DNA from: Elusimicrobiota bacterium
GTDB taxonomy: Bacteria; CG03; SLGR01
DNA: 64,000 bases
Assembly: GCA_003553445.1 (NCBI GenBank)
Contig: PWEK01000094.1
Location: 1-64,000, forward strand
Direction: 5' to 3'
In this document: piece after piece, positions 1-64,000 of the stretch
Numbering within the stretch: the first letter of the stretch is position 1
Layout: each line of letters begins with the position of its first letter
Notes under the pieces: generated by a model
Told to the model about the DNA's origin: nothing
Seen by the model: the letters and a program-made list of their open reading frames with translations, nothing else
Databases searched by the model: none
Position numbers and translations under genes: made by a program

Positions 1-15
1 ACAGGCTCTACAGGA

Positions 16-429
16 GTGGGAAAATCTTTTATTGCCGAGGCCCTGGGTCATCAGGCATGTGTACATGAGTTTAAGACTGCTTGTTTTATTGCCCAGAAAT
101 TATTTACTGAACTTAAATGCGCCAAGGGAGACGGAACATATTTTAAAAAACTGAAACATCTCAAAAAACAGGATCTTTTGATTTTAGATGATTTCGGACT
201 GCATCCGTTTGACACCGACGCAAGACTGACTCTTCTGGAGATTATGCAGGATAGATACGGATTCAAGTCAACCATGATTGCTTCACAATTTCCCGTGCAG
301 AAATGGCATGAAATTATTGGAGAGCCTACAATCGCCGACGCTTTTTGCGACAGACTGGTTCACAGTTCCTACAGGATAGATTTGAAAGGCGAATCAGTCA
401 GAAAGAGTTACAGGCAGAAAGATTTTTAG
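16..429 (+). CDS. istB: IstB-like ATP-binding protein, IS21 transposition helper (N-terminus truncated by window)
   Basis: Upstream TGSTGVGKS Walker A runs in from the window edge; LLILDDFGL Walker B; typical IstB C-terminus IADAFCDRLVHSSYRIDLKGESVRK. Confidence 0.9.
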   Translation: MGKSFIAEALGHQACVHEFKTACFIAQKLFTELKCAKGDGTYFKKLKHLKKQDLLILDDFGLHPFDTDARLTLLEIMQDRYGFKSTMIASQFPVQKWHEIIGEPTIADAFCDRLVHSSYRIDLKGESVRKSYRQKDF

Positions 430-514
430 AAAAAAGTCTCGTCTAAAACGGGACCCAGGTATTTGACACAAAGTTGCCACTTTTTGTAGAGTGGCATTAG
501 GAAAACTTGAATGA

Positions 515-1984
515 ATGGGGGGTGGTCACTTTGCTCCGGAATGGGTGGTCACTTTCCCCGGAATATGCAATGAAGATTATCCTAGCCCTTTAAAACCTCA
601 ATCAAAAGCATATTTAGATCTATTAAATACCTGTCAAATATATTTGGGCGTGATATGGAAAAACTATGGAAATATTGTCGAAGATGATTTGTCAGCAACA
701 CACTCTGAATATAGAAAAGCACAAGAGATGGATTTACCTACATTAATTGTAATTAAAGGAAAAAATACAATAGAAAGAGAAGAAAAGACTAAAGAGTTTG
801 TTAAAGAAATTAAAAAAGATGATCATAAGTATGAAAGATTCGAGAATAGTGGGGAATTACAAAAAAAGGTTCGTAAAAGGTTAATTAAACATATTAAAGA
901 CACTTACCATATAGAACCTACAGCTGCTCAAGAAGAAGTTGCAAAGAAAACTATTCAGGTTGCTTCATCTTTTGAACGCCAAAGATTAAAGAGATTAAGT
1001 TGGACTGAAATGGATAAGGAGTTAGCAAAGAAACTAGTAGCTGAAGCTGAACAAATTGAAGTTTCTAAATTAGAAGAGAAAGATGTTATCCATTCACTAT
1101 GGCAACGTGGATATTTGTGGGAAGAAGAAGATGAGTATTATGGAACGGCAGCTGGAATTCTTTTATTGGGAAATAATCCAACAGCAGTTTTCACTCACAC
1201 AAGAATTCAAATTGCAGCTTTTCCAGGAATAAAAAAAACACATAAACCTTTAGATCACGCTACAATAAGAAAACATTTGTCTGCTGGTATTGATGAAGCA
1301 GTTGCTTTTATTAACAAAAACACACGACATCCTTTAAGGGTTGTAGGACTCAATAGGGTACAGGTGGATGAATATCCGGAAGAAGCCATTCGTGAAGCTT
1401 TAGTAAACGCATTAGCTCATAGAGATTATGAAGATGCAGGAAAACGCATAGAAGTAAATTTATTTAAAGATAGAATTGAAATAATTAGTCCTGGAGATTT
1501 ACCAGGCGGTTTGTCTATAAGAAAATTGTTGAGTGGACAAGCTAAGTCGCGTTCAAGAAATCCTAATATAGCTCAAGGACTGAATTTACTGGACAGAATG
1601 GAAGAAAGGGGAACGGGAATTCAACGAATGACTGACGATATGTTAAACCATGGTTTGGATAAACCTGATATAAAAATCATCGATAATGAAGTTAATGTAA
1701 TTCTTTATGGGCCCGGGGATGATTTAGATAGAATAAAAACTCCAAAGAATGTTGCAGAATTTATACCACCGGCTATTGAAGAAAAACTAAACAAAAGACA
1801 AAAGAAAATATTGAAGCATGTACTTGAAACCGGTGAAGTAACAAGTGGGTGGTGCAAAAATGAATTTGGAGTAGTATATGATACTACTTATAGAGACTTA
1901 TCAGAATTGGTTGATTTAGGTATATTAGAAAAAAAAGGTAAAGGTAGAGGGACAAAATATGTTCTTAAAAACAGCAAAAAATAA
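515..1984 (+). pseudogene. DUF4062 + HATPase_c_4-type (Schlafen/AlbA-related) ATP-binding protein, 5' end replaced by the IS end
   Basis: Native homology starts around codon 18 (DYPSPLKPQSKAYLDLLNTCQIYLGVIWKNYG, DUF4062-like); EALVNALAHRDYEDAGKRIEVNLFKDRIEIISPGDLPGGL and NRMEERGTGIQRM-type ATPase motifs; first ~18 codons are IS sequence. Confidence 0.7.
520..564 (+). repeat. Tandem IS21 terminal repeats
   Basis: Two adjacent near-identical copies: 520-542 and 543-564 (GGGTGGTCACTTT[GCT/CC]CCGGAAT). Confidence 0.8.
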
Positions 1985-2038
1985 TTTACCGATAATCTAC
2001 CGATTTTTTTTGCGAATCTACCGATTTTTAGAGGATAA

Positions 2039-2131
2039 ATGAAAAAGAAAGAAGCTAATGCAAGAATAAAGACTAATAAGCTCCTTAGGGAAGCCAGATG
2101 GCCGATTCAGTGTTGGAAAACTGGATACTGA
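2039..2131 (+). pseudogene. N-terminal stub resembling type I restriction R subunit / DEAD helicase
   Basis: MKKKEANARIKTNKLLREARWPIQCWKTGY*; resembles the EANARIKINKLLEEAGWRF start of HsdR-like proteins, then a stop. Confidence 0.5.
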
Positions 2132-2164
2132 AAATTACTACTCCCCAAAAATTGTTAAAAAAAC

Positions 2165-2203
2165 CCTTTTTAGCCTTCTAAATGGCTTGGAAGGCAAAAA
2201 AGG
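2165..2203 (+). terminator. Inverted repeat, possible bidirectional terminator
   Basis: CCTTTTTAGCCTTC / GAAGGCAAAAAAGG, 14-bp stem with one mismatch, 11-nt loop. Confidence 0.4.
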
Positions 2204-2455
2204 TTATGAGCAATGTAATCATATAAAAAAAACACATAAAACAAATAATTTATGGCCAAAGAGATTTTTATTAAATTGTTTTATCGGGATTTTGGCGTCG
2301 GATCGTCGTCAGCACAGGAAGAAGACGCCGAAAATTCAATTGTAGAAAAATCCCTCGCTGATTCCCGCACGATTCGGCGGACCTCCAGCTCGGAACATCA
2401 AAATATAAAAAATAAGGATCTTTTACGGACTTTCTGGAAGGTTTGATACAAAAGA

Positions 2456-2531
2456 TGGTGGCGGGGGTCAGAATCGAACTGACGACACCCTGATTTTCAG
2501 TCAAGTGCTCTACCGACTGAGCTACCCCGCC
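2456..2531 (-). tRNA. tRNA-Phe (GAA), CCA encoded
   Basis: Reverse complement GGCGGGGTAGCTCAGTCGGTAGAGCACTTGACTGAAAATCAGGGTGTCGTCAGTTCGATTCTGACCCCCGCCACCA folds as a cloverleaf; anticodon loop CTGAAAA. Confidence 0.95.
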
Positions 2532-2580
2532 ACCTTAAATTTGATATTTTATACTAATAATAGGTTAATTTGTCAACTTC

Positions 2581-2610
2581 TTGACATTATTATTATAAAT
2601 GTATTAGTAT
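2581..2610 (+). promoter_or_regulatory. Sigma70-like promoter for the M23 peptidase gene
   Basis: TTGACA, 18-nt spacer, TAGTAT, just upstream of ATG 2620. Confidence 0.45.
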
Positions 2611-2619
2611 TATCATGTA

Positions 2620-3528
2620 ATGATTAAAATGATAAGAAAATGGGCAGGTAGAAAACTCACATTAATAGTCGCTCCCGGAAGAGCAAGTCGGTCGCTGCAT
2701 ATCCAATTCAGTTATCCTTTTGCCCTTTTCCTGATGCTTTTCCTTGTTTCCATACTTGTAACAGGAATATACTTTACCGATGTTTATTTAAACTACAGAA
2801 ACGCCGTCTCAGCAAACAGAGAACTTGTGCAAAAAAATGATGAATACGCGCAAAAGGTCGAAGAGGTACTGGACGTTCTTCAGGATATACGTGCTAATGA
2901 AATTAAAGTGAGGGGTATGCTGGGCATGGAGAGTTCTCAGGATATACTTGAAAACTACCCTATTGGCAGCAGCGAAAACTCTCTCGCATTCGATAATTTC
3001 AATTCCGGCAGATTTGAAAGAGAACGATTTATGGCAAACATAAATATGATCAGGGAAGAGACCTGGAATCAGAATAACAATGTAAAAGAAATAGAAAACT
3101 ACATAGACAGAAAAAGAGATATTCTGCTTTCCACTCCATCTATCTGGCCGACATTCGGTTATATTACAAGCCCATACGGATGGAGGGATCATCCAATCAC
3201 AAAAAGAAGAGAGCTCCACAGGGGTATGGATATATATAACCCTCTTAAAGAAGACGCTCCCATTAGAGCTACAGCCCCGGGTAAGGTTGTCTCTTCAGGT
3301 TGGGCAGGCTCATACGGAAAGCTTGTAATAATAGATCACGGCAACAATTTTTCAACAAGATACGCTCACTGTTCCGAAATACTGGTGGAACAGGGAGATG
3401 AGGTTACACAGGGTCAGATTATAGCATATATGGGAAGAACCGGGAGAGCAACAGGACCCCCCCTTCATTACGAGGTATGGCATAAGGGCCAGCCGGTGAA
3501 CCCAATTGAATTTGTGAAAGGAAGGTAA
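2620..3528 (+). CDS. M23 family metallopeptidase, membrane anchored
   Basis: N-terminal TM; HRGMDIYNPLKEDAPIRATAPGKV...DHGNNFSTRYAHCSEILV...GPPLHYEVWHKGQPVNP peptidase M23 motifs. Confidence 0.92.
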   Translation: MIKMIRKWAGRKLTLIVAPGRASRSLHIQFSYPFALFLMLFLVSILVTGIYFTDVYLNYRNAVSANRELVQKNDEYAQKVEEVLDVLQDIRANEIKVRGMLGMESSQDILENYPIGSSENSLAFDNFNSGRFERERFMANINMIREETWNQNNNVKEIENYIDRKRDILLSTPSIWPTFGYITSPYGWRDHPITKRRELHRGMDIYNPLKEDAPIRATAPGKVVSSGWAGSYGKLVIIDHGNNFSTRYAHCSEILVEQGDEVTQGQIIAYMGRTGRATGPPLHYEVWHKGQPVNPIEFVKGR

Positions 3529-3533
3529 ATCCA

Positions 3534-3950
3534 TTGTTTTCCAGCAATAAGAAAAAAAGTTTTTCAGGAAAAATTGAAACATTAATCAGCCAGGACACCT
3601 ACATTGAAGGCACCATAGAATCTTCAGGAACCCTAAGAATTGACGGGACAGTGAAAGGCGGAATAAAGAAGGCCGATGGTGTAATTGTGGGTGAAAACGG
3701 CATAGTAGAAGGAGATATTAATTCAAAAGGTGTCAGCTTGGCAGGCAGAATAAGGGGCAATGTTTACTCTGAAGTTGAACTTGAACTGCTTCCCGGTTCA
3801 ACATTGACCGGAGACATCGAAACATCGAAACTTTCAATAGCTGAAGGAGCTCACTTTGACGGTGTATGTACAATGATAGAGGAAGATTCAACCGGACGAA
3901 GAAAAAAACAAGGCACTAAAAAAGAAAAGGAAGAAAGCAGCTCTACCTGA
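3534..3950 (+). CDS. Bactofilin (DUF583 polymer-forming cytoskeletal protein)
   Basis: LISQDTYIEGTIESSGTLRIDGTVKGGI...GNVYSEVELELLPGSTLTGDI bactofilin repeats; TTG start. Confidence 0.9.
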   Translation: MFSSNKKKSFSGKIETLISQDTYIEGTIESSGTLRIDGTVKGGIKKADGVIVGENGIVEGDINSKGVSLAGRIRGNVYSEVELELLPGSTLTGDIETSKLSIAEGAHFDGVCTMIEEDSTGRRKKQGTKKEKEESSST

Positions 3951-4500
3951 GAAACTCTATAACTTCCTCAATTTTTCGTTTAACATTAATATTATCAACG
4001 ATGTCTCTAGAAACCACCAGGTAATCTATAGCTGAACGATACTTAAGCTCTTTAATAGACTCACAGGCTCTTAATCTAACGTGTATGTTCTCGTCTGGAT
4101 TTTCAATTACCTCGATTAGAGGAAGAATATTATCCACTCCCCCCACATAACCAAGCATATCTACTATCCAGAACCTCATCTTCCAGTTTCGGGTTCCCTT
4201 AAGCCACCCTATTAATATTGGTGCGGTCTGAGGCCCCGTGTCCATTATTTCCACAGCCTCGCTCATTGTATTTTTCCCAACGTACTCAAGCGGATTTTCA
4301 CGGGCAATTTCCTCAACACGGTAAAGAATACTTTCTATTTTCTGTTTAGTTTCTTCATCAATTCTTTCTATTTCTTCTTCTCGGGTTTCATAAGGAACCT
4401 CTTCCGGCGACACTACCCTTTTTTCTGCGCAGCCTGAGAAAAAAATTGCAACTATTCCCACAACAGCAAAGACTATTTTAAAATTTTTAACGTTATTCAT
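3943..4500 (-). CDS. HEAT-repeat lipoprotein
   Basis: Signal peptide with lipobox FFSGC; HEAT-like helical repeats. Confidence 0.65.
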   Translation of the reverse strand: MNNVKNFKIVFAVVGIVAIFFSGCAEKRVVSPEEVPYETREEEIERIDEETKQKIESILYRVEEIARENPLEYVGKNTMSEAVEIMDTGPQTAPILIGWLKGTRNWKMRFWIVDMLGYVGGVDNILPLIEVIENPDENIHVRLRACESIKELKYRSAIDYLVVSRDIVDNINVKRKIEEVIEFLR

Positions 4501-4619
4501 AATTACCTCCGATTAAACATCTTTGATTTACTTTTCCAAATTAACCCGGCCAGTTTCCTTATGGACAGGATTTTTTCATATAAACCATATTCACTCAAAA
4601 CACCTCTTACTGTATAGAA

Positions 4620-5036
4620 TTATTTATTTTTTTGTCTTTTCAAACAATCCTTTAACTGGTTATTTCTTGTGTGAAATGGAAAAAGGCTTTCCATATTATA
4701 TGTATCATAACTTCCGTCTACTCCACAGCAGTAAATTTTTACCCCTTCCCCAAACTCATTTATAACCTGCAAACATGCGCCGCACGGTATTGAAGTTTTT
4801 TTTGAAGAAGCCGCCACAGCTATTTTTTTTATCTTTTTTTCGCCTTCCGAGATTGCTTTAAGTATTGCTACCCTTTCCGCGCAAACCGTTAAGCCGTAGG
4901 AAGCGTTTTCTATGTTGCAGCCTTCATAAATTTTCCCGGAATCACACTCAACAGCAGCTCCCACTCTAAAATTCGAATAAGGTACATATGCATTTTTCAT
5001 ATTACTTACCGCGAGATCAATAAGCCTGTTTTTCAT
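4620..5036 (-). CDS. cdd: Cytidine deaminase
   Basis: YSNFRVGAAVE, GCNIENASYGLTVCAER, PCGACLQVINEF motifs. Confidence 0.93.
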   Translation of the reverse strand: MKNRLIDLAVSNMKNAYVPYSNFRVGAAVECDSGKIYEGCNIENASYGLTVCAERVAILKAISEGEKKIKKIAVAASSKKTSIPCGACLQVINEFGEGVKIYCCGVDGSYDTYNMESLFPFHTRNNQLKDCLKRQKNK

Positions 5037-5040
5037 AATT

Positions 5041-5910
5041 TCATAAATACTTTTCTATTATCAACTTAAGCTTTTTCGCTGCGCTTTTGTCAATTTTATC
5101 TTTTTCCGTCACAATCGAGTTCTCTAGAGCCTTTCTGCACCGGCAGGATAAAAATTCCTCCTCCCCCAGGTTGGGAATAATCCTTTTCAGAACTTTCCTG
5201 GCTTTTTTGGAGTTTTCTTTCATCTGGGTCACAACCAGGTCTGCAGAAACCACCCCCTGGGATGTATTCCAGCAGTCGTAATCCGTAACCAGCGCAAGGG
5301 TGCAGTAACAGATTTCAGCTTCTCTTGCCAGCCTTGCTTCCGGCAAAGCCGTCATGCCTATAACATCCATGCCCCACGACCTGTAAATTTTCGACTCGGC
5401 AAAGGTGGAAAACTGCGGGCCCTCTATACAAATATAGGTGCCTCCCAAATGAGTTCTTATCCCCTCCACCTTGCAGACCTTGCCAACCTCATCAGACAAA
5501 GATGAACATACCGGTTTATCAAAGGGAATATGCGCAACAATTCCATTATCGAAAAAAGTTGAAGCCCGGGACCTTGTTCTGTCAAAATACTGATCGACGA
5601 CAACAAAATCCCCTGGTCTTATAGTTTCCTGCATGCTTCCCACAGCGCTCACCGAAATTAAATTTTCAACTCCCATTTTCTTCATGGCGTAAATATTAGC
5701 CCGGTAGTTAATTCCCGAAGGGGGAATGTGATGGCCTTTTCCATGTCTCGGAAGAAAGGCAACTTTAGTACTGTTTAATTCACCCGTGATAACTTTATCT
5801 GAAGGATTTCCAAACGGGGTCTTTATTTTAAGTTCCTTTATTTTCTTTAATCCTTCAAGAGAATATATACCGCTGCCGCCTATAATGCCGATTTTAATCT
5901 TTTTATTCAT
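5041..5910 (-). CDS. mtnP: S-methyl-5'-thioadenosine phosphorylase
   Basis: IGIIGGSGIY, FLPRHGKGHHIPPSGINYRANI, CIEGPQFSTFAES. Confidence 0.93.
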   Translation of the reverse strand: MNKKIKIGIIGGSGIYSLEGLKKIKELKIKTPFGNPSDKVITGELNSTKVAFLPRHGKGHHIPPSGINYRANIYAMKKMGVENLISVSAVGSMQETIRPGDFVVVDQYFDRTRSRASTFFDNGIVAHIPFDKPVCSSLSDEVGKVCKVEGIRTHLGGTYICIEGPQFSTFAESKIYRSWGMDVIGMTALPEARLAREAEICYCTLALVTDYDCWNTSQGVVSADLVVTQMKENSKKARKVLKRIIPNLGEEEFLSCRCRKALENSIVTEKDKIDKSAAKKLKLIIEKYL

Positions 5911-5936
5911 TTTTTCACCTTTTTACTATGTACCAT

Positions 5937-7199
5937 TTAATTTATAATGACTGAACGCCGATAACTATTTGCCTGTCGCGACAAATCTTCCTCCCTGGAA
6001 GAAAACAGCCGGGCAAGAGGCTCACCTTTTTCAACTTTCTCACCTACTTTTTTGTTAACTAAAATACCAGCTGAATAATCCGGCTTTTGCCCTATTCTTT
6101 TACGGCCTGTGCCAAGCGATGATACGCATAAACCTATGGACCTCGTATCCATCGCCCTTATACAGCCGCCTGTTTGCGCTATCACATCCTTATAATAGCG
6201 GGGCTTGGGCAAAACCTTTTCCGGGTTATCGCATACGCGCCTGTCTCCTTTTTGAAATTCTATCATATCACCAAATTTTTCAAGGGCCATCCCGTTTGAA
6301 AGATTCGCTATCGCTTCTTCTTTTGCCCTATGCTTGTCCTCGTAAATTTCTGCCATAACAGCCATCTCGGAAACCAGCTCAACTATCAGCTTTTTTATAT
6401 CCGCAGGGCCAGAACCTTTCATAAGGTCTATTGCCTGCTTTACCTCACATGCATTTCCTATTGCCCTGCCCAGCGGCTGGTTCATGTCAGTTATCATTGC
6501 AATGGTTTTTCGTCCGAATCTTGTTCCAATATCCTCCATATAATCCGCAAGTTTCCTGGCATCTTCATGTTTTCTCATAAATGCGCCGTTACCCGATTTA
6601 ACATCAAGGACTAAACCGCTTGCGCCTTCCGCAATTTTTTTGCTCATAATACTTGCCGCAATCATGGGTATAGACTCAACCGTAGCTGTTACATCTCTCA
6701 GTTCATACAGTCTTTTGTCGGCAGGCGCAATATTTTCCGTCTGACTTATAATCGCTACCCCGATACTCTCCAGCTGCTTCTTGAAATCAGAAACTGACAG
6801 CTCAACTCTACAGCCGGGTATAGACTCCAGCTTATCCAGGGTTCCGCCAGTATGCCCAAGCGCGCGCCCGCTCATTTTCGGAACGACAATTCCCAGAGAA
6901 GCAGCAAGGGGAGCAAGGGTTAAAGAAACCCCGTCTCCAACACCGCCCGTGGAATGTTTATCAACAGCATTTTTTCCAAAAGCGCTAAGATCCACCTGCT
7001 CTCCGGATTCTACCATAATTTCCGTTAAATCGGCAAGCTCTCTGGATACCATCCCTTTAAAATAAACAGCCATTAAAAATGCCGATATCTGATACTCAGG
7101 AACCTCTTTTTTTAACAAACCCTTTATCATGAAATTAAGCTCCCGGCGGCTTAGTTCTCCCCCCTGGCGCTTCTTGTAGATTATGTCGTATGCATTCAT
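5937..7199 (-). CDS. pdp: Pyrimidine-nucleoside phosphorylase
   Basis: KHSTGGVGDGVSLTLAPLAASLGIVVPKMSGRALGHTGGTLDKLESIPG. Confidence 0.94.
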   Translation of the reverse strand: MNAYDIIYKKRQGGELSRRELNFMIKGLLKKEVPEYQISAFLMAVYFKGMVSRELADLTEIMVESGEQVDLSAFGKNAVDKHSTGGVGDGVSLTLAPLAASLGIVVPKMSGRALGHTGGTLDKLESIPGCRVELSVSDFKKQLESIGVAIISQTENIAPADKRLYELRDVTATVESIPMIAASIMSKKIAEGASGLVLDVKSGNGAFMRKHEDARKLADYMEDIGTRFGRKTIAMITDMNQPLGRAIGNACEVKQAIDLMKGSGPADIKKLIVELVSEMAVMAEIYEDKHRAKEEAIANLSNGMALEKFGDMIEFQKGDRRVCDNPEKVLPKPRYYKDVIAQTGGCIRAMDTRSIGLCVSSLGTGRKRIGQKPDYSAGILVNKKVGEKVEKGEPLARLFSSREEDLSRQANSYRRSVIIN

Positions 7200-8005
7200 A
7201 TCCTGGCAATAAACTCTCTTAAAAATTCACTTATAGTTTTGAGGGAATTTTGGGAAATGCGAAGAACTTCTTTATGAGAAGTTCCCTCTTCACCCATACC
7301 GGAAGCCATGTTCGTTATTAATGAAAGGCCGAAAACCTCCAGTCCGCAATACTTCGCCGCAATCACTTCCGGCACAGTTGACATTCCAACCATATCACCC
7401 CCCAATACCCTCACCATTGAAACCTCTGCCGGTGTTTCATACATTGGTCCCGTTGTCGCAGTGTATACACCTTTTTTTAATTTTATCCGCTTTCCTTCAC
7501 CGGAGACAGCCAAAGCTTCTTTAATTAAACGCCGGCTGTAGGCTTCTCCCATATCAATAAATGCGGAGCTTCCTCTAAGCGGGTTATCTCCCATAAGATT
7601 TATATGGTCTGTAATTATTACCATATCCCCCGGTTTAAATTCCGTGTTTACAGAGCCGGCTGCATTCGTAACAATCATTTTTTTTAAGCCGCACCGTGAA
7701 AAAACCCTGACCGGAAAAGTTATCTCCTGCATTGAAAACCCTTCATAATAATGAAGCCTTCCCGACATAATTAGAACCTTAACGCCATTTAACACCCCAT
7801 AAAAAAGCATACCTTTATGCCCCTCAACATCAGGGCTTTTAAAATAAGGGATGTCTTCATAATTTATTTCGGCCTCTTTTCTGAAACCCTCCAGGGCGTC
7901 TCCCAAACCGCTCCCCAAAATCATCAGAACCTCTGGTTCTCCCGGAATATTATCTTTAATAAACTCGGCGCTCTTTTTAGCTCTCTTTTTGTCTATATCA
8001 TTCAT
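7196..8005 (-). CDS. Purine-nucleoside phosphorylase
   Basis: LGSGLGDALEGF, VTNAAGSVN, GPMYETPAEVSMVRVLGGDMVGMSTVPEVIAAKY. Confidence 0.93.
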   Translation of the reverse strand: MNDIDKKRAKKSAEFIKDNIPGEPEVLMILGSGLGDALEGFRKEAEINYEDIPYFKSPDVEGHKGMLFYGVLNGVKVLIMSGRLHYYEGFSMQEITFPVRVFSRCGLKKMIVTNAAGSVNTEFKPGDMVIITDHINLMGDNPLRGSSAFIDMGEAYSRRLIKEALAVSGEGKRIKLKKGVYTATTGPMYETPAEVSMVRVLGGDMVGMSTVPEVIAAKYCGLEVFGLSLITNMASGMGEEGTSHKEVLRISQNSLKTISEFLREFIARI

Positions 8006-9180
8006 TTTTTAATTATTCTCTTTCTAAGTGATTTTCCATGCTCCAGTTTTTCAACACCCAAAAAATCAGCGATTGTCTGCCCGCAGTCAGAAAACTTAAT
8101 ATCACCGCCTAAATATGACGTTTCGGGAAAACTGCTGCCATAAAGAAGAAGCGGAACAAATTCCCTTGTATGGTCCGTGTGGCGCTTATGCTCAGGATCA
8201 CAGCCATGGTCAGCAGTTATCATAAGCAGTTCATTTTCATCCAGGAGCGACAATATTTCTTTAAATTTTTCATCAAACTCCTTAAGCGCTTTTGCGTATC
8301 CTTTCGTATCCCGGCGGTGCCCGTATAGAGAATCAAATTCAACGAGGTTTGCAATAATCAGTCCCTTTTCTTTTTTCTGTCTTTTTATTTCACGGGCTGT
8401 TTTATATACTCCATCCATATTATCTTTAGACTTTATCTCGGAAGTTAAACCCCGGTGCGCAAATATGTCACCAATTTTTCCTATTCCGGTCACAAACATC
8501 CCGCTGGAAGACACCCTCTGCAGCAGCGTATCCGCCGGAGGGGGGAGCGCATAATCCTTTCTGGCAGCGCCGTTACGCTTAAATTTTCCCTTTTTTCCGA
8601 AAAACGGCCTTGCTATTACTCGAGCCACTGCATTATCACCTGTAAGTATTTGCCTGGCTTTTTTACAGTATTCGTAAAGCCTCCGGTGATCCAGCACTTC
8701 TTCATGCGCGGCTATCTGAAAAACAGAATCCGCAGAAGTGTAAACTATCGGATAAGCTGTTTCAATATGAAGCTCTCCGAGTTCTTTAATTATTTCCGTT
8801 CCCGAGGCTGCGCGATTTCCAATTGTTTTTCTTCCAATGGATTTTTCAAATTTTTCAATCAGAAAATCCGGAAATCCGTCCGGGTAAACGGGAAATGAAA
8901 AGTCAAGCGGAACCCCTGCCAGCTCCCAGTGTCCGGTTATGGTGTCTTTACCGGGAGAAGTTTGATGCATTCTTCCCCAGAAACCCCTCGGGTTTTCCGT
9001 TTTGCAAGAGATATCCACAAGGTTTCCCAGTCCCAGGCTGCAGAGATTGGGGATATTAAGGCCAGTTTTCTGATACACATGCAGCAAAGTGTTTGCGCCG
9101 TCATCATTATACTTTCCGGCATCCGGCATTGCCCCTATCCCAAGGCTATCAAGAATAATAAGTATTACCCTTTCAACCAT
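8002..9180 (-). CDS. deoB: Phosphopentomutase
   Basis: ILDSLGIGAMPDAGKYNDDGANTL, GKDTITGHWELAG, TADHGCDPEHKRHTDHTREFVPLL. Confidence 0.95.
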   Translation of the reverse strand: MVERVILIILDSLGIGAMPDAGKYNDDGANTLLHVYQKTGLNIPNLCSLGLGNLVDISCKTENPRGFWGRMHQTSPGKDTITGHWELAGVPLDFSFPVYPDGFPDFLIEKFEKSIGRKTIGNRAASGTEIIKELGELHIETAYPIVYTSADSVFQIAAHEEVLDHRRLYEYCKKARQILTGDNAVARVIARPFFGKKGKFKRNGAARKDYALPPPADTLLQRVSSSGMFVTGIGKIGDIFAHRGLTSEIKSKDNMDGVYKTAREIKRQKKEKGLIIANLVEFDSLYGHRRDTKGYAKALKEFDEKFKEILSLLDENELLMITADHGCDPEHKRHTDHTREFVPLLLYGSSFPETSYLGGDIKFSDCGQTIADFLGVEKLEHGKSLRKRIIKK

Positions 9181-9192
9181 TAAAATTAACGT

Positions 9193-11223
9193 TTACGCTT
9201 CTTTTTTTCTTTCAAATAACTTTTTTGCCTTTTTTGCTATAAATTCAGCAACAAGCTCATATTCAATCATAAGTTCCCACGGGGCGCCGCTTTCACCAAA
9301 CTTATCCTTTACTCCAACCATATCCATCACAAGTGGAGAATTGTAATTCTTTGAGGTATTTATCTCTCCTGCGACTATGTTTCCGAAACCGCCTATCTGA
9401 TGTTCTTCAACTGTAATGACTGCACCGGTCTCCTCTGCAGCGCGCATTACCCCCTTTCTGTCCAAGGGCTTTACCGTATGCATGTCTAAAACCCTTGTTT
9501 CAATGCCGTATTCCTCTTTTAATATCCAGGCAGCCCTCATAGCTTCAGGAACCATCGGGCCGCATGCTATAAGAGACAGGTCTTCTTTTTCATTTTCATA
9601 TTCACTTGAAAGAGACCATTCAAAAGCATCAATGAAATTATCTTTCTCCCCCCGGAACCTTACAACATTTGCCTCCCCGAGTTTAAAAGGGGTCTCTTCC
9701 GTACAGACACAGGCGGTTGCCTCCCGGGCATAGCGGATTAAGGCCGGACCGTCTTTGTAAGCAACAGCCTTTGTGATTTTATATGTTTCAACAGCATCAC
9801 ACGGCACTGTTACCGTCATATTAGGCAGATAATTTGTTACAGCTATTTCTTCCAGCGCCTGATGAGTTGCTCCGTCCGCGCCTACCAGAAGCCCACCGTG
9901 AGCTCCCGCAATTTTCACATTAAAATTATTGTAGCAGACTGTGGTTCTTATCTGTTCCCAAGCCCTTCCCGTAGCAAAAACCCCGAAAGAACCGGCAAAA
10001 GAAATCTTACCTTCCTTAGCAAATCCCGAGGCAACCTGAATCATATTAGCCTCAGCTACACCTACACTGAAAAACCTTTTTTCTCTCTCCGGATTATTCT
10101 TATAAAAATGGTCCATTCTTATTGAACTCGTAATATCAGCCCCGTGAGCAACAAGACTGGTGTCTTCTCCTATTTCCTCCAGGGCTTTTCCGAAACCATT
10201 CCGTGTAGCATTCATCTCTGCCTTCATATTTTCAGATTTATTCCACCAGTACTCTTTTGAAAACGAAGGCAGTTTTTTCTGGATTTTCTCATCCACTTTT
10301 CTCTGATAATCCTCTGCAATCTTAAAAAATCTGTCAACTTCTCTCTCGTCTATATCGTAGCCTATATCCTGCAGCGCTATCTCCAGAGACTCCTCTCCAA
10401 TCCGGCCATCTTTTGGTGCGATACCATGGTAACCCACCGCGTGCTCGGCATATGAAACCCCTTTTCCTTTTATTGTATCAGCGATAATTACCGTCGGGTG
10501 ACCCTTGAAATTTTTAGCGGCTTCAAAAGACTCCAGTATCTCTTCCATATTGTGTCCGTCTATCTCTATCACGTTCCAGCAGAATGATTTGTATTTTTCC
10601 GCCAGTGAAGAAAGGCACATAACCTCTTCCGTCATCCCATCGATCTGAAGTTTATTGTGGTCAATTATCGCCACAAGGTTATCCAGCTTGTAATGAGCCG
10701 CGCACATAACAGCTTCCCACACGGAACCCTCATCCTGTTCCCCGTCTCCCATGATGCAGAAGCTCCTGTAATTTTTACCCTCGAGTCGCGCATTGAGGGC
10801 GCTTCCCACGGCAACGCCAAGTCCATGCCCGAGCGAACCGCTGGAAAACTCCACCCCCTTAACTTTTTTACTGTTGGGATGACCTTCAAATGGCGAACCG
10901 AATTTCCTCAGTGTCATCATCTTTTCAACAGGGAAATACCCGGCCACCCCTAAAGCTGAATATAAAGCCGGGGCTTTATGGCCGGCTGACCAGAATATCC
11001 TGTCTCTGTCCTCCCACCCTGGGTTATTCGGGTCATGAACCGCCACATTTAAATACAGCGCTGAGGCCATATCCATTATTGAAAGTGATCCCCCCGGGTG
11101 TCCCGATCCGGCTGCAGTAATTGCAATCATGTTATAAGCCCGCATCTCTTTTGCTTTTTCAATAAGCTCGTCTTTTTTATATTTTTTTACTACTCTACCT
11201 GATATAGAATCAACTATAGGCAT
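9193..11223 (-). CDS. tkt: Transketolase
   Basis: SGHPGGSLS, GHAPALY-type motif, GDGEQDEGSVWEA, HNKLQIDG; full-length single chain. Confidence 0.94.
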   Translation of the reverse strand: MPIVDSISGRVVKKYKKDELIEKAKEMRAYNMIAITAAGSGHPGGSLSIMDMASALYLNVAVHDPNNPGWEDRDRIFWSAGHKAPALYSALGVAGYFPVEKMMTLRKFGSPFEGHPNSKKVKGVEFSSGSLGHGLGVAVGSALNARLEGKNYRSFCIMGDGEQDEGSVWEAVMCAAHYKLDNLVAIIDHNKLQIDGMTEEVMCLSSLAEKYKSFCWNVIEIDGHNMEEILESFEAAKNFKGHPTVIIADTIKGKGVSYAEHAVGYHGIAPKDGRIGEESLEIALQDIGYDIDEREVDRFFKIAEDYQRKVDEKIQKKLPSFSKEYWWNKSENMKAEMNATRNGFGKALEEIGEDTSLVAHGADITSSIRMDHFYKNNPEREKRFFSVGVAEANMIQVASGFAKEGKISFAGSFGVFATGRAWEQIRTTVCYNNFNVKIAGAHGGLLVGADGATHQALEEIAVTNYLPNMTVTVPCDAVETYKITKAVAYKDGPALIRYAREATACVCTEETPFKLGEANVVRFRGEKDNFIDAFEWSLSSEYENEKEDLSLIACGPMVPEAMRAAWILKEEYGIETRVLDMHTVKPLDRKGVMRAAEETGAVITVEEHQIGGFGNIVAGEINTSKNYNSPLVMDMVGVKDKFGESGAPWELMIEYELVAEFIAKKAKKLFERKKEA

Positions 11224-11303
11224 TTTTCCTCCCGTGTACTTAATTATGTATACTTTTTCATCGAATTTTCAGATTTAACTTTTACAAAATTATTATAAAC
11301 TTA

Positions 11304-11681
11304 TCAAGAAGAAGAAAGTTTCTCTTCAATCTGCTTAAGCAGCGAATGGGAATCAAAGGGTTTCACCACATAACCGCTTGCGCCTGCCCTCAGACCCTTC
11401 ATTACTTCCATTTCCTGACCCAACGCCGAAAGCATTATTATTTCTATGCCCGAGGTTTCTGGGTTTGTCTTTATCTTTTCCGTTGCCTTAATGCCATCCA
11501 TCCGCGGCATCATAACGTCCATTAATATTAAATCCGGCATTTCTTCAGTCACCTTCTCAACCGCGGCTTCACCGTTTTTGCTGCTCACTACAGTATATCC
11601 ATTTCTTTTCAGCATAAAGGTCAATAATTTTACAGTTGTATCGTCATCCTCAACAAGCATTATCTTTCTTTTACTTATCAT
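11304..11681 (-). CDS. Receiver-only response regulator (CheY-like)
   Basis: MLVEDDDTT, PDLILMDVMMPRMDG, receiver fold with no output domain; start at MISKRK. Confidence 0.88.
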   Translation of the reverse strand: MISKRKIMLVEDDDTTVKLLTFMLKRNGYTVVSSKNGEAAVEKVTEEMPDLILMDVMMPRMDGIKATEKIKTNPETSGIEIIMLSALGQEMEVMKGLRAGASGYVVKPFDSHSLLKQIEEKLSSS

Positions 11682-13626
11682 TTTTTTTCTCTCCATCCGG
11701 ATTTTTATCCCGCAAGTATTTTCTATTCTTTACAGGAAGCAAAACATTTACCCTGGTCCCTGTTTTTTCCTTAGATTTAACCTCAATAGTTCCTCCATGC
11801 ACCTCAAATATACTCCGTGCAAGCGTAAGGCCGATTCCAATACCGTTAACGCTTCTTGTAACAGGATCCTCAAGCTGAAAAAATTCTTCAAAAATACGGC
11901 TGTTCATATCTTCATCTATTCCTATACCATTATCTTTAATTACTGTTTCAAAAAAATCCCCCCTGTGCTTCGTTTTTATGTTTATACTGCCTCCGATTTT
12001 GTTAAATTTCACAGCATTTGAAACCAGCTGCCTTACTGCTTTTTTTATTTTTTCTGCATCCACATAAACATCGCCAATTTTTCTGTCTTTTTTTATTGTG
12101 AATTTTATATTTTTCCTTTCCAGTTCATCCGAAAATTCACTGCAAACATCTTCTATGAGATTATTCCATTGAATTTTTTCTCTCTTAATCTCCAGATCAC
12201 CCTTTCTCAAACTTACAAAATCAATAATGCTGTCTATCTTCTCCCCCAGCAAACGGGCCGAATCCAGAATGTTTTTAAAGCAGCTCTTCTGCTCCTCGGT
12301 TAAATCCCCTGTTTGGCCCTCATACATCACTTCGGAAAATCCCTTTATGGTTGTAAGCGGGGTACGCAACTCATGAGATATTAAAGCGATGAAATTATTT
12401 TTCACCTCATTTAACTCCTTAAGCCTTACATTATCTTCCGTTATAACCGATATCATCCTGTTCCTTTCGATATATTCCGCTAAACGGCTGCTGTAAAGGG
12501 TTAATGTGTTTAGCTCATTTTGTGAAAAACTTTTACTTTTCTTCTTTATTCCTCCAATCATAAGGCCTTTTGTTTTTTCTCCTACTTTTGCGGGAACAAC
12601 AAATATCTTTCTGAAGGAAAGCTTATTGAAAACACTCATTATTTCATCCGGAGCATTAATATCCTTTGCAGCTTTTACACCATTGTTCTTACTTAAAAAC
12701 TCTTTTTTAAGCGCAGGCTTGTTTTCCATGCTGAACTTGCTGTCAAAACTTGAAAAAACATAGTTGAACAAACCGTTATTCAGCTCAAAGTAGGCAGCTT
12801 CACTTACTTTCATGACCCTTTTTATCTCAGCAAAAACCTCCCGGAAAGCGCCTTTGACATCGCCTGCAGCGAAAACCCTTACTGAAAGGTTATAAAGCGA
12901 TTTTAGTTCTTTTACCCTGTTTATCAATCTAATATTTGTTTTTGTAAGTTCATCGGCAGCAGTATCCACCTCCTGGCGTGTTTTACGGGTCATATTCTCC
13001 ATTTCCCGGCTTTTTGAAGAGTTTTCATACAGCTGCTGTATCTGCCGGCCTAAAGCAATGTAGTTACTGAATCCGCTGCCTTTAAATAACCTTCTGCTGC
13101 GGGCAGCTACTGATATTATACCAAATAAAAGCCTGCCTTCCATCATTGGAATATGAAGGACAGGCCCGCTTCCCGCAAACTCAAAACCGGCAGGGTGTTT
13201 TTCAGAAACCACCGGGTTTTCAAAACTTTCAATCTCTCTGCCGATATAATCATTTAAATTGTAAAAAGAGGCATCTTCTCCGCTCAAATCTCCCCTTGTG
13301 ATATGTAGGCGAAAACGCCCTTCGGGCTCCTTCAGCATTACCCAGGCGGCTTCGATTCCCTCCATTTCACATAACTCCTCTAAAATCACACCGGTTATTT
13401 TTTTTATACCGAAAATACTGGATGTGAAACTCATATTTGAACAGACTGTATTGAAAAGCTCTTTCCATTGCAGTTCCCTTAATATCTCCCGCTCCCAGAA
13501 TTTAAAGGCTATGAAAAGAACAATAAAGGCGACGAACGCCCCTGAAGCATACCGCCAATCCGCTAAATACCCTATCAAAGCGGCTGCGGTCAGAAAGATT
13601 ATAGTTAATGTTCTTTTTTTGCACAT
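11671..13626 (-). CDS. Membrane sensor histidine kinase with GAF-like regions
   Basis: Two N-terminal TM segments; FIALISHELRTPLTTIKGFSEV H-box; DNGIGIDEDMNSRIFEEFFQ and GIGIGLTLARSIFEVHGG. Confidence 0.9.
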   Translation of the reverse strand: MCKKRTLTIIFLTAAALIGYLADWRYASGAFVAFIVLFIAFKFWEREILRELQWKELFNTVCSNMSFTSSIFGIKKITGVILEELCEMEGIEAAWVMLKEPEGRFRLHITRGDLSGEDASFYNLNDYIGREIESFENPVVSEKHPAGFEFAGSGPVLHIPMMEGRLLFGIISVAARSRRLFKGSGFSNYIALGRQIQQLYENSSKSREMENMTRKTRQEVDTAADELTKTNIRLINRVKELKSLYNLSVRVFAAGDVKGAFREVFAEIKRVMKVSEAAYFELNNGLFNYVFSSFDSKFSMENKPALKKEFLSKNNGVKAAKDINAPDEIMSVFNKLSFRKIFVVPAKVGEKTKGLMIGGIKKKSKSFSQNELNTLTLYSSRLAEYIERNRMISVITEDNVRLKELNEVKNNFIALISHELRTPLTTIKGFSEVMYEGQTGDLTEEQKSCFKNILDSARLLGEKIDSIIDFVSLRKGDLEIKREKIQWNNLIEDVCSEFSDELERKNIKFTIKKDRKIGDVYVDAEKIKKAVRQLVSNAVKFNKIGGSINIKTKHRGDFFETVIKDNGIGIDEDMNSRIFEEFFQLEDPVTRSVNGIGIGLTLARSIFEVHGGTIEVKSKEKTGTRVNVLLPVKNRKYLRDKNPDGEKKNDK

Positions 13627-15635
13627 ATTGCTATATCAAGCATCAAATTCAATGCATCGCTCTCTTTAATCTTTTCACAGGGAAGCGTCTCATAGGGCAT
13701 TACCGCTTCATCCATCGCCTTGGATATCTCTTTTTTGAAGACAGATGAAGAAATACCCGAACCTTCGGGAGGCTCCAAACAGATTGCTATATCAACATCG
13801 TTATTATCGGCCAGATGCGCGAACTTGCTGAAATTAAGGTCTTTCTCCGAAGAGAACCTATGAGTAAACTGAGGAACAATATAAAAGTTAAACCTTTTCT
13901 GAGAAGCAAGTTTCTTTAATTTTTCAACAATATACATAAAAACATTATCCGTATTCACCGGAAGAAAATAAGCTGCTTTTATCTTTCTGATTTCCTTTTT
14001 TTTGTTACCGATTATCATATTTTCATATTTCTTTGAATCACCGGCCTCATCCTTTTCTCCCTTTCCAGTCTTTGGCTTTTCTTTTTCAGGTTCAACTTTA
14101 CTTATTTTTTCTTCTTTTTTTTCAGGAATTTCTTCTTTTTTCTCTTTTACCCCTGAATTCTGCCTGGGCGGGGGAGGATTGGAAGATGGCGGGTTCTCCT
14201 GCCTTTCATACTCTTTGCACCTGTCGCAATAAAATCTATCGTACTGCTTTATAAAACGCAACGGATATGAACACCTTCCGCAGAACCTTCCCACCTGGTT
14301 TTGCGGAGGGGGAGGCGGATATGGCTGCTGATGAGAAGGAAAACGCTGAGGACCCTGCTGCGCAAATTCCGCATAGACGCCGCAGTTTGAACAGTACCAC
14401 CTTTTATACTGGGGAACATATACCAGCGGAGACATACACATACTGCAATTATGCATAGTACCCTGCGAGCCTCCGGGCGGAGGCGGGGGAGGAGGAGGCG
14501 GAGGTGGCGGTTGTTGATTATATCCGTAAGACTGCTGGGGCTCCTGCCTGGGTTCGGGTTCGGGCCGGGGTTTTACTTTCGGCTTATCTGTCTCCGAATC
14601 CTCTTCATCTTCATCTGCGGGTATTATGTTTTTTATTATGTCTTTTATCAGATCAAGCGACATTTCCTCCTGGGAGAGATTCTTGTAAGCGCTTATACGG
14701 TTGATTATGCCCTCGAGTTCCCTTATGTTGGATGTCAGCCTTTCAGCTATATAATCGCTGATATCTTCGGAGAGCTTCAAGCCTGATTGCTGGGCTTTCC
14801 TGTTAAGTATGGCTTTTCTGGTCTCAAAATTAGGGGCCTTTATATCGGCGGTCAGCCCCCATTCAAAACGGGATTTCAACCTCTCCTCAAGTGTTACCAG
14901 CTTTTTAGGCGGCTTATCAGAGGTCATAACTATCTGCTTGCTTATCTCGTGCATACCGTTAAATATGTGGAAAAACTCCTCCTGGGTTGAATCTGACTGC
15001 TCAAGAAACTGAATATCATCAATTAAAAGCAAATCAACCTTCTTGTACCAATTTCTGACCTCTTTCAACCTGTTTTTTTCAATGCCTTCAACAACTTCGT
15101 TTATAAATTCCTGTGTGCTTATGTAAATTACATTTAACCGGGGGTGTTTATTCTTTACATAATTTCCAATTGCCTGCATCAAATGAGTTTTCCCCAGGCC
15201 AACCCCTCCGTAAATAAAAAGAGGGTTGTAATTTTTTCCGGGGCTTTCCGCCACGGCCTTACTCGCCGCATAAGTGAACCTCGTATTTGCCCCCACAACA
15301 AAAGAGTCGAAACTGTAGTTTTTATTAAGCTTGCTTGTAATACCATTTTCCGGCGCTTCATCAGATGAAGGAGCCTCTCCTTTTTTTCCGGCATAGTTCT
15401 TTGTTACTTTACTCAGCTGCATTTTCAGCTTATCAAGCAGTTCATCTTCTATGTCATATAAAAAAAGCGACCAGTCATATTTTTTTTCGGGTGATGGAAA
15501 AGGCCTGCTGCTTACTTTGCTTAACTTCTCTACTATTCTATCTATGTCTTTTTTGTCCCCGGCCAGATTGAGTTTATACCTTTTTCTGGATTTCGGAACC
15601 GGAGAATGTTCAAAATTATACTCTTTTAAAGCCAC
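13605..15635 (-). CDS. DnaA-like AAA+ ATPase lacking domain IV, with poly-Pro linker, two zinc ribbons and a novel C-terminal domain
   Basis: YSFDSFVVGANTRFTYAASKAVAESPG, GGVGLGKTHLMQAIGNYV, LLIDDIQFLE, RLKSRFEWGLTADI, SNIRELEGIINRI as in DnaA; then PPPPPPPPPPPP, CSMC-x14-CSNC-type and CGRC-x14-CDRC-type ribbons. Confidence 0.85.
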   Translation of the reverse strand: MALKEYNFEHSPVPKSRKRYKLNLAGDKKDIDRIVEKLSKVSSRPFPSPEKKYDWSLFLYDIEDELLDKLKMQLSKVTKNYAGKKGEAPSSDEAPENGITSKLNKNYSFDSFVVGANTRFTYAASKAVAESPGKNYNPLFIYGGVGLGKTHLMQAIGNYVKNKHPRLNVIYISTQEFINEVVEGIEKNRLKEVRNWYKKVDLLLIDDIQFLEQSDSTQEEFFHIFNGMHEISKQIVMTSDKPPKKLVTLEERLKSRFEWGLTADIKAPNFETRKAILNRKAQQSGLKLSEDISDYIAERLTSNIRELEGIINRISAYKNLSQEEMSLDLIKDIIKNIIPADEDEEDSETDKPKVKPRPEPEPRQEPQQSYGYNQQPPPPPPPPPPPPGGSQGTMHNCSMCMSPLVYVPQYKRWYCSNCGVYAEFAQQGPQRFPSHQQPYPPPPPQNQVGRFCGRCSYPLRFIKQYDRFYCDRCKEYERQENPPSSNPPPPRQNSGVKEKKEEIPEKKEEKISKVEPEKEKPKTGKGEKDEAGDSKKYENMIIGNKKKEIRKIKAAYFLPVNTDNVFMYIVEKLKKLASQKRFNFYIVPQFTHRFSSEKDLNFSKFAHLADNNDVDIAICLEPPEGSGISSSVFKKEISKAMDEAVMPYETLPCEKIKESDALNLMLDIAICAKKEH

Positions 15636-15645
15636 TTATCTGCCT

Positions 15646-16248
15646 TTATAATATAAAATCATTCCCAATATTTTTTAATACTTCCTTGTAATTTGATTCA
15701 AAATTCTTTTCAATCCGGTCTTTTCTGCATTTCAATTCCTTTAATTCCGAATTCTGCACACCTGATTCATTTACCGAACAGTTTATCATTCCGCCTGAAT
15801 AGGCCACCCTGGAAAATTCAAGAGCCATTTTTACATCCGTAATTATATTTTTCATTTTTCCCAGCGGGGATTTTAAAATTAATTTTGACAGTTTTTCCGC
15901 GGCAGAAGAGATATTAAGCGATACCTGAGCTGCTTCATACATAGCCTTGCTGAGGCCGCTTCCCTTTTTTTTGTAATTTTTAATTACGGATAAAAACTTT
16001 TCGCTATCCTGCTCTGCCAGCTCCATAGACTCCTCTCTAAGCTCAAGCAGCCCCTTTTCTAAATTGATTGACTCCGCATCTTCCGGATTCTTTTTAAGCA
16101 CCGCTATTCTAAGAGACATCAGCATTAGCGAGCATCCCAGCGCATTTGCCAGCCCTGCGGCATTCCCTCCTCCGGGAGTAGGTTTATCTGAAGAAAGAGA
16201 ATCAATATACTCTCTTATAGTTAACTTTTCCTGCATACGCTCCCGCAC
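15646..16248 (-). CDS. fchA: Cyclodeaminase/cyclohydrolase (FTCD_C family)
   Basis: YIDSLSSDKPTPGGGNAAGLANALGCSLMLM. Confidence 0.85.
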   Translation of the reverse strand: MRERMQEKLTIREYIDSLSSDKPTPGGGNAAGLANALGCSLMLMSLRIAVLKKNPEDAESINLEKGLLELREESMELAEQDSEKFLSVIKNYKKKGSGLSKAMYEAAQVSLNISSAAEKLSKLILKSPLGKMKNIITDVKMALEFSRVAYSGGMINCSVNESGVQNSELKELKCRKDRIEKNFESNYKEVLKNIGNDFIL

Positions 16249-16913
16249 TTAATGATATTTATTGAAGATGACGTTCCTATCCTGTCAGCTCCTGCATTTA
16301 TTAACCCCCTTGCCTGTTCTGCTGTTCTTATTCCTCCGGAAGCCTTTATCTTTACCCGAGGAGACAGGACATTTCTGATAATTTCTATGTCTTTAACTGT
16401 CGCTCCCCGAGTGCCGTATCCTGTAGATGTTTTAACATAGTCAGCTCCCGCTTCCTCTGCTATCACGCTTGCTCTTTCTATCAGTTTTTCATCCAGCAGA
16501 GAGGTTTCGATAATCACTTTCAATACCTTACCGGGAATTTTCTTTCTTACCTCTTCAATGTCCTTTCTTGCCTGAGTATACCTTTCTGACTTTAAATAGC
16601 CGATATTAGCAACCATGTCTATTTCATCTGCGCCGTCCTCAACGGCATTATGCGACTCATGGGCTTTCACATCCGAAACTGAGCCGCCGAGAGGAAAGCC
16701 GCACACAGAAACAACTCTTATACGGCTTTTTTTAAGAAGTTTAAAAGCTAAAGAAACATAAGCCGGACTTACACAAACAGCCGCAAATTTATATTTTTCC
16801 GCCTGGATGCATATGCGTCTTATGTCATTCTCGCCCGCATCAGCTTTCAGAAGAGTGTGCTCAATATGCTTTGCAATATCTGCATTTTTTTTATTCAATA
16901 TCCTCATCCTCAA
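16221..16913 (-). CDS. deoC: Deoxyribose-phosphate aldolase
   Basis: IEHTLLKADA, VSVCGFPLGG, DEIDMVANIGYL, VKTSTGYGTRGATV, IKASGGIRT. Confidence 0.93.
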   Translation of the reverse strand: MRMRILNKKNADIAKHIEHTLLKADAGENDIRRICIQAEKYKFAAVCVSPAYVSLAFKLLKKSRIRVVSVCGFPLGGSVSDVKAHESHNAVEDGADEIDMVANIGYLKSERYTQARKDIEEVRKKIPGKVLKVIIETSLLDEKLIERASVIAEEAGADYVKTSTGYGTRGATVKDIEIIRNVLSPRVKIKASGGIRTAEQARGLINAGADRIGTSSSINIIKCGSVCRKS

Positions 16914-17340
16914 GTTTCATCATAAATTCAATCCGCCTGTTATGGCGTCCGCCTTCAAATTCGGAATTTAAAAATTTTTCTACAATTTCCTCGGCATATT
17001 TTTTCCCTGTATAATCAGCGCCTATACATACTATATTTGCATTATTATGGCGAACCGTGATTTCGGCGTCCCTGGGCTCCCTGGCAAGGGCAGCCCGTAT
17101 GCCTTTAACCTTATTTGCAGCCATACACATCCCCAGACCGCTTCCGCAAATAAGGATACCTTTTCTTACCCTTCCGTTGGAAACAGCATCCGAAACCTTT
17201 TTTGCATACTTTGGATAATCAACCGAATCCCCGCTTTGAGCCCCAAAATCACAAACCTCGTGCCCGGAAGATTCAAGAGAAGACTTTAATGCTTCCTTAA
17301 GTTTAAAACCCCTGTGATCAGAACCAATCGCTATTTTCAC
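16891..17340 (-). CDS. rpiB: Ribose-5-phosphate isomerase B
   Basis: IAIGSDHRGFKLKE, DYPKYAKKV, GILICGSGLGMCMAANKVKGIRAAL. Confidence 0.94.
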   Translation of the reverse strand: MKIAIGSDHRGFKLKEALKSSLESSGHEVCDFGAQSGDSVDYPKYAKKVSDAVSNGRVRKGILICGSGLGMCMAANKVKGIRAALAREPRDAEITVRHNNANIVCIGADYTGKKYAEEIVEKFLNSEFEGGRHNRRIEFMMKLEDEDIE

Positions 17341-17366
17341 CTAAACCCTCCACTGTATTTCATATT

Positions 17367-18128
17367 TCATTTTTCTGCCGCTTCTTTTATGATAGAATAA
17401 AATGAATCAGCATCAAGACTCGCGCCTCCGACGAGGCCCCCGTCAACATTCTTTTTCTCCAGCAGCGATCCCGCATTTGCCGGCTTCATACTTCCTCCGT
17501 ACAGTATCCTGATTTTTTCGGCTGTTTCTCCGGAAGACAATTCGGAGATGGTCTCCCTAACGAATTTATGAGCCTCCTCAGCCTGCTCGGGCGTAGCCGT
17601 CTTTCCAGTTCCAATTGCCCATACGGGCTCATACGCCACTGTAACAGCGCTCCACTCTTTTGATGTTAACCCGGAAAAACCGACAGACAGTTGTTTTTTC
17701 AACACATCAAATGTTTCCTCATTTTCCCTTTCTTCAAGAGATTCCCCGATGCAGACTACCGGTTTCAGCGATGAATGAATTGCTGCCTTTAGTTTTTTGT
17801 TAACCAGCTCATCCGTACACCCAAAATACTGCCTTCTCTCTGAATGCCCGATTATCACGCTGTCACATCCGATTTCTTTTAACATTCCGGCAGATATTTC
17901 TCCTGTATAAGCTCCCGATGCCTCATGGTGCATATTCTGCGCAGCAAGAAATATTTTGGAACCCCTTACACACTTGCTTGCCTCATCAAGAGCTGTATAA
18001 GGCGGGGCCACCATTATATCAGCCTTATCCACACTCTCCACCTTATCTTTCAACGATCTGATAAGATCTGCAGCCTCTCCCTTTGTCTTGTTCATTTTCC
18101 AGTTTCCCGCAATTAATGGTTTTCTCAT
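17367..18128 (-). CDS. tpiA: Triosephosphate isomerase
   Basis: LIAGNWKMNKT, VIIGHSERRQYF, YEPVWAIGTGKTATPEQA, YGGSMKPANA. Confidence 0.96.
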   Translation of the reverse strand: MRKPLIAGNWKMNKTKGEAADLIRSLKDKVESVDKADIMVAPPYTALDEASKCVRGSKIFLAAQNMHHEASGAYTGEISAGMLKEIGCDSVIIGHSERRQYFGCTDELVNKKLKAAIHSSLKPVVCIGESLEERENEETFDVLKKQLSVGFSGLTSKEWSAVTVAYEPVWAIGTGKTATPEQAEEAHKFVRETISELSSGETAEKIRILYGGSMKPANAGSLLEKKNVDGGLVGGASLDADSFYSIIKEAAEK

Positions 18129-18233
18129 TATTTCCTCCGTTATTCCGTCTGTTTTCCTCTATCCTTTAGTTTTCTTAAAAACCCTAAAATTTAGAGTTTA
18201 TCAACATTAAATTTACCCGTCAACCTATTCCAG

Positions 18234-19775
18234 TCAAAGCCTTACATTCACAAGCCGTCCTTCTTTCACCGCATTTATAGAACGATTGTTTTTAATGTAC
18301 TCTATCTGCAAATCCCTGAAACCTTCAGAACTTTCTTCGATAACATCGGCATCACTGAAATGTCCGTATCCGCCCGGACCTTTTGAAAGATATGCAGTCA
18401 CAGCCACCTTTAAGCTCTCATCTTCCCTCAATTCCCTCTTCCGTCCATCCTCATCTTCAAGAATAACATTCAGCAGCCTATTTCCTTCAGGCAAAGAATC
18501 GTTATAAAGCACCTGCATTCCCGAAACCTGCATTATTGAATACCTTTCGGAAAGACTTATTTCCAAAATTTCCCTTATTTGCTTTCCGGTCAATTCCATT
18601 TTTACTATCCTGTCATTGAAAGGCGAAACACTCCATATATCTCTTAACTTTATCCTTCCTTTCGGTATGCTCGCCCTTATCCTGTGGGGGGACTGGAAAG
18701 CTAAATCGGCCCCCATCTTTTCTCGCATCAAATCTGTTTGCCAGTTTCCAATAGAAAGCTCACCATGTTTAACCCCTTCGCCGACAGTGTAGTTTGGCAT
18801 GTAGTTCTCCGAAACACCAATTTCTTCCCAAAAATCATCCTGAATATTCTCTTCTTCAAGCCTGGCTTTTATTTCCGTGCTTTCGGAATATTTTTCACCC
18901 GAAATAAATTCAAACTTATTTGTATAAGACAGTATTTTATTTTGTCTCGAACAGTAAAACAATGTAAGCTTCCCCGGGTGCGCATACTCATAACCGGAGT
19001 GTCCCAGCAAAACACCATTAAATATTGCGGCATCCCTCATTTTCTCATTAGGCTGTCCCCCCAGGATAACATCAATTCCTTCTATTTTTTCCGATATATT
19101 TTTATCATGTTCAATGCCCCCGTTTGAAAGAAGAATCCTGATATCCGCACCTTCCCCGCTCATCTTTTCAGCCGCTCTTATAGCTGACTCCTGCCAGTCC
19201 CGCTGCTTTAGACCCCCCATCTTTTCCGCCGGTATATGATTTTGCGCATAAGGCGAAACCAGGCCGGCTACCCCGACCTTTACTCCCCCTATTTCCATAA
19301 AAGCCGGCTCCCGCAATAAACCGGATGCGCTTTCGCTTTCTTCATCAAAAATATTTGCAGCCAAAAAAGGAAACTCTGCCGAATTAATTAAACTTTCGAG
19401 AATGTCCCGGCCGTATAAAAAGTCATAACTCCCTAAAGCGCAGGCATCATACCCCAGGGTGTTTTTAATATCAACCACCATCCTGCCCTGTGTAACAACC
19501 GCTTCCGGGGCCCCGTGAAGCATATTTCCTGAATCAAGGAGAATATAGGGTTTATCCAGGCCGGATATAAAACTTTTGAACTTCATCAGTCCCCCCGCAG
19601 CCTCACTCTTTCCCTGCACCTCCATATTTACAGGAAGAATATTTCCATGGCCGTCGGAGGTATATACAACCGTAACCGGTCTTACGCCGCTGCTCCAGTA
19701 TACGAAGTACATGCCGGCTGTTAATGCCAGAACGGATATGAAAAATGCTATTCGCTTAATAAATTTTAAATACAC
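18234..19775 (-). CDS. 5'-nucleotidase/UshA-like metallophosphoesterase
   Basis: VVYTSDGHGNILPV, LLDSGNMLHG, DVILGGQPNE, C-terminal 5_nucleotid_C-type domain; N-terminal TM/signal. Confidence 0.82.
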   Translation of the reverse strand: MYLKFIKRIAFFISVLALTAGMYFVYWSSGVRPVTVVYTSDGHGNILPVNMEVQGKSEAAGGLMKFKSFISGLDKPYILLDSGNMLHGAPEAVVTQGRMVVDIKNTLGYDACALGSYDFLYGRDILESLINSAEFPFLAANIFDEESESASGLLREPAFMEIGGVKVGVAGLVSPYAQNHIPAEKMGGLKQRDWQESAIRAAEKMSGEGADIRILLSNGGIEHDKNISEKIEGIDVILGGQPNEKMRDAAIFNGVLLGHSGYEYAHPGKLTLFYCSRQNKILSYTNKFEFISGEKYSESTEIKARLEEENIQDDFWEEIGVSENYMPNYTVGEGVKHGELSIGNWQTDLMREKMGADLAFQSPHRIRASIPKGRIKLRDIWSVSPFNDRIVKMELTGKQIREILEISLSERYSIMQVSGMQVLYNDSLPEGNRLLNVILEDEDGRKRELREDESLKVAVTAYLSKGPGGYGHFSDADVIEESSEGFRDLQIEYIKNNRSINAVKEGRLVNVRL

Positions 19776-19906
19776 ATAAATTTCCTTTAATATATTAAAT
19801 TATAATTCAGTACAAATTGTATGTCAAAAAGAGTTAACCCGCTGCCGCTTGAAAACTTCATGGAGTCCCGCCCTTAAGGCGCATAACCGTAATTTTGGAA
19901 ATGAAC

Positions 19907-21175
19907 TTACAAATCCATTGATTCAACTTCCATGGATTTCAAAAACTCCTCATTTGACTTTGTCGAACGCATCTTCTGAAGCATAAGCTCCATGGCTTCC
20001 ACTACCCCAAGAGGATTCAGAACTTTTCTAAGCACCCATACCTTGTTTAATTCTTCTTCAGTGAGAAGAAGCTCTTCTTTTCTGGTACCCGAGCGAAAGA
20101 TATCTATAGCCGGAAAAACCCTTTTATTAACCAGTCTTCTATCCAGATTAACTTCCATGTTTCCTGTGCCTTTAAACTCTTCAAAAATCACATCATCCAT
20201 CCTTGATCCGGTTTCTATAAGAGCCGTAGCTACTACCGTCAGGCTGCCGCCCTCCTCAACATTCCTTGCTGAGCCGAATATTCTTTTGGGCCGCTGCAGC
20301 GCCTGCGAATCCACACCTCCGGTTAGAACCCTCCCCGATGAAGGCGCAATTGTATTATATGCTCTTGCCAACCGGGTTATGGAATCCATCAATATGACAA
20401 CATCCTCTCCATGTTCAGTCAGCCTCTTTGCTTTTTCCAGAACCATCTCACTTACCTGGATATGCCTCTGCGCAGACTCGTCAAATGTGGAACTGAAGAC
20501 ATCCCCTTTTACCGAACGCTTCATGTCGGTTACCTCTTCAGGCCTTTCTCCGACAAGAAGAACGATAAGCTTTACTTCCGGATGATTAGTAGTCACCGCG
20601 TTTGCAATCTTCTGCAGAAGAATTGTTTTTCCTGCGCGCGGCGGGGAAACAATAAGCGAACGCTGACCTTTTCCTATAGGTGTAAGCAGATTCATTATCC
20701 TCGTTTCGACATCGCTCGATTTTGTTTCCAGGTTCAACCTTTCTTCGGGATACAGCGGAGTAAGATCTTCAAACTTCGTTCTCTTTCTTATATCCGCGGG
20801 GTCATCATTATTAACCGCCTCCACCTTAAGGAGAGCATGATAACTTTCACCGTTTTTCGGAGGCCTTACTTCCCCATAAACCATATCCCCCTTTCTCAGA
20901 AGAAATTTCTTTATCTGCGAAGGTGAAACATATATATCATCCGATCCGCTTACATAATTATTTTTTGAAGACCTTAAAAAACCAAAGCCGTCGGGAAGTA
21001 TTTCCAGAACACCTTCTTTATATATTTTTCCGTTGTTGTTTTTCCGATGATGCGCCTTCATTAACTCCGCAACAAGATCTCTTTTTCTCAATTCACTACA
21101 TTCTTTAAGACCCGCCTTCTTTGCCTCGCTTCTAAGCTCTTTTACCGGTTTTTTGCTTAATTCCGTTATTTTCAT
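19907..21175 (-). CDS. rho: Transcription termination factor Rho
   Basis: [49 protein letters not shown]. Confidence 0.97.
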
Positions 21176-21777
21176 TACTTCTCCTCCAGTATTTCTCTCA
21201 TAATTTCCTTTAACCTCTCTTTTTCTTTATCCAAAGGTTCTCCACCGTCAAGAATAAAATCGGCCCTCCTCTTTTTCTCCTCCTGCGGCATCTGAATTTT
21301 CAGCCACCTCCCGGCGTCCTTTTCATCAACATCCCTTTCTTCCTTTATCCTTTTAACCAGCTCCTTTTCTGAAGCAAAAAGAAGAAGAACAACATCAAAC
21401 ATTCCCTCGCCTCCTGCTTCAAAAAGAAGCGGCACTTCCGCCGCAGCGGCCCGACACCCCTTCTTTTGCCACTCTTTAAATTTTTCATTTATTTTTTTCA
21501 GTACAACCGGATGAGTAAAATTTTCCACCTGTTCCCTGAAACTCTTTTTTTCAAGAAGCCTTGCAGCCATCTTTCTTCTGTCAATACTTGAATCTTCTTT
21601 TATAAACTCATCTCCCCAGTTTTTCTTCATAAACCTCCAGAAAATCCTCCCCGGCTGCTGCAGTTTCCTTACTATTTCATCGCTTGATATAACACAAAAC
21701 CCGTATTCCGAATTTAGAATATTCAATACCGTGGATTTTCCGGAAGCCATGCTTCCTGTTATACCCATTTTCAGCAT
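21175..21777 (-). CDS. coaE: Dephospho-CoA kinase
   Basis: [33 protein letters not shown]. Confidence 0.9.
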
Positions 21778-24425
21778 TTTTCCAGATCTCTCCAGTTTTC
21801 CCCTTTCTTAAAATCAACAGTAAGAGGAACTGAAAGCCTTACCGAATTCTCCATGATTTCTTTTACCTCTCCAATCACCTCATCAGCATTTCCAGCTGGA
21901 ACCTCAAAGAGAAGCTCATCGTGTATTTGCAGAAGCATTTTCACCTCCCCCTCATTTAAATTAAATCTCTTTAAAAGCTCTATCATCGCCTTCTTTATTA
22001 TATCTGCAGCGCTTCCCTGAATAGGTGTATTTACAGCTATCCTTTCAGAAAATTTTCTTCTTGCTGAATTCCGGCTGTTTATCTCCGGAATATACCTCCT
22101 CCTGCCGAAAATTGTCTTAACATAACCCTTTTCCCTTGCCCCGGAAACAGCATTCTCCATATAGGATGAAACACCGGTGTATCTTTTAAAATACTTCTTT
22201 ATAAATTCGGACGATTCCCTTTCATCCATATCAACCCTCTGAGCAAGCCCCCAGGATGACATTCCATATACAATACCGAAGTTTATGGCTTTCGCCTTTT
22301 TTCTCATCTCTTCGCTCACCTTATCTTCCGCAACATCAAATATCCTGGTTGCCGTACGGGCATGGATATCCTGTTCATTGCAAAAACTTTTTACAAGGTC
22401 TTTATCCTTAGAAATATGAGCAAGAACCCTTAGGTCAATCTGAGAATAATCAGCGCTTATAAAAATATTTTTCTCATCCGGAACAAATGTTTTTCTTATA
22501 AGACAACCCTCGAATGTTTTTACCGGAATATTCTGAAGGTTGGGCTCAGTTGAAGAAAGCCTTCCTGTGGCTGTTGTTGTAATATTAAAACTTGTATGAA
22601 GCCTGCCTGTTTGCGGAGATATGAGCTCCGGAAGAGGCTTTATATACGTCGAAAGAAGCTTCTGCAGCCGCCTGTACCTTAGAATCTTATCAGGAAGCGG
22701 ATGTTTTCGGCTCAACTTAACTAAAACATCTTCAGCCGTAGAATAACCTGTCTTAGTTTTACGAACGGGATTTAAACCTATCTTATCAAAAAGGATCACG
22801 GAAAGCTGCTTTGACGAATTGACATTAAATTTCTCTCCGGCGCAAGAAAATATCTCATCTTCCAGCTTTCTTAACTCCTTTTTAAACCTCCCCTCGGTCT
22901 TTTTTAATTCATTTCTTTCCACTCTGATTCCGGTCAACTCCATTTCCGCCAGCACCCTGCTTAAAGGAAGCTCTATATTAAAATAAAGATCTTCTACATC
23001 CTCCTCTTTTATTCGCCTTCTCAATATTTTCTCAAGTTCAAAAAGAGCCGCAAGTCTCTTCCCGGCAGTTTCAGCTGCTTTTTCAAAATCCAGCTCCCAG
23101 GGTTTTTCTCCATAGCCTCCGGGCTTCCACCCAAGAAAAGAATCCGCAATATCAGCCAGGTTATAAGAAGTAGATGATGATGATACCGCGTAAGCGGCTG
23201 TTTTAATGTCAAAAGAATAATTCACCGGTTTTATTTCTTCAGTTTTCAAGAATTTATATACATCTTTTATATCATAAGCCAGAATGCCTGGCTTAGCTTT
23301 ATTTGCATATTTGTTTATTATTTTCTTTATTTCTCCCCATTCAGGCTGGGATGAAACCCCCAGATAACTGTGATTTACCGGAATGTAGCACACATTTTCT
23401 CCGTCAAAACTTAAAGCAAGGCCGACGACCTCTTTTCCTATACTGAAGCCCTTATCGGACTCATATACAACCTCAACCCCGAGTCTTTCTTTAGCTTTAG
23501 CCCCTTTCAAAAAACCGCTCAACTCGCTTCCGGCTGATATCACTTCTGTCTTTAGATTGTTTTTCTTTTCGCCATCATCCACCCAGTCGGATATCAGCTT
23601 ATCAAAACTCAGTTTTCTGAATTCTTCCTTAAGCTTACCGGTATCAGGGCCAACCCAGCAGCAGTCATCAATTTCCAGAGGCAGATCAATATCATCTATA
23701 AGGCCGGCAAGCCTTTTTGAGATATAGGCATCATCCCGGTATTTTTCCAGCTTCTTCTTAACCGAAGGCTTAACCTCGTCTATATGACTGTATATTCCTT
23801 CAAGATCCTTATACTTTTCCAGAAGCTTCCGCGCTGTAACAGGACCTATCCCCCTTATCCCTGGGAGATTATCGGATTTATCTCCTACAAGAGCGAGATA
23901 ATCAGTAACCTGTGCCGGGTCAATGCCAAGATGATTCTTTACCCCGCCTTTGTCATATATTATATCCCGAATTCCATTTGAAACCTTCACGTTTTTTCTA
24001 ACAATCTGAAGAATATCCTTATCCCCCGTAACTACAAGAACCGGAATGTTTTTTTCGGAGGCTTTCCGCGCGAAAGTTGCAAGGATATCATCGGCTTCAT
24101 ATCCTTCACTGCTCATGTATCTTATTTTTAATGCTTCAAGAACTGTATAAACCTTTTCAAACTGACCTATCAAATCTTTATCTGTTTCTTCCCTGTGTGC
24201 TTTATAATCCTTATAATCCCTGTGCCTGAAAGTTGGCTTTTTGTGATCAAAAGCAACCAGGACATGAGTGGGATCATGCATATTTATCGTTTTCTTAAGC
24301 ATTCTTAAAAATCCGTAAACCGCATTTATGACATTTCCGTTTGCATCTGTTAACCTTGGTAAAGCGTGAAATGCGCGGTGTAGATATGAATTGCCATCAA
24401 CTAATACAATTTTCTTTTTATCCAT
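21771..24425 (-). CDS. polA: DNA polymerase I
   Basis: 5' nuclease DGNSYLHRAFHALP, polymerase motifs DYSQIDLRVLAHIS, RKKAKAINFGIVYGMSSWGLAQ, LQIHDELLFEVP. Confidence 0.96.
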   Translation of the reverse strand: MDKKKIVLVDGNSYLHRAFHALPRLTDANGNVINAVYGFLRMLKKTINMHDPTHVLVAFDHKKPTFRHRDYKDYKAHREETDKDLIGQFEKVYTVLEALKIRYMSSEGYEADDILATFARKASEKNIPVLVVTGDKDILQIVRKNVKVSNGIRDIIYDKGGVKNHLGIDPAQVTDYLALVGDKSDNLPGIRGIGPVTARKLLEKYKDLEGIYSHIDEVKPSVKKKLEKYRDDAYISKRLAGLIDDIDLPLEIDDCCWVGPDTGKLKEEFRKLSFDKLISDWVDDGEKKNNLKTEVISAGSELSGFLKGAKAKERLGVEVVYESDKGFSIGKEVVGLALSFDGENVCYIPVNHSYLGVSSQPEWGEIKKIINKYANKAKPGILAYDIKDVYKFLKTEEIKPVNYSFDIKTAAYAVSSSSTSYNLADIADSFLGWKPGGYGEKPWELDFEKAAETAGKRLAALFELEKILRRRIKEEDVEDLYFNIELPLSRVLAEMELTGIRVERNELKKTEGRFKKELRKLEDEIFSCAGEKFNVNSSKQLSVILFDKIGLNPVRKTKTGYSTAEDVLVKLSRKHPLPDKILRYRRLQKLLSTYIKPLPELISPQTGRLHTSFNITTTATGRLSSTEPNLQNIPVKTFEGCLIRKTFVPDEKNIFISADYSQIDLRVLAHISKDKDLVKSFCNEQDIHARTATRIFDVAEDKVSEEMRKKAKAINFGIVYGMSSWGLAQRVDMDERESSEFIKKYFKRYTGVSSYMENAVSGAREKGYVKTIFGRRRYIPEINSRNSARRKFSERIAVNTPIQGSAADIIKKAMIELLKRFNLNEGEVKMLLQIHDELLFEVPAGNADEVIGEVKEIMENSVRLSVPLTVDFKKGENWRDLEKC

Positions 24426-24607
24426 TTAACATAAATTCAAATTTTAAGGACAACCTTTTATTTTATTTAATCAGCATGCGCTGTTTTAGCCCTTTAAGGG
24501 AAGCATTTATTTTATAATTTATTTATTTTTTCTCATACGTTTTTTTACCAGTGAATGAATTTTAATACCGGTAAGTCAGTTAATGATAACACAACTGCCT
24601 TTCTTTG

Positions 24608-25051
24608 TCAAATATATTTTTTCCTTTCACGCTCCATTTCACGTTCAATTGTTTTTCTCTTTATTGTTTCTCTTTTGTCTTTTTTCTTTTTCCCCCTGGC
24701 CAGGCCTAAAGATACCTTAGCCCATCCCCTTTTGAAGTATATTCTGGTGGGTACAAGAGTGACCCCCTTTCTTTCCGTACTCTTGGCTATATAACTTATT
24801 TCCTTTTTTTTCAGCAGGAGTTTTCTTTCTCTCCTGGGCTCACATTCCTCGGCCCGCGCCTTCTGATATGGACTGATATGCGCATTAATAAGAAACACCT
24901 CCCCTTCTTTCAACCTGGCGTAGCTTTGGTTTATGTCAACCCTGGCAGCCCTTACAGATTTCACCTCCGACCCGGTCAGCTGTATCCCTGCCTCGATTTC
25001 ATCTATTACTTCATAATCTCTGTATGCGCGCCGATTTTTGACAACAGGCAT
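24608..25051 (-). CDS. smpB: SsrA-binding protein
   Basis: NRRAYRDYEVIDEIEAGIQLTGSEVKSVRAARVDINQSYARLKEGEVFLINAHISPY. Confidence 0.95.
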   Translation of the reverse strand: MPVVKNRRAYRDYEVIDEIEAGIQLTGSEVKSVRAARVDINQSYARLKEGEVFLINAHISPYQKARAEECEPRRERKLLLKKKEISYIAKSTERKGVTLVPTRIYFKRGWAKVSLGLARGKKKKDKRETIKRKTIEREMERERKKYI

Positions 25052-25064
25052 CTCTTTCCTTCAG

Positions 25065-25715
25065 TTAAAGAGCTATGGCTGAACGTAAGCTCTTTATTCT
25101 ATCACCGGGCTCCCGTGAGCGGGTGATATATGATCCTGCAATTATCTCCTGCGCGCCGGCGGAAAAACATTCTCCCGCATTGTCGGAGTTGACTCCCCCA
25201 TCTACCGATATAAGGTAATTTAAACCGCCTTTTTTCTTTTTATCCGAAAGATTCTTTATTCGTTTAACCGATTCCGGAATGAACTTCTGGCCTCCGAACC
25301 CCGCAAAAACAGACATTACCAAAACCCTGTTTATTTTTTCATAATAAGGTTCAAGTCTGGTCAGAGGTATGTCGGGATTCAGTGAAAGACCCGTATGCGG
25401 AAAATCCAGTATCTTCTGATTTTTTTTATTCATAGTCTCCACGTGAAACGTAACTGTATCGCTGCCGGCCTCAAAAAACCTTTCTACATACTTTTCCGGT
25501 TTTAATATCATAAGGTGAGTATGCACCGGCAGCGAGGTCACCCTTTTTACCGCTGATACCACATCGGGGCCGAATGATATGTTTTCCACAAAGTTTCCAT
25601 CCATTATGTCCATATGCAATGAATCCGCGCCGGCATCCTCTACTATTTTTATCGACTCCCCTAACCGGGCAAAATCCATATTTAGTATTGATACGGAAAT
25701 TTCCCTTCTGCTCAT
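25065..25715 (-). CDS. rpe: Ribulose-phosphate 3-epimerase
   Basis: SILNMDFARLGE, ADSLHMDIMDGNFVENISFGPDVV, SVDGGVNSDNA. Confidence 0.93.
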   Translation of the reverse strand: MSRREISVSILNMDFARLGESIKIVEDAGADSLHMDIMDGNFVENISFGPDVVSAVKRVTSLPVHTHLMILKPEKYVERFFEAGSDTVTFHVETMNKKNQKILDFPHTGLSLNPDIPLTRLEPYYEKINRVLVMSVFAGFGGQKFIPESVKRIKNLSDKKKKGGLNYLISVDGGVNSDNAGECFSAGAQEIIAGSYITRSREPGDRIKSLRSAIAL

Positions 25716-26779
25716 CTGAAAAAATCTCTGAACCGGAACCTGAAACCCTCATCCGGCTCAGGTTCTATTTCCGGCTCTTCCTCTTCTTCTTCCACAAACG
25801 TTCCCCTGCGGGTCAGCACGCCGTCAGCATATATTTCAACCCTGGTTTCACCCAGGACCATAATGTTCTTTTCAATTTTACTTCCGCCCTCCATAACATC
25901 TTCAAACACAATTCTCTCCCCTAGATCATCCCTGAGCTTTATCCTTATTTCCTGTTCGTCTTCCATCTGAGAAACCTCGTGATAAAATGAAATTTCCCTT
26001 GGTCGCAATCTTTTAGCTGTATGCCTGCTTATTTTCAATTTCACTTCCGTATTTTCATCAATTACCGTTCCCTCTTCCGGCTCCTGCGACAGTATAGTTC
26101 CTTCAGGGATCTCCTCATTTACCTCAGTTTGCAGTTTGGCTATCTCTATATTTGCCCTTTCGAGCACACGACTTGCATCCCTGAGATTACGCCCCACCAG
26201 GTCTTCCATCTGGGTTATTTCCTCTTCCTCCGCCCTGCCCCTGCTGACCACAAGGTTCACGTATGTACCCTGTTCAACCACATTACCATGCGGCGGATTC
26301 TGCGATACTATGTGCCCCTGTGGGGTATCGGCGGTGTAAGTCTCTGTCTGCTCTCCCATCACAAGACCGGACTGCCTGACTAAAAGCTCCGCCTGGCGCA
26401 ATGATTCTCCCTCAACCTTAGGCACATAGACAACCTGCCCTCCCGATGATATGACGGCTTCAACAGTTCTTCCTTCTTTCACGCTGAGCCCGGGAGGCGG
26501 AGACTGGGACAATATGCTTCCCGCCGGAACCTCCGCATTATACTTTTCCGCTACTTTACGTAATGAAAGATTATATTCCGATAAAACCGTCAAAGCCTCA
26601 TCCATTGTCTTACCTTCTATATTGGGAGTAGGAACAACTTCTTTTGTTTGAATTATCCTTCTCATCAATACATTTATAAGGAAATAGGAAAATGCCGACA
26701 AGACAATTACGGCGGCTAAAAAGATAGCTATTACCCTTAATATTTTATTTATATTTATTTTTTCTTTTATGCTGTTCAT
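25712..26779 (-). CDS. Membrane-anchored PASTA-domain protein (no kinase domain)
   Basis: N-terminal TM then three PASTA repeats (VPTPNIEGKTMDEALTVL; VPKVEGESLRQAELLV; MEDLVGRNLRDASRVL); start at MNSIKEK. Confidence 0.85.
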   Translation of the reverse strand: MNSIKEKININKILRVIAIFLAAVIVLSAFSYFLINVLMRRIIQTKEVVPTPNIEGKTMDEALTVLSEYNLSLRKVAEKYNAEVPAGSILSQSPPPGLSVKEGRTVEAVISSGGQVVYVPKVEGESLRQAELLVRQSGLVMGEQTETYTADTPQGHIVSQNPPHGNVVEQGTYVNLVVSRGRAEEEEITQMEDLVGRNLRDASRVLERANIEIAKLQTEVNEEIPEGTILSQEPEEGTVIDENTEVKLKISRHTAKRLRPREISFYHEVSQMEDEQEIRIKLRDDLGERIVFEDVMEGGSKIEKNIMVLGETRVEIYADGVLTRRGTFVEEEEEEPEIEPEPDEGFRFRFRDFFR

Positions 26780-26808
26780 TTTTCTTTTCTGCCTTCCTTG
26801 CGTACATT

Positions 26809-27744
26809 TTAGAACCCCTTGATCACATAATACATTAATATACCTCCGGCTGCAATTAAAAAATAAAACCATTTATAACTGCGAACCCCTTTGTTTTTTA
26901 TTATTCCCACCTTTTTCCGGGCGTCAACAATTGCCCGTCCAATTATACCGGGACCGAACCTTACAACGATCTCAACATTTGAATTTAAAATCTTTACATC
27001 CTCCACATTGGCTGAAAGAGGCATCATTTCATCTCCCTTGCGCCCCCCAAGCAGGTATGACAAGTATATGCCGATATCCCTCTCATCTATAATTTTTGTA
27101 TAGACCGCATCGCCGGCTTCAATCAGGGATGCCTTTATTTCCTCCGAAGCATTTCTCACCAGCTCAGTATCCAGTACGACAAGAGAGCTGTACGTCTTTT
27201 CCTCTTCAAGATGAAGAGGAAGTTCGTCTATCCTGTCCGCATCCATTAAGTACTTGAACTGCCGGAGGTTCAGGTTCTGACAGTTGAATTCAAGGTATAC
27301 ATCTTCCTTCCTGCCTGTATCATAAGTTATTACTTCCTGAATAGTATCTTTTAAAAGAACCTTTATGGATTCACCGTCGCCCGCATTCCAGCAGGCGTAA
27401 AAATTATCTGCCTTTTCCCTCTGTATCTCCAAAAGGACTGATTGTTCTATCTTCTGCGTTATTTCTCTTAAAGCTCCATCTTTTAACCTGCTGGAATAAA
27501 GTTTTTTCTCAAATGAAAACCACCTGCTGTTAATATCAACCTCAAAAATTTCGGGAGTACATCCCGATACTGCAGCATGTCGAAGCATTTTTTTGGTCCT
27601 TGCGTTAAATATTAAAAGAAGGAGTCCGTAAATATTTACATCAACCGCGCTGAAACGGCATTTTATTATTCCTATGGGCCTTATGTCATGAGAAATATTC
27701 TTGAGAGCAAGGGATAAGTTCCCGTATGTTTCCTCAAGATACAT
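26809..27744 (-). CDS. Unknown protein with N-terminal UBA-like helix bundle and C-terminal TM; real start likely upstream
   Basis: Frame extends upstream as ISPKKQITGADIEVLVEESGCNKEEARMYLEETYGNLSLALKNI with no ATG/GTG/TTG; C-terminal WFYFLIAAGGILMYYVI. Confidence 0.6.
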   Translation of the reverse strand: MYLEETYGNLSLALKNISHDIRPIGIIKCRFSAVDVNIYGLLLLIFNARTKKMLRHAAVSGCTPEIFEVDINSRWFSFEKKLYSSRLKDGALREITQKIEQSVLLEIQREKADNFYACWNAGDGESIKVLLKDTIQEVITYDTGRKEDVYLEFNCQNLNLRQFKYLMDADRIDELPLHLEEEKTYSSLVVLDTELVRNASEEIKASLIEAGDAVYTKIIDERDIGIYLSYLLGGRKGDEMMPLSANVEDVKILNSNVEIVVRFGPGIIGRAIVDARKKVGIIKNKGVRSYKWFYFLIAAGGILMYYVIKGF

Positions 27745-27803
27745 CCTGGCCTCTTCTTTATTGCAGCCTGACTCTTCAACAAGAACTTCTATATCCGCGC
27801 CGG

Positions 27804-28691
27804 TTATCTGCTTCTTGGGTGAAATTTTAAGTAAACCTCCTTCAATACATTCTTCGAAATATGAGTATAAACCTGTGTTGTATGCAGCCTTTTATGTCCC
27901 AGCATCTCCTGTACCGATCTTAAGTTGCATCCTGCCTCCAGCATATGCGATGCGAAGCTGTGCCTGAAAGTATGAGGCGTTATGTCCCTGTTTATACCTG
28001 CCAGAGCCGCCCTTTTTTTTACTATTCTCCTTATGCTTCTGGGATGAAGCCTCCCGCCGGATGCGGAAATAAAAACAGCCGCGTTCTCTCCACCCCAACC
28101 TGTTTCTTCCCGGACAGTATAATACCTGTGCATCTTTTTTATGCACTCATTACCTAAAGGCACATCCCTTTCGCAGCTTCCCTTACCCTTTACCCGCGCC
28201 GTCCTGCTGAAAAAATTCACATCATCCTTATTAAGGGAGGAAACCTCACCAACCCGGCAGCCGGTTGAATACATAAACTCAAGAAGAGCGGAATCCCTGA
28301 TGTCTATTTTAGAGTTTCCAAATTTTTTATTCAGCAGCCTTAACACCTGCTTTTTATCCAGGACTTCAGGGTGCTTTTCGGGAACCTTGCCTGCCTCCAC
28401 CTTCTCCGTTGGGTCATTCTTAAGCTTGCCCCTTTCATTCATAAGTTTGTAAAAACTTCTTATGCATGATATTTTTCTGTTCATTGTGGACCTGCTAAGG
28501 TTCTCTTTTAATCCGGAGAGATACTCCCTTACCGAAAAATGGTCCGCTTCTGAAAATCTTATCTCTTTCCTGTCCAAAAAATCGGCAAAATCTTCAATGT
28601 CTTTCTTATAAGCCCTTACGGTATTGTAAGAATACTCCTTTTCATATTTTAAATAATTGCAGAAAAAATCTATTTCCTCCCTGCATGCCAT
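27804..28691 (-). CDS. Tyrosine recombinase XerC/XerD
   Basis: STGCRVGEVSSL, TPHTFRHSFASHMLEAGCNLRSVQEMLGHKRLHTTQVYTHIS catalytic R-HxxR-H-Y. Confidence 0.93.
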   Translation of the reverse strand: MACREEIDFFCNYLKYEKEYSYNTVRAYKKDIEDFADFLDRKEIRFSEADHFSVREYLSGLKENLSRSTMNRKISCIRSFYKLMNERGKLKNDPTEKVEAGKVPEKHPEVLDKKQVLRLLNKKFGNSKIDIRDSALLEFMYSTGCRVGEVSSLNKDDVNFFSRTARVKGKGSCERDVPLGNECIKKMHRYYTVREETGWGGENAAVFISASGGRLHPRSIRRIVKKRAALAGINRDITPHTFRHSFASHMLEAGCNLRSVQEMLGHKRLHTTQVYTHISKNVLKEVYLKFHPRSR

Positions 28692-28692
28692 T

Positions 28693-30825
28693 TTATTTTT
28701 TTTCTGCTTTTTTAATATTCATTGAAAACCTGCATCCGGGATATCCCGTGCAGGCAAGAAACTTCCCCTTTGGACCGCTTTTAATTGCAGTATCCTTTCC
28801 GCAATCAGGGCATTTTTCATATCCCAGAGGAATCTTAACAACCTCTCCATTTTTATCAAGGGCATAAGTTGTCTTACACTTCGGATAAGCCGAACAGGCA
28901 AGAAACTTACCGTACCTGCCGCTCTTTGTAAGCATATCAGATTTACACCTGGGACATTTCATGCTGCTTTTTGTCTCCTTGACCGGCTTTCCCTCTTCAT
29001 TTATATTATAAGTTTTTCTGCACTTTGGAAAAGCGGAACATGCCATAAATTTTCCGTTTCTGCCCCATCTTATAACCATTTCAGAACCGCACTCAGGACA
29101 TTCAGCATCAGTTTTTTCCTCTTTTACTTTTTCCATCTTATCTTTTGCCTTGTCAAGGTCTACGCTAAAATCTTTATAAAAATCTTTTATCATCTCAATC
29201 CACTCCTGTCTGCCTGCGGCAATTTCATCAAGCATTTCTTCCATGCGAGCCGTAAATTTTTTATCGACTATTTTAAAGAAATGTTTCTCCAGCGACTCAA
29301 TAACTATAAAGCTTATTTCCTCGGGTATAAGAGAACCGCTCTTAGACCTTACATATTTCCTGTTAAAAAGAGTGCTTATGATTGTAGCATATGTAGAGGG
29401 CCTTCCAATTCCGTTCTTCTCAAGCTCATTAACCAGCGTCGCCGGAGTAAACCTGGCCGGAGGTTTAGTTTCATGCTCCGTGCTGTCAAGTTTTATCCAT
29501 TTGAATTTTTGCCCCTTTTCAACGTCCGGCAGAATATTCTCTTTTATAAAAACACCGGAAATCTTCATAAATCCGTCAAACTTAATTTTCTGTCCGGTCA
29601 TCCTGAAATCATAATCCGCGCAATTTAATTCAACCTTAAGTTTTTCTATTATGGCTGATTTCATCTGACAGGAGACAAACCTTTTCCAGATAATTTCATA
29701 CAGCTTTCTCTGTTTTGATGACAAACTTGAGCTTACCTTTTCCGGTGTTCTAATCACAGATGTCGGTCTTATACACTCATGAGCTTCCTGAGCCGACTTC
29801 TTAGATTTATAGTAGTTGGGCTTTGAGGGGAGGTAATCTTTGCCGGACCGGGACTTGATAAAGTCTCTCGCCTGTTTCACAGCTGATTTTGCAATCTTGA
29901 CGGAATCCGTTCTCATATATGTAATAAGACCCGCAGAGGATCCGTCGGACAGTTCTATCCCCTCATACAGCTGCTGAGCTATTCTCATTGTCTGCCCCGG
30001 AGAAAAACCGAGACTGTTATACGCCTGCTGCTGCAAAGTCGAAGTTATAAAAGGAGCCGGTGGCCTCTTCTTAGTGTCTTTTGATTCAACTTCCGCTACG
30101 GAAAGCTCCCTGCCCCGGCAGTTCTTTACAATTTCCTGCGCCTTATCTTCAGTATCCAGATCAAACTTCTTCAGCTTCTTTCCCGACTTCCCATAGAGCT
30201 TTACATCCGCCTCTTCCCCCTTTACATCGGCTTTTCCCTCAACCGTAAAGTACTTTCGCGGCTTAAATGATTTTCTCTCTTTTTCCCTCTCTACAATTAT
30301 CTTTAAAGCCACAGACTGTACTCTGCCGGCTGATAACCCTCTCCTTATTTTTTTGGAAAGAAGCGGTGAAAGCCTGTACCCCACTACCCTGTCCAGGACC
30401 CTTCTTGCCTGCTGAGCATTCACAAGGTTGCTGTTTAACTTTCTCGGGTGTTCCAGAGCCTCATTTATAGCCTCTTTAGTTATTTCATGAAAAACTATTC
30501 TGTCAACCCTTTTATCGTTTTCACGGATTTTCAGAGCCTTTAGCAGGTGCCACCCTATCGCCTCACCCTCACGATCTTCATCCATGGCCAAATATACCTT
30601 GGACTCTTCCGATATCTCTTTTTTTATCTTTTTTATTACTTTTCTCTTGTTCTTTATTATTTCATATTGGGGGGTAAAATTATTTTCAACATCAACCCCG
30701 AACCTGTGAACAGGTAAATCTCTTACATGTCCCATTGATGAAACAACTTGATAATTTCCAGCAAAAAACTTCTTTATTATTCTAGCCTTTGTCGGCGACT
30801 CTACTATTATTATTTCATTAGTCAT
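28693..30825 (-). CDS. topA: DNA topoisomerase I
   Basis: IIVESPTKARIIKKFF, MDEDREGEAIGWHLL, ITYMRTDSVKI; three C-terminal zinc ribbons. Confidence 0.97.
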   Translation of the reverse strand: MTNEIIIVESPTKARIIKKFFAGNYQVVSSMGHVRDLPVHRFGVDVENNFTPQYEIIKNKRKVIKKIKKEISEESKVYLAMDEDREGEAIGWHLLKALKIRENDKRVDRIVFHEITKEAINEALEHPRKLNSNLVNAQQARRVLDRVVGYRLSPLLSKKIRRGLSAGRVQSVALKIIVEREKERKSFKPRKYFTVEGKADVKGEEADVKLYGKSGKKLKKFDLDTEDKAQEIVKNCRGRELSVAEVESKDTKKRPPAPFITSTLQQQAYNSLGFSPGQTMRIAQQLYEGIELSDGSSAGLITYMRTDSVKIAKSAVKQARDFIKSRSGKDYLPSKPNYYKSKKSAQEAHECIRPTSVIRTPEKVSSSLSSKQRKLYEIIWKRFVSCQMKSAIIEKLKVELNCADYDFRMTGQKIKFDGFMKISGVFIKENILPDVEKGQKFKWIKLDSTEHETKPPARFTPATLVNELEKNGIGRPSTYATIISTLFNRKYVRSKSGSLIPEEISFIVIESLEKHFFKIVDKKFTARMEEMLDEIAAGRQEWIEMIKDFYKDFSVDLDKAKDKMEKVKEEKTDAECPECGSEMVIRWGRNGKFMACSAFPKCRKTYNINEEGKPVKETKSSMKCPRCKSDMLTKSGRYGKFLACSAYPKCKTTYALDKNGEVVKIPLGYEKCPDCGKDTAIKSGPKGKFLACTGYPGCRFSMNIKKAEKK

Positions 30826-31912
30826 TTTTTATATACGTCTTTCCGGCAGATTGCATAACCAATCCCCTAAGTTCTAATTCCGTCAACTCACTTGCAAGAG
30901 AAGCCATATTAATCCCCGTTTCGGCCCCTATTCTGTCTATCTGCAGTGGCCCTGCGGATAGGGATTTTAATATTTTATGCCCGTTACAAGAAACCTTATC
31001 CTTATTTTTCTCATCCCTCTTTAAAAAATCCATCTTTAAAACCGGGTATATTTCTTCTATTATGTCTTCAGCGCCGGAAACAGGCGCCGCCCCTTCCTTC
31101 AAAAGATTCAAACACCCTGTGTTTTTTTCTGTAAATATAGAACCCGGCACGGCAAAAACCTGCCTTCCCTGTTCAAGGGCTATGTCCGCTGTAATAAGAG
31201 CGCCGCTTCTGGAAGGCGCCTGCACCACTACCGTTGCAAGAGCCATCCCGCTTACCACCCTGTTTCTCAATGGGAAATTTTTCGGAAGAGGCTCAGTATC
31301 AGGTGAAAATTCGCTCACAACCGCTCCATTTTTAGATATCCTGCGCATCAGGTTTATATTTGTTCTCGGATGCCTCTTATCAAGCCCGCTTCCAAGAACA
31401 GCAACTGTTCTTCCTCCGGCTTCAAGAGCCCCCCTGTGGGCCTGAGCGTCAATTCCCAACGCCCCGCCTGAAATCACAGTTATCCCATTTCTCGCAAGCC
31501 CCCTGGCAATCTTCCTTGCTGCAGACAGGCCATACTGCGAGGGCCTTCTTGTCCCCACCACCGCTACGGCATTAAAATCCTCTTTTAAAAGATTTCCGTC
31601 ACAGTATAAATACGAAGGTGGATCATATATTTCTTTTAAAAGCTCAGGGTATTCCCGCGAGCCGTAAACACATATTCTGTATTTTTTTCCGGCTGCTTTA
31701 AGCAGCTCTTTTTCACCTTCGGGAAAAGGACTCCTGACTTTATTTAATATTTTGGAGGCTTTTTCACGCGTAACACCGGCGGCGATTAAATCTCCTCGAT
31801 CCAGCTTCCCGATATTCTCTGGGCCGCCCGCTTTATCAACTATCTTTTTGACCGTAACTCGACCTACACCTTTTACAGAAAGTAATTTTAAGAGATCGAT
31901 TTTTCCCTTCAT
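30818..31912 (-). CDS. dprA: DNA-processing protein DprA
   Basis: AVVGTRRPSQYG, VISGGALGIDAQAHRGAL, VLGSGLDKRHPR, PLRNRVVSGMALATVVVQAPSRSGALITA. Confidence 0.94.
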   Translation of the reverse strand: MKGKIDLLKLLSVKGVGRVTVKKIVDKAGGPENIGKLDRGDLIAAGVTREKASKILNKVRSPFPEGEKELLKAAGKKYRICVYGSREYPELLKEIYDPPSYLYCDGNLLKEDFNAVAVVGTRRPSQYGLSAARKIARGLARNGITVISGGALGIDAQAHRGALEAGGRTVAVLGSGLDKRHPRTNINLMRRISKNGAVVSEFSPDTEPLPKNFPLRNRVVSGMALATVVVQAPSRSGALITADIALEQGRQVFAVPGSIFTEKNTGCLNLLKEGAAPVSGAEDIIEEIYPVLKMDFLKRDEKNKDKVSCNGHKILKSLSAGPLQIDRIGAETGINMASLASELTELELRGLVMQSAGKTYIKND

Positions 31913-32005
31913 AATTAGTTATAGTTAATTTAATATTTATTATTTTGTCAAATCAGCTTATATTTGTCCGGTATGTAGTAATATCTATTGAGCAGAATAT
32001 ATTTT

Positions 32006-32731
32006 TTAATCCCGGAAAAGCATCAAATCCCCCTCTTCAATCGGGATTGAAGAGGCGGTTATTCTCGCAGTTGAGTTTCTCGTCTGTATATCTCCCGTAA
32101 CCTTTGCTTCTCCGATTTTCCTGTATATAAACCCCATCTCATCACCCGTTTTAGGATGTATCGCCTGCCTTGTCCGCCTGTAAATATTGAATTCCTGTCT
32201 TTTTTCTATTCCGTCGTGCGAACCTAAATCAATAAAAAAGTAATCTGAATAAGCCTGTAAACGTTTTTCCTGTTTAAACTCTGAAACCGTGGCGTCAAAG
32301 CTGAAGTCTTCCGAAGCCAGAAAATACTTACGCTCATCATAATTTGTATTTTCTGCAACATCCGAATTTACCTCATTCTCTTCCACTTTCTTAGTTATTC
32401 TGGGTTCAGGAATTTTATCTACAACCCTGGGAATAATCAGTTCATCACCGGGAAAAATCCAGTGGGGATCATTGATAAAGTCATTAAAGCGGTATATCAG
32501 CCGCCACAGGTACTTATTGTCATACTTCCTCTCCGCTATCTTTATCAGCCAGTCACATTTTTGAACAGTATAAACATCCAGTATTACTTCCTTTCCTTCC
32601 GGAACAGGAATATCCTCCAGACCATCCTGCACTACAATACCGTCCGGGAAATCATAGCTTCCCTTCACATTGCAAAGCCACATTACTGTTATTACGGCGG
32701 CCGAAAATAAAACTTTATAATGTTTTTTCAT
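32006..32731 (-). CDS. Secreted LysM-domain protein
   Basis: Signal peptide; DVYTVQKCDWLIKIAERKYDNKYLWRLIYRFN...IFPGDELIIPRV. Confidence 0.7.
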   Translation of the reverse strand: MKKHYKVLFSAAVITVMWLCNVKGSYDFPDGIVVQDGLEDIPVPEGKEVILDVYTVQKCDWLIKIAERKYDNKYLWRLIYRFNDFINDPHWIFPGDELIIPRVVDKIPEPRITKKVEENEVNSDVAENTNYDERKYFLASEDFSFDATVSEFKQEKRLQAYSDYFFIDLGSHDGIEKRQEFNIYRRTRQAIHPKTGDEMGFIYRKIGEAKVTGDIQTRNSTARITASSIPIEEGDLMLFRD

Positions 32732-32785
32732 TAAAACTCTCCTTTATACCGGTTATATAAAAGTAATACAGGCCCTGTGTATTTG

Positions 32786-33433
32786 TCAACTATTTTCCAC
32801 ACCGTAGTTTTTTGTAATGATAACATCAGCTTTTTTTCTGTGTGAAGATATAATCTTATGCTCTATCCGAAGTATTTTCTCAGTATATTCATCCAGCTCG
32901 TCCCTCCCTCTCTCTTTTCTATGTTCAACTGTATCCTCCCAGGTTCTGTCAATAAAGACGTGTATGTCAGCGCTATCCAGGGCTGTTGTGTATGTTCCCT
33001 CCGCAACAACTATTTTAGCCGAAGACACCTCCGCAGTTTCTTCTAAAAGAGCATCGTTGTCATAATCTATAAGAGGTTTGACCAATTTTTCCGTTTTCCC
33101 ATCCTTGACTTCTTTTATATGTTCGTTCAGCAGTTCCATTTTAACCTCCTGCATCCCGACTTTATTTATATCTTCTCTGCGCGCCCTGTCATTTGTTTTC
33201 GGAGGCCTGACAAAATAATCATCCTGATGAAGCATAACGCTTTCTATCCCGTGCCGCTCTTTAAAGAGCCTGGCTATTTCTGATGCGATTTCAGACTTTC
33301 CGCTGCCGGATTCCCCGGCTACAGTAATGGCTTTCCTAGCTTCAGACCCCACAATTTTATTCTTTATTCTCTCATAAACCCCTTCTGCCGCTTTTGTGTG
33401 ATGCGGTTTTACAACAATTTTGTCTCCAAGCAT
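32786..33433 (-). CDS. Uridine kinase/phosphoribulokinase-family P-loop kinase
   Basis: ITVAGESGSGKSEIASEIA; HQDDYFV; PLIDYDNDALLEE; VVAEGTYTT. Confidence 0.75.
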   Translation of the reverse strand: MLGDKIVVKPHHTKAAEGVYERIKNKIVGSEARKAITVAGESGSGKSEIASEIARLFKERHGIESVMLHQDDYFVRPPKTNDRARREDINKVGMQEVKMELLNEHIKEVKDGKTEKLVKPLIDYDNDALLEETAEVSSAKIVVAEGTYTTALDSADIHVFIDRTWEDTVEHRKERGRDELDEYTEKILRIEHKIISSHRKKADVIITKNYGVENS

Positions 33434-33454
33434 ATTTTTACTCCTTTCCTTTAG

Positions 33455-34966
33455 TTATTTTAAATACAATTTTTTCAATTCAGTTTTAAGAAGGGCATCC
33501 TTCTCTTTAGACGGCTTCAGAAAATAACCGGGAATCTGCAAGTCCCCGTCCTGACTGAAGCCTCCATTTTTTACTCTGCGGAAAAGCTTTATATAACTGG
33601 AGGCAGCGCTTTTCCATGTAAACCTCTCCCTTACTCTCTGTTCACCCTTTTTTGAAAATTCTTCCCACAAGCTTTCATCAGTAAGCTTCTCCATTGACTT
33701 CCTTAATTCATTTTCATCCCTTGAATCAGCAAGAATCCCGTATTTGCCATCGCTGAGTATTTCCGAAGGCCCCCCGTGTTTAGTGGCGACAACCGGCAGC
33801 CCGGAACCCATTGCTTCAACAATTGTAAGGCCAAAGGGCTCATGAAGCGCCGGATTCACAAAAACCCACCCGTTCCGGGCGGCATAACGGTAAACATAAG
33901 GCATTTCTTTTAAAAAATCAAACCCGGGAGAAAAAGCTACATTTCCCTGAAGGTTTTTATGATTAATTTCACTTACAAGTTCATCAATTATCATCTTTTC
34001 ATTTTCATCAAATTTATTTCGGTTATCGGAATCAAGAGGATCTTCCACATTTCCCGCCACAATTAATATATTGAATTTCTCTCTCAAGAGCGGGCTGGAT
34101 GCATAAGATTTAAGAAGACCTGCAGGGTTTTTCTTAGCATCAAACCTGGCAGCCGAAAAGATACAGGGGTAATCAAGCCTCTCCTTACTTATGCTTTTTT
34201 TCAGCTCTCCCTTCAACTTATCAACAGCCTTGTCGTAATGCTCAGTATTATCCTCTTTCTCTCTGAATGAGAAAAACTGCTTGCGGTCTATGCCAGGAGG
34301 AATCTTTTCAAACTTTTCCCCATTCCGGACAGCGCCCGAATAGACCCTGTGTCCGTACTGTTTATCGATTTCCTCCTGCGTAGAGACAACTATTGCGCGG
34401 GCGTTTCTGAAAGAAACCCTTTCAGCGGCAATTCTAAGATGAAAGTTAAATTCGGAATTAATCTCACTAAAATTCGATTTAGACATCTTTAAATTATCCA
34501 TCTTCTTTCCCCCCAGGGAATGACCGGTATGTGTAAAGTTTCTATTCATGGATTTTTTTAGTATCGCAGCCGCCAGTCCGCCATCCGCATAATGAGATGT
34601 AAATACATCAGGTGAGTATCCTTCATCTTCGTAAAATTCCTCAACTCCCTTAGTATATTCGAGCATCAAAGGCCATAAATCTTCTTTATTTATAAACCTT
34701 CCTTCATCCCCGAACTTAATTCTGACAATTCTTAAATCTTCATCATTTTCGTATTTCTCTATCCTGCGGTTATACCCCGGCCACTTAGAATCATCAAAAT
34801 ATCTCGTTAAAATATCGACCTTGCATCCCAATCTGGCAAGCTCCTTGGAAAGCTCCAATATATAGACAATCTGTCCCCCGGTATCCGGATGGCTTGCAAT
34901 AGGAGGGTTCTTCCACTTTACATGCCCCTGAGGATTCAACAAAGCTGCTTTTATTTTATCAGACAT
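33455..34966 (-). CDS. GT4 glycosyltransferase, sucrose-phosphate-synthase-like
   Basis: HPDTGGQIVYILELSKELARLG; FTSHYADGGLAAAIL; HTGHSLGGKK; NPALHEPFGLTIVEAMGSGLPVVATKHGGPSEIL. Confidence 0.82.
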   Translation of the reverse strand: MSDKIKAALLNPQGHVKWKNPPIASHPDTGGQIVYILELSKELARLGCKVDILTRYFDDSKWPGYNRRIEKYENDEDLRIVRIKFGDEGRFINKEDLWPLMLEYTKGVEEFYEDEGYSPDVFTSHYADGGLAAAILKKSMNRNFTHTGHSLGGKKMDNLKMSKSNFSEINSEFNFHLRIAAERVSFRNARAIVVSTQEEIDKQYGHRVYSGAVRNGEKFEKIPPGIDRKQFFSFREKEDNTEHYDKAVDKLKGELKKSISKERLDYPCIFSAARFDAKKNPAGLLKSYASSPLLREKFNILIVAGNVEDPLDSDNRNKFDENEKMIIDELVSEINHKNLQGNVAFSPGFDFLKEMPYVYRYAARNGWVFVNPALHEPFGLTIVEAMGSGLPVVATKHGGPSEILSDGKYGILADSRDENELRKSMEKLTDESLWEEFSKKGEQRVRERFTWKSAASSYIKLFRRVKNGGFSQDGDLQIPGYFLKPSKEKDALLKTELKKLYLK

Positions 34967-35069
34967 TGACTGATTATAACTAAATCATTTTTTCTTTTCA
35001 AGATATGCCCCGTTGCATTTAATCCACTTAATATGCTTTCAGCAGGCATTGTTTTTTCTATCATAAAGC

Positions 35070-35540
35070 TCAATTCATAATCCATATAAAATAATTCAAG
35101 CTTCCGGCCACGCTTACCCAAATAAAATAAGGTGCCAAAGCAGCCGCCAGCAGCTTTGACACAGGCCATATAAAAAAGATGAGGGCAGCTATAGTCAGGT
35201 TAAGAAAAATTATCCAAAAAAATGCCGCTCCTGTTAATTTCAATCCGAAAAAAACAAGTGACCAGCTTGCGTTAAGAAATGCATTTACAATAAACAGGGA
35301 AACCACTATCCTGTAATTTTTATTTTCTCTGTATTGATTAACAAACAAGAGAACCACAACGGTCACCAGTATATATAAAAAAGTCCACATCGCCCCTATA
35401 AATCCCCCACCGGGAGTCCATTCAGGCTTAGAAAGCCGCTCATACCACCCGTTTAAGCCAAGTGAGGTAAAGTAACTGCCCAAAACCGCCACCGCTATAG
35501 TAACAAGCGGAACAATAAAATAATTAGTTTTTATTTTCAT
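35070..35540 (-). CDS. tspO: TspO/MBR family protein
   Basis: GWYERLSKPEWTPGG, GAMWTFLYILV, NASWSLVFF, five TM segments. Confidence 0.9.
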   Translation of the reverse strand: MKIKTNYFIVPLVTIAVAVLGSYFTSLGLNGWYERLSKPEWTPGGGFIGAMWTFLYILVTVVVLLFVNQYRENKNYRIVVSLFIVNAFLNASWSLVFFGLKLTGAAFFWIIFLNLTIAALIFFIWPVSKLLAAALAPYFIWVSVAGSLNYFIWIMN

Positions 35541-35895
35541 TTTCTCTTTTTCTCCTAGCCCGTTGAGCTCTTTTCCTTTTGCGCTTCCGTATTTTCTCTA
35601 TTTTTCTCTGCCTGGAGGATTTTTTTCCTTTCACCTTTTCTTCTATCTTATCAACCAAAGTGCGGCGAGCCAGAAATCTGTTTACCCCCTGAGAACGATT
35701 TGAAGATGACTTAACTTCCGTACCACTGGGCAGATGTTTAATATATACCCCGCTTGAGGACTTATCCGATTTCGTCCCCCCCTTTTTGGAAGAGGCTACA
35801 AATTTCTCCTTCAGGTCCTTCTCTTCTACCCCATACTTCTTCATCCTGCGGCGAAGCCTTTCTACCTTAGACTGCCGAATACCGAATTTATTCAC
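35524..35895 (-). CDS. Peptide chain release factor-like protein with GGT in place of GGQ
   Basis: FVASSKKGGTKSDKSSSGVYIKHLPSGTEVKSSSNRSQGVNRFLARRTLVDKIEEK aligns by eye without gaps to RF-1 domain (SSGPGGQxVNKxxxxVxLxHxPTGxxVKxxxxRSQxxNR); basic tail. Confidence 0.8.
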   Translation of the reverse strand: MNKFGIRQSKVERLRRRMKKYGVEEKDLKEKFVASSKKGGTKSDKSSSGVYIKHLPSGTEVKSSSNRSQGVNRFLARRTLVDKIEEKVKGKKSSRQRKIEKIRKRKRKRAQRARRKRENENKN

Positions 35896-35922
35896 TTTTT
35901 AACCCTCCTGTTTCAATATTTA

Positions 35923-36645
35923 TCACAAATCCTTTTCGGTGAAAATCAGACTGGGGCTGTTATCTTTCAACCAGCGTTTCTTTTCTTTTATATTATCACA
36001 ATGTTTTGATAATATACCCCAATAACCGGGGCTATGACTTTTTTCAATTAAATGCGTTACTTCATGGGCTACCACGTATTCGCTTATATCAGGCCTGGTC
36101 ATTATCAAACGCCAGTTTAAATTTATATTTCCTTTATTTGAACAACTGCCCCACCGGGTTTTCTGATTCTTTATATATATTTTCCTGTACTCAACGCCGT
36201 ATTTATCAGACCATTTATCCACCAATTCCGTAAAATATTTTCTAGCTTCTTTTTTATAAAATCTCTCCAGCTCCAATTTTACGCCATTCTTTTTTACCTT
36301 TTTTCCGGACAGGATAATTTTATCTTTTTCTAAAAAACTATCCGGCACGTTTCTTACTGCAAGTGTTTTTTTCTTTCCTTTATAAGGCCACTTGCTGCCG
36401 GGTGTAAATTTTCTTTTTGGAATTTTATCTCTTAATTTTTCAAATTCTTTCCACTTTTTTATTATCCAATCCTCTTTCTGTGCGATAAATTCAAAAGGTT
36501 TTATTCTGCTGTTTTTTGATACAGTTACACGCATTTCCCTTATAGTAATATCTATCCGTGAAGCTTTCGCTTTATTGCTTCTTACAACCGTATAGGGAAT
36601 CTTTACTTTTTTCTTTTTAAAATAACTTTTTTTAATTTTTTTCAT
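35923..36645 (-). CDS. YgjP-like (DUF45) zinc metallopeptidase
   Basis: KTRWGSCSNKGNINLNWRLIM, YVVAHEVTHLIEKSHSPGYW; start at MKKIKKSY. Confidence 0.88.
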   Translation of the reverse strand: MKKIKKSYFKKKKVKIPYTVVRSNKAKASRIDITIREMRVTVSKNSRIKPFEFIAQKEDWIIKKWKEFEKLRDKIPKRKFTPGSKWPYKGKKKTLAVRNVPDSFLEKDKIILSGKKVKKNGVKLELERFYKKEARKYFTELVDKWSDKYGVEYRKIYIKNQKTRWGSCSNKGNINLNWRLIMTRPDISEYVVAHEVTHLIEKSHSPGYWGILSKHCDNIKEKKRWLKDNSPSLIFTEKDL

Positions 36646-36769
36646 TCTCTGTTTTTGAATTAATATTTTTCTGGTTTTGACAACCCTCTTGAAATTAAAA
36701 CATTTTTTTATAAAATATAAGACCAGATTGATAGCGCCGGTATTACCCCCCAATACCGGCGCATTTTTT

Positions 36770-37237
36770 TTAATACCTGTTTTTCATGTAATCTTCAAGA
36801 ATACTGCGATGATCGAATGCTATTCTTTCTGGAAGATTATTTAATTTAAAAAGCGAGGCTTTACTGGCGTCTGAAGCGCCCCTGGGCACACCGTTTGCCT
36901 TAGCCGTATAAACAGTTGATATTGTATGGAATCTGGGATCCCTGCCCGGTGCTGAGTACGTATGAAATTGCGCAAGGTCTTCCAGCTCCAGTCCGGTTTC
37001 CTCTTTTGCTTCTCTGCAGGCGGCTTCCTCAAGTGATTCACCTTTTTCTACGAAACCTCCCGGAATAGCCCATCCGAAAGGAGGGTTCTTTCTTTCTATA
37101 AGAACTATACTGTCTCTGATTTTAATGATTATATCAACTGTTGGTATGGGAAATCTGTTTTCTGCCATTTTTTTATTCCAGTTTCTTCCCGGATCAGAGT
37201 TCATAAACTGAATAACCTCCGTTTCTGTAAATTTCAT
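36770..37237 (-). CDS. NUDIX hydrolase
   Basis: [26 protein letters not shown] Nudix box. Confidence 0.93.
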
Positions 37238-39110
37238 CACATTTCTCCAGTATTCCCTCAAAAACCCTCAGAATACTCTCCGAGCGAAAACCGACGTATT
37301 CTTCCGCCGATCTTCTATTAATAAGCATATATGAAAACCCCTCATTTTTCAATTTATTAATGACCCCCCGGGGGCTGGCGAACCTTCTAATGTAATACTC
37401 TACAGGTTCCTTAGTCAAAAGCCCGGGTGAAAGTGTTTTTCTATCTATATAATAAGTCCTGTTTTCACCAACAACGAAAACCCTGCTTTCAACAGGGATT
37501 TCATTATTTATAAAACTGAAAACCTCCATTCCTTCAATTCTGTTTAAATATTCATTTTTCTCTTCATATCCAAAAACATAGTTTATCCTTTCCGAATCCA
37601 GAGCATCCGGCAGTATCATATGAATATTAACTAGTAGTACCACACCCAGGGAAGTGTAAAGAAACACAGGGAAATATTTTTTACCTTGTGAAAAGGATTT
37701 CATCAAACTCACAGAAAAAACAGCGCCGAAAGGAATCAGCGAGAACAGAAAAGGCGTCTTTCTGCCGGCAACGGTATATATTCCCAGGTAGAGAACTATG
37801 TAAAACACCACTTCTTTAACGGGCCTTTCATACCTTTTGAAAAATACAAAACACGGAATTATGAGAAAATAAAGCGGCCCGAGCATAAAAAAATTATAGA
37901 TTGATATCTTATCTTCAAAAGGGATATGCCACAGAGGAAACATATACCCCCATGCGCTTTTTGCGGTTTCCAACCCTAACTGCAGGGTATGAGGAGAATG
38001 ACCGGTTACAAAAGGAAAAAGAAAATATCCCGTATGAAAAAAGTTTTTCAATATTACAGGTAAAAGAACCAGGACAAAAGGTATAAGAAAGGCTGAAAGG
38101 GTATCTATATGCTCATGAAAGTCAATACTTTTTTTTCCACGAACAAATGTAACATAAATCATTAAGAGCAGAATAAATGGAGTAAAGAGAGTAAAAAGCC
38201 CGAAAGAAAGAGAAAATCCGCAAAATAAGCCGGATATAACCAGCCACCTAAGATCAAAACCCCTGCCCCATCTCTGAAAGCAATAGAAAGCCATAAAAGA
38301 ATAAAATGCTGAAGCAACAAATAGGTGATCAATCATGAGAAACCTGTACAACACGGGAGTAGTGGCTGCGGCTCCGAAAGCAAATAGGGCTGCTGTCCGG
38401 TTTGATATTTTTCTTGAAACCGCATATACACTTATCAACATAAGAAAAAAGAAAGAGAATGTCATAAGTCCGGGTAATGAAGAGCCCCCCAAAGCCCGGG
38501 CCATTGCGTAGAGCATTGTCATTCCCTGTGGCAAATCCGAAATATAATTAAAACTGATGTTTACCAGCCCCCCTTCCAGCAGATATCTTCTTGCCGTTGA
38601 AAGCGATGCTGAAAGCGGGTAGTCATGGATAGGCAGAGAAAAAGAGTTAATAAAAGCCAAAGCCAGAGCTGTAAAAATAACCATTAATAAAGAAATTTCC
38701 GTAAGGGATAAACCGCCGCAAAAAAAGCTGGTACACTTTTCATAAGCTTTAACTGTCAACTCATATATCTCTTTATAACTGATAAGGCAAGCTGCGATTA
38801 TAATTAAAAAGACTGCCACGCAGCCAAGCAACCCGAGAGCGGCAATTATTAAGGTTAAAAGATAATATATTCCCAGACCAAGAGCAGCTGAAACAGAAAT
38901 GTCTTCAAGAATTGGCTCGGGCTTTATATTTAAAATACCCAGAAGAACCCTGCCGAGGCCTGTTGCAGAAAGAAAAATTAAAAACCATAAAAACAGCGGG
39001 AAAAAAAATGTTTTAAAGGGAATGGGGTTCATTAATCCGTAAACTGTAAATAAAATAAGCGTCCAAAAAATATAAATTATTTTTTTCGCTTCAATTTTTC
39101 CTTTAATCAT
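37194..39110 (-). CDS. Polytopic membrane protein, possible GT39/PMT-like glycosyltransferase
   Basis: Many TM segments; early [21 protein letters not shown] loop resembling PMT_2 proteins. Confidence 0.55.
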
Positions 39111-40626
39111 AATTTCTGTACTGAAGCGCCTCTGCCACATGTTCGTGCTTTATAAAATCGGAACTTTCTATATCCGCTGCGGTCATGGCAACTTTCATAA
39201 CTTTATTAAAAGCCCTCAGTGAAAGTCCGTAGTTATCGACAGCGGCAAGGGCAAGCTTATATGCTTCATTATCAACCCTGCAATATTTCTCAATCTGGCT
39301 GTCCCTTAAATCAGCATTGCTGAAAACACTTTTTAATCCCCTGTATCTTTTATTCTGCCTGAGACGGGCTTTTGTGACCCGACTGCGTATTTTCTTTGAG
39401 CTTTCTCCTCCCTCGAGATTCCTGATATGCTTCCTTTTTACCTGGGGAACTTCAACATGCATATCTATCCTGTCCATAATCGGGCCGGATATTTTTGAAC
39501 GATATTTAACCACCTGACGGGGAGTGCAGCTGCATTCGTTTTTCGATGAACCGTCAAAACCGCAGGGACAGGGATTCATAGCCGCCACAAGCATAAACGC
39601 AGCAGGATAAGTTACAGACTCGTGAGCCCTGGATACAGTAATCTTTCTTTCCTCCAGAGGCTGTCTTATAACCTCAATAACCTTTCGCTTGAATTCCGGA
39701 AACTCATCCAGAAACAAAACTCCCCTGTGAGCCAGCGTAACCTCACCCGGCCTTGGAACCGCGCCCCCGCCAACCATAGCGGCATCCGAAGCCGTATGGT
39801 GAGGGGACCTGAATGGTCTGATAAATCCAGCATGACCCGCATGGGGCAATTCCCCTATAACTGATTGTATCAAGCTTACTTCTATAGATTCAGCCACCGT
39901 CATCGGGGGTAGTATTGTTACCAACCTTCTGGCAAGCATTGTTTTTCCGGCGCCCGGAGGGCCTGTCATAAGTAAATTATGTCCTCCGGCTGCGGCAATC
40001 TCCATGGCCCTCTTTGCAAAATACTGTCCCTTAATCTCACTGAAATCAACATCATATTCCGAAGAATCCATATACTCTTTTTCAAGATCAAGTTTCCCGG
40101 GATAAATATTTTCCTCACCGTTTAAATAAGAAACCGCCTGCCTTAAATCTTTTACGGGAATCGCCTCCACCTCGTTGACTACGGCCGCCTCACGGGCATT
40201 TTCCTCCGGAAGAAGAAGTTTTTTTACACCCATGCTCTTCATTTTAAAAGCTATGGGGAGGGCTCCGCATACTTTTCTAAGTGACCCGTCAAGAGAGAGT
40301 TCGCCTATACAGGCAGTGTTTTCAAAGGCGTCTTCCTTAATGTTGTTCAGGCACTTTAGAACTCCGAGAGCAATTGGAAAATCAAAAGACGACCCCTCTT
40401 TTTTTATGTAAGCCGGGGCAAGGTTCACTGTTATCTTTTTTGCGGGAAATTCAAAACCGGAATTCTTTATCGCGGCAGCTATGCGGTTTTTTCCTTCAGA
40501 AACCGCCTTATCTCCAAGCCCGACCGACTTGTAAGAAGGAAGACCCCTTCTTATATCCACCTCAACCGTAACTGCCATAGCATCCAGCCCGGTAATTGAA
40601 AAACTCAACCCCTTGCTGAGTGACAT
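39103..40626 (-). CDS. YifB/ComM-family Mg-chelatase-like AAA+ ATPase
   Basis: GHNLLMTGPPGAGKTMLARRLVTILPP, FRSPHHTASDAAMVGGG, GVLFLDEFPEF, AAMNPCPCG. Confidence 0.95.
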   Translation of the reverse strand: MSLSKGLSFSITGLDAMAVTVEVDIRRGLPSYKSVGLGDKAVSEGKNRIAAAIKNSGFEFPAKKITVNLAPAYIKKEGSSFDFPIALGVLKCLNNIKEDAFENTACIGELSLDGSLRKVCGALPIAFKMKSMGVKKLLLPEENAREAAVVNEVEAIPVKDLRQAVSYLNGEENIYPGKLDLEKEYMDSSEYDVDFSEIKGQYFAKRAMEIAAAGGHNLLMTGPPGAGKTMLARRLVTILPPMTVAESIEVSLIQSVIGELPHAGHAGFIRPFRSPHHTASDAAMVGGGAVPRPGEVTLAHRGVLFLDEFPEFKRKVIEVIRQPLEERKITVSRAHESVTYPAAFMLVAAMNPCPCGFDGSSKNECSCTPRQVVKYRSKISGPIMDRIDMHVEVPQVKRKHIRNLEGGESSKKIRSRVTKARLRQNKRYRGLKSVFSNADLRDSQIEKYCRVDNEAYKLALAAVDNYGLSLRAFNKVMKVAMTAADIESSDFIKHEHVAEALQYRNYD

Positions 40627-40632
40627 TTCAAA

Positions 40633-40905
40633 TTATAACCCTCCCTGTAGCGGGATTTTTCTTAGGACCTTTTCATCGAGTTCCTTTTTTTGACTCTTAA
40701 TTGCTTCAAACTCGCCATTTTTAGGATATTCTTTAATTGATACTGATTTGTTTTCACAAGCTGAGAATATTCGGGAAAGTGTTGTCTTAACATTCCTATT
40801 CCAACCATAAATTATATTATGTTTTTTAAGTTCCGGGATTTCATTAATCCAACAAAAGTTACTGAAAATTCCAAAATTTTTAACCTTTTTTATTTTAGTA
40901 AGCAC
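40633..40905 (-). pseudogene. N-terminal remnant of AAA_13/RloC-like ATPase
   Basis: IKKVKNFGIFSNFCW...ELKKHNIIYGWNRNVKTTLSRIFS; Walker A GxNGSGKTT degraded to GWNRNVKTT; rest of protein missing. Confidence 0.65.
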
Positions 40906-41161
40906 AATTTATTAATTCTTTCGAGATAATTGTAATCATATTATGTTGACCCTTAGCTGAATCAAAAATTTAACCGAGTTGAGTATCTCTTAGACATAAA
41001 ATCAACCTCCTATTCCCATCTTATTTAATTCCTGAGAGATTGTAAATTCCACAATTTGAAAATTTTCTTTTCAATCGATTTATCCTTTTAATTTTCCTTA
41101 TTAAAATACATTTGGATTCCCGTTCATTTACCTCGTTATTTTTTCTTTATTATTTGGCACT

Positions 41162-42496
41162 TCAATCACCGGGTCCGGAGACCTGACCCCACCACTTTTC
41201 CCTGGCCTTTTGCTCAAATGACTTTTGCTTCGGAAGAGGTTCTCCCGAAGCTATTTTCCTGAACTCGGGATAAAAACTTCTCTTCCTGCTATGCTCTCGG
41301 TCAATATATTTTTCAACTGATTTCCATTCATCACTACGGGGACCGTATATTTCCCGCGCCCTGGCCAGATGCGATAATGCGTATTTGTAGTGCTGACTTC
41401 TGCCTGCCTTGACTATCTCCATTGCAAGAACTTTGTATATTTTCGCCGCTGCCCGGGGGTGGGTTTTGGCAAGAATTTTCAGGGGAGCCTTTAAGCGGTA
41501 ATAGCCAATTCTTTCCAACTCTTGCTCTTCTTCATCAAGTATCTTATCAGCAAGGATATCGGCTTCCTTGAGATATATTAAAAGACGAACAGTAGTACTC
41601 AGTTTTGCTACTTTGGCCTTTGCTATTGCTTTTTTGTGCCAGGCATCTCTTTTGTTTTCCGGAACATATTCCATCAATTCTTTATAATTATATTCCGCTG
41701 GATATTTTTCAAACTCCTTCCAGGCCTCTCCGAGTGCCTCTTCTTTTTTTCCTGTCAGGGATAGCAACCTACGTTTTAACTGTGTAAGTGCGCAGGCGGA
41801 GGAGCCGGACCGTTTATCCCGTTTTTGCAGGACTATTCCCTTATCGGTAAACTCAAGAGCCCGGACATATTTTTTCCGGCTTTTGTAAATCTCCGCCAAG
41901 GCCTGACAATCAGCAGGAGTAAAATAAACCTTTTCGCATATATTCAAATAGCTGGCAACTTTTTCCCTTGTTTTGTAGATTTGCTTCAAAATCTCTGTGT
42001 TTATTTTCACATCCCACGAGTGTTCTTTTCCCCCGCTTTCTTTTTCGAGAGCTTCTTCAAGTCTCTTAAGGTACTCCCTTTCAAAAAGTCTGAATTCTTT
42101 TTTTCCAAAAACTCCCGCCAGTTCTCCTTCAATTTCAAAGCAGAAACCGTAGGTATCATTCTTAAACCAGGAAAAAACCTGTTTTACGGTTTCTTCGGGA
42201 CTCATTCCGGCAAGCTGCCGGGCCTTAACCCAGGAACAGAACAAATCCCGTAAAAAGACCCCGAAATTACCACCCGAATCGTCTATCTCGTTTGCTTTTT
42301 CATAGCTGCCGGCAAGGAATATTTCAAAGAGTTTGACCACCTCTTTTGCATTTCCTTTTTCCGCCATACTGTCCAGCCGTTTTCTTATTTTATGGAGTTC
42401 GCTTACAAAATCCCACGACCGGGAATAGTTTATAAAACTGCCGGGGTTCAGGGCATATTCCATATCCCTCACTAATTTTTCGTTATCAACTGGCAA
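41162..42496 (-). CDS. TPR-like protein, DUF6880/SWIM-protein C-terminal-like
   Basis: Helical repeats; YIDREHSRKRSFYPEFRKI C-terminal motif. Confidence 0.5.
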   Translation of the reverse strand: MPVDNEKLVRDMEYALNPGSFINYSRSWDFVSELHKIRKRLDSMAEKGNAKEVVKLFEIFLAGSYEKANEIDDSGGNFGVFLRDLFCSWVKARQLAGMSPEETVKQVFSWFKNDTYGFCFEIEGELAGVFGKKEFRLFEREYLKRLEEALEKESGGKEHSWDVKINTEILKQIYKTREKVASYLNICEKVYFTPADCQALAEIYKSRKKYVRALEFTDKGIVLQKRDKRSGSSACALTQLKRRLLSLTGKKEEALGEAWKEFEKYPAEYNYKELMEYVPENKRDAWHKKAIAKAKVAKLSTTVRLLIYLKEADILADKILDEEEQELERIGYYRLKAPLKILAKTHPRAAAKIYKVLAMEIVKAGRSQHYKYALSHLARAREIYGPRSDEWKSVEKYIDREHSRKRSFYPEFRKIASGEPLPKQKSFEQKAREKWWGQVSGPGD

Positions 42497-42515
42497 TATT
42501 ACTCTCCGTTGCGCA

Positions 42516-44435
42516 TCAAAACTTAAAATTTATAAACTTCTTCAATAAGGGCGAAGTTTTAATAAGGAAATTCATCCCAAAAAAGTCAATCCTTCCAGAC
42601 CCCTTTTTCACATCAAAAAGACCGAAGTTCACCGCCGGCATGATGAACCTTTCATGATAACCCCTCATAAGATTTTCCCGGTTGCTGAAAATCTCTGTGC
42701 CTGTATCCAATTTCTCATCCAGACGCAGCCCATTAAATATTACGGTTTCCGTAAAATCCTTCACAACCGTCCATTTCCGGCAATGGTCTCTTGCCATAAA
42801 CAGGGAAAAATTCACCGTGTTCTGAATATCCGGCAACTCCGGTCCGTAATGAATCAGGTAATCCAGGTTAAACTTGTAGAAAAATGTTTTAAAGAGAACC
42901 CGGTAAAACTCCCCCGGCGGTTTATTTAAAAGCTCCCTGCCCTTAACCGTTATCCGAAAAAATCCCTTCCTTTTTTTAATCAGGCCCCCTACTTCAAAAA
43001 CGACCCGAATTATATGAAGCCACCAAAAGTCCTGTTCATTGATGGTTTTTTTATAGAACCAGGTCTCCCGCTCCTTTTTGTAATCACAGATTTCTATTGC
43101 TTTACTGACAAATTTTCTGTTGAGATTTTTGGCTGTCGTCATTTTAACCGGATCCCGTTCATTGAACAGTTTAAGAAACTTTTTCCCGTCGCGGTAAAAG
43201 AGCGAGCTTTCAAGAAGTTTCTCTTTAATATCACCAGACAAAATTACCGGAGATTTTTCCGAATAAACAGTCTCACCCAGCAGGGCTGCCATATCAACCG
43301 GAGACAGACCTCCGAATTCTTCCCTGGGAGTATTATTTTTTCTCATTGTATATTCACCCAGAAACTGATTCATCTCCTCTATGGAATCGAAATCCTTATC
43401 TTTCATTAATTCCTCTATTTCCTTTGAGAACGAGCTTCTCCCCGCTTTCTCTTCATAATCAGTAAGCATCTGCAAATTTTCCCCGGCCATTCTGTCATGG
43501 GGCATGTACTCAAGGGCCTTCTCCCAGGCCTCTCTGGCATTGTGAAAATCCCCCGTCTCGTAATAGACGGTTCCTATGTTGTTCCAGACTTCGTTGAGAT
43601 GAAATTTATCCCCGGGCGGGTAATTTCCCGCGGCCCTCAGGTAAGCCTCCAGCGCCCCCTCGTAATCCCCCTTTTCTTTGAGGTCTATCCCCATTATGTA
43701 GTTGGCCCGGGGATGGCGGGGGTTCATCTCCAGACACCTGTCCCTGTATTTACAGCATTTCTCCCTGTCCGAGAAGGAATAAACAATCGCATACCTGCAA
43801 AGTATCTCCGGGGTCAGCCCTATTCTTTCCTTTGCCTTATCCATCTGCTTTACAGCCTCATTAACCCGGCCGGCCTCCGCCAGGTACATTGCTTCGGTTA
43901 TCTCCTTGTAAGCAGGTTTGCAGCAGAACTTAAACTTTTTACCCGAAGCGCAGGAGCAGGGGTCATAGGCATCGGGAATCATCAAGCGCGCCTCTCTCAC
44001 CTCTACGGCGCTGATATTTTCAAAATCTTCTCCCGGGGTGTCCCTAAAAGCCGACGAGCCTTTATTAAATACGTCTATGATAGGATCGGTTATGTCAAAG
44101 AAAGCCGAGGCCGGGCCGGAGCAGAGTTGAATTTTCTTTTCCCGGGCGATTCTCTCAAACAACTTAAGGGCGGGGTCGTTGCTGTAGCAATATAGAAACC
44201 GTGGCCAGCGCCCTGTCGTATCAAACCCTTCCCGCATAAGGTTTTTCACCTCTCCTGGATCCGGTATTACCTCGGATGTGGTAAAAACCCCGAAAAGAAA
44301 ACTGCTTCCAATATCAACAAGAAAACCGACATCCGCATGTTCCTCGCCAATCATAATATCCACCCGGAACAGGAGCCAGGCCTGACCGGGCTCATACCCG
44401 GCCAGCTCTTCCTCGGTTACACCCTTTTTTACCAT
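42516..44435 (-). CDS. SEC-C motif and TPR protein
   Basis: DPCSCASGKKFKFCC SEC-C zinc motif; TPRs VWNNIGTVYYETGDFHNAREAWEKALEYMP. Confidence 0.75.
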   Translation of the reverse strand: MVKKGVTEEELAGYEPGQAWLLFRVDIMIGEEHADVGFLVDIGSSFLFGVFTTSEVIPDPGEVKNLMREGFDTTGRWPRFLYCYSNDPALKLFERIAREKKIQLCSGPASAFFDITDPIIDVFNKGSSAFRDTPGEDFENISAVEVREARLMIPDAYDPCSCASGKKFKFCCKPAYKEITEAMYLAEAGRVNEAVKQMDKAKERIGLTPEILCRYAIVYSFSDREKCCKYRDRCLEMNPRHPRANYIMGIDLKEKGDYEGALEAYLRAAGNYPPGDKFHLNEVWNNIGTVYYETGDFHNAREAWEKALEYMPHDRMAGENLQMLTDYEEKAGRSSFSKEIEELMKDKDFDSIEEMNQFLGEYTMRKNNTPREEFGGLSPVDMAALLGETVYSEKSPVILSGDIKEKLLESSLFYRDGKKFLKLFNERDPVKMTTAKNLNRKFVSKAIEICDYKKERETWFYKKTINEQDFWWLHIIRVVFEVGGLIKKRKGFFRITVKGRELLNKPPGEFYRVLFKTFFYKFNLDYLIHYGPELPDIQNTVNFSLFMARDHCRKWTVVKDFTETVIFNGLRLDEKLDTGTEIFSNRENLMRGYHERFIMPAVNFGLFDVKKGSGRIDFFGMNFLIKTSPLLKKFINFKF

Positions 44436-44891
44436 GCCGGGAAAAGGAAAAACTTATCTTTGTTATCTTTTCTGTTCATCGGACTCTCTCTTTTTTTATT
44501 TTCAACAACACTTCCGGACAACGGGAACTAAAAATGATTCCCGTTTACCTGTGCGGCCGCCGGAAATATTTTTCCAACAATCTATTGGCCTCTTTCGAAT
44601 TTTGGTCTCGTTTTTTCCGGGTGCCGGATTTTATGAAATTCATACCCTCTTTGCGGTCAGATTATTTTGGGATATATTTTCCTTTGAGTTTACCGGCCAA
44701 TTTTTCTCCCTCCTTGCTAAAAAAGACTGATTTCCCCTTATTTTACTAATATACCCTTATTCCTGTAGCTCGTCAAGAACTTCAAAACGGTGGGTTTTCC
44801 AGCTTCTGCGTACGGAACCAGCGGATATTTTTTCTTTCATAAGGTAAGGTAGAGTAAAAGCAGGATTAATTCCTTAGCTGTTTCGCACATC

Positions 44892-45620
44892 TTAGGAGCC
44901 TCCTTTTAAGTTTTTAACATGCTCTTCTACTTTTTTAACGTCCTTCGCCAGGCGGTCATGGTATTGGGGCAGGTATTCCAGTATCACCGGACCGCTCCAG
45001 TTTCGGTTCGCCAGGCTCTCAACAACCTCCAAGCAGAAACCGTCAACGGGGAGATGCTGATGTCCCCCGTCTCTTCCCGAAAGGTGCACCGCTCTTATCT
45101 TTGAGCTGTAGTTATCTATTATATCAAAAACTCTTCTGTCGCTGTGTATATGAGAAGTATCCAGGGTCATGGGAAGAGACCAGTTTATAACCTCTTCGGG
45201 AGTAAAGACTCTTTTTTTTGAGGTAAAAGTCTCAATGGAAAACATTTCGCCACCTTCCATTCTGCGGATAAAATCTTCTACCTTTTCCTGGCTTTTCTCT
45301 TTCTTTTTCCGGTTTAACTTGTTTGGGTGAACCGTAATATTTTTTACCCCAAGTGCTCGTGCAATTTCGACCGTAAGCGATCCCCAGCTGAGAAAATCCT
45401 CTTCGGTAATCCTGCCCTGGGTGGCGTGGAGGGTAAGTACCCTTACCTGTGAATGAACAAAGAAATCAATAATTTCACTTATTCTTCCCTCTACCGACAG
45501 CCAATACTTACGATATAGCCAGGGAAGTGCCAGTTCAATGGGGAAATCAACTTCCGAAAACCTCTCCGGGAGTTGATCAATAAAATTAAAGCTCACCCTT
45601 GCGCCCGTTTCAATTGTCAT
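44892..45620 (-). CDS. Sugar phosphate isomerase/epimerase-like TIM barrel
   Basis: VRVLTLHATQGRITEEDF, NITVHPNK, FSIETFTSKKRVFTPEEV, LDTSHIHSDRR, HLSGRDGGHQHLPVDG. Confidence 0.75.
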   Translation of the reverse strand: MTIETGARVSFNFIDQLPERFSEVDFPIELALPWLYRKYWLSVEGRISEIIDFFVHSQVRVLTLHATQGRITEEDFLSWGSLTVEIARALGVKNITVHPNKLNRKKKEKSQEKVEDFIRRMEGGEMFSIETFTSKKRVFTPEEVINWSLPMTLDTSHIHSDRRVFDIIDNYSSKIRAVHLSGRDGGHQHLPVDGFCLEVVESLANRNWSGPVILEYLPQYHDRLAKDVKKVEEHVKNLKGGS

Positions 45621-45868
45621 GGTAATTTATCGGGAAAGCCGGTCGGGCCCTCCCCAAGAGACTTACAGCCCTGACCGAAGGGCTCCTCATGGCATTTCCG
45701 GTTGTTTATTTCCGTTACTCTCTTCAGTTTCACCTTGAAAATTGAAATGATTATCACATCCGGTTATTTCTTTCAATTATAAATCATACCCGGGCTTACC
45801 TCCCTGTAGCAATTGGCGCACTCTTTGCAGTCAATCTGCAGAACGATTTTGGATATTACCTGACTTAA

Positions 45869-46696
45869 TTATTTCCGGTATTCCTCTATCTCCAATATAT
45901 CAAGAAACGCTTTTATCCGTTCGTAAGCATCCCGCTGAACTCTTTGTTGCTCCTCTAAATCCTCCGCTTCTAAAAAGTTGGCAACCCAAACCGGTCCTGG
46001 CGAATCTACAGCAACAAACTTACTCCGTACTTTCTCAAGGCCCTCTTTTACCAGTTTATTACTTAAATGCGATTTAAATAAATATCCCAATTTACTGATA
46101 CCGCCGGGGTAATTCTTCAACAAAAACCAGATATCATAGGCGTCTTTTTCTTTGTATCTATCCCAGAGGGTCATTCCTTTGGTCGTTACAAATGGCACTG
46201 CGCCCGGAATTTTAAACTTGACTTTATTTACCCCACCACCGGGCATCTCTTTTTTAAGTTCACATTCCACCGGTTCATCAAATACAAGGTCACAGCCTCT
46301 TGCTTTACGGGCATTTATGTCCTGGAATTTCTGTGTTCTTCTTGATTTTCCCGTGCCGCCGTATTCACCTGCCAGTAAGTTTACTTCAACTGTTTTTCCT
46401 TCAATGTGACGATGGAATATAAAAGGTTGTTTATCACTTTGCCGGTAATCTCTGTCCTTAAGCAACTGAAGAATTGTTTTATAGGATCCTGTAGAAATAT
46501 GTTTAAAATCAAAAGCTATATCTATATCCAAGCTCCCGATATGCCGGTGGGAATGCTCTCTGAGCATAAAATATGGCACCCAGCCACCTATAATAACCAT
46601 GTTTTCTTTGAAACTTCTCAGCGCAGTCATTATTTCAACAAGAACGGATAAGCAGAATTCTACTTCTTCCCTTGGATAATCTGACTTTTTAACCAA
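45869..46696 (-). CDS. AbiEii-like nucleotidyltransferase (candidate toxin)
   Basis: VIIGGWVPYFMLREHSHRHIGSLDIDIAFDF; KDAYDIWFLLKNYPGG. Confidence 0.72.
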   Translation of the reverse strand: MVKKSDYPREEVEFCLSVLVEIMTALRSFKENMVIIGGWVPYFMLREHSHRHIGSLDIDIAFDFKHISTGSYKTILQLLKDRDYRQSDKQPFIFHRHIEGKTVEVNLLAGEYGGTGKSRRTQKFQDINARKARGCDLVFDEPVECELKKEMPGGGVNKVKFKIPGAVPFVTTKGMTLWDRYKEKDAYDIWFLLKNYPGGISKLGYLFKSHLSNKLVKEGLEKVRSKFVAVDSPGPVWVANFLEAEDLEEQQRVQRDAYERIKAFLDILEIEEYRK

Positions 46697-47754
46697 TTTT
46701 TTTCAATAAACCTCTCGTATATTATATGTGCCGCTTCTTCTCCCCTGCCTTTATAATTTATTAAGTCCAGATATAACTGAATATTCGAAACCACGTTCTG
46801 CCCGTTTATATTCTGAAGTCCGTTAAAGATCCCCCCGTCATAAGGAATTAAAAGAGAAAAATTAGAACCCGTTTCCACTTTTTTTATGTTTAAGCTATTT
46901 TCAATATCTTCTAATCCTTTTTCTAGGTACGCAAATCCCCTGTTATACCTTAAAGTAGGAGCTACCCTTGCAGATCCAGACGTGAGCGTGAAGGCATATA
47001 AAATATTATTTTTATTACAATAATTGCGGAATTCGGTTTCAAATTTTCTGATATCTTCAAGTGTGTAATAGTTTACCATATCATTTTTTTTATAACTATA
47101 ACTATCCGCCCAGTATTCTAATAATTCCCTCGGCTTCTTTAAATAAAATTCGGGACCTGTTTCCGTTTTTCTTTCTTCAATATATTCATACTCCATAAGC
47201 CTTTTTTTTATATTAGATGCCAGCCCCATGCTTATATCAGCTTCCCGGGCCAGGTCCTTAACAAACCATGCTTCTTTTTCGGAATTAAGTAATACCCTTA
47301 AAGCCCTGGTGGATTTTGTTGAAAGTATTGATTTTAATCGTCTTTTGTTTGGGTAGGGGTTGGGTTTTCCCTCTACGCTAATATAAATCCCTTCGAAATT
47401 TATAAAGCAGTTTCCAGCCAAATCCATATAACCGAAATTCTCACCCCTGCAGATTCGCACCGAGTCTTCAGAAAGATACGGAGCGCAGATAACCCCATAA
47501 TACTGCTTATCAGTATTAAGTTGATTAAGTTTACTTCTCAAACTGTAAACTGCTTCTCTTACATACCTGGGCTGCCCCTTTGATTTTATCTTAAAAACCA
47601 GAGCAAGTTTTTTCTTGACATTATTCTTAACCCTCACTGAAAAATCTATTCCTTCTTCAGTATCTATGAAATTAAATTCAGATATCTGTTTAATGTCAGA
47701 AAAATAACGGTTAAGTCTGTATTTAATTTTTTCTTTTATTTTTTGCTCATTCAT
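46660..47754 (-). CDS. AbiEi-like winged-helix protein (candidate cognate antitoxin)
   Basis: Central wHTH TRALRVLLNSEKEAWFVKDLAREADISMGLASNIKKRLMEYEYIEERK; overlaps the NTase gene; start at MNEQKIKEK. Confidence 0.62.
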   Translation of the reverse strand: MNEQKIKEKIKYRLNRYFSDIKQISEFNFIDTEEGIDFSVRVKNNVKKKLALVFKIKSKGQPRYVREAVYSLRSKLNQLNTDKQYYGVICAPYLSEDSVRICRGENFGYMDLAGNCFINFEGIYISVEGKPNPYPNKRRLKSILSTKSTRALRVLLNSEKEAWFVKDLAREADISMGLASNIKKRLMEYEYIEERKTETGPEFYLKKPRELLEYWADSYSYKKNDMVNYYTLEDIRKFETEFRNYCNKNNILYAFTLTSGSARVAPTLRYNRGFAYLEKGLEDIENSLNIKKVETGSNFSLLIPYDGGIFNGLQNINGQNVVSNIQLYLDLINYKGRGEEAAHIIYERFIEKNWLKSQIIQGKK

Positions 47755-47773
47755 AATTTCAACATATAACTCT

Positions 47774-47793
47774 GTTTCAACGTTTGTTGAAAC
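47774..47793. promoter_or_regulatory. Palindromic operator candidate upstream of the AbiE-like pair
   Basis: GTTTCAAC-GTTT-GTTGAAAC, perfect 8-bp inverted repeat 20-39 bp upstream of the likely start at 47754. Confidence 0.5.
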
Positions 47794-48069
47794 ATTAATA
47801 TATAATGATACATAAGTCAAGGTCGGCTACATAGTCTCCGAAAATAAGAAGAATGGAAATCGTAATCCCTCCCCTACAAGGAAATACAGACTGTTTTTCT
47901 CTTAAGCTTATCGTATAATATATGCTAAATAAAAATCGGGGCCAAAAAACCTGTGCATTGGTCTGGTAAAGAAAAAAAGGTTTATAAGCAGGTTTTTAAA
48001 ACATAATTAGGGCTCAGTGACATAATTTTATCAGAATTTTTGATCTTGCGGTACGATAAAATAACTATT

Positions 48070-48420
48070 TTATTCAACTTCAAACGCATTTTTGAAAATT
48101 CGCATGGTGTATGGCATTATCTCCACCACATCAAATCTTATATCTATATCATTTATGTTTTTAGTTGAAAGGTATATTTTTGTAAGCTGTATGAGTTTAT
48201 TCTGTTTTTTTATATCCACCGATTCTCTGGGGTAGCCGTAGGCGGGTGTCCGGCGGTACTTTACTTCTATGATGCATAGAAAATCATTTTCGGAGGCAAT
48301 TATATCTATCTCTCCTCTAGCGCATCTCCAGTTTACTTCCTTTATTTCGTATCCTTTTTCCTCCAGAAAGATAATCGCTTCTCTTTCCGCCCCCCTTCCT
48401 TTTAGATAACTGCTTAGTAT
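48070..48420 (-). CDS. yraN: YraN/UPF0102 endonuclease-like protein, no canonical start codon; not in the ORF track
   Basis: [84 protein letters not shown]...DIRFDVVEI. Confidence 0.85.
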
Positions 48421-48740
48421 TGCCTCTTTTCCTTTATTCTGGCAGCTTTTCCGTACCTTTCGCGCATATAATAAAGCTTGGCTCTTCTTACCTTGCCCCT
48501 CTTTAATACTTTTATTTTCTTTAATAAAGGTGAATGGAGCGGAAATATTTTTTCAACACCGACACCGAATGAATATTTTCTTACGGTGAAGGTTTTATTA
48601 ATGCCCTTGCCGTTTCTGGCAATAACCAAACCTTCAAATGCCTGCGTTCTGTCTCTCATTTTCATTTCTACCCTTACTTCATCACCGGGCCTGAAATCCG
48701 GTATATTTTTTTTAATCTGCTTATCTATCATTCTCGCCAT
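48414..48740 (-). CDS. rplS: 50S ribosomal protein L19
   Basis: [56 protein letters not shown]. Confidence 0.96.
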
Positions 48741-49350
48741 AGCCGGCCTCCTGTTCTCTGTATTCTTCTATCTTCTTATGGTTGCCCGACAGCAATACTT
48801 CGGGTACTTTCAATCCTCTATATTCCCTTGGCCTTGTATATATAGGATATCCCCTATCCTCTTTAATTGAGCGCTTATCTCCTAAAACCCCCGGAATCAG
48901 TCTTGTTACAGCCTCTGAGATTATAAGAGCTGGCAGCTCTCCCCCCGACACAATATAATTCCCGGTGGAAATAACCCTGTCAACAAACTCCCTTATCCTG
49001 TAATCAATCCCCATATATCTTCCGCATATCAGGGTCATATTCTCACCTGCCAGATCATTTGCCATATCCTGATTAAAATCTTCTCCTCCGGGTGAAAGAA
49101 GTATTTTCACTCCGGGATTTTCAAGGCTCTCAAGGGCCCGGGCGATTATGTCCACTTTCATTACCATTCCCGGCCCTCCCCCATAAGGAACATCGTCAAC
49201 TTTTCTATGTTTATCTTCAGAAAAATCTCTTATATCTATTATATTGAATGCAACTTTTTCTTTTTCTACTGCCCTTGCGACCATTCCATATTCTATATAA
49301 GATTTAACCGGTTCCGGGAATATAGTAAGAATATTTATAATATTCTTCAT
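48721..49350 (-). CDS. trmD: tRNA (guanine-N1)-methyltransferase
   Basis: [48 protein letters not shown]. Confidence 0.96.
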
Positions 49351-49358
49351 TTTATACT

Positions 49359-49405
49359 AAAAACCCCTTACCCTGATAATCCGGATATATAATCAGGGGA
49401 AGGGG
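49359..49405 (-). terminator. Intrinsic terminator/attenuator-like hairpin between khpA and trmD
   Basis: Minus strand CCCCTTCCCCTGAT...ATCAGGGTAAGGGG followed by TTTTT, ending 9 nt before the trmD ATG. Confidence 0.65.
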
Positions 49406-49430
49406 TGATAGAAGTTTAAACTTCTACCCG

Positions 49431-49670
49431 TTAACTACCTGGTTCTACAATCTCTACAGTTACTCTTTTACCCTGTCTTATTGCAGCGGCATTTACAAGA
49501 GTTCTGATTGCTTTAATGGTTCTTCCTTTTTTACCGATTACTTTTCCCACATCTTCCTGATTTGTGGATATTTCAACTATGGTAGTCTGCTCACCCTCCA
49601 CTTCTCGCGCATCTACTTCTTCCGGATGATCTACTACATTCTTAACTATTTGAATTACCAGATCTTTCAT
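49431..49670 (-). CDS. khpA: KH-domain RNA-binding protein (KhpA/YlqC)
   Basis: MKDLVIQIVKNVVDHPEEV...VGKVIGKKGRTIKAIRTLVNAA. Confidence 0.92.
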   Translation of the reverse strand: MKDLVIQIVKNVVDHPEEVDAREVEGEQTTIVEISTNQEDVGKVIGKKGRTIKAIRTLVNAAAIRQGKRVTVEIVEPGS

Positions 49671-49921
49671 TTCTCCTCCTTGCCAGAGTTCCTTCTTTGT
49701 TTTGCCACCAGCGTTCTTACGGTATCTGACATTTGAGCTCCATTTTGAACCCAAGCATCAATTTTTTTCAGGTCTATTACCGTTTCAGATACGGTGGGAT
49801 GATAATGGCCTATGTTATCAATGACCTTCCCGTCTCTTTTTTTCCGGGAGTCTACCGCCACAACCCTGTAATGCGGATCTTTATGTCTCCCTGTTCTTTT
49901 TAGTCTTATTTTTAAACTCAT
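49667..49921 (-). CDS. rpsP: 30S ribosomal protein S16
   Basis: IRLKRTGRHKDPHYRVVAVDSRKKRDGKVIDNIGHYHP. Confidence 0.96.
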   Translation of the reverse strand: MSLKIRLKRTGRHKDPHYRVVAVDSRKKRDGKVIDNIGHYHPTVSETVIDLKKIDAWVQNGAQMSDTVRTLVAKQRRNSGKEEK

Positions 49922-50144
49922 ATTGATTTAATTATATTACAAAATTACGTCTTGTCAACCCTTTTAAATAACGTAATCGTAATCATACTCTCCTTTCCTT
50001 ATTCAACTGCCATTATATAAGTTATTATGAAAAATGCAATTTAGCTGTTTTCAATTTAAGCCGCATCCGGTATCTTGACACAATTTGTTTTTTATATATC
50101 TTATAAAATAATACGGTGCTTAAGTAAACACAGGAGAATTTAAA

Positions 50145-50510
50145 ATGAAAAACGATAGCGGAAGAAAAACAACACTGGGAATAGAAAAAAACCTTGAAGC
50201 CCTATTATGCTATTTGTTATTCTGGGTTAGCGGAATCGTTATTTTTATAATCGAAAAAGAAAACAGGTATGTCAGGTTTCACGCAGCACAGTCCATGGCC
50301 GCCTTTGTTATCCTTTTTACATTGTTATTAATATTTCCGGTAGTGCCTATAATAGGATTATTATTGTATTATTTACTGCGCGTTCTAATATTTGTTCTAT
50401 GGCTTTTTCTAATGTATAAGGCTTTTAACGGGGAGGAATATCAACTGCCTTATATTGGGGAATTTGTAAAAAGCAGATTTTTAGATAACAACAATAAAAG
50501 CTCTTCTTAG
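50145..50510 (+). CDS. DUF4870/Tic20-like small membrane protein
   Basis: LCYLLFWVSGIVIFIIEKENRYVRFHAAQSMAAF; MYKAFNGEEYQLPYIGEF. Confidence 0.75.
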   Translation: MKNDSGRKTTLGIEKNLEALLCYLLFWVSGIVIFIIEKENRYVRFHAAQSMAAFVILFTLLLIFPVVPIIGLLLYYLLRVLIFVLWLFLMYKAFNGEEYQLPYIGEFVKSRFLDNNNKSSS

Positions 50511-51089
50511 CTACGTCATCAAAGCATAAAGAGTGCACTGAAGTGAAAACTTATGTCTTTCAAACCACCTGCACGCATCAATCTCAAACTCTTTACGGGT
50601 GTATAGCGCCGTATCTATAAAATTGCTTTTTTTCTCTTTTCCAAAAACCCAGTAAATCTCTACCGGGGAGCTGAAAAATTTATTTTCCATGATATGCAGC
50701 CTGCTGTTAATATCCCAGCATCCTTCTTCTCCCGCCACCGGAGAACCGAAATAACCGCTTTCTATTATTTTATATCCCTTTTTAAACCTCCAGCCTCTTC
50801 GTTTCTCTACCAACCCCATTTTGTTTTCCTTAGACACTTTTACGGAAACTACAGGATGGGGAAAAGTTGATATATTTGACTCAAAAAAATTAAAATGTTC
50901 AGAAAAGTGAATAACATCAAAACCGTCCGGGATTATTCTCATCAAAACGGATGAGTACCGTTTTTCTTCCGAACTGCACTCTCTGCATGCCGGCAGCCTT
51001 CTGCGTGTGAAAAAATTATCCACGGCCTCAAAAGTATTGCCGCAAATACTACACTTCAGATTTTTCTTACCGGAAATCCTCATAAACAC
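50511..51089 (-). CDS. Zinc-ribbon protein of unknown function
   Basis: LKCSICGNTFEAVDNFFTRRRLPACREC. Confidence 0.5.
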   Translation of the reverse strand: MFMRISGKKNLKCSICGNTFEAVDNFFTRRRLPACRECSSEEKRYSSVLMRIIPDGFDVIHFSEHFNFFESNISTFPHPVVSVKVSKENKMGLVEKRRGWRFKKGYKIIESGYFGSPVAGEEGCWDINSRLHIMENKFFSSPVEIYWVFGKEKKSNFIDTALYTRKEFEIDACRWFERHKFSLQCTLYALMT

Positions 51090-51277
51090 CTCCTTTTCCG
51101 GCAGGGAAAGAACTTAAATTTATTTCCCCGTCATAAGCATTTTCTAAAACGTGTTTAAACCATGTAAACAGATCCATTTCAATTTAAATTTAAACACAAA
51201 GAGGCACTTTTTTCAAACAAATATTTTTTTCATATACGAAAGAGTCCGGGTTTCTTTCAGGTAAGTTTAAAGCCTTG

Positions 51278-51646
51278 TTAAATCAGTTCACCAAGCTCCC
51301 GCTTGATCATATCGGCATCTCCAATATTTAACTCAAGAAGACGCCTTAAATGAGCGAAGCTCTCTGAATCTATATGATCCCATGTTAAGCCCATCCTGCC
51401 TTCTTCGCAGTGGGATGTGTGAGCATTCATCCTTATTCTTTCTATTTCTCCAAGCTTGATTTCAACATGCACCTTCACACCTTTTTTATAATTATAATCG
51501 GCGGGTTTTTTTACAAGTATACCTTTCATTGAAACATCAAGCATTTCCGTTTTCCAGCATTTTCCTTCAGATGCGAATTTTACCGGCTTATTTAAAAAGA
51601 CACGCTCAAAGTTTCGTTTTTCATCGGAATTTGTATTTTTAAGCAT
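51278..51646 (-). CDS. PilZ-domain protein
   Basis: EKRNFERVFLNKPVKF...TEMLDVSMKGILVKKP PilZ motif (RxxxR/DxSxxG). Confidence 0.75.
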   Translation of the reverse strand: MLKNTNSDEKRNFERVFLNKPVKFASEGKCWKTEMLDVSMKGILVKKPADYNYKKGVKVHVEIKLGEIERIRMNAHTSHCEEGRMGLTWDHIDSESFAHLRRLLELNIGDADMIKRELGELI

Positions 51647-51752
51647 TCAAAATAACCTTTCTTTATTTATAAACATTATTCCTTCATTAAAACTGTATGA
51701 TTATACTCTTAGTTTCCTTTAAACACAAATTATTTTACTTCAACCAAAAAAA

Positions 51753-52457
51753 TCAGCTAACCTTTTTCTTTTCACCTGCGGAAAATATTATGCCAATTTC
51801 ATAAAGAACAATAACCGGCAGGGCAAGAGCAATCTGAGTAAAAACATCAGGTGGAGTTAAAACAGCCGCTGAAATGAAAATAACAACAACAGCAGTTCTT
51901 CTTGATTCTTTCAGCTTTTTTTTTTCAACCAGCCCCATCGTTGTAGCCATTCTCATTATAAGGGGGAGCTGAAACACTATTCCGAATACAATAATCATCA
52001 AAAAAACAAAAGAAACATAACTCCCGACAGTTATCATGGGAGAAATGGCTGCTCCGCCAAAGCCGAGCAAAAACCTCAGCGCTGAAGGAAGAACCCCGAA
52101 AAACCCGAAAAACACCCCCAGCATAAATAGAATGGAGGCAACCGGAAAATACGTTAAGATGAATTTTCTCTCCTTCTTTTTTAAAGCAACCCCCACAAAT
52201 TTCCAAGCCTGGAATATTATAAAAGGAGAAGATATAACTATTCCGGCCAGCAATGAAACCTTTAAAGAAGTAAAGAAAGCCTCTGCAGGGGATATAAACA
52301 CAAGCTCCCTTTCCATCGGGTATTTTACTAATTCAAGAAGTATGCCGTGAAATAGAAAAGCTGCCGCTGAAACCGCGACAGCAAACCCTGCACTTATGAG
52401 TATTCTTCTTCTTAGTTCTTCAAGGTGTTCAAGAAATGGGCGGCGCGTTTTATCCAC
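51753..52457 (-). CDS. tatC: Sec-independent translocase TatC
   Basis: [16 protein letters not shown]; six [16 protein letters not shown]-like; [23 protein letters not shown]. Confidence 0.95.
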
Positions 52458-52659
52458 TCTCCTTCTTTTCCGTATCCTTTTTTTCCTTTGTTTTATTCTC
52501 TTCTGGTTTATCTTCTTCCGTCTTCTCTTCAGTCGGATTTTTAAACTCTCTTATCGCTTTCCCAAACGCCCTGGCTATCTCAGGAAGCTTTTTAGCTCCG
52601 AAAAGAAGAAAAATAATTAGAAAAACAACTAAAAGCTCAGGCATTCCCAAACCGAACAT
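52450..52659 (-). CDS. tatA: TatA/TatE twin-arginine translocase subunit
   Basis: [40 protein letters not shown]. Confidence 0.93.
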
Positions 52660-52661
52660 AT

Positions 52662-52889
52662 TTACACAGCCTCTACTGTTTTCACCCCGGGGAGATTCTT
52701 CTTAAGCATTCTCTCTACTCCGGCCTTAAGTGTCATCTGAGACATCGGGCATCCTGCGCACGCTCCTGTAAGGCGGACCTTTACCACTCCGTCTTCAGAA
52801 ACATCTACAAATTCAATATCTCCCCCGTCCGCCTGAAGAGAAGGCCTTATATTTTCCAGTTCTTTAACAATTTTTTCCTTATCTAACAT
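52662..52889 (-). CDS. NifU-like C-terminal domain Fe-S scaffold
   Basis: [17 protein letters not shown]...[26 protein letters not shown]. Confidence 0.92.
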
Positions 52890-52936
52890 GTCTGCTCCTC
52901 TTAATATTTTCTTAATCTAACTTCATGCGCCAAATG

Positions 52937-53167
52937 TCAGGCATTCAGTTTTTTCTCTATTTTTTCCTTGTCAAACCCTATTATCATTTCTCCGTTTATT
53001 TCAACAACCGGAACGCCCATCTGACCGCTTTTGTTAACCATTCTGTCCGCAGCTTCCTGGTTCATAGATACGTCTATTTCATCAAACTTTATACCTTTTT
53101 CTTTCAAATAGTTTTTTGTCATTGTGCAGTAAGGACATGTCGGAGTTGAATATACTTTTACATCCAC
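52937..53167 (-). CDS. Glutaredoxin-like (NrdH/Grx) protein
   Basis: VYSTPTCPYCTMTKNYLKEKGI...MGVPVVEINGEMIIGFDKEKI. Confidence 0.9.
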   Translation of the reverse strand: MDVKVYSTPTCPYCTMTKNYLKEKGIKFDEIDVSMNQEAADRMVNKSGQMGVPVVEINGEMIIGFDKEKIEKKLNA

Positions 53168-53263
53168 TTTTTCCTCCTTTTTAATTTACTTGACCTAGTT
53201 CAAATATATCATTTATATTTATACATTGCAAGATTTAAAGATTTAAATATCTGCATATTTCAT

Positions 53264-53292
53264 TTGACAAACGGAAATCATTTAACTATCAT
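53264..53292 (+). promoter_or_regulatory. Sigma70-like promoter for putative small RNA
   Basis: TTGACA (53264-53269), 17-nt spacer, TATCAT (53287-53292). Confidence 0.45.
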
Positions 53293-53298
53293 TAATAT

Positions 53299-53358
53299 AG
53301 AATCATGATGAGAGGCAAACCGAAGGGTTCCGTCCCTAGGCAATGCCTCTCCTTTTTT
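53299..53358 (+). ncRNA. Putative short structured RNA ending in an intrinsic terminator
   Basis: GAGAGGCA/TGCCTCTC stem (53310-53317/53344-53351) enclosing nested CC/GG and GGG/CCC pairs, then CTTTTTT; promoter directly upstream; no convincing ORF. Confidence 0.4.
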
Positions 53359-53572
53359 ATCTCTCTTTTTTATACTCCAATTTATTTTTTAAGTCATTCA
53401 TAAAAGCAATATGACTCATAAATTTACGAAATAAAGAAGAATAGTTGTGTTTATCAGGAACCATAAGTTTTAAAAGTTTCTCTTTCCTTATCAGGTATTT
53501 AATGAGGCAATGAAAATCACCATCACCGGTTGTTATAATTGTCTTATCGTAGTTTTCATATTCAATTTTTAT
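53357..53572 (-). pseudogene. C-terminal fragment of a NYN/LabA-like (PIN-fold) protein
   Basis: IKIEYENYDKTIITTGDGDFHCLIKYLIRKEKLLKLMVPDKHNYSSLFRKFMSHIAFMNDLKNKLEYKKER*; in-frame stop upstream, no proper start. Confidence 0.65.
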
Positions 53573-53687
53573 TTATAATTAAAGTAATTGGTCATCATAT
53601 ACATATAATCTAGAAAACCGACAGAATTTTGTCAATCATCTCCTTAAGTTTTTCTTGCTTCAAATTCACATAAATGTCTTATAAGAA

Positions 53688-55418
53688 TCAGCGGAAAATA
53701 TCTCTTAAGCCGTCCTCTATTCTTTCCTGGACGTCTGATGTTTCTTCGGCTAGTGCTTTCTCTATTTCTTTTCTTTTATTATCTATCTCCCTTTCAGCTT
53801 CCCTTTTTCTCTGAAGCGCCAGGTCTCTTTCTTTTTCAACCTTAGCCAGTGTTTCTGACCTTAATTCATAAACTTCAGCCGTAATCTCTTCAGCGCGTGA
53901 TACAATTTTCTGATCAATAATTTTTCTTACCTGCTCTGTGGCTTCCTGAACCTGCGCCCCCATTTCTTCCTTAAGACGCTCTGAAATGATTCTGTCCAGG
54001 TTTGATGAAATTTTAAAATCGGGAGAGTTTCTTTTACCGCTAACCTGCGCTTTTATCTCAATATCCGGATCCCCTAAACCTATATAATCAGTCCATTCGG
54101 AAGGTAGAAGCCCGCGGCCTTTCCAGCTCAATTCCGAGTTTAATTCCTCCGACAAAAACTCCGCCTCCATATGTAAGTCTCCAGAGGCTTCTCCTATATT
54201 AAAACCCCTGTAGCTAACATCTATGGTATCCCTCGGCATCTCCTCTCTTCTGTCGAAAACCGCAGAGAGTTCAAAGTTGCCTCCTAAAACCTCGACCGAT
54301 GCCGGCTCTTCATGCATATGAGGGGACCAGGAAAGATTCTCAATCTGCACATATTCACCTCCGGCGCCTGCAAGATAAGCTTTTGCTATAAGAAACGGGG
54401 GGTGCATCTTTTCACGAAAAAAAACTATGTCTTCGCCTTTAAACCTGGGAGGACGGGCAGCTCTCTTTTTTTCTTTACGGGGCGGGATATATTTTCTTAC
54501 TGTATCCACATAACCTACAAACCTCGTAAACCTGCCCATAACCACAGGCCCGAATATCGTTTCGGCAATATCGGAGGTATCCAGAGAAGGAAGCTGGAGC
54601 TTATCCATTATCAAACGGTAATCCGTTCTGCGGGCTTCATCTATTTCCTTGCGTATTTCCAGAACACTGGAAACATCGGAATTGAACTCGGAAATCGAAA
54701 CCCTTGTGTTTTCTGCAAATTCTTCGGCCTCTTGAATTGCTTGTCGAAGTTCTTCAATTTTTTGCCTTGCTACTGCTATATCTTCCCTGGTATTGATGTT
54801 CAGCCTTCTTATGTCCTCAACCCCAGACTGTACTCTTTGGGAGACAGGGCCGGCATCTTTTGCCTTTAGTTTTTCAGCTTTTTCTTTGAGCCCCTCCAAT
54901 TCACCTCTGGCCTCAATATACCTTTCATAGGATTTCAGGTCTTCAGCTCTTATTTCCGGAATATCTATTCTGTCAACCGCCCTGTCTTTAATCTGAGAAA
55001 GCCACCGAATAAGATGCTGCCGGTATATCTTCATTCTGTCCTCATCCTCTTCTCTTTTCTTTCTCGGAATAAAGCCCGAAGAGGTTCTTTCAGTTCCGAA
55101 TGCTAAACCGGTGCCCGACATCTCATTTATGTTAATTTTTCTCTCAAGAAGCGCTGCAGTAATAAGAGAAAACCTTATGGATTCTGTCTCAAAAAGATTC
55201 TTGTACTCCTCATTTCTGCTTGCCACCGTAAACCCTCTTACTTCTATTCCGAAAGGAGACAGACTTAAATTCACTTCATCGGCTTCTACCTTTGCTCCCC
55301 AAATTGCAGTACCTGCTTTTTCTATGGAGCTATGAATTATTCTGGGAGCGAAAAGAACAGTTCCGCCGATAAAAAAAACAAGAAGAACACCCAGTGTTAT
55401 GAAACCCTTCCACCTCAC
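53688..55418 (-). CDS. TIGR03545-like (AsmA-type) membrane-anchored protein
   Basis: N-terminal TM; VNLSLSPFGIEVRGFTVASRNEEYKNLFETESIRF; long coiled coil; next to TIGR03546-like gene. Confidence 0.75.
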   Translation of the reverse strand: MRWKGFITLGVLLVFFIGGTVLFAPRIIHSSIEKAGTAIWGAKVEADEVNLSLSPFGIEVRGFTVASRNEEYKNLFETESIRFSLITAALLERKININEMSGTGLAFGTERTSSGFIPRKKREEDEDRMKIYRQHLIRWLSQIKDRAVDRIDIPEIRAEDLKSYERYIEARGELEGLKEKAEKLKAKDAGPVSQRVQSGVEDIRRLNINTREDIAVARQKIEELRQAIQEAEEFAENTRVSISEFNSDVSSVLEIRKEIDEARRTDYRLIMDKLQLPSLDTSDIAETIFGPVVMGRFTRFVGYVDTVRKYIPPRKEKKRAARPPRFKGEDIVFFREKMHPPFLIAKAYLAGAGGEYVQIENLSWSPHMHEEPASVEVLGGNFELSAVFDRREEMPRDTIDVSYRGFNIGEASGDLHMEAEFLSEELNSELSWKGRGLLPSEWTDYIGLGDPDIEIKAQVSGKRNSPDFKISSNLDRIISERLKEEMGAQVQEATEQVRKIIDQKIVSRAEEITAEVYELRSETLAKVEKERDLALQRKREAEREIDNKRKEIEKALAEETSDVQERIEDGLRDIFR

Positions 55419-55924
55419 AGCTTGACCCTCCGGTAAACCTTGTAGATTCTGGATGCCTTGATTATCTTTACTATTTTTGTCTTCTCAACCTTTTCCTTAA
55501 GATTTTCCCTGTAGTAAAGAACAAACTTTTTTGCGTAAATATAAAGAGGAAAAACAAAAACCAGTGAAAGAACAAGAGAACCAAGCACAACCGTATTATG
55601 AAACCGGGCAAGAGCGAGTATAGGTGTGTTATATAAAAACCCCCATATGCCTTCAAGCGGATCCCATAAAAGAAGAGACCGCCCTATATAATGGGATATG
55701 CCGTCCACAGCATATCCGATTATTCCAAAAATCATAGCAGAAAACACTGCTGCGGAGATATTGACCTTAAGGATAATAAGCAGCACAAATATGATAAGGT
55801 TATGCAGAGAAAACGTCGGTGTAAGCCCTATAACAAAGCCCAATATAAAACCGCCCGCCACTTCTGACGGAGATGTATCTGCATTTAAAGCTTTAAAAAG
55901 TTTTTTTAAAAGCTTAAGCCACAC
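55415..55924 (-). CDS. TIGR03546/DUF2062-like membrane protein
   Basis: SEVAGGFILGFVIGLTPTFSLHNLIIFVLLIILKVNISAAVFS. Confidence 0.8.
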   Translation of the reverse strand: MWLKLLKKLFKALNADTSPSEVAGGFILGFVIGLTPTFSLHNLIIFVLLIILKVNISAAVFSAMIFGIIGYAVDGISHYIGRSLLLWDPLEGIWGFLYNTPILALARFHNTVVLGSLVLSLVFVFPLYIYAKKFVLYYRENLKEKVEKTKIVKIIKASRIYKVYRRVKL

Positions 55925-56085
55925 TTGTTATACCCTGCCGCAATCGGTGTTTTTCCAAAGAAAGCGCCAGCTGAAGAATTCGCATTTATATATTGAGTCT
56001 TTTTCATTTGTTATATTTCCTAAACATATGGACATTATATTTAGTTAATCCTAAAAACTCAAGGAGATTCGAGCATTCGGGGCGC

Positions 56086-57006
56086 TCATGTATTTTTTCT
56101 TTTTTTTGAAAGATTCTGGAAAGCAATTGAAGCCGCGAAACCGGCAAGAAAAAAAAGAAGAATAACTGCAGCAGGTCCGGCATCAGACGGCAGCACATTA
56201 GGAGCGGTTATTATGGCAAACTCAGCATCCACCGTATCCACAAGAGAATAATCTTTAAAAGGCCAGAGAACAAAAAAGGAACCTATTACCAGCCCTACGA
56301 GAAAATACAGAGTCTTGCTTTTTTGCCTGCTGAAGAGATACCCCAGTACCCTGACAAAGAAAACGAGGCCTGCTATGCATCCCAGGGCAAAAACACTCAG
56401 GTTGAGAATTGCCCCCGGGTCAAAGCTTGATGTAAACCTTTTTACTTCAAAAATAATAGGGGCATAAACACCGAGCACAAGCAGAATAAAAGACCCGCTT
56501 ATTCCCGGAAGTATCATTGCGGAGATAGCGAAAAAACCGCTTAGGAATATTACCGGAAGTGAAAAATCAAGAATTCCGAAGGTGCGAATTGAATAAAGAC
56601 CAATTACAGCCGCGGCCCCCAGAAGACCGAAAATAGCATTATTGAAATTTTTCTCTTCTATAAGTTTATAGGGTACCATAACCGAAGGCAGCAGAATTCC
56701 GGCGAAAAAAGAAAGGGTATAACCGGGATAATTTCTAAGCGTGATATCAATTATCCAGGAAAAACCCGCAATAGACAACCCCGCCCCTGCAACAATTTGT
56801 ATCAGAAAAATAAATTCCGACCTCTTCAACTGTTCTTTTAACTTTCCTTTTATAATTTCCGAGAAAAACTCTCTGTCTATAGAACCAATTGCCCTTATCA
56901 GCCTTTCATATATTCCCAGAACAAGCGCAAAAGTGCCCCCGCTTACGCCGGGAACTATATTTGCGCCTCCAATTAGCATTCCTTTAAAAATATTTATCAA
57001 CCACAT
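56086..57006 (-). CDS. DUF368 membrane protein
   Basis: FKGMLIGGANIVPGVSGGTFALVLGIYERLI; FFAISAMILPGISGSFILLVLGVY. Confidence 0.93.
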   Translation of the reverse strand: MWLINIFKGMLIGGANIVPGVSGGTFALVLGIYERLIRAIGSIDREFFSEIIKGKLKEQLKRSEFIFLIQIVAGAGLSIAGFSWIIDITLRNYPGYTLSFFAGILLPSVMVPYKLIEEKNFNNAIFGLLGAAAVIGLYSIRTFGILDFSLPVIFLSGFFAISAMILPGISGSFILLVLGVYAPIIFEVKRFTSSFDPGAILNLSVFALGCIAGLVFFVRVLGYLFSRQKSKTLYFLVGLVIGSFFVLWPFKDYSLVDTVDAEFAIITAPNVLPSDAGPAAVILLFFLAGFAASIAFQNLSKKRKNT

Positions 57007-57010
57007 TTTT

Positions 57011-57358
57011 CTATCCTTTTCCGTCCGCCCCTGCAAGAGGATAAAAAACTTTCTCAAAGTCAACAATCATATTATCCTTATCTACCGCCACTCCCTCTTT
57101 CTCAAGAAGAATCTTTTTGCGGGCAGCGCCCCCTCCTGCAGAGAAACCGCCTAAAGAACCATCCGATTTTACAATCCTGTGACAGGGAACTTCCGGAGCA
57201 TAGGGATTTTTTGACAGAGCCGCACCTACAGCCCTGTAGGCCCCGGTGCCCAGAAACCTTGCAATTTCACCGTATGTAGAGACCCTTTTTACGGGAACCC
57301 TCATAGCCGCCCTCCATACCTTTTCATTAAACTTACTCACTGTGAAAACCGTAGTCAT
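57011..57358 (-). CDS. ogt: MGMT-family DNA alkyltransferase (C-terminal domain only)
   Basis: VWRAAMRVPVKRVSTYGEIARFLG...AVGAALSKNPYAPEVPCHRIVKSDGSLGGFSAG. Confidence 0.9.
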   Translation of the reverse strand: MTTVFTVSKFNEKVWRAAMRVPVKRVSTYGEIARFLGTGAYRAVGAALSKNPYAPEVPCHRIVKSDGSLGGFSAGGGAARKKILLEKEGVAVDKDNMIVDFEKVFYPLAGADGKG

Positions 57359-59333
57359 CATCAACCAAGCTACCGTCGCTATCATACAGAAATCTGCTGT
57401 ACCCCCCCGCCTTTCTTTCAGGAAAAGCCGCTATGTTAAAAAGAAGCCACAACTCGGTTTCACGGCCCCTTTTGAGAAACCTCAGCTCTGATTCCCAGCA
57501 GTGCATATCCCACCTTACATTCAGGCTTTTCTCCAGCACCTCGGAAACCTCAAATCCGGGTGCTTTATCGGTTTTTTCCAGATTGAATCTTACTCCGGGA
57601 GTTAACTGAAAGCTCCCGATTCCGAAGCTGACATTCTGGAAAATATCAAGAACTCCCGGTCTCAGATAATCATACCGCACCCTTGTCTGAGAGATGTCTG
57701 CAATATCAAGCATATATAATTGTTCCATAAATTTTTCTTCATAATAATTGTACCTGTTTCTTGCAAAAAACCTGCTTCGGTTCCTGCGGTACTCAAAGTC
57801 TAATATGAAATCCCCCAACGGTTCATCCCCCGTTTCGTTAAAGTCATAATCAAATGCGGCAGAAAAACGCATACCCCTGTAAGGCATCAGGGAAAGCCTG
57901 TTCTCAATATGCGAGGTTTTTCTTTCCCACGGATCCTCCACCTGTCGGCGCCATCTGTAATTAGTGTCCAAAAAGAACATGTTGAATAAACCCTGCCTCA
58001 CCCCGGCAGAAAAACTTAAGTAATGACTCAGATAACTTTTTTCCTCATAACGCTCCTGCCACTTTCCATCATAGCCAACAGAAGGATAAAAGTTCATGAA
58101 ATACCTTCCGTCCGATATTATCCGGTATGAGGTATTTACCCTGCTGTCCCACGAGAGGTTTGACTGCCAAAAATCATTATCAGGGTTGTATATGTTTTCA
58201 TATTTTGTCTGGGCCCTCATCGATAAGCCTGCCGGGAGAGAAAAAGAGGGAAACCTCATGCGCAGGCCGGGAAGAATGTACTCTTCTATTTCATATGCCC
58301 CATCTACCCACGTGTCTGTCCTGTCGCCATAAGCCGAAACCCTCAGCCTGTCCCCCGTATAGCGCCCCTCCGCCTGGTAATAAAGAGTATCCCTCACATA
58401 TTCCTGCTCTCTCGGGTCGTACCTCATACCCAGATCCCTCAGGCTGGTGTACGAGGTTCTGTAATTCAAACTCAGGTCATCGCTTAAATCCTGCCACCCG
58501 TCCAGATCAACTTTAAACTCACTCTTATTTTCATCCATATCCCTCAGGTAATAAACCTTTGCCTCGGCCTGACCGCTTTCATATGAATATTCATGCCCAA
58601 GCCTTACCCCCAATCCCTTTTTAAGCATTACGTCAAGACCTCCGTATGTTCTGGAATTATCGGAGAAGGGATAGGACAAAACGGCCTTCGCATAGTATCC
58701 CATTGAATTGCTTCTACCTATATCCACATCCCATTCTAAGTCGATATCCCCAAGGTTTCTAAAATAATAGGGGTAATACAATGTCGGCAACCCCCTGACA
58801 TACAGAAGCATATTCCATGAACTGAAAAAAGAACCAAGCTGCAGATTGATATCGCTGCCGGAAAACCTGTAATGCGGGGGATCATGGTCACATGTAGTAA
58901 TTTCTCCGGAAGGTATGCGGAAGTCTTTCTCTCCCTTTATAAAAACCTTATCGGAGCTCACGTACATCGGGGGAGCGCTTATTCTCGTATTTCTCACTGT
59001 GCCGGTAGAGCTCCTTAAATAAAAAACAATATCATCAGCCGTCAGTTCATACTCACTTCTTTTTAAAAAAACATTACCCCGGGCTTCAATCTTCTCATTT
59101 TTTCTGAAATAAAAAATTCTGTCGGCATTAAACTCTATATCTTTATAGTTCATTATCACGTTGCCGCGGGCTTCAAGAAGCATCTCTTCATTGTCATATT
59201 CAATAATATCAGCAGATATATCCGCAGAAGCAGAAACTGAATCTGACCGGGCCGGAGAATGAACTCCGCCGGAGAAAAGTTTAAGAACAGTTATAAACAG
59301 TATTTTAGTTATATTCCCTGTATGCATATTCAA
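57333..59333 (-). CDS. lptD: LptD/OstA-like LPS assembly outer membrane protein
   Basis: OstA-like N-terminus (ADIIEYDNEEMLLEARGNVIMNYKDIEFNADRI); VRGLPTLYYPYYF; beta-barrel. Confidence 0.85.
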   Translation of the reverse strand: MNMHTGNITKILFITVLKLFSGGVHSPARSDSVSASADISADIIEYDNEEMLLEARGNVIMNYKDIEFNADRIFYFRKNEKIEARGNVFLKRSEYELTADDIVFYLRSSTGTVRNTRISAPPMYVSSDKVFIKGEKDFRIPSGEITTCDHDPPHYRFSGSDINLQLGSFFSSWNMLLYVRGLPTLYYPYYFRNLGDIDLEWDVDIGRSNSMGYYAKAVLSYPFSDNSRTYGGLDVMLKKGLGVRLGHEYSYESGQAEAKVYYLRDMDENKSEFKVDLDGWQDLSDDLSLNYRTSYTSLRDLGMRYDPREQEYVRDTLYYQAEGRYTGDRLRVSAYGDRTDTWVDGAYEIEEYILPGLRMRFPSFSLPAGLSMRAQTKYENIYNPDNDFWQSNLSWDSRVNTSYRIISDGRYFMNFYPSVGYDGKWQERYEEKSYLSHYLSFSAGVRQGLFNMFFLDTNYRWRRQVEDPWERKTSHIENRLSLMPYRGMRFSAAFDYDFNETGDEPLGDFILDFEYRRNRSRFFARNRYNYYEEKFMEQLYMLDIADISQTRVRYDYLRPGVLDIFQNVSFGIGSFQLTPGVRFNLEKTDKAPGFEVSEVLEKSLNVRWDMHCWESELRFLKRGRETELWLLFNIAAFPERKAGGYSRFLYDSDGSLVDDDYGFHSE

Positions 59334-60525
59334 GAGCGGGCCTTACAACTGAAAAAGAGCCGCAGCATACAAGCCAGTCGCCCCTTTTCATTTTCCCGCT
59401 AATATTTCTAAAAGCCCCTGCAAAGCTTTCTGCAGTTTCCCCCTTTGACCCAAAACACCCGGCAAGCCGGGAGCAATCCAGGGCCCTTTCCGAAGCGGGG
59501 GTGATAAGAAAAGCATTCTTTACCTCGGGCATTAAAAAAGAAGCCATGGCTTCATAATCTTTATCCTTTAAAACACCCATGATCAGAAAAACATCAACTG
59601 AATCCGGCCTTTCTCTCAAATACTCCGCAAGAGTTTCTGCCGAAGACGGATTATGGGCGGCGTCAACTATTAATTTTTTCCCATCCCCGGCATCAAAAAC
59701 TTCCAGCCGTCCCCTGGAAAAACCCTGCCTGCAGCCCTCTTTTATATTTCCCTGATTTATTTTCATTGCCACACCAAGCGTCGCAGCAGCAGCGGCATTA
59801 TCGCACTGATGAAGTCCTCTCATTCCCGGCTTAATATTCTTAATTCTATTATTTCCGGCCTTAAAATCAAAAGAATAAAAACCATCCCCCTGTGACTCAA
59901 TGTTTTCTTTTTTACATTCTATTCCTGAAGAAAAAACCCGGCACCCCATCTTTTTTCCGGTTTCTCTTACATGCGCGGTCCGTGAAAAATCTATCAAAAG
60001 CCCCTCTTCTTTTATAATACCCGCCTTTTCGGCAGCTATACTTTCTATGCTTTCCCCAAGATACTCAGTATGCTCAACGGATATGGGCGTTATGACGGAA
60101 GCAATCTTGTTTTCACATACATTTGTCGCATCCAGACGCCCTCCAAGACCGGTCTCCATAACCGCCACATCACACTTCTCCCTAAAGAAAAGAAGTATTG
60201 CTGCTGCCGTCAGCTTCTCAAACTGTGATAGCTCCACCCCGGTTTCTCTTAGGGCAACTTTAATTTTTTTCAACTCTTCTTTTATCATTCTTAGTGACGC
60301 CGCCTCAGAATTTATCCTTATCCTTTCGGTAAAATTAAAAATATGCGGAGAAGTATATAAACCCGTCTTCTTTCCGGAACTGATCATAATGCGACTTATG
60401 TATTCAGAAACTGAACCCTTGCCGTTGGTTCCCGCTACAGCTATAACCGGAAGCTTTTTGTGGGGGCTTCCTTCAAACTGAAGAATTTTTTGTAGAGAAT
60501 CTATCTGGAATTTATTTTCCGGCAA
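59305..60525 (-). CDS. folC: Folylpolyglutamate/dihydrofolate synthase
   Basis: IAVAGTNGKGSVSEYISRIM; YTSPHIFNFTERIRIN; METGLGGRLDATNV; DAAHNPSSA. Confidence 0.95.
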   Translation of the reverse strand: MPENKFQIDSLQKILQFEGSPHKKLPVIAVAGTNGKGSVSEYISRIMISSGKKTGLYTSPHIFNFTERIRINSEAASLRMIKEELKKIKVALRETGVELSQFEKLTAAAILLFFREKCDVAVMETGLGGRLDATNVCENKIASVITPISVEHTEYLGESIESIAAEKAGIIKEEGLLIDFSRTAHVRETGKKMGCRVFSSGIECKKENIESQGDGFYSFDFKAGNNRIKNIKPGMRGLHQCDNAAAAATLGVAMKINQGNIKEGCRQGFSRGRLEVFDAGDGKKLIVDAAHNPSSAETLAEYLRERPDSVDVFLIMGVLKDKDYEAMASFLMPEVKNAFLITPASERALDCSRLAGCFGSKGETAESFAGAFRNISGKMKRGDWLVCCGSFSVVRPALEYAYREYN

Positions 60526-61350
60526 CTAACTTTTCTTACTGCTGCCGGTGCTCTTGAACATTCTTATAAGGCCTGCAAGAGTTGGCCTCAAATCTTCTCT
60601 TTCAACAACCATGTCAAGCATTCCATGTTCGAGAAGAAACTCCGCTCTCTGAAAGCCTTCGGGAAGTTCTTCTTTAATTGTCTGTTTTATGACCCTGGGG
60701 CCTGCAAAAGCTATAAGAGCGCCGGGCTCTGAGATATTGATATCGCCTATCATTGCGAAAGAGGCCGAAACACCGCCGCTTGTGGGATCGCACATCAGGG
60801 AAATATAAGGTATTTTTTCTTCGCTCAATCTTGATATTGCAGCCGCTGTCTTTGCCATCTGCATTAATGAAAGAATCCCCTCCTGCATCCTGGCTCCGCC
60901 TGATGAAGAAACAAGAATAAGCGGATATCTCCACTTTATGGCCCTTTCAACCGCCAGACACACCTTTTCTCCAACTGCCGATCCCATACTTCCCCCCATA
61001 AAAGAAAAATCAAGTATGCACATTACCACGTCATTGCCTTCTAATTTCGCTTTACCTGTTATTACAGCCTCGTTAAGTTTTGTTTTCTTTCTGTATTTGT
61101 GAATTCGGTCTCTGTAGGGAAGCTTGTCCATAAAATCCAGCGGGTCTCCTGCCGTAAATTCACTATCGTACTCTTTAAAGCTGCCCTCATCAACCAAAAC
61201 TTCAAGTCTCTTTCTATAAGGAAGCCTGAAATAATAATCACACTTGGGGCAAACCCAGAGATTTCCTTCCAGCTCTTTTTTATATATTGAAAAATGACAC
61301 TTGGGGCATTTTTCAAATAACCCTTCCCCGTTACTTTTCTTTTCTACCAC
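60526..61350 (-). CDS. accD: Acetyl-CoA carboxylase carboxyltransferase subunit beta
   Basis: CPKCHFSIYKKELEGNLWVCPKCDYYFRL; SSSGGARMQEGILSLMQMAKT; DPTSGGVSASFAMIGDI. Confidence 0.96.
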   Translation of the reverse strand: MVEKKSNGEGLFEKCPKCHFSIYKKELEGNLWVCPKCDYYFRLPYRKRLEVLVDEGSFKEYDSEFTAGDPLDFMDKLPYRDRIHKYRKKTKLNEAVITGKAKLEGNDVVMCILDFSFMGGSMGSAVGEKVCLAVERAIKWRYPLILVSSSGGARMQEGILSLMQMAKTAAAISRLSEEKIPYISLMCDPTSGGVSASFAMIGDINISEPGALIAFAGPRVIKQTIKEELPEGFQRAEFLLEHGMLDMVVEREDLRPTLAGLIRMFKSTGSSKKS

Positions 61351-61943
61351 AGCGATATCTCCCTTATATATTTCTTCATTTTTTTATAATCAATTTTCCT
61401 TGGAGACTTCTCAATAGCTTTTTTTATACTCCAGCACCGCGGTTTCAGATAACCGCAGATATCTTTTATTCCCTCAAGTTCCAGGTCTCCCTCAACTATT
61501 GTATTTTCCATCTTAAAGTTCCTTTTTAAATTTTCAAGGATTTCCTTTGAAAACTCACTGTTAATGCCGGTAGTTACATATTCGGCGCCCCATAAAGATG
61601 GATCAGTGCATTCATCCCTGCCGCGCATATCCAGTATAAGTTTTTTGTCCGGAAAAGAAATTTTCTCCCTGAAATCTTCCGGATCGGCATCCCTGGGGTC
61701 TACCTGAATAAAATCGCCTTTTATACTGTTTATTTCCGACTTATTTATTTCGTCGTATCCGCCTGCCTCTATTATAAATCCGGTGTAAGAAGGAAGCATT
61801 TCGGCAATTTCAGATGCCTTTTCCGCTGAAATTTTTTTTCTGTTCCCCCTTTCCAGTGATACAGAAAGAAATTCCGCGCCAAGTATTGCAGCCCACCTGG
61901 CATCTTCTGTGTTTGCGGCGCAGGATATCTTGACATCAGGCAT
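61344..61943 (-). CDS. Degenerate TrpF-like (phosphoribosylanthranilate isomerase fold) protein
   Basis: VKISCAANTEDARWAAILGAEFLSVSLERGNRKKISAEKASEIAEMLPSYTGFIIEAG resembles TrpF; canonical KICG and C-terminal SSGVE motifs absent. Confidence 0.6.
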   Translation of the reverse strand: MPDVKISCAANTEDARWAAILGAEFLSVSLERGNRKKISAEKASEIAEMLPSYTGFIIEAGGYDEINKSEINSIKGDFIQVDPRDADPEDFREKISFPDKKLILDMRGRDECTDPSLWGAEYVTTGINSEFSKEILENLKRNFKMENTIVEGDLELEGIKDICGYLKPRCWSIKKAIEKSPRKIDYKKMKKYIREISLW

Positions 61944-61979
61944 TTAAAAGCTCTTCCGTTTTCTTCTTAATCATATCTT

Positions 61980-62792
61980 CTAAGTATACCCCTTATCGAT
62001 TTCTTTCCTAACACTTATAGCAAATTTTCTTATCTCTTTAAAGTATGAACTCTTATCTCCATCTATTTTTTTTAAAAAAGCAGATCCGATTATTATCCCG
62101 TCTGCATATTCTGCTATATCGGCGGCCTGCTGTGGAGTGGAAATTCCAAAACCGCAATAGACCGGAACATCGCTGACTTTTACGGCGCCCTGCAGCCCCG
62201 AGGAAAGCTTACGGGGAAGTTTCTTTCTGGCCCCGGTAACCCCGTAAGAACTGACATAATAAAGAAAGGGCCTGCTTCTGGAAGAGATTTTTTTTATTCT
62301 GTTTTCATTGCATGAGGGCGCTGCCAGATATATTGTATCCAGCCCGTGTGACATAGCAGCTTTTTCAATGGCGGGATCTTCTCCGAAAGGCATATCAGGA
62401 ATTATCAATGCCGAAAAACCCGCTTCGGCGGCATCTCTAAACACCCTCTCCAAACCCAGCGCATAAAAAGGGTTTATGTAAGACATTAAAACCAGGGGAA
62501 TATCAATCTCATCTTTCATTTCCCCCACCGCCCTGATTATTCCCGGCAGGGTCGCTCCCTCTCTTATGGCGTCAAGGGAGGTTTTCTGAATAACCGGCCC
62601 ATCCGCAAGCGGATCCGAAAAAGGTATCCCTATCTCGAGAAAATCAGCAAGGCTGTTTTTATCGATATATTTTACTAATTCTTTAAAGCTTTCCATTGAA
62701 GGATATCCCCCGGTCAGAAAAAAACTCAGCCCGGTCCTGCCCGATGATGACAGCTCCGCTACTTTATCTTCAAGACGCTTCATAATCCACAC
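61980..62792 (-). CDS. trpA: Tryptophan synthase alpha chain
   Basis: FFLTGGYPSMESF; LEIGIPFSDPLADGPVIQ; IIPDMPFGED; VCGFGISTPQQA-type motif. Confidence 0.96.
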   Translation of the reverse strand: MWIMKRLEDKVAELSSSGRTGLSFFLTGGYPSMESFKELVKYIDKNSLADFLEIGIPFSDPLADGPVIQKTSLDAIREGATLPGIIRAVGEMKDEIDIPLVLMSYINPFYALGLERVFRDAAEAGFSALIIPDMPFGEDPAIEKAAMSHGLDTIYLAAPSCNENRIKKISSRSRPFLYYVSSYGVTGARKKLPRKLSSGLQGAVKVSDVPVYCGFGISTPQQAADIAEYADGIIIGSAFLKKIDGDKSSYFKEIRKFAISVRKEIDKGYT

Positions 62793-63913
62793 CCTTTCAT
62801 TTTTCTAACAATCGGCAGGTCCTTCTCTCCCCTGCCGGAAAGACAAATAACCACGACATCATCCCTTTTCCACTTATTTTCCATTACCCAGGCAATGGCA
62901 TGAGCGGATTCAAGCGCAGGAATTATTCCCTCATTTCTTATCATCCAGTCAAACGCCTTCAAAGCCTGGGAATCCTCCGCCTTCCTGTACTCGGCCCTGC
63001 CCGAAGTTTTATAAAATGCGTGCTCCGGGCCTACTGCAGAATAATCAAGGCCGGGAGCTATTGAGTGAGTATTTCTCACCTGTCCGTCTCTGTCATATAA
63101 AATGTAGCTTTTCGCCCCATGCAGAACACCGACATTTCCGTTTACCAGAGATGCAGCGCCTGCCGCCTCAACCCCTGTCATTTTTATTTTATCTTTAAAA
63201 AATGGATAGAAAAGGCCTATTGAGTTTGATCCCCCGCCGACACAGGCAACAAGGTGTGTGGGAGTTTTTTTAAGCTGCATTTTTACCTCTTTGCCGATAA
63301 CCGACTGAAAATCCCTGACCATCATGGGGTAGGGATGAGGGCCCACGCAAGACCCCAGCAGGTAGTATATGTCCTCCGGGTTGCCGCTCCAGCATCTAAC
63401 GGCTGCATTAACGGCTTCTTTTAATGTTGCGCTGCCTTCTTCCACAGGATGAATTCTGGCTCCTAAAAGCTCCATCCTGGATACATTTTCGGACTGCCTT
63501 TCCATATCTTTGCTGCCCATAAAAACCCTGCAGTCAATGCCCAGCAGAGCCGCTGCTGTAGCAGCCGCCACACCATGCTGGCCGGCTCCTGTTTCTGCAA
63601 TTATCTCTTTTTTTCCCAGTTTTAAAGCGACAAGCGCCTGTCCCAGGGCGTTGTTTATCTTATGAGCGCCCGTATGGCATAAATCCTCTCTTTTTAGATA
63701 TACACTGCATCCGCAGAGGCCGGATATTTTCTCTGAAAAATAAAGGGGCGTCGGCCTGCCGGCGTAATCCTCAAGGAGTTTTTTCAATCTTTCTTTAAAT
63801 TCCCTTTCCCTCTTAAGCCTGTTATATTCCCGGGTTAACTCATTCAAAGCCCCCATCAGGGTCTCGGGAACATACCTGCCTCCGAAAGCCCCGTAATATC
63901 CTCTTTTTTTCAT
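62780..63913 (-). CDS. trpB: Tryptophan synthase beta chain
   Basis: YGAFGGRYVPETLMGAL; LKREDLCHTGAHKINNALGQALVA; AETGAGQHGVAAAT; GGGSNSIGLFYPF. Confidence 0.97.
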   Translation of the reverse strand: MKKRGYYGAFGGRYVPETLMGALNELTREYNRLKREREFKERLKKLLEDYAGRPTPLYFSEKISGLCGCSVYLKREDLCHTGAHKINNALGQALVALKLGKKEIIAETGAGQHGVAAATAAALLGIDCRVFMGSKDMERQSENVSRMELLGARIHPVEEGSATLKEAVNAAVRCWSGNPEDIYYLLGSCVGPHPYPMMVRDFQSVIGKEVKMQLKKTPTHLVACVGGGSNSIGLFYPFFKDKIKMTGVEAAGAASLVNGNVGVLHGAKSYILYDRDGQVRNTHSIAPGLDYSAVGPEHAFYKTSGRAEYRKAEDSQALKAFDWMIRNEGIIPALESAHAIAWVMENKWKRDDVVVICLSGRGEKDLPIVRKMKGCGL

Positions 63914-64000
63914 AAGCTTTTTACCTGCCTTACTATCTTCTCAACCTTCCCTTTGCTTTTCCTGCCCGGCTCAGACTCGCTTCCCGTGGCTATATCAACG
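63910..64000 (-). CDS. trpF: Phosphoribosylanthranilate isomerase, C-terminal end (cut by window)
   Basis: VDIATGSESEPGRKSKGKVEKIVRQVKSL*; ATGA overlap with trpB start. Confidence 0.75.
   Translation of the reverse strand, partial: VDIATGSESEPGRKSKGKVEKIVRQVKSL

Follow-up and report, generated by a model that had tools for sequence, protein, structure and literature searches.

What is a DnaA-like ATPase for if it lacks the domain by which DnaA recognizes DnaA boxes? The question is raised by a gene of an Elusimicrobiota bacterium, located in the stretch of 64,000 nucleotides analyzed here (positions 1 to 64,000 of contig PWEK01000094.1, assembly GCA_003553445.1; hereafter the window). The gene (13605..15635, minus strand) has a GTG start and encodes a protein of 676 aa, a DnaA-derived AAA+ ATPase with a C-terminal domain similar to the MID domain of Argonaute. 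A first-pass annotation had singled it out as an unusual open reading frame with DnaA hallmarks; all of the motifs that it quoted are found in the protein, and the architecture is not due to chance, because the same architecture recurs in 28 family members.

The protein begins with an N-terminal domain of the order beta-beta-alpha-beta-alpha (residues 1–83; 15387..15635; model pLDDT 89.7), followed by a DnaA-type AAA+ module equivalent to domain III (14607..15329; placed by Pfam and NCBIfam matches and by residue alignment). Beyond this module lie a run of 12 prolines (14475..14510) and two C4 zinc ribbons, CSMC...YCSNC (residues 397–418; 14382..14447) and CGRC...YCDRC (residues 452–473; 14217..14282), the run and both ribbons being present as the annotation had claimed. 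The MID-like domain, a Rossmannoid fold assigned by fold and profile comparison, occupies residues 548–676 (13608..13994). All of these features are on the minus strand.

A DnaA-Type ATPase alongside Canonical DnaA

The window protein matches Bac_DnaA in Pfam (E = 4e-67) and the TIGR00362 DnaA model in NCBIfam with 356.7 bits (E = 2e-106), above the curated equivalog cut-off of 343.9; annotation pipelines would therefore misname the gene DnaA. Neither Bac_DnaA_C nor DnaA_N was found in the protein with Pfam even at E ≤ 1, which bears out the claim that domain IV, the DnaA-box-binding domain, is missing; its place is taken by the ribbons and the MID-like domain, and that of DnaA_N by the different N-terminal domain.

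The genome assembly comprises 142 contigs and is 97% complete; a search of it for a separate canonical dnaA, as the annotation had proposed, located one on contig C103, encoding 453 aa with domains III and IV (Bac_DnaA_C). With a canonical DnaA present, the window ATPase does not serve its genome as the only or principal initiator; neither of the two findings that the annotation had set against its own reading, a domain IV in the protein or a genome with no other DnaA, was encountered. A canonical gene with Bac_DnaA_C is likewise found in 21 of the 23 genomes that carry the ATPase family and in all 13 of those of good quality; the two genomes without one are only 66% and 69% complete.

Residues of the AAA+ core are numbered here as in E. 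coli DnaA, with a reference sequence that has the residue given in the literature at each position discussed. Walker A, Walker B, the box VII arginine R281, and the equivalents of the arginine finger R285 and sensor II R334 are all present in the window protein, and no member whose sequence extends over them has lost the equivalents of K178, R281, R285, L290, or R334. The equivalents of K243 and R245 are both serine in the window protein; a basic residue stands at the former position in 72 of 73 canonical DnaAs but in none of 27 family members, and at the latter in 63 of 73 canonical DnaAs but in only one of the 27. In DnaA, K243 is needed for domain III contacts and R245 belongs to the B motif, involved with single-stranded DNA (PMC5742627); the hydrophobic residue of the initiator-specific motif, V211 (H motif), binds single-stranded DNA (PMC8287927), and its equivalent is isoleucine or valine in 22 of the 27 members. 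With the residues that serve ATP binding, hydrolysis, and head-to-tail assembly kept, domain IV gone, and K243 and R245 lost, ATP-driven assembly looks intact and DnaA-box binding is predicted to have been lost. Binding of single-stranded DNA would be weakened, and some may remain through the conserved V211 equivalent.

Distribution and Terminal Domains of the Family

Searching with the C-terminal domain as query defined a family of 28 members, and 23 of the 386 genomes sampled across bacteria carry it. Every one of the 16 genomes sampled from the window's phylum has it, with a contig end leaving just a fragment in G011; so do all five and all three genomes, respectively, from two further small phyla, along with a few genomes from other lineages; the named records are Elusimicrobia and Endomicrobia metagenome-assembled genomes. 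The phylogeny of the AAA+ core against DnaA, another of the proposed checks, places 27 members on one side of a branch and 31 canonical DnaAs on the other (SH-aLRT 98), so that the family forms a single clade apart from canonical DnaA; with a DnaC-like outgroup that is too long, this tree is in effect unrooted and separates the two groups without placing the family inside or beside canonical DnaA. Inheritance in these phyla is apparently vertical and not plasmid-linked.

Members from the window's order have two zinc ribbons, those of the sister group f5/f6 and of f190 have one, and the others have none; proline runs are likewise variable and mostly absent outside the window's phylum. Because members outside that phylum have at most one ribbon and mostly no proline run, these elements are lineage decorations and not the essence of the family. 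The invariant parts are the N-terminal domain, the AAA+ module, and the C-terminal domain, a few copies being shortened by contig ends.

The N-terminal domain has no match in Pfam (searched with the whole protein) or in the PDB, where the best hit of a fold search had E = 0.21 and a profile search returned nothing. In several relatives a companion gene is located directly upstream of the ATPase gene, mostly 0–2 bases away; its product has the same N-terminal and C-terminal domains with a long low-complexity linker between them, and contains no AAA+ module and no Pfam domain. Loci L115, L114, L120, L121, and L118 are examples of this arrangement. In one Endomicrobia genome (L035), a GGDEF protein encoded near PilT carries the N-terminal domain as well. 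Not all genomes with the ATPase have the companion, because in the window genome the N-terminal domain occurs in the ATPase gene alone.

The C-terminal region of about 130 aa had been described in the first-pass annotation as a domain that it did not recognize. Our analysis supports its existence as a conserved, confidently folded unit and finds it to be recognizable: the structure prediction that had been called for (AlphaFold2, 20 family sequences) gave alternating strands and helices with pLDDT 91.7 and pTM 0.86, and Foldseek identifies an Argonaute MID-like fold. Among the PDB matches listed, only Argonautes have TM-scores above 0.5 (CpAgo, 0.60; hAGO2 MID, 0.62; hAGO1, 0.61; SPARDA, 0.57; A. 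aeolicus Ago, 0.52); the MID matches at 0.60–0.62 have a probability of 1.00, with E-values of only about 2e-3 to 2e-2. The lowest E-values (8e-4) belong to lumazine synthase, but with TM-scores of 0.34–0.49 that indicate a generic Rossmannoid similarity. The only profile matches in the PDB are TIR domains below threshold (best E = 0.055), which we set aside because structural and profile comparison both favor MID. For the window copy of the domain Pfam gave no significant match; PHROGs returned one weak match, for a single family member, and PADLOC no defense model apart from a weak match in the AAA region.

The family was compared by hhalign with a long-type MID profile consisting of 13 plasmid-borne prokaryotic Argonautes, one genomic Argonaute, and A. 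aeolicus Ago (the last as displayed in PDB search output). The match probability is 84% with 29 family sequences, 94% with the companions added, and 95% with the companions alone; single lineages or small subgroups by themselves give 7–62%. As controls, 93 further protein families encoded at these loci were compared with MID, and 92 of them score no higher than 4.8%. The 93rd (c16) is itself likely to be a companion homolog, matching the C-terminal domain family at 71–95% and, on its own, the MID profile at 0.7%. The short-Argonaute MID as target gives 7–20% and PIWI alone 0.2%, and adding PIWI to the MID target lowers the score.

Homology of the C-terminal domain to Argonaute MID is therefore likely. 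The 5′-phosphate pocket of MID comprises four positions, Y/H/R, K, Q, and K (PMC6299218); in the window protein the positions Y-K-Q-K are K, S, E, and C, and none of the family's 29 sequences of this domain has the last lysine. The window protein has no PIWI domain and ends at the MID-like domain. Fold and profile comparison thus indicate a MID-like fold whose 5′-phosphate pocket has been lost, and guide binding by it does not appear likely. We found no relevant literature joining DnaA with Argonaute MID, or DnaA with PilT and Elusimicrobia.

Gene Neighborhood and Possible Functions

In the window, the ATPase gene belongs to an apparent operon, on the minus strand throughout, that includes RpiB (16891–17340) and DeoC (16221–16913), overlapping genes on its upstream side. 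An FTCD_C cyclodeaminase-like gene (15646..16248), syntenic in the window's order, is immediately upstream of the ATPase gene with a gap of 10 bp. A histidine kinase with GAF, HisKA, and HATPase domains follows (11671..13626), its start codon overlapping the end of the ATPase gene, and then a single-domain CheY-like response regulator, the receiver (11304..11696), which overlaps the kinase gene. This series of overlapping or abutting genes is succeeded by genes for pentose and nucleoside catabolism (5041..11223), named partly from sequence reading: transketolase, a DeoB-type phosphopentomutase, two enzymes of purine phosphorylase type, and one of thymidine/pyrimidine phosphorylase type. The operon contains neither PilT nor the companion gene.

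Across the 28 loci, where counts are limited by contig ends, 17 have a receiver within three genes downstream of the ATPase gene, 19 have transketolase on the downstream side, and 12 have RpiB on the upstream side; the most widely conserved neighbors are thus the metabolic ones, RpiB and transketolase. PilT adjoins the ATPase gene or the companion in eight loci, from three lineages. Of the 23 family genomes, 22 encode PilT, usually in several copies, and the exception is 66% complete, so only its adjacency, and not its presence, is informative. Some relatives have genes for bacterial microcompartment (BMC) shell, PduS-like, and PduL-like proteins in the cluster. Neither dnaA nor dnaN adjoins the ATPase gene in any of the 28 loci, and no defense neighbors were seen.

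The explanation that we favor, to which we would give an even chance, is that an ancient DnaA paralog has become a DNA-independent signaling ATPase whose output is most likely a process of the cell surface or motility. ATP-bound protomers would assemble through the head-to-tail interface of DnaA, without DNA; the N-terminal domain would be an adaptor, a docking module that gathers the companion and also, in some lineages, a diguanylate cyclase; and the MID-like domain would be a sensor to which a small ligand or a partner binds. The neighboring histidine kinase and receiver could supply input to the ATPase or relay its state onward, and the output might be, for example, type IV pilus retraction by PilT, possibly tuned to the supply of pentoses and nucleosides. 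Against such a signaling role, the window operon has neither PilT nor companion and the best-conserved neighbors are metabolic; the co-occurrence of PilT says little where nearly all genomes have several copies, and the retained V211 equivalent (22 of 27) leaves room for binding of single-stranded DNA. The broader proposal is an undescribed signaling system in all sampled genomes of three small phyla, comprising a DNA-free DnaA-derived ATPase, a repurposed MID sensor, a companion with the same ends, and two-component and cyclic-di-GMP proteins; its chance of being correct seems slightly below even.

Several features of the locus would also suit a regulator of its own catabolic operon: with the MID-like domain as the sensor of a nucleoside or sugar, the ATPase would act with the kinase and receiver to adjust the expression or assembly of the pathway, or of the microcompartment of the relatives. 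The tight arrangement from RpiB to receiver, the recurrence of transketolase and RpiB in several lineages, and the BMC-associated genes are consistent with this; however, neither the ATPase nor the receiver contains a transcription-factor DNA-binding domain, PilT and the GGDEF protein with the same N-terminal domain do not fit, and the gene order may merely be old, so we regard it as unlikely. We think it more doubtful still that the protein is an Hda-like replication regulator, co-assembling with canonical DnaA through the AAA+ interface to cap filaments or trigger hydrolysis of DnaA-ATP. Hda is likewise a DnaA domain III without domain IV (PMC5835720), and here the family retains the trans-acting arginine finger and the equivalents of R281 and L290, with canonical DnaA encoded alongside; yet the window protein scores 124.8 bits with the Hda model, far under its cut-off of 194.8, the ATPase has domains of three additional kinds, the companion has both end domains in common with it and not the AAA+ core, and the gene is not beside dnaA or dnaN. 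No link of the ATPase to DnaA or the clamp was found in this analysis, and the neighbors are kinase, receiver, PilT, and pentose/nucleoside enzymes, with no replication-initiation genes. The annotation had offered a DnaA-derived switch or a regulator acting on DnaA: the second option fares badly here, and what holds is that the protein is an AAA+ paralog derived from DnaA, with the oligomerization and ATP-switch residues retained and no DnaA-box domain, and that it coexists with a canonical DnaA.

The fold and profile match of the C-terminal domain suggest an Argonaute-like system in which this domain would hold a small nucleic acid by its 5′ end and an AAA+ ring would act on the target, but the replaced pocket, the absence of PIWI, the weak AAA match as sole defense-model hit, and the lack of defense neighbors in the 28 loci make it very improbable. 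Least credible is a second, degenerate initiator, serving a second replicon or a particular growth phase; the protein does pass the DnaA equivalog cut-off, but domain IV is absent, the K243 and R245 equivalents are lost family-wide, and the gene is universal and apparently vertical in these phyla, not plasmid-linked.

Comparison with Known Systems

DnaA is treated as a protein with a single purpose, and the DnaA-derived ATPase described here appears to have been recruited elsewhere in whole phyla. If this is true, the assembly machine of DnaA would be separable from DNA and reusable, and the Argonaute MID fold would have non-Argonaute relatives with a different pocket, which bears on the origin of MID. 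Annotation based on TIGR00362 can label a non-initiator as DnaA and so mislead studies of origins and replication in these lineages.

The helper ATPases IstB, DnaC, and DnaI share the initiator-type AAA+ superfamily with the window ATPase, but their scores are much weaker than that of DnaA, and their partners and architecture differ. Hda (TIGR03420), too, has domain III of DnaA but not domain IV and coexists with DnaA; in contrast, the window ATPase is well under the cut-off for Hda, is more than twice as long with its extra domains, and has signaling and metabolic neighbors. The C-terminal domain resembles the MID domain of long prokaryotic Argonautes and hAGO2 in the order of strands and helices, in length, and in fold, with the conserved LN and the 'gip.e/q.i' region aligned in register; it differs in having no PIWI, in its replaced phosphate-pocket residues, and in being joined to a DnaA-type ATPase. 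DnaA itself (PF00308/TIGR00362) has the same AAA+ module with all of the ATPase and oligomerization residues, close enough for the TIGR00362 cut-off to be passed; unlike DnaA, the window ATPase lacks domains I and IV and the K243 and R245 equivalents, adds the N-terminal domain, zinc ribbons, and MID-like domain, and belongs to a separate clade that coexists with canonical DnaA.

Annotation of the DnaA-derived ATPase

The protein encoded at 13605-15635 (minus strand) scores above the TIGR00362 DnaA equivalog cut-off; automatic annotation would therefore call it a chromosomal replication initiator, despite the presence of a true DnaA in the same genome.

Terminal domains in other proteins

The C-terminal domain, which resembles Argonaute MID, is also found in a 244-aa protein of another sampled genome, G252 (locus L163, 8260-8994), where it follows an unrelated N-terminal half; this is a third architecture for the domain. 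A diguanylate cyclase (GGDEF) from Endomicrobia (locus L035, 4706-6139) carries at residues 1 to approximately 85 the N-domain of the DnaA-derived ATPase, and PilT is encoded nearby. The window's own genome encodes five PilT-family ATPases (contigs C29, C78, C61, C20, and C50), one of them within a 710-aa open frame.

Pentose/nucleoside cluster of relatives

One relative encodes a 473-aa DeoC aldolase with a flavoprotein-like domain fused at its N-terminal side (locus L115, 5399-6820); several relatives have such a fusion at the same syntenic position. In some relatives the syntenic pentose/nucleoside cluster also holds a BMC shell gene, along with genes for a PduS-like RnfC/51K protein and a PduL-type phosphotransacylase (L115, 8607-10495; equivalents in loci L114 and L034; locus L124, 7397-7999). 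This gene content suggests that their pentose/nucleoside pathway is housed in a microcompartment.
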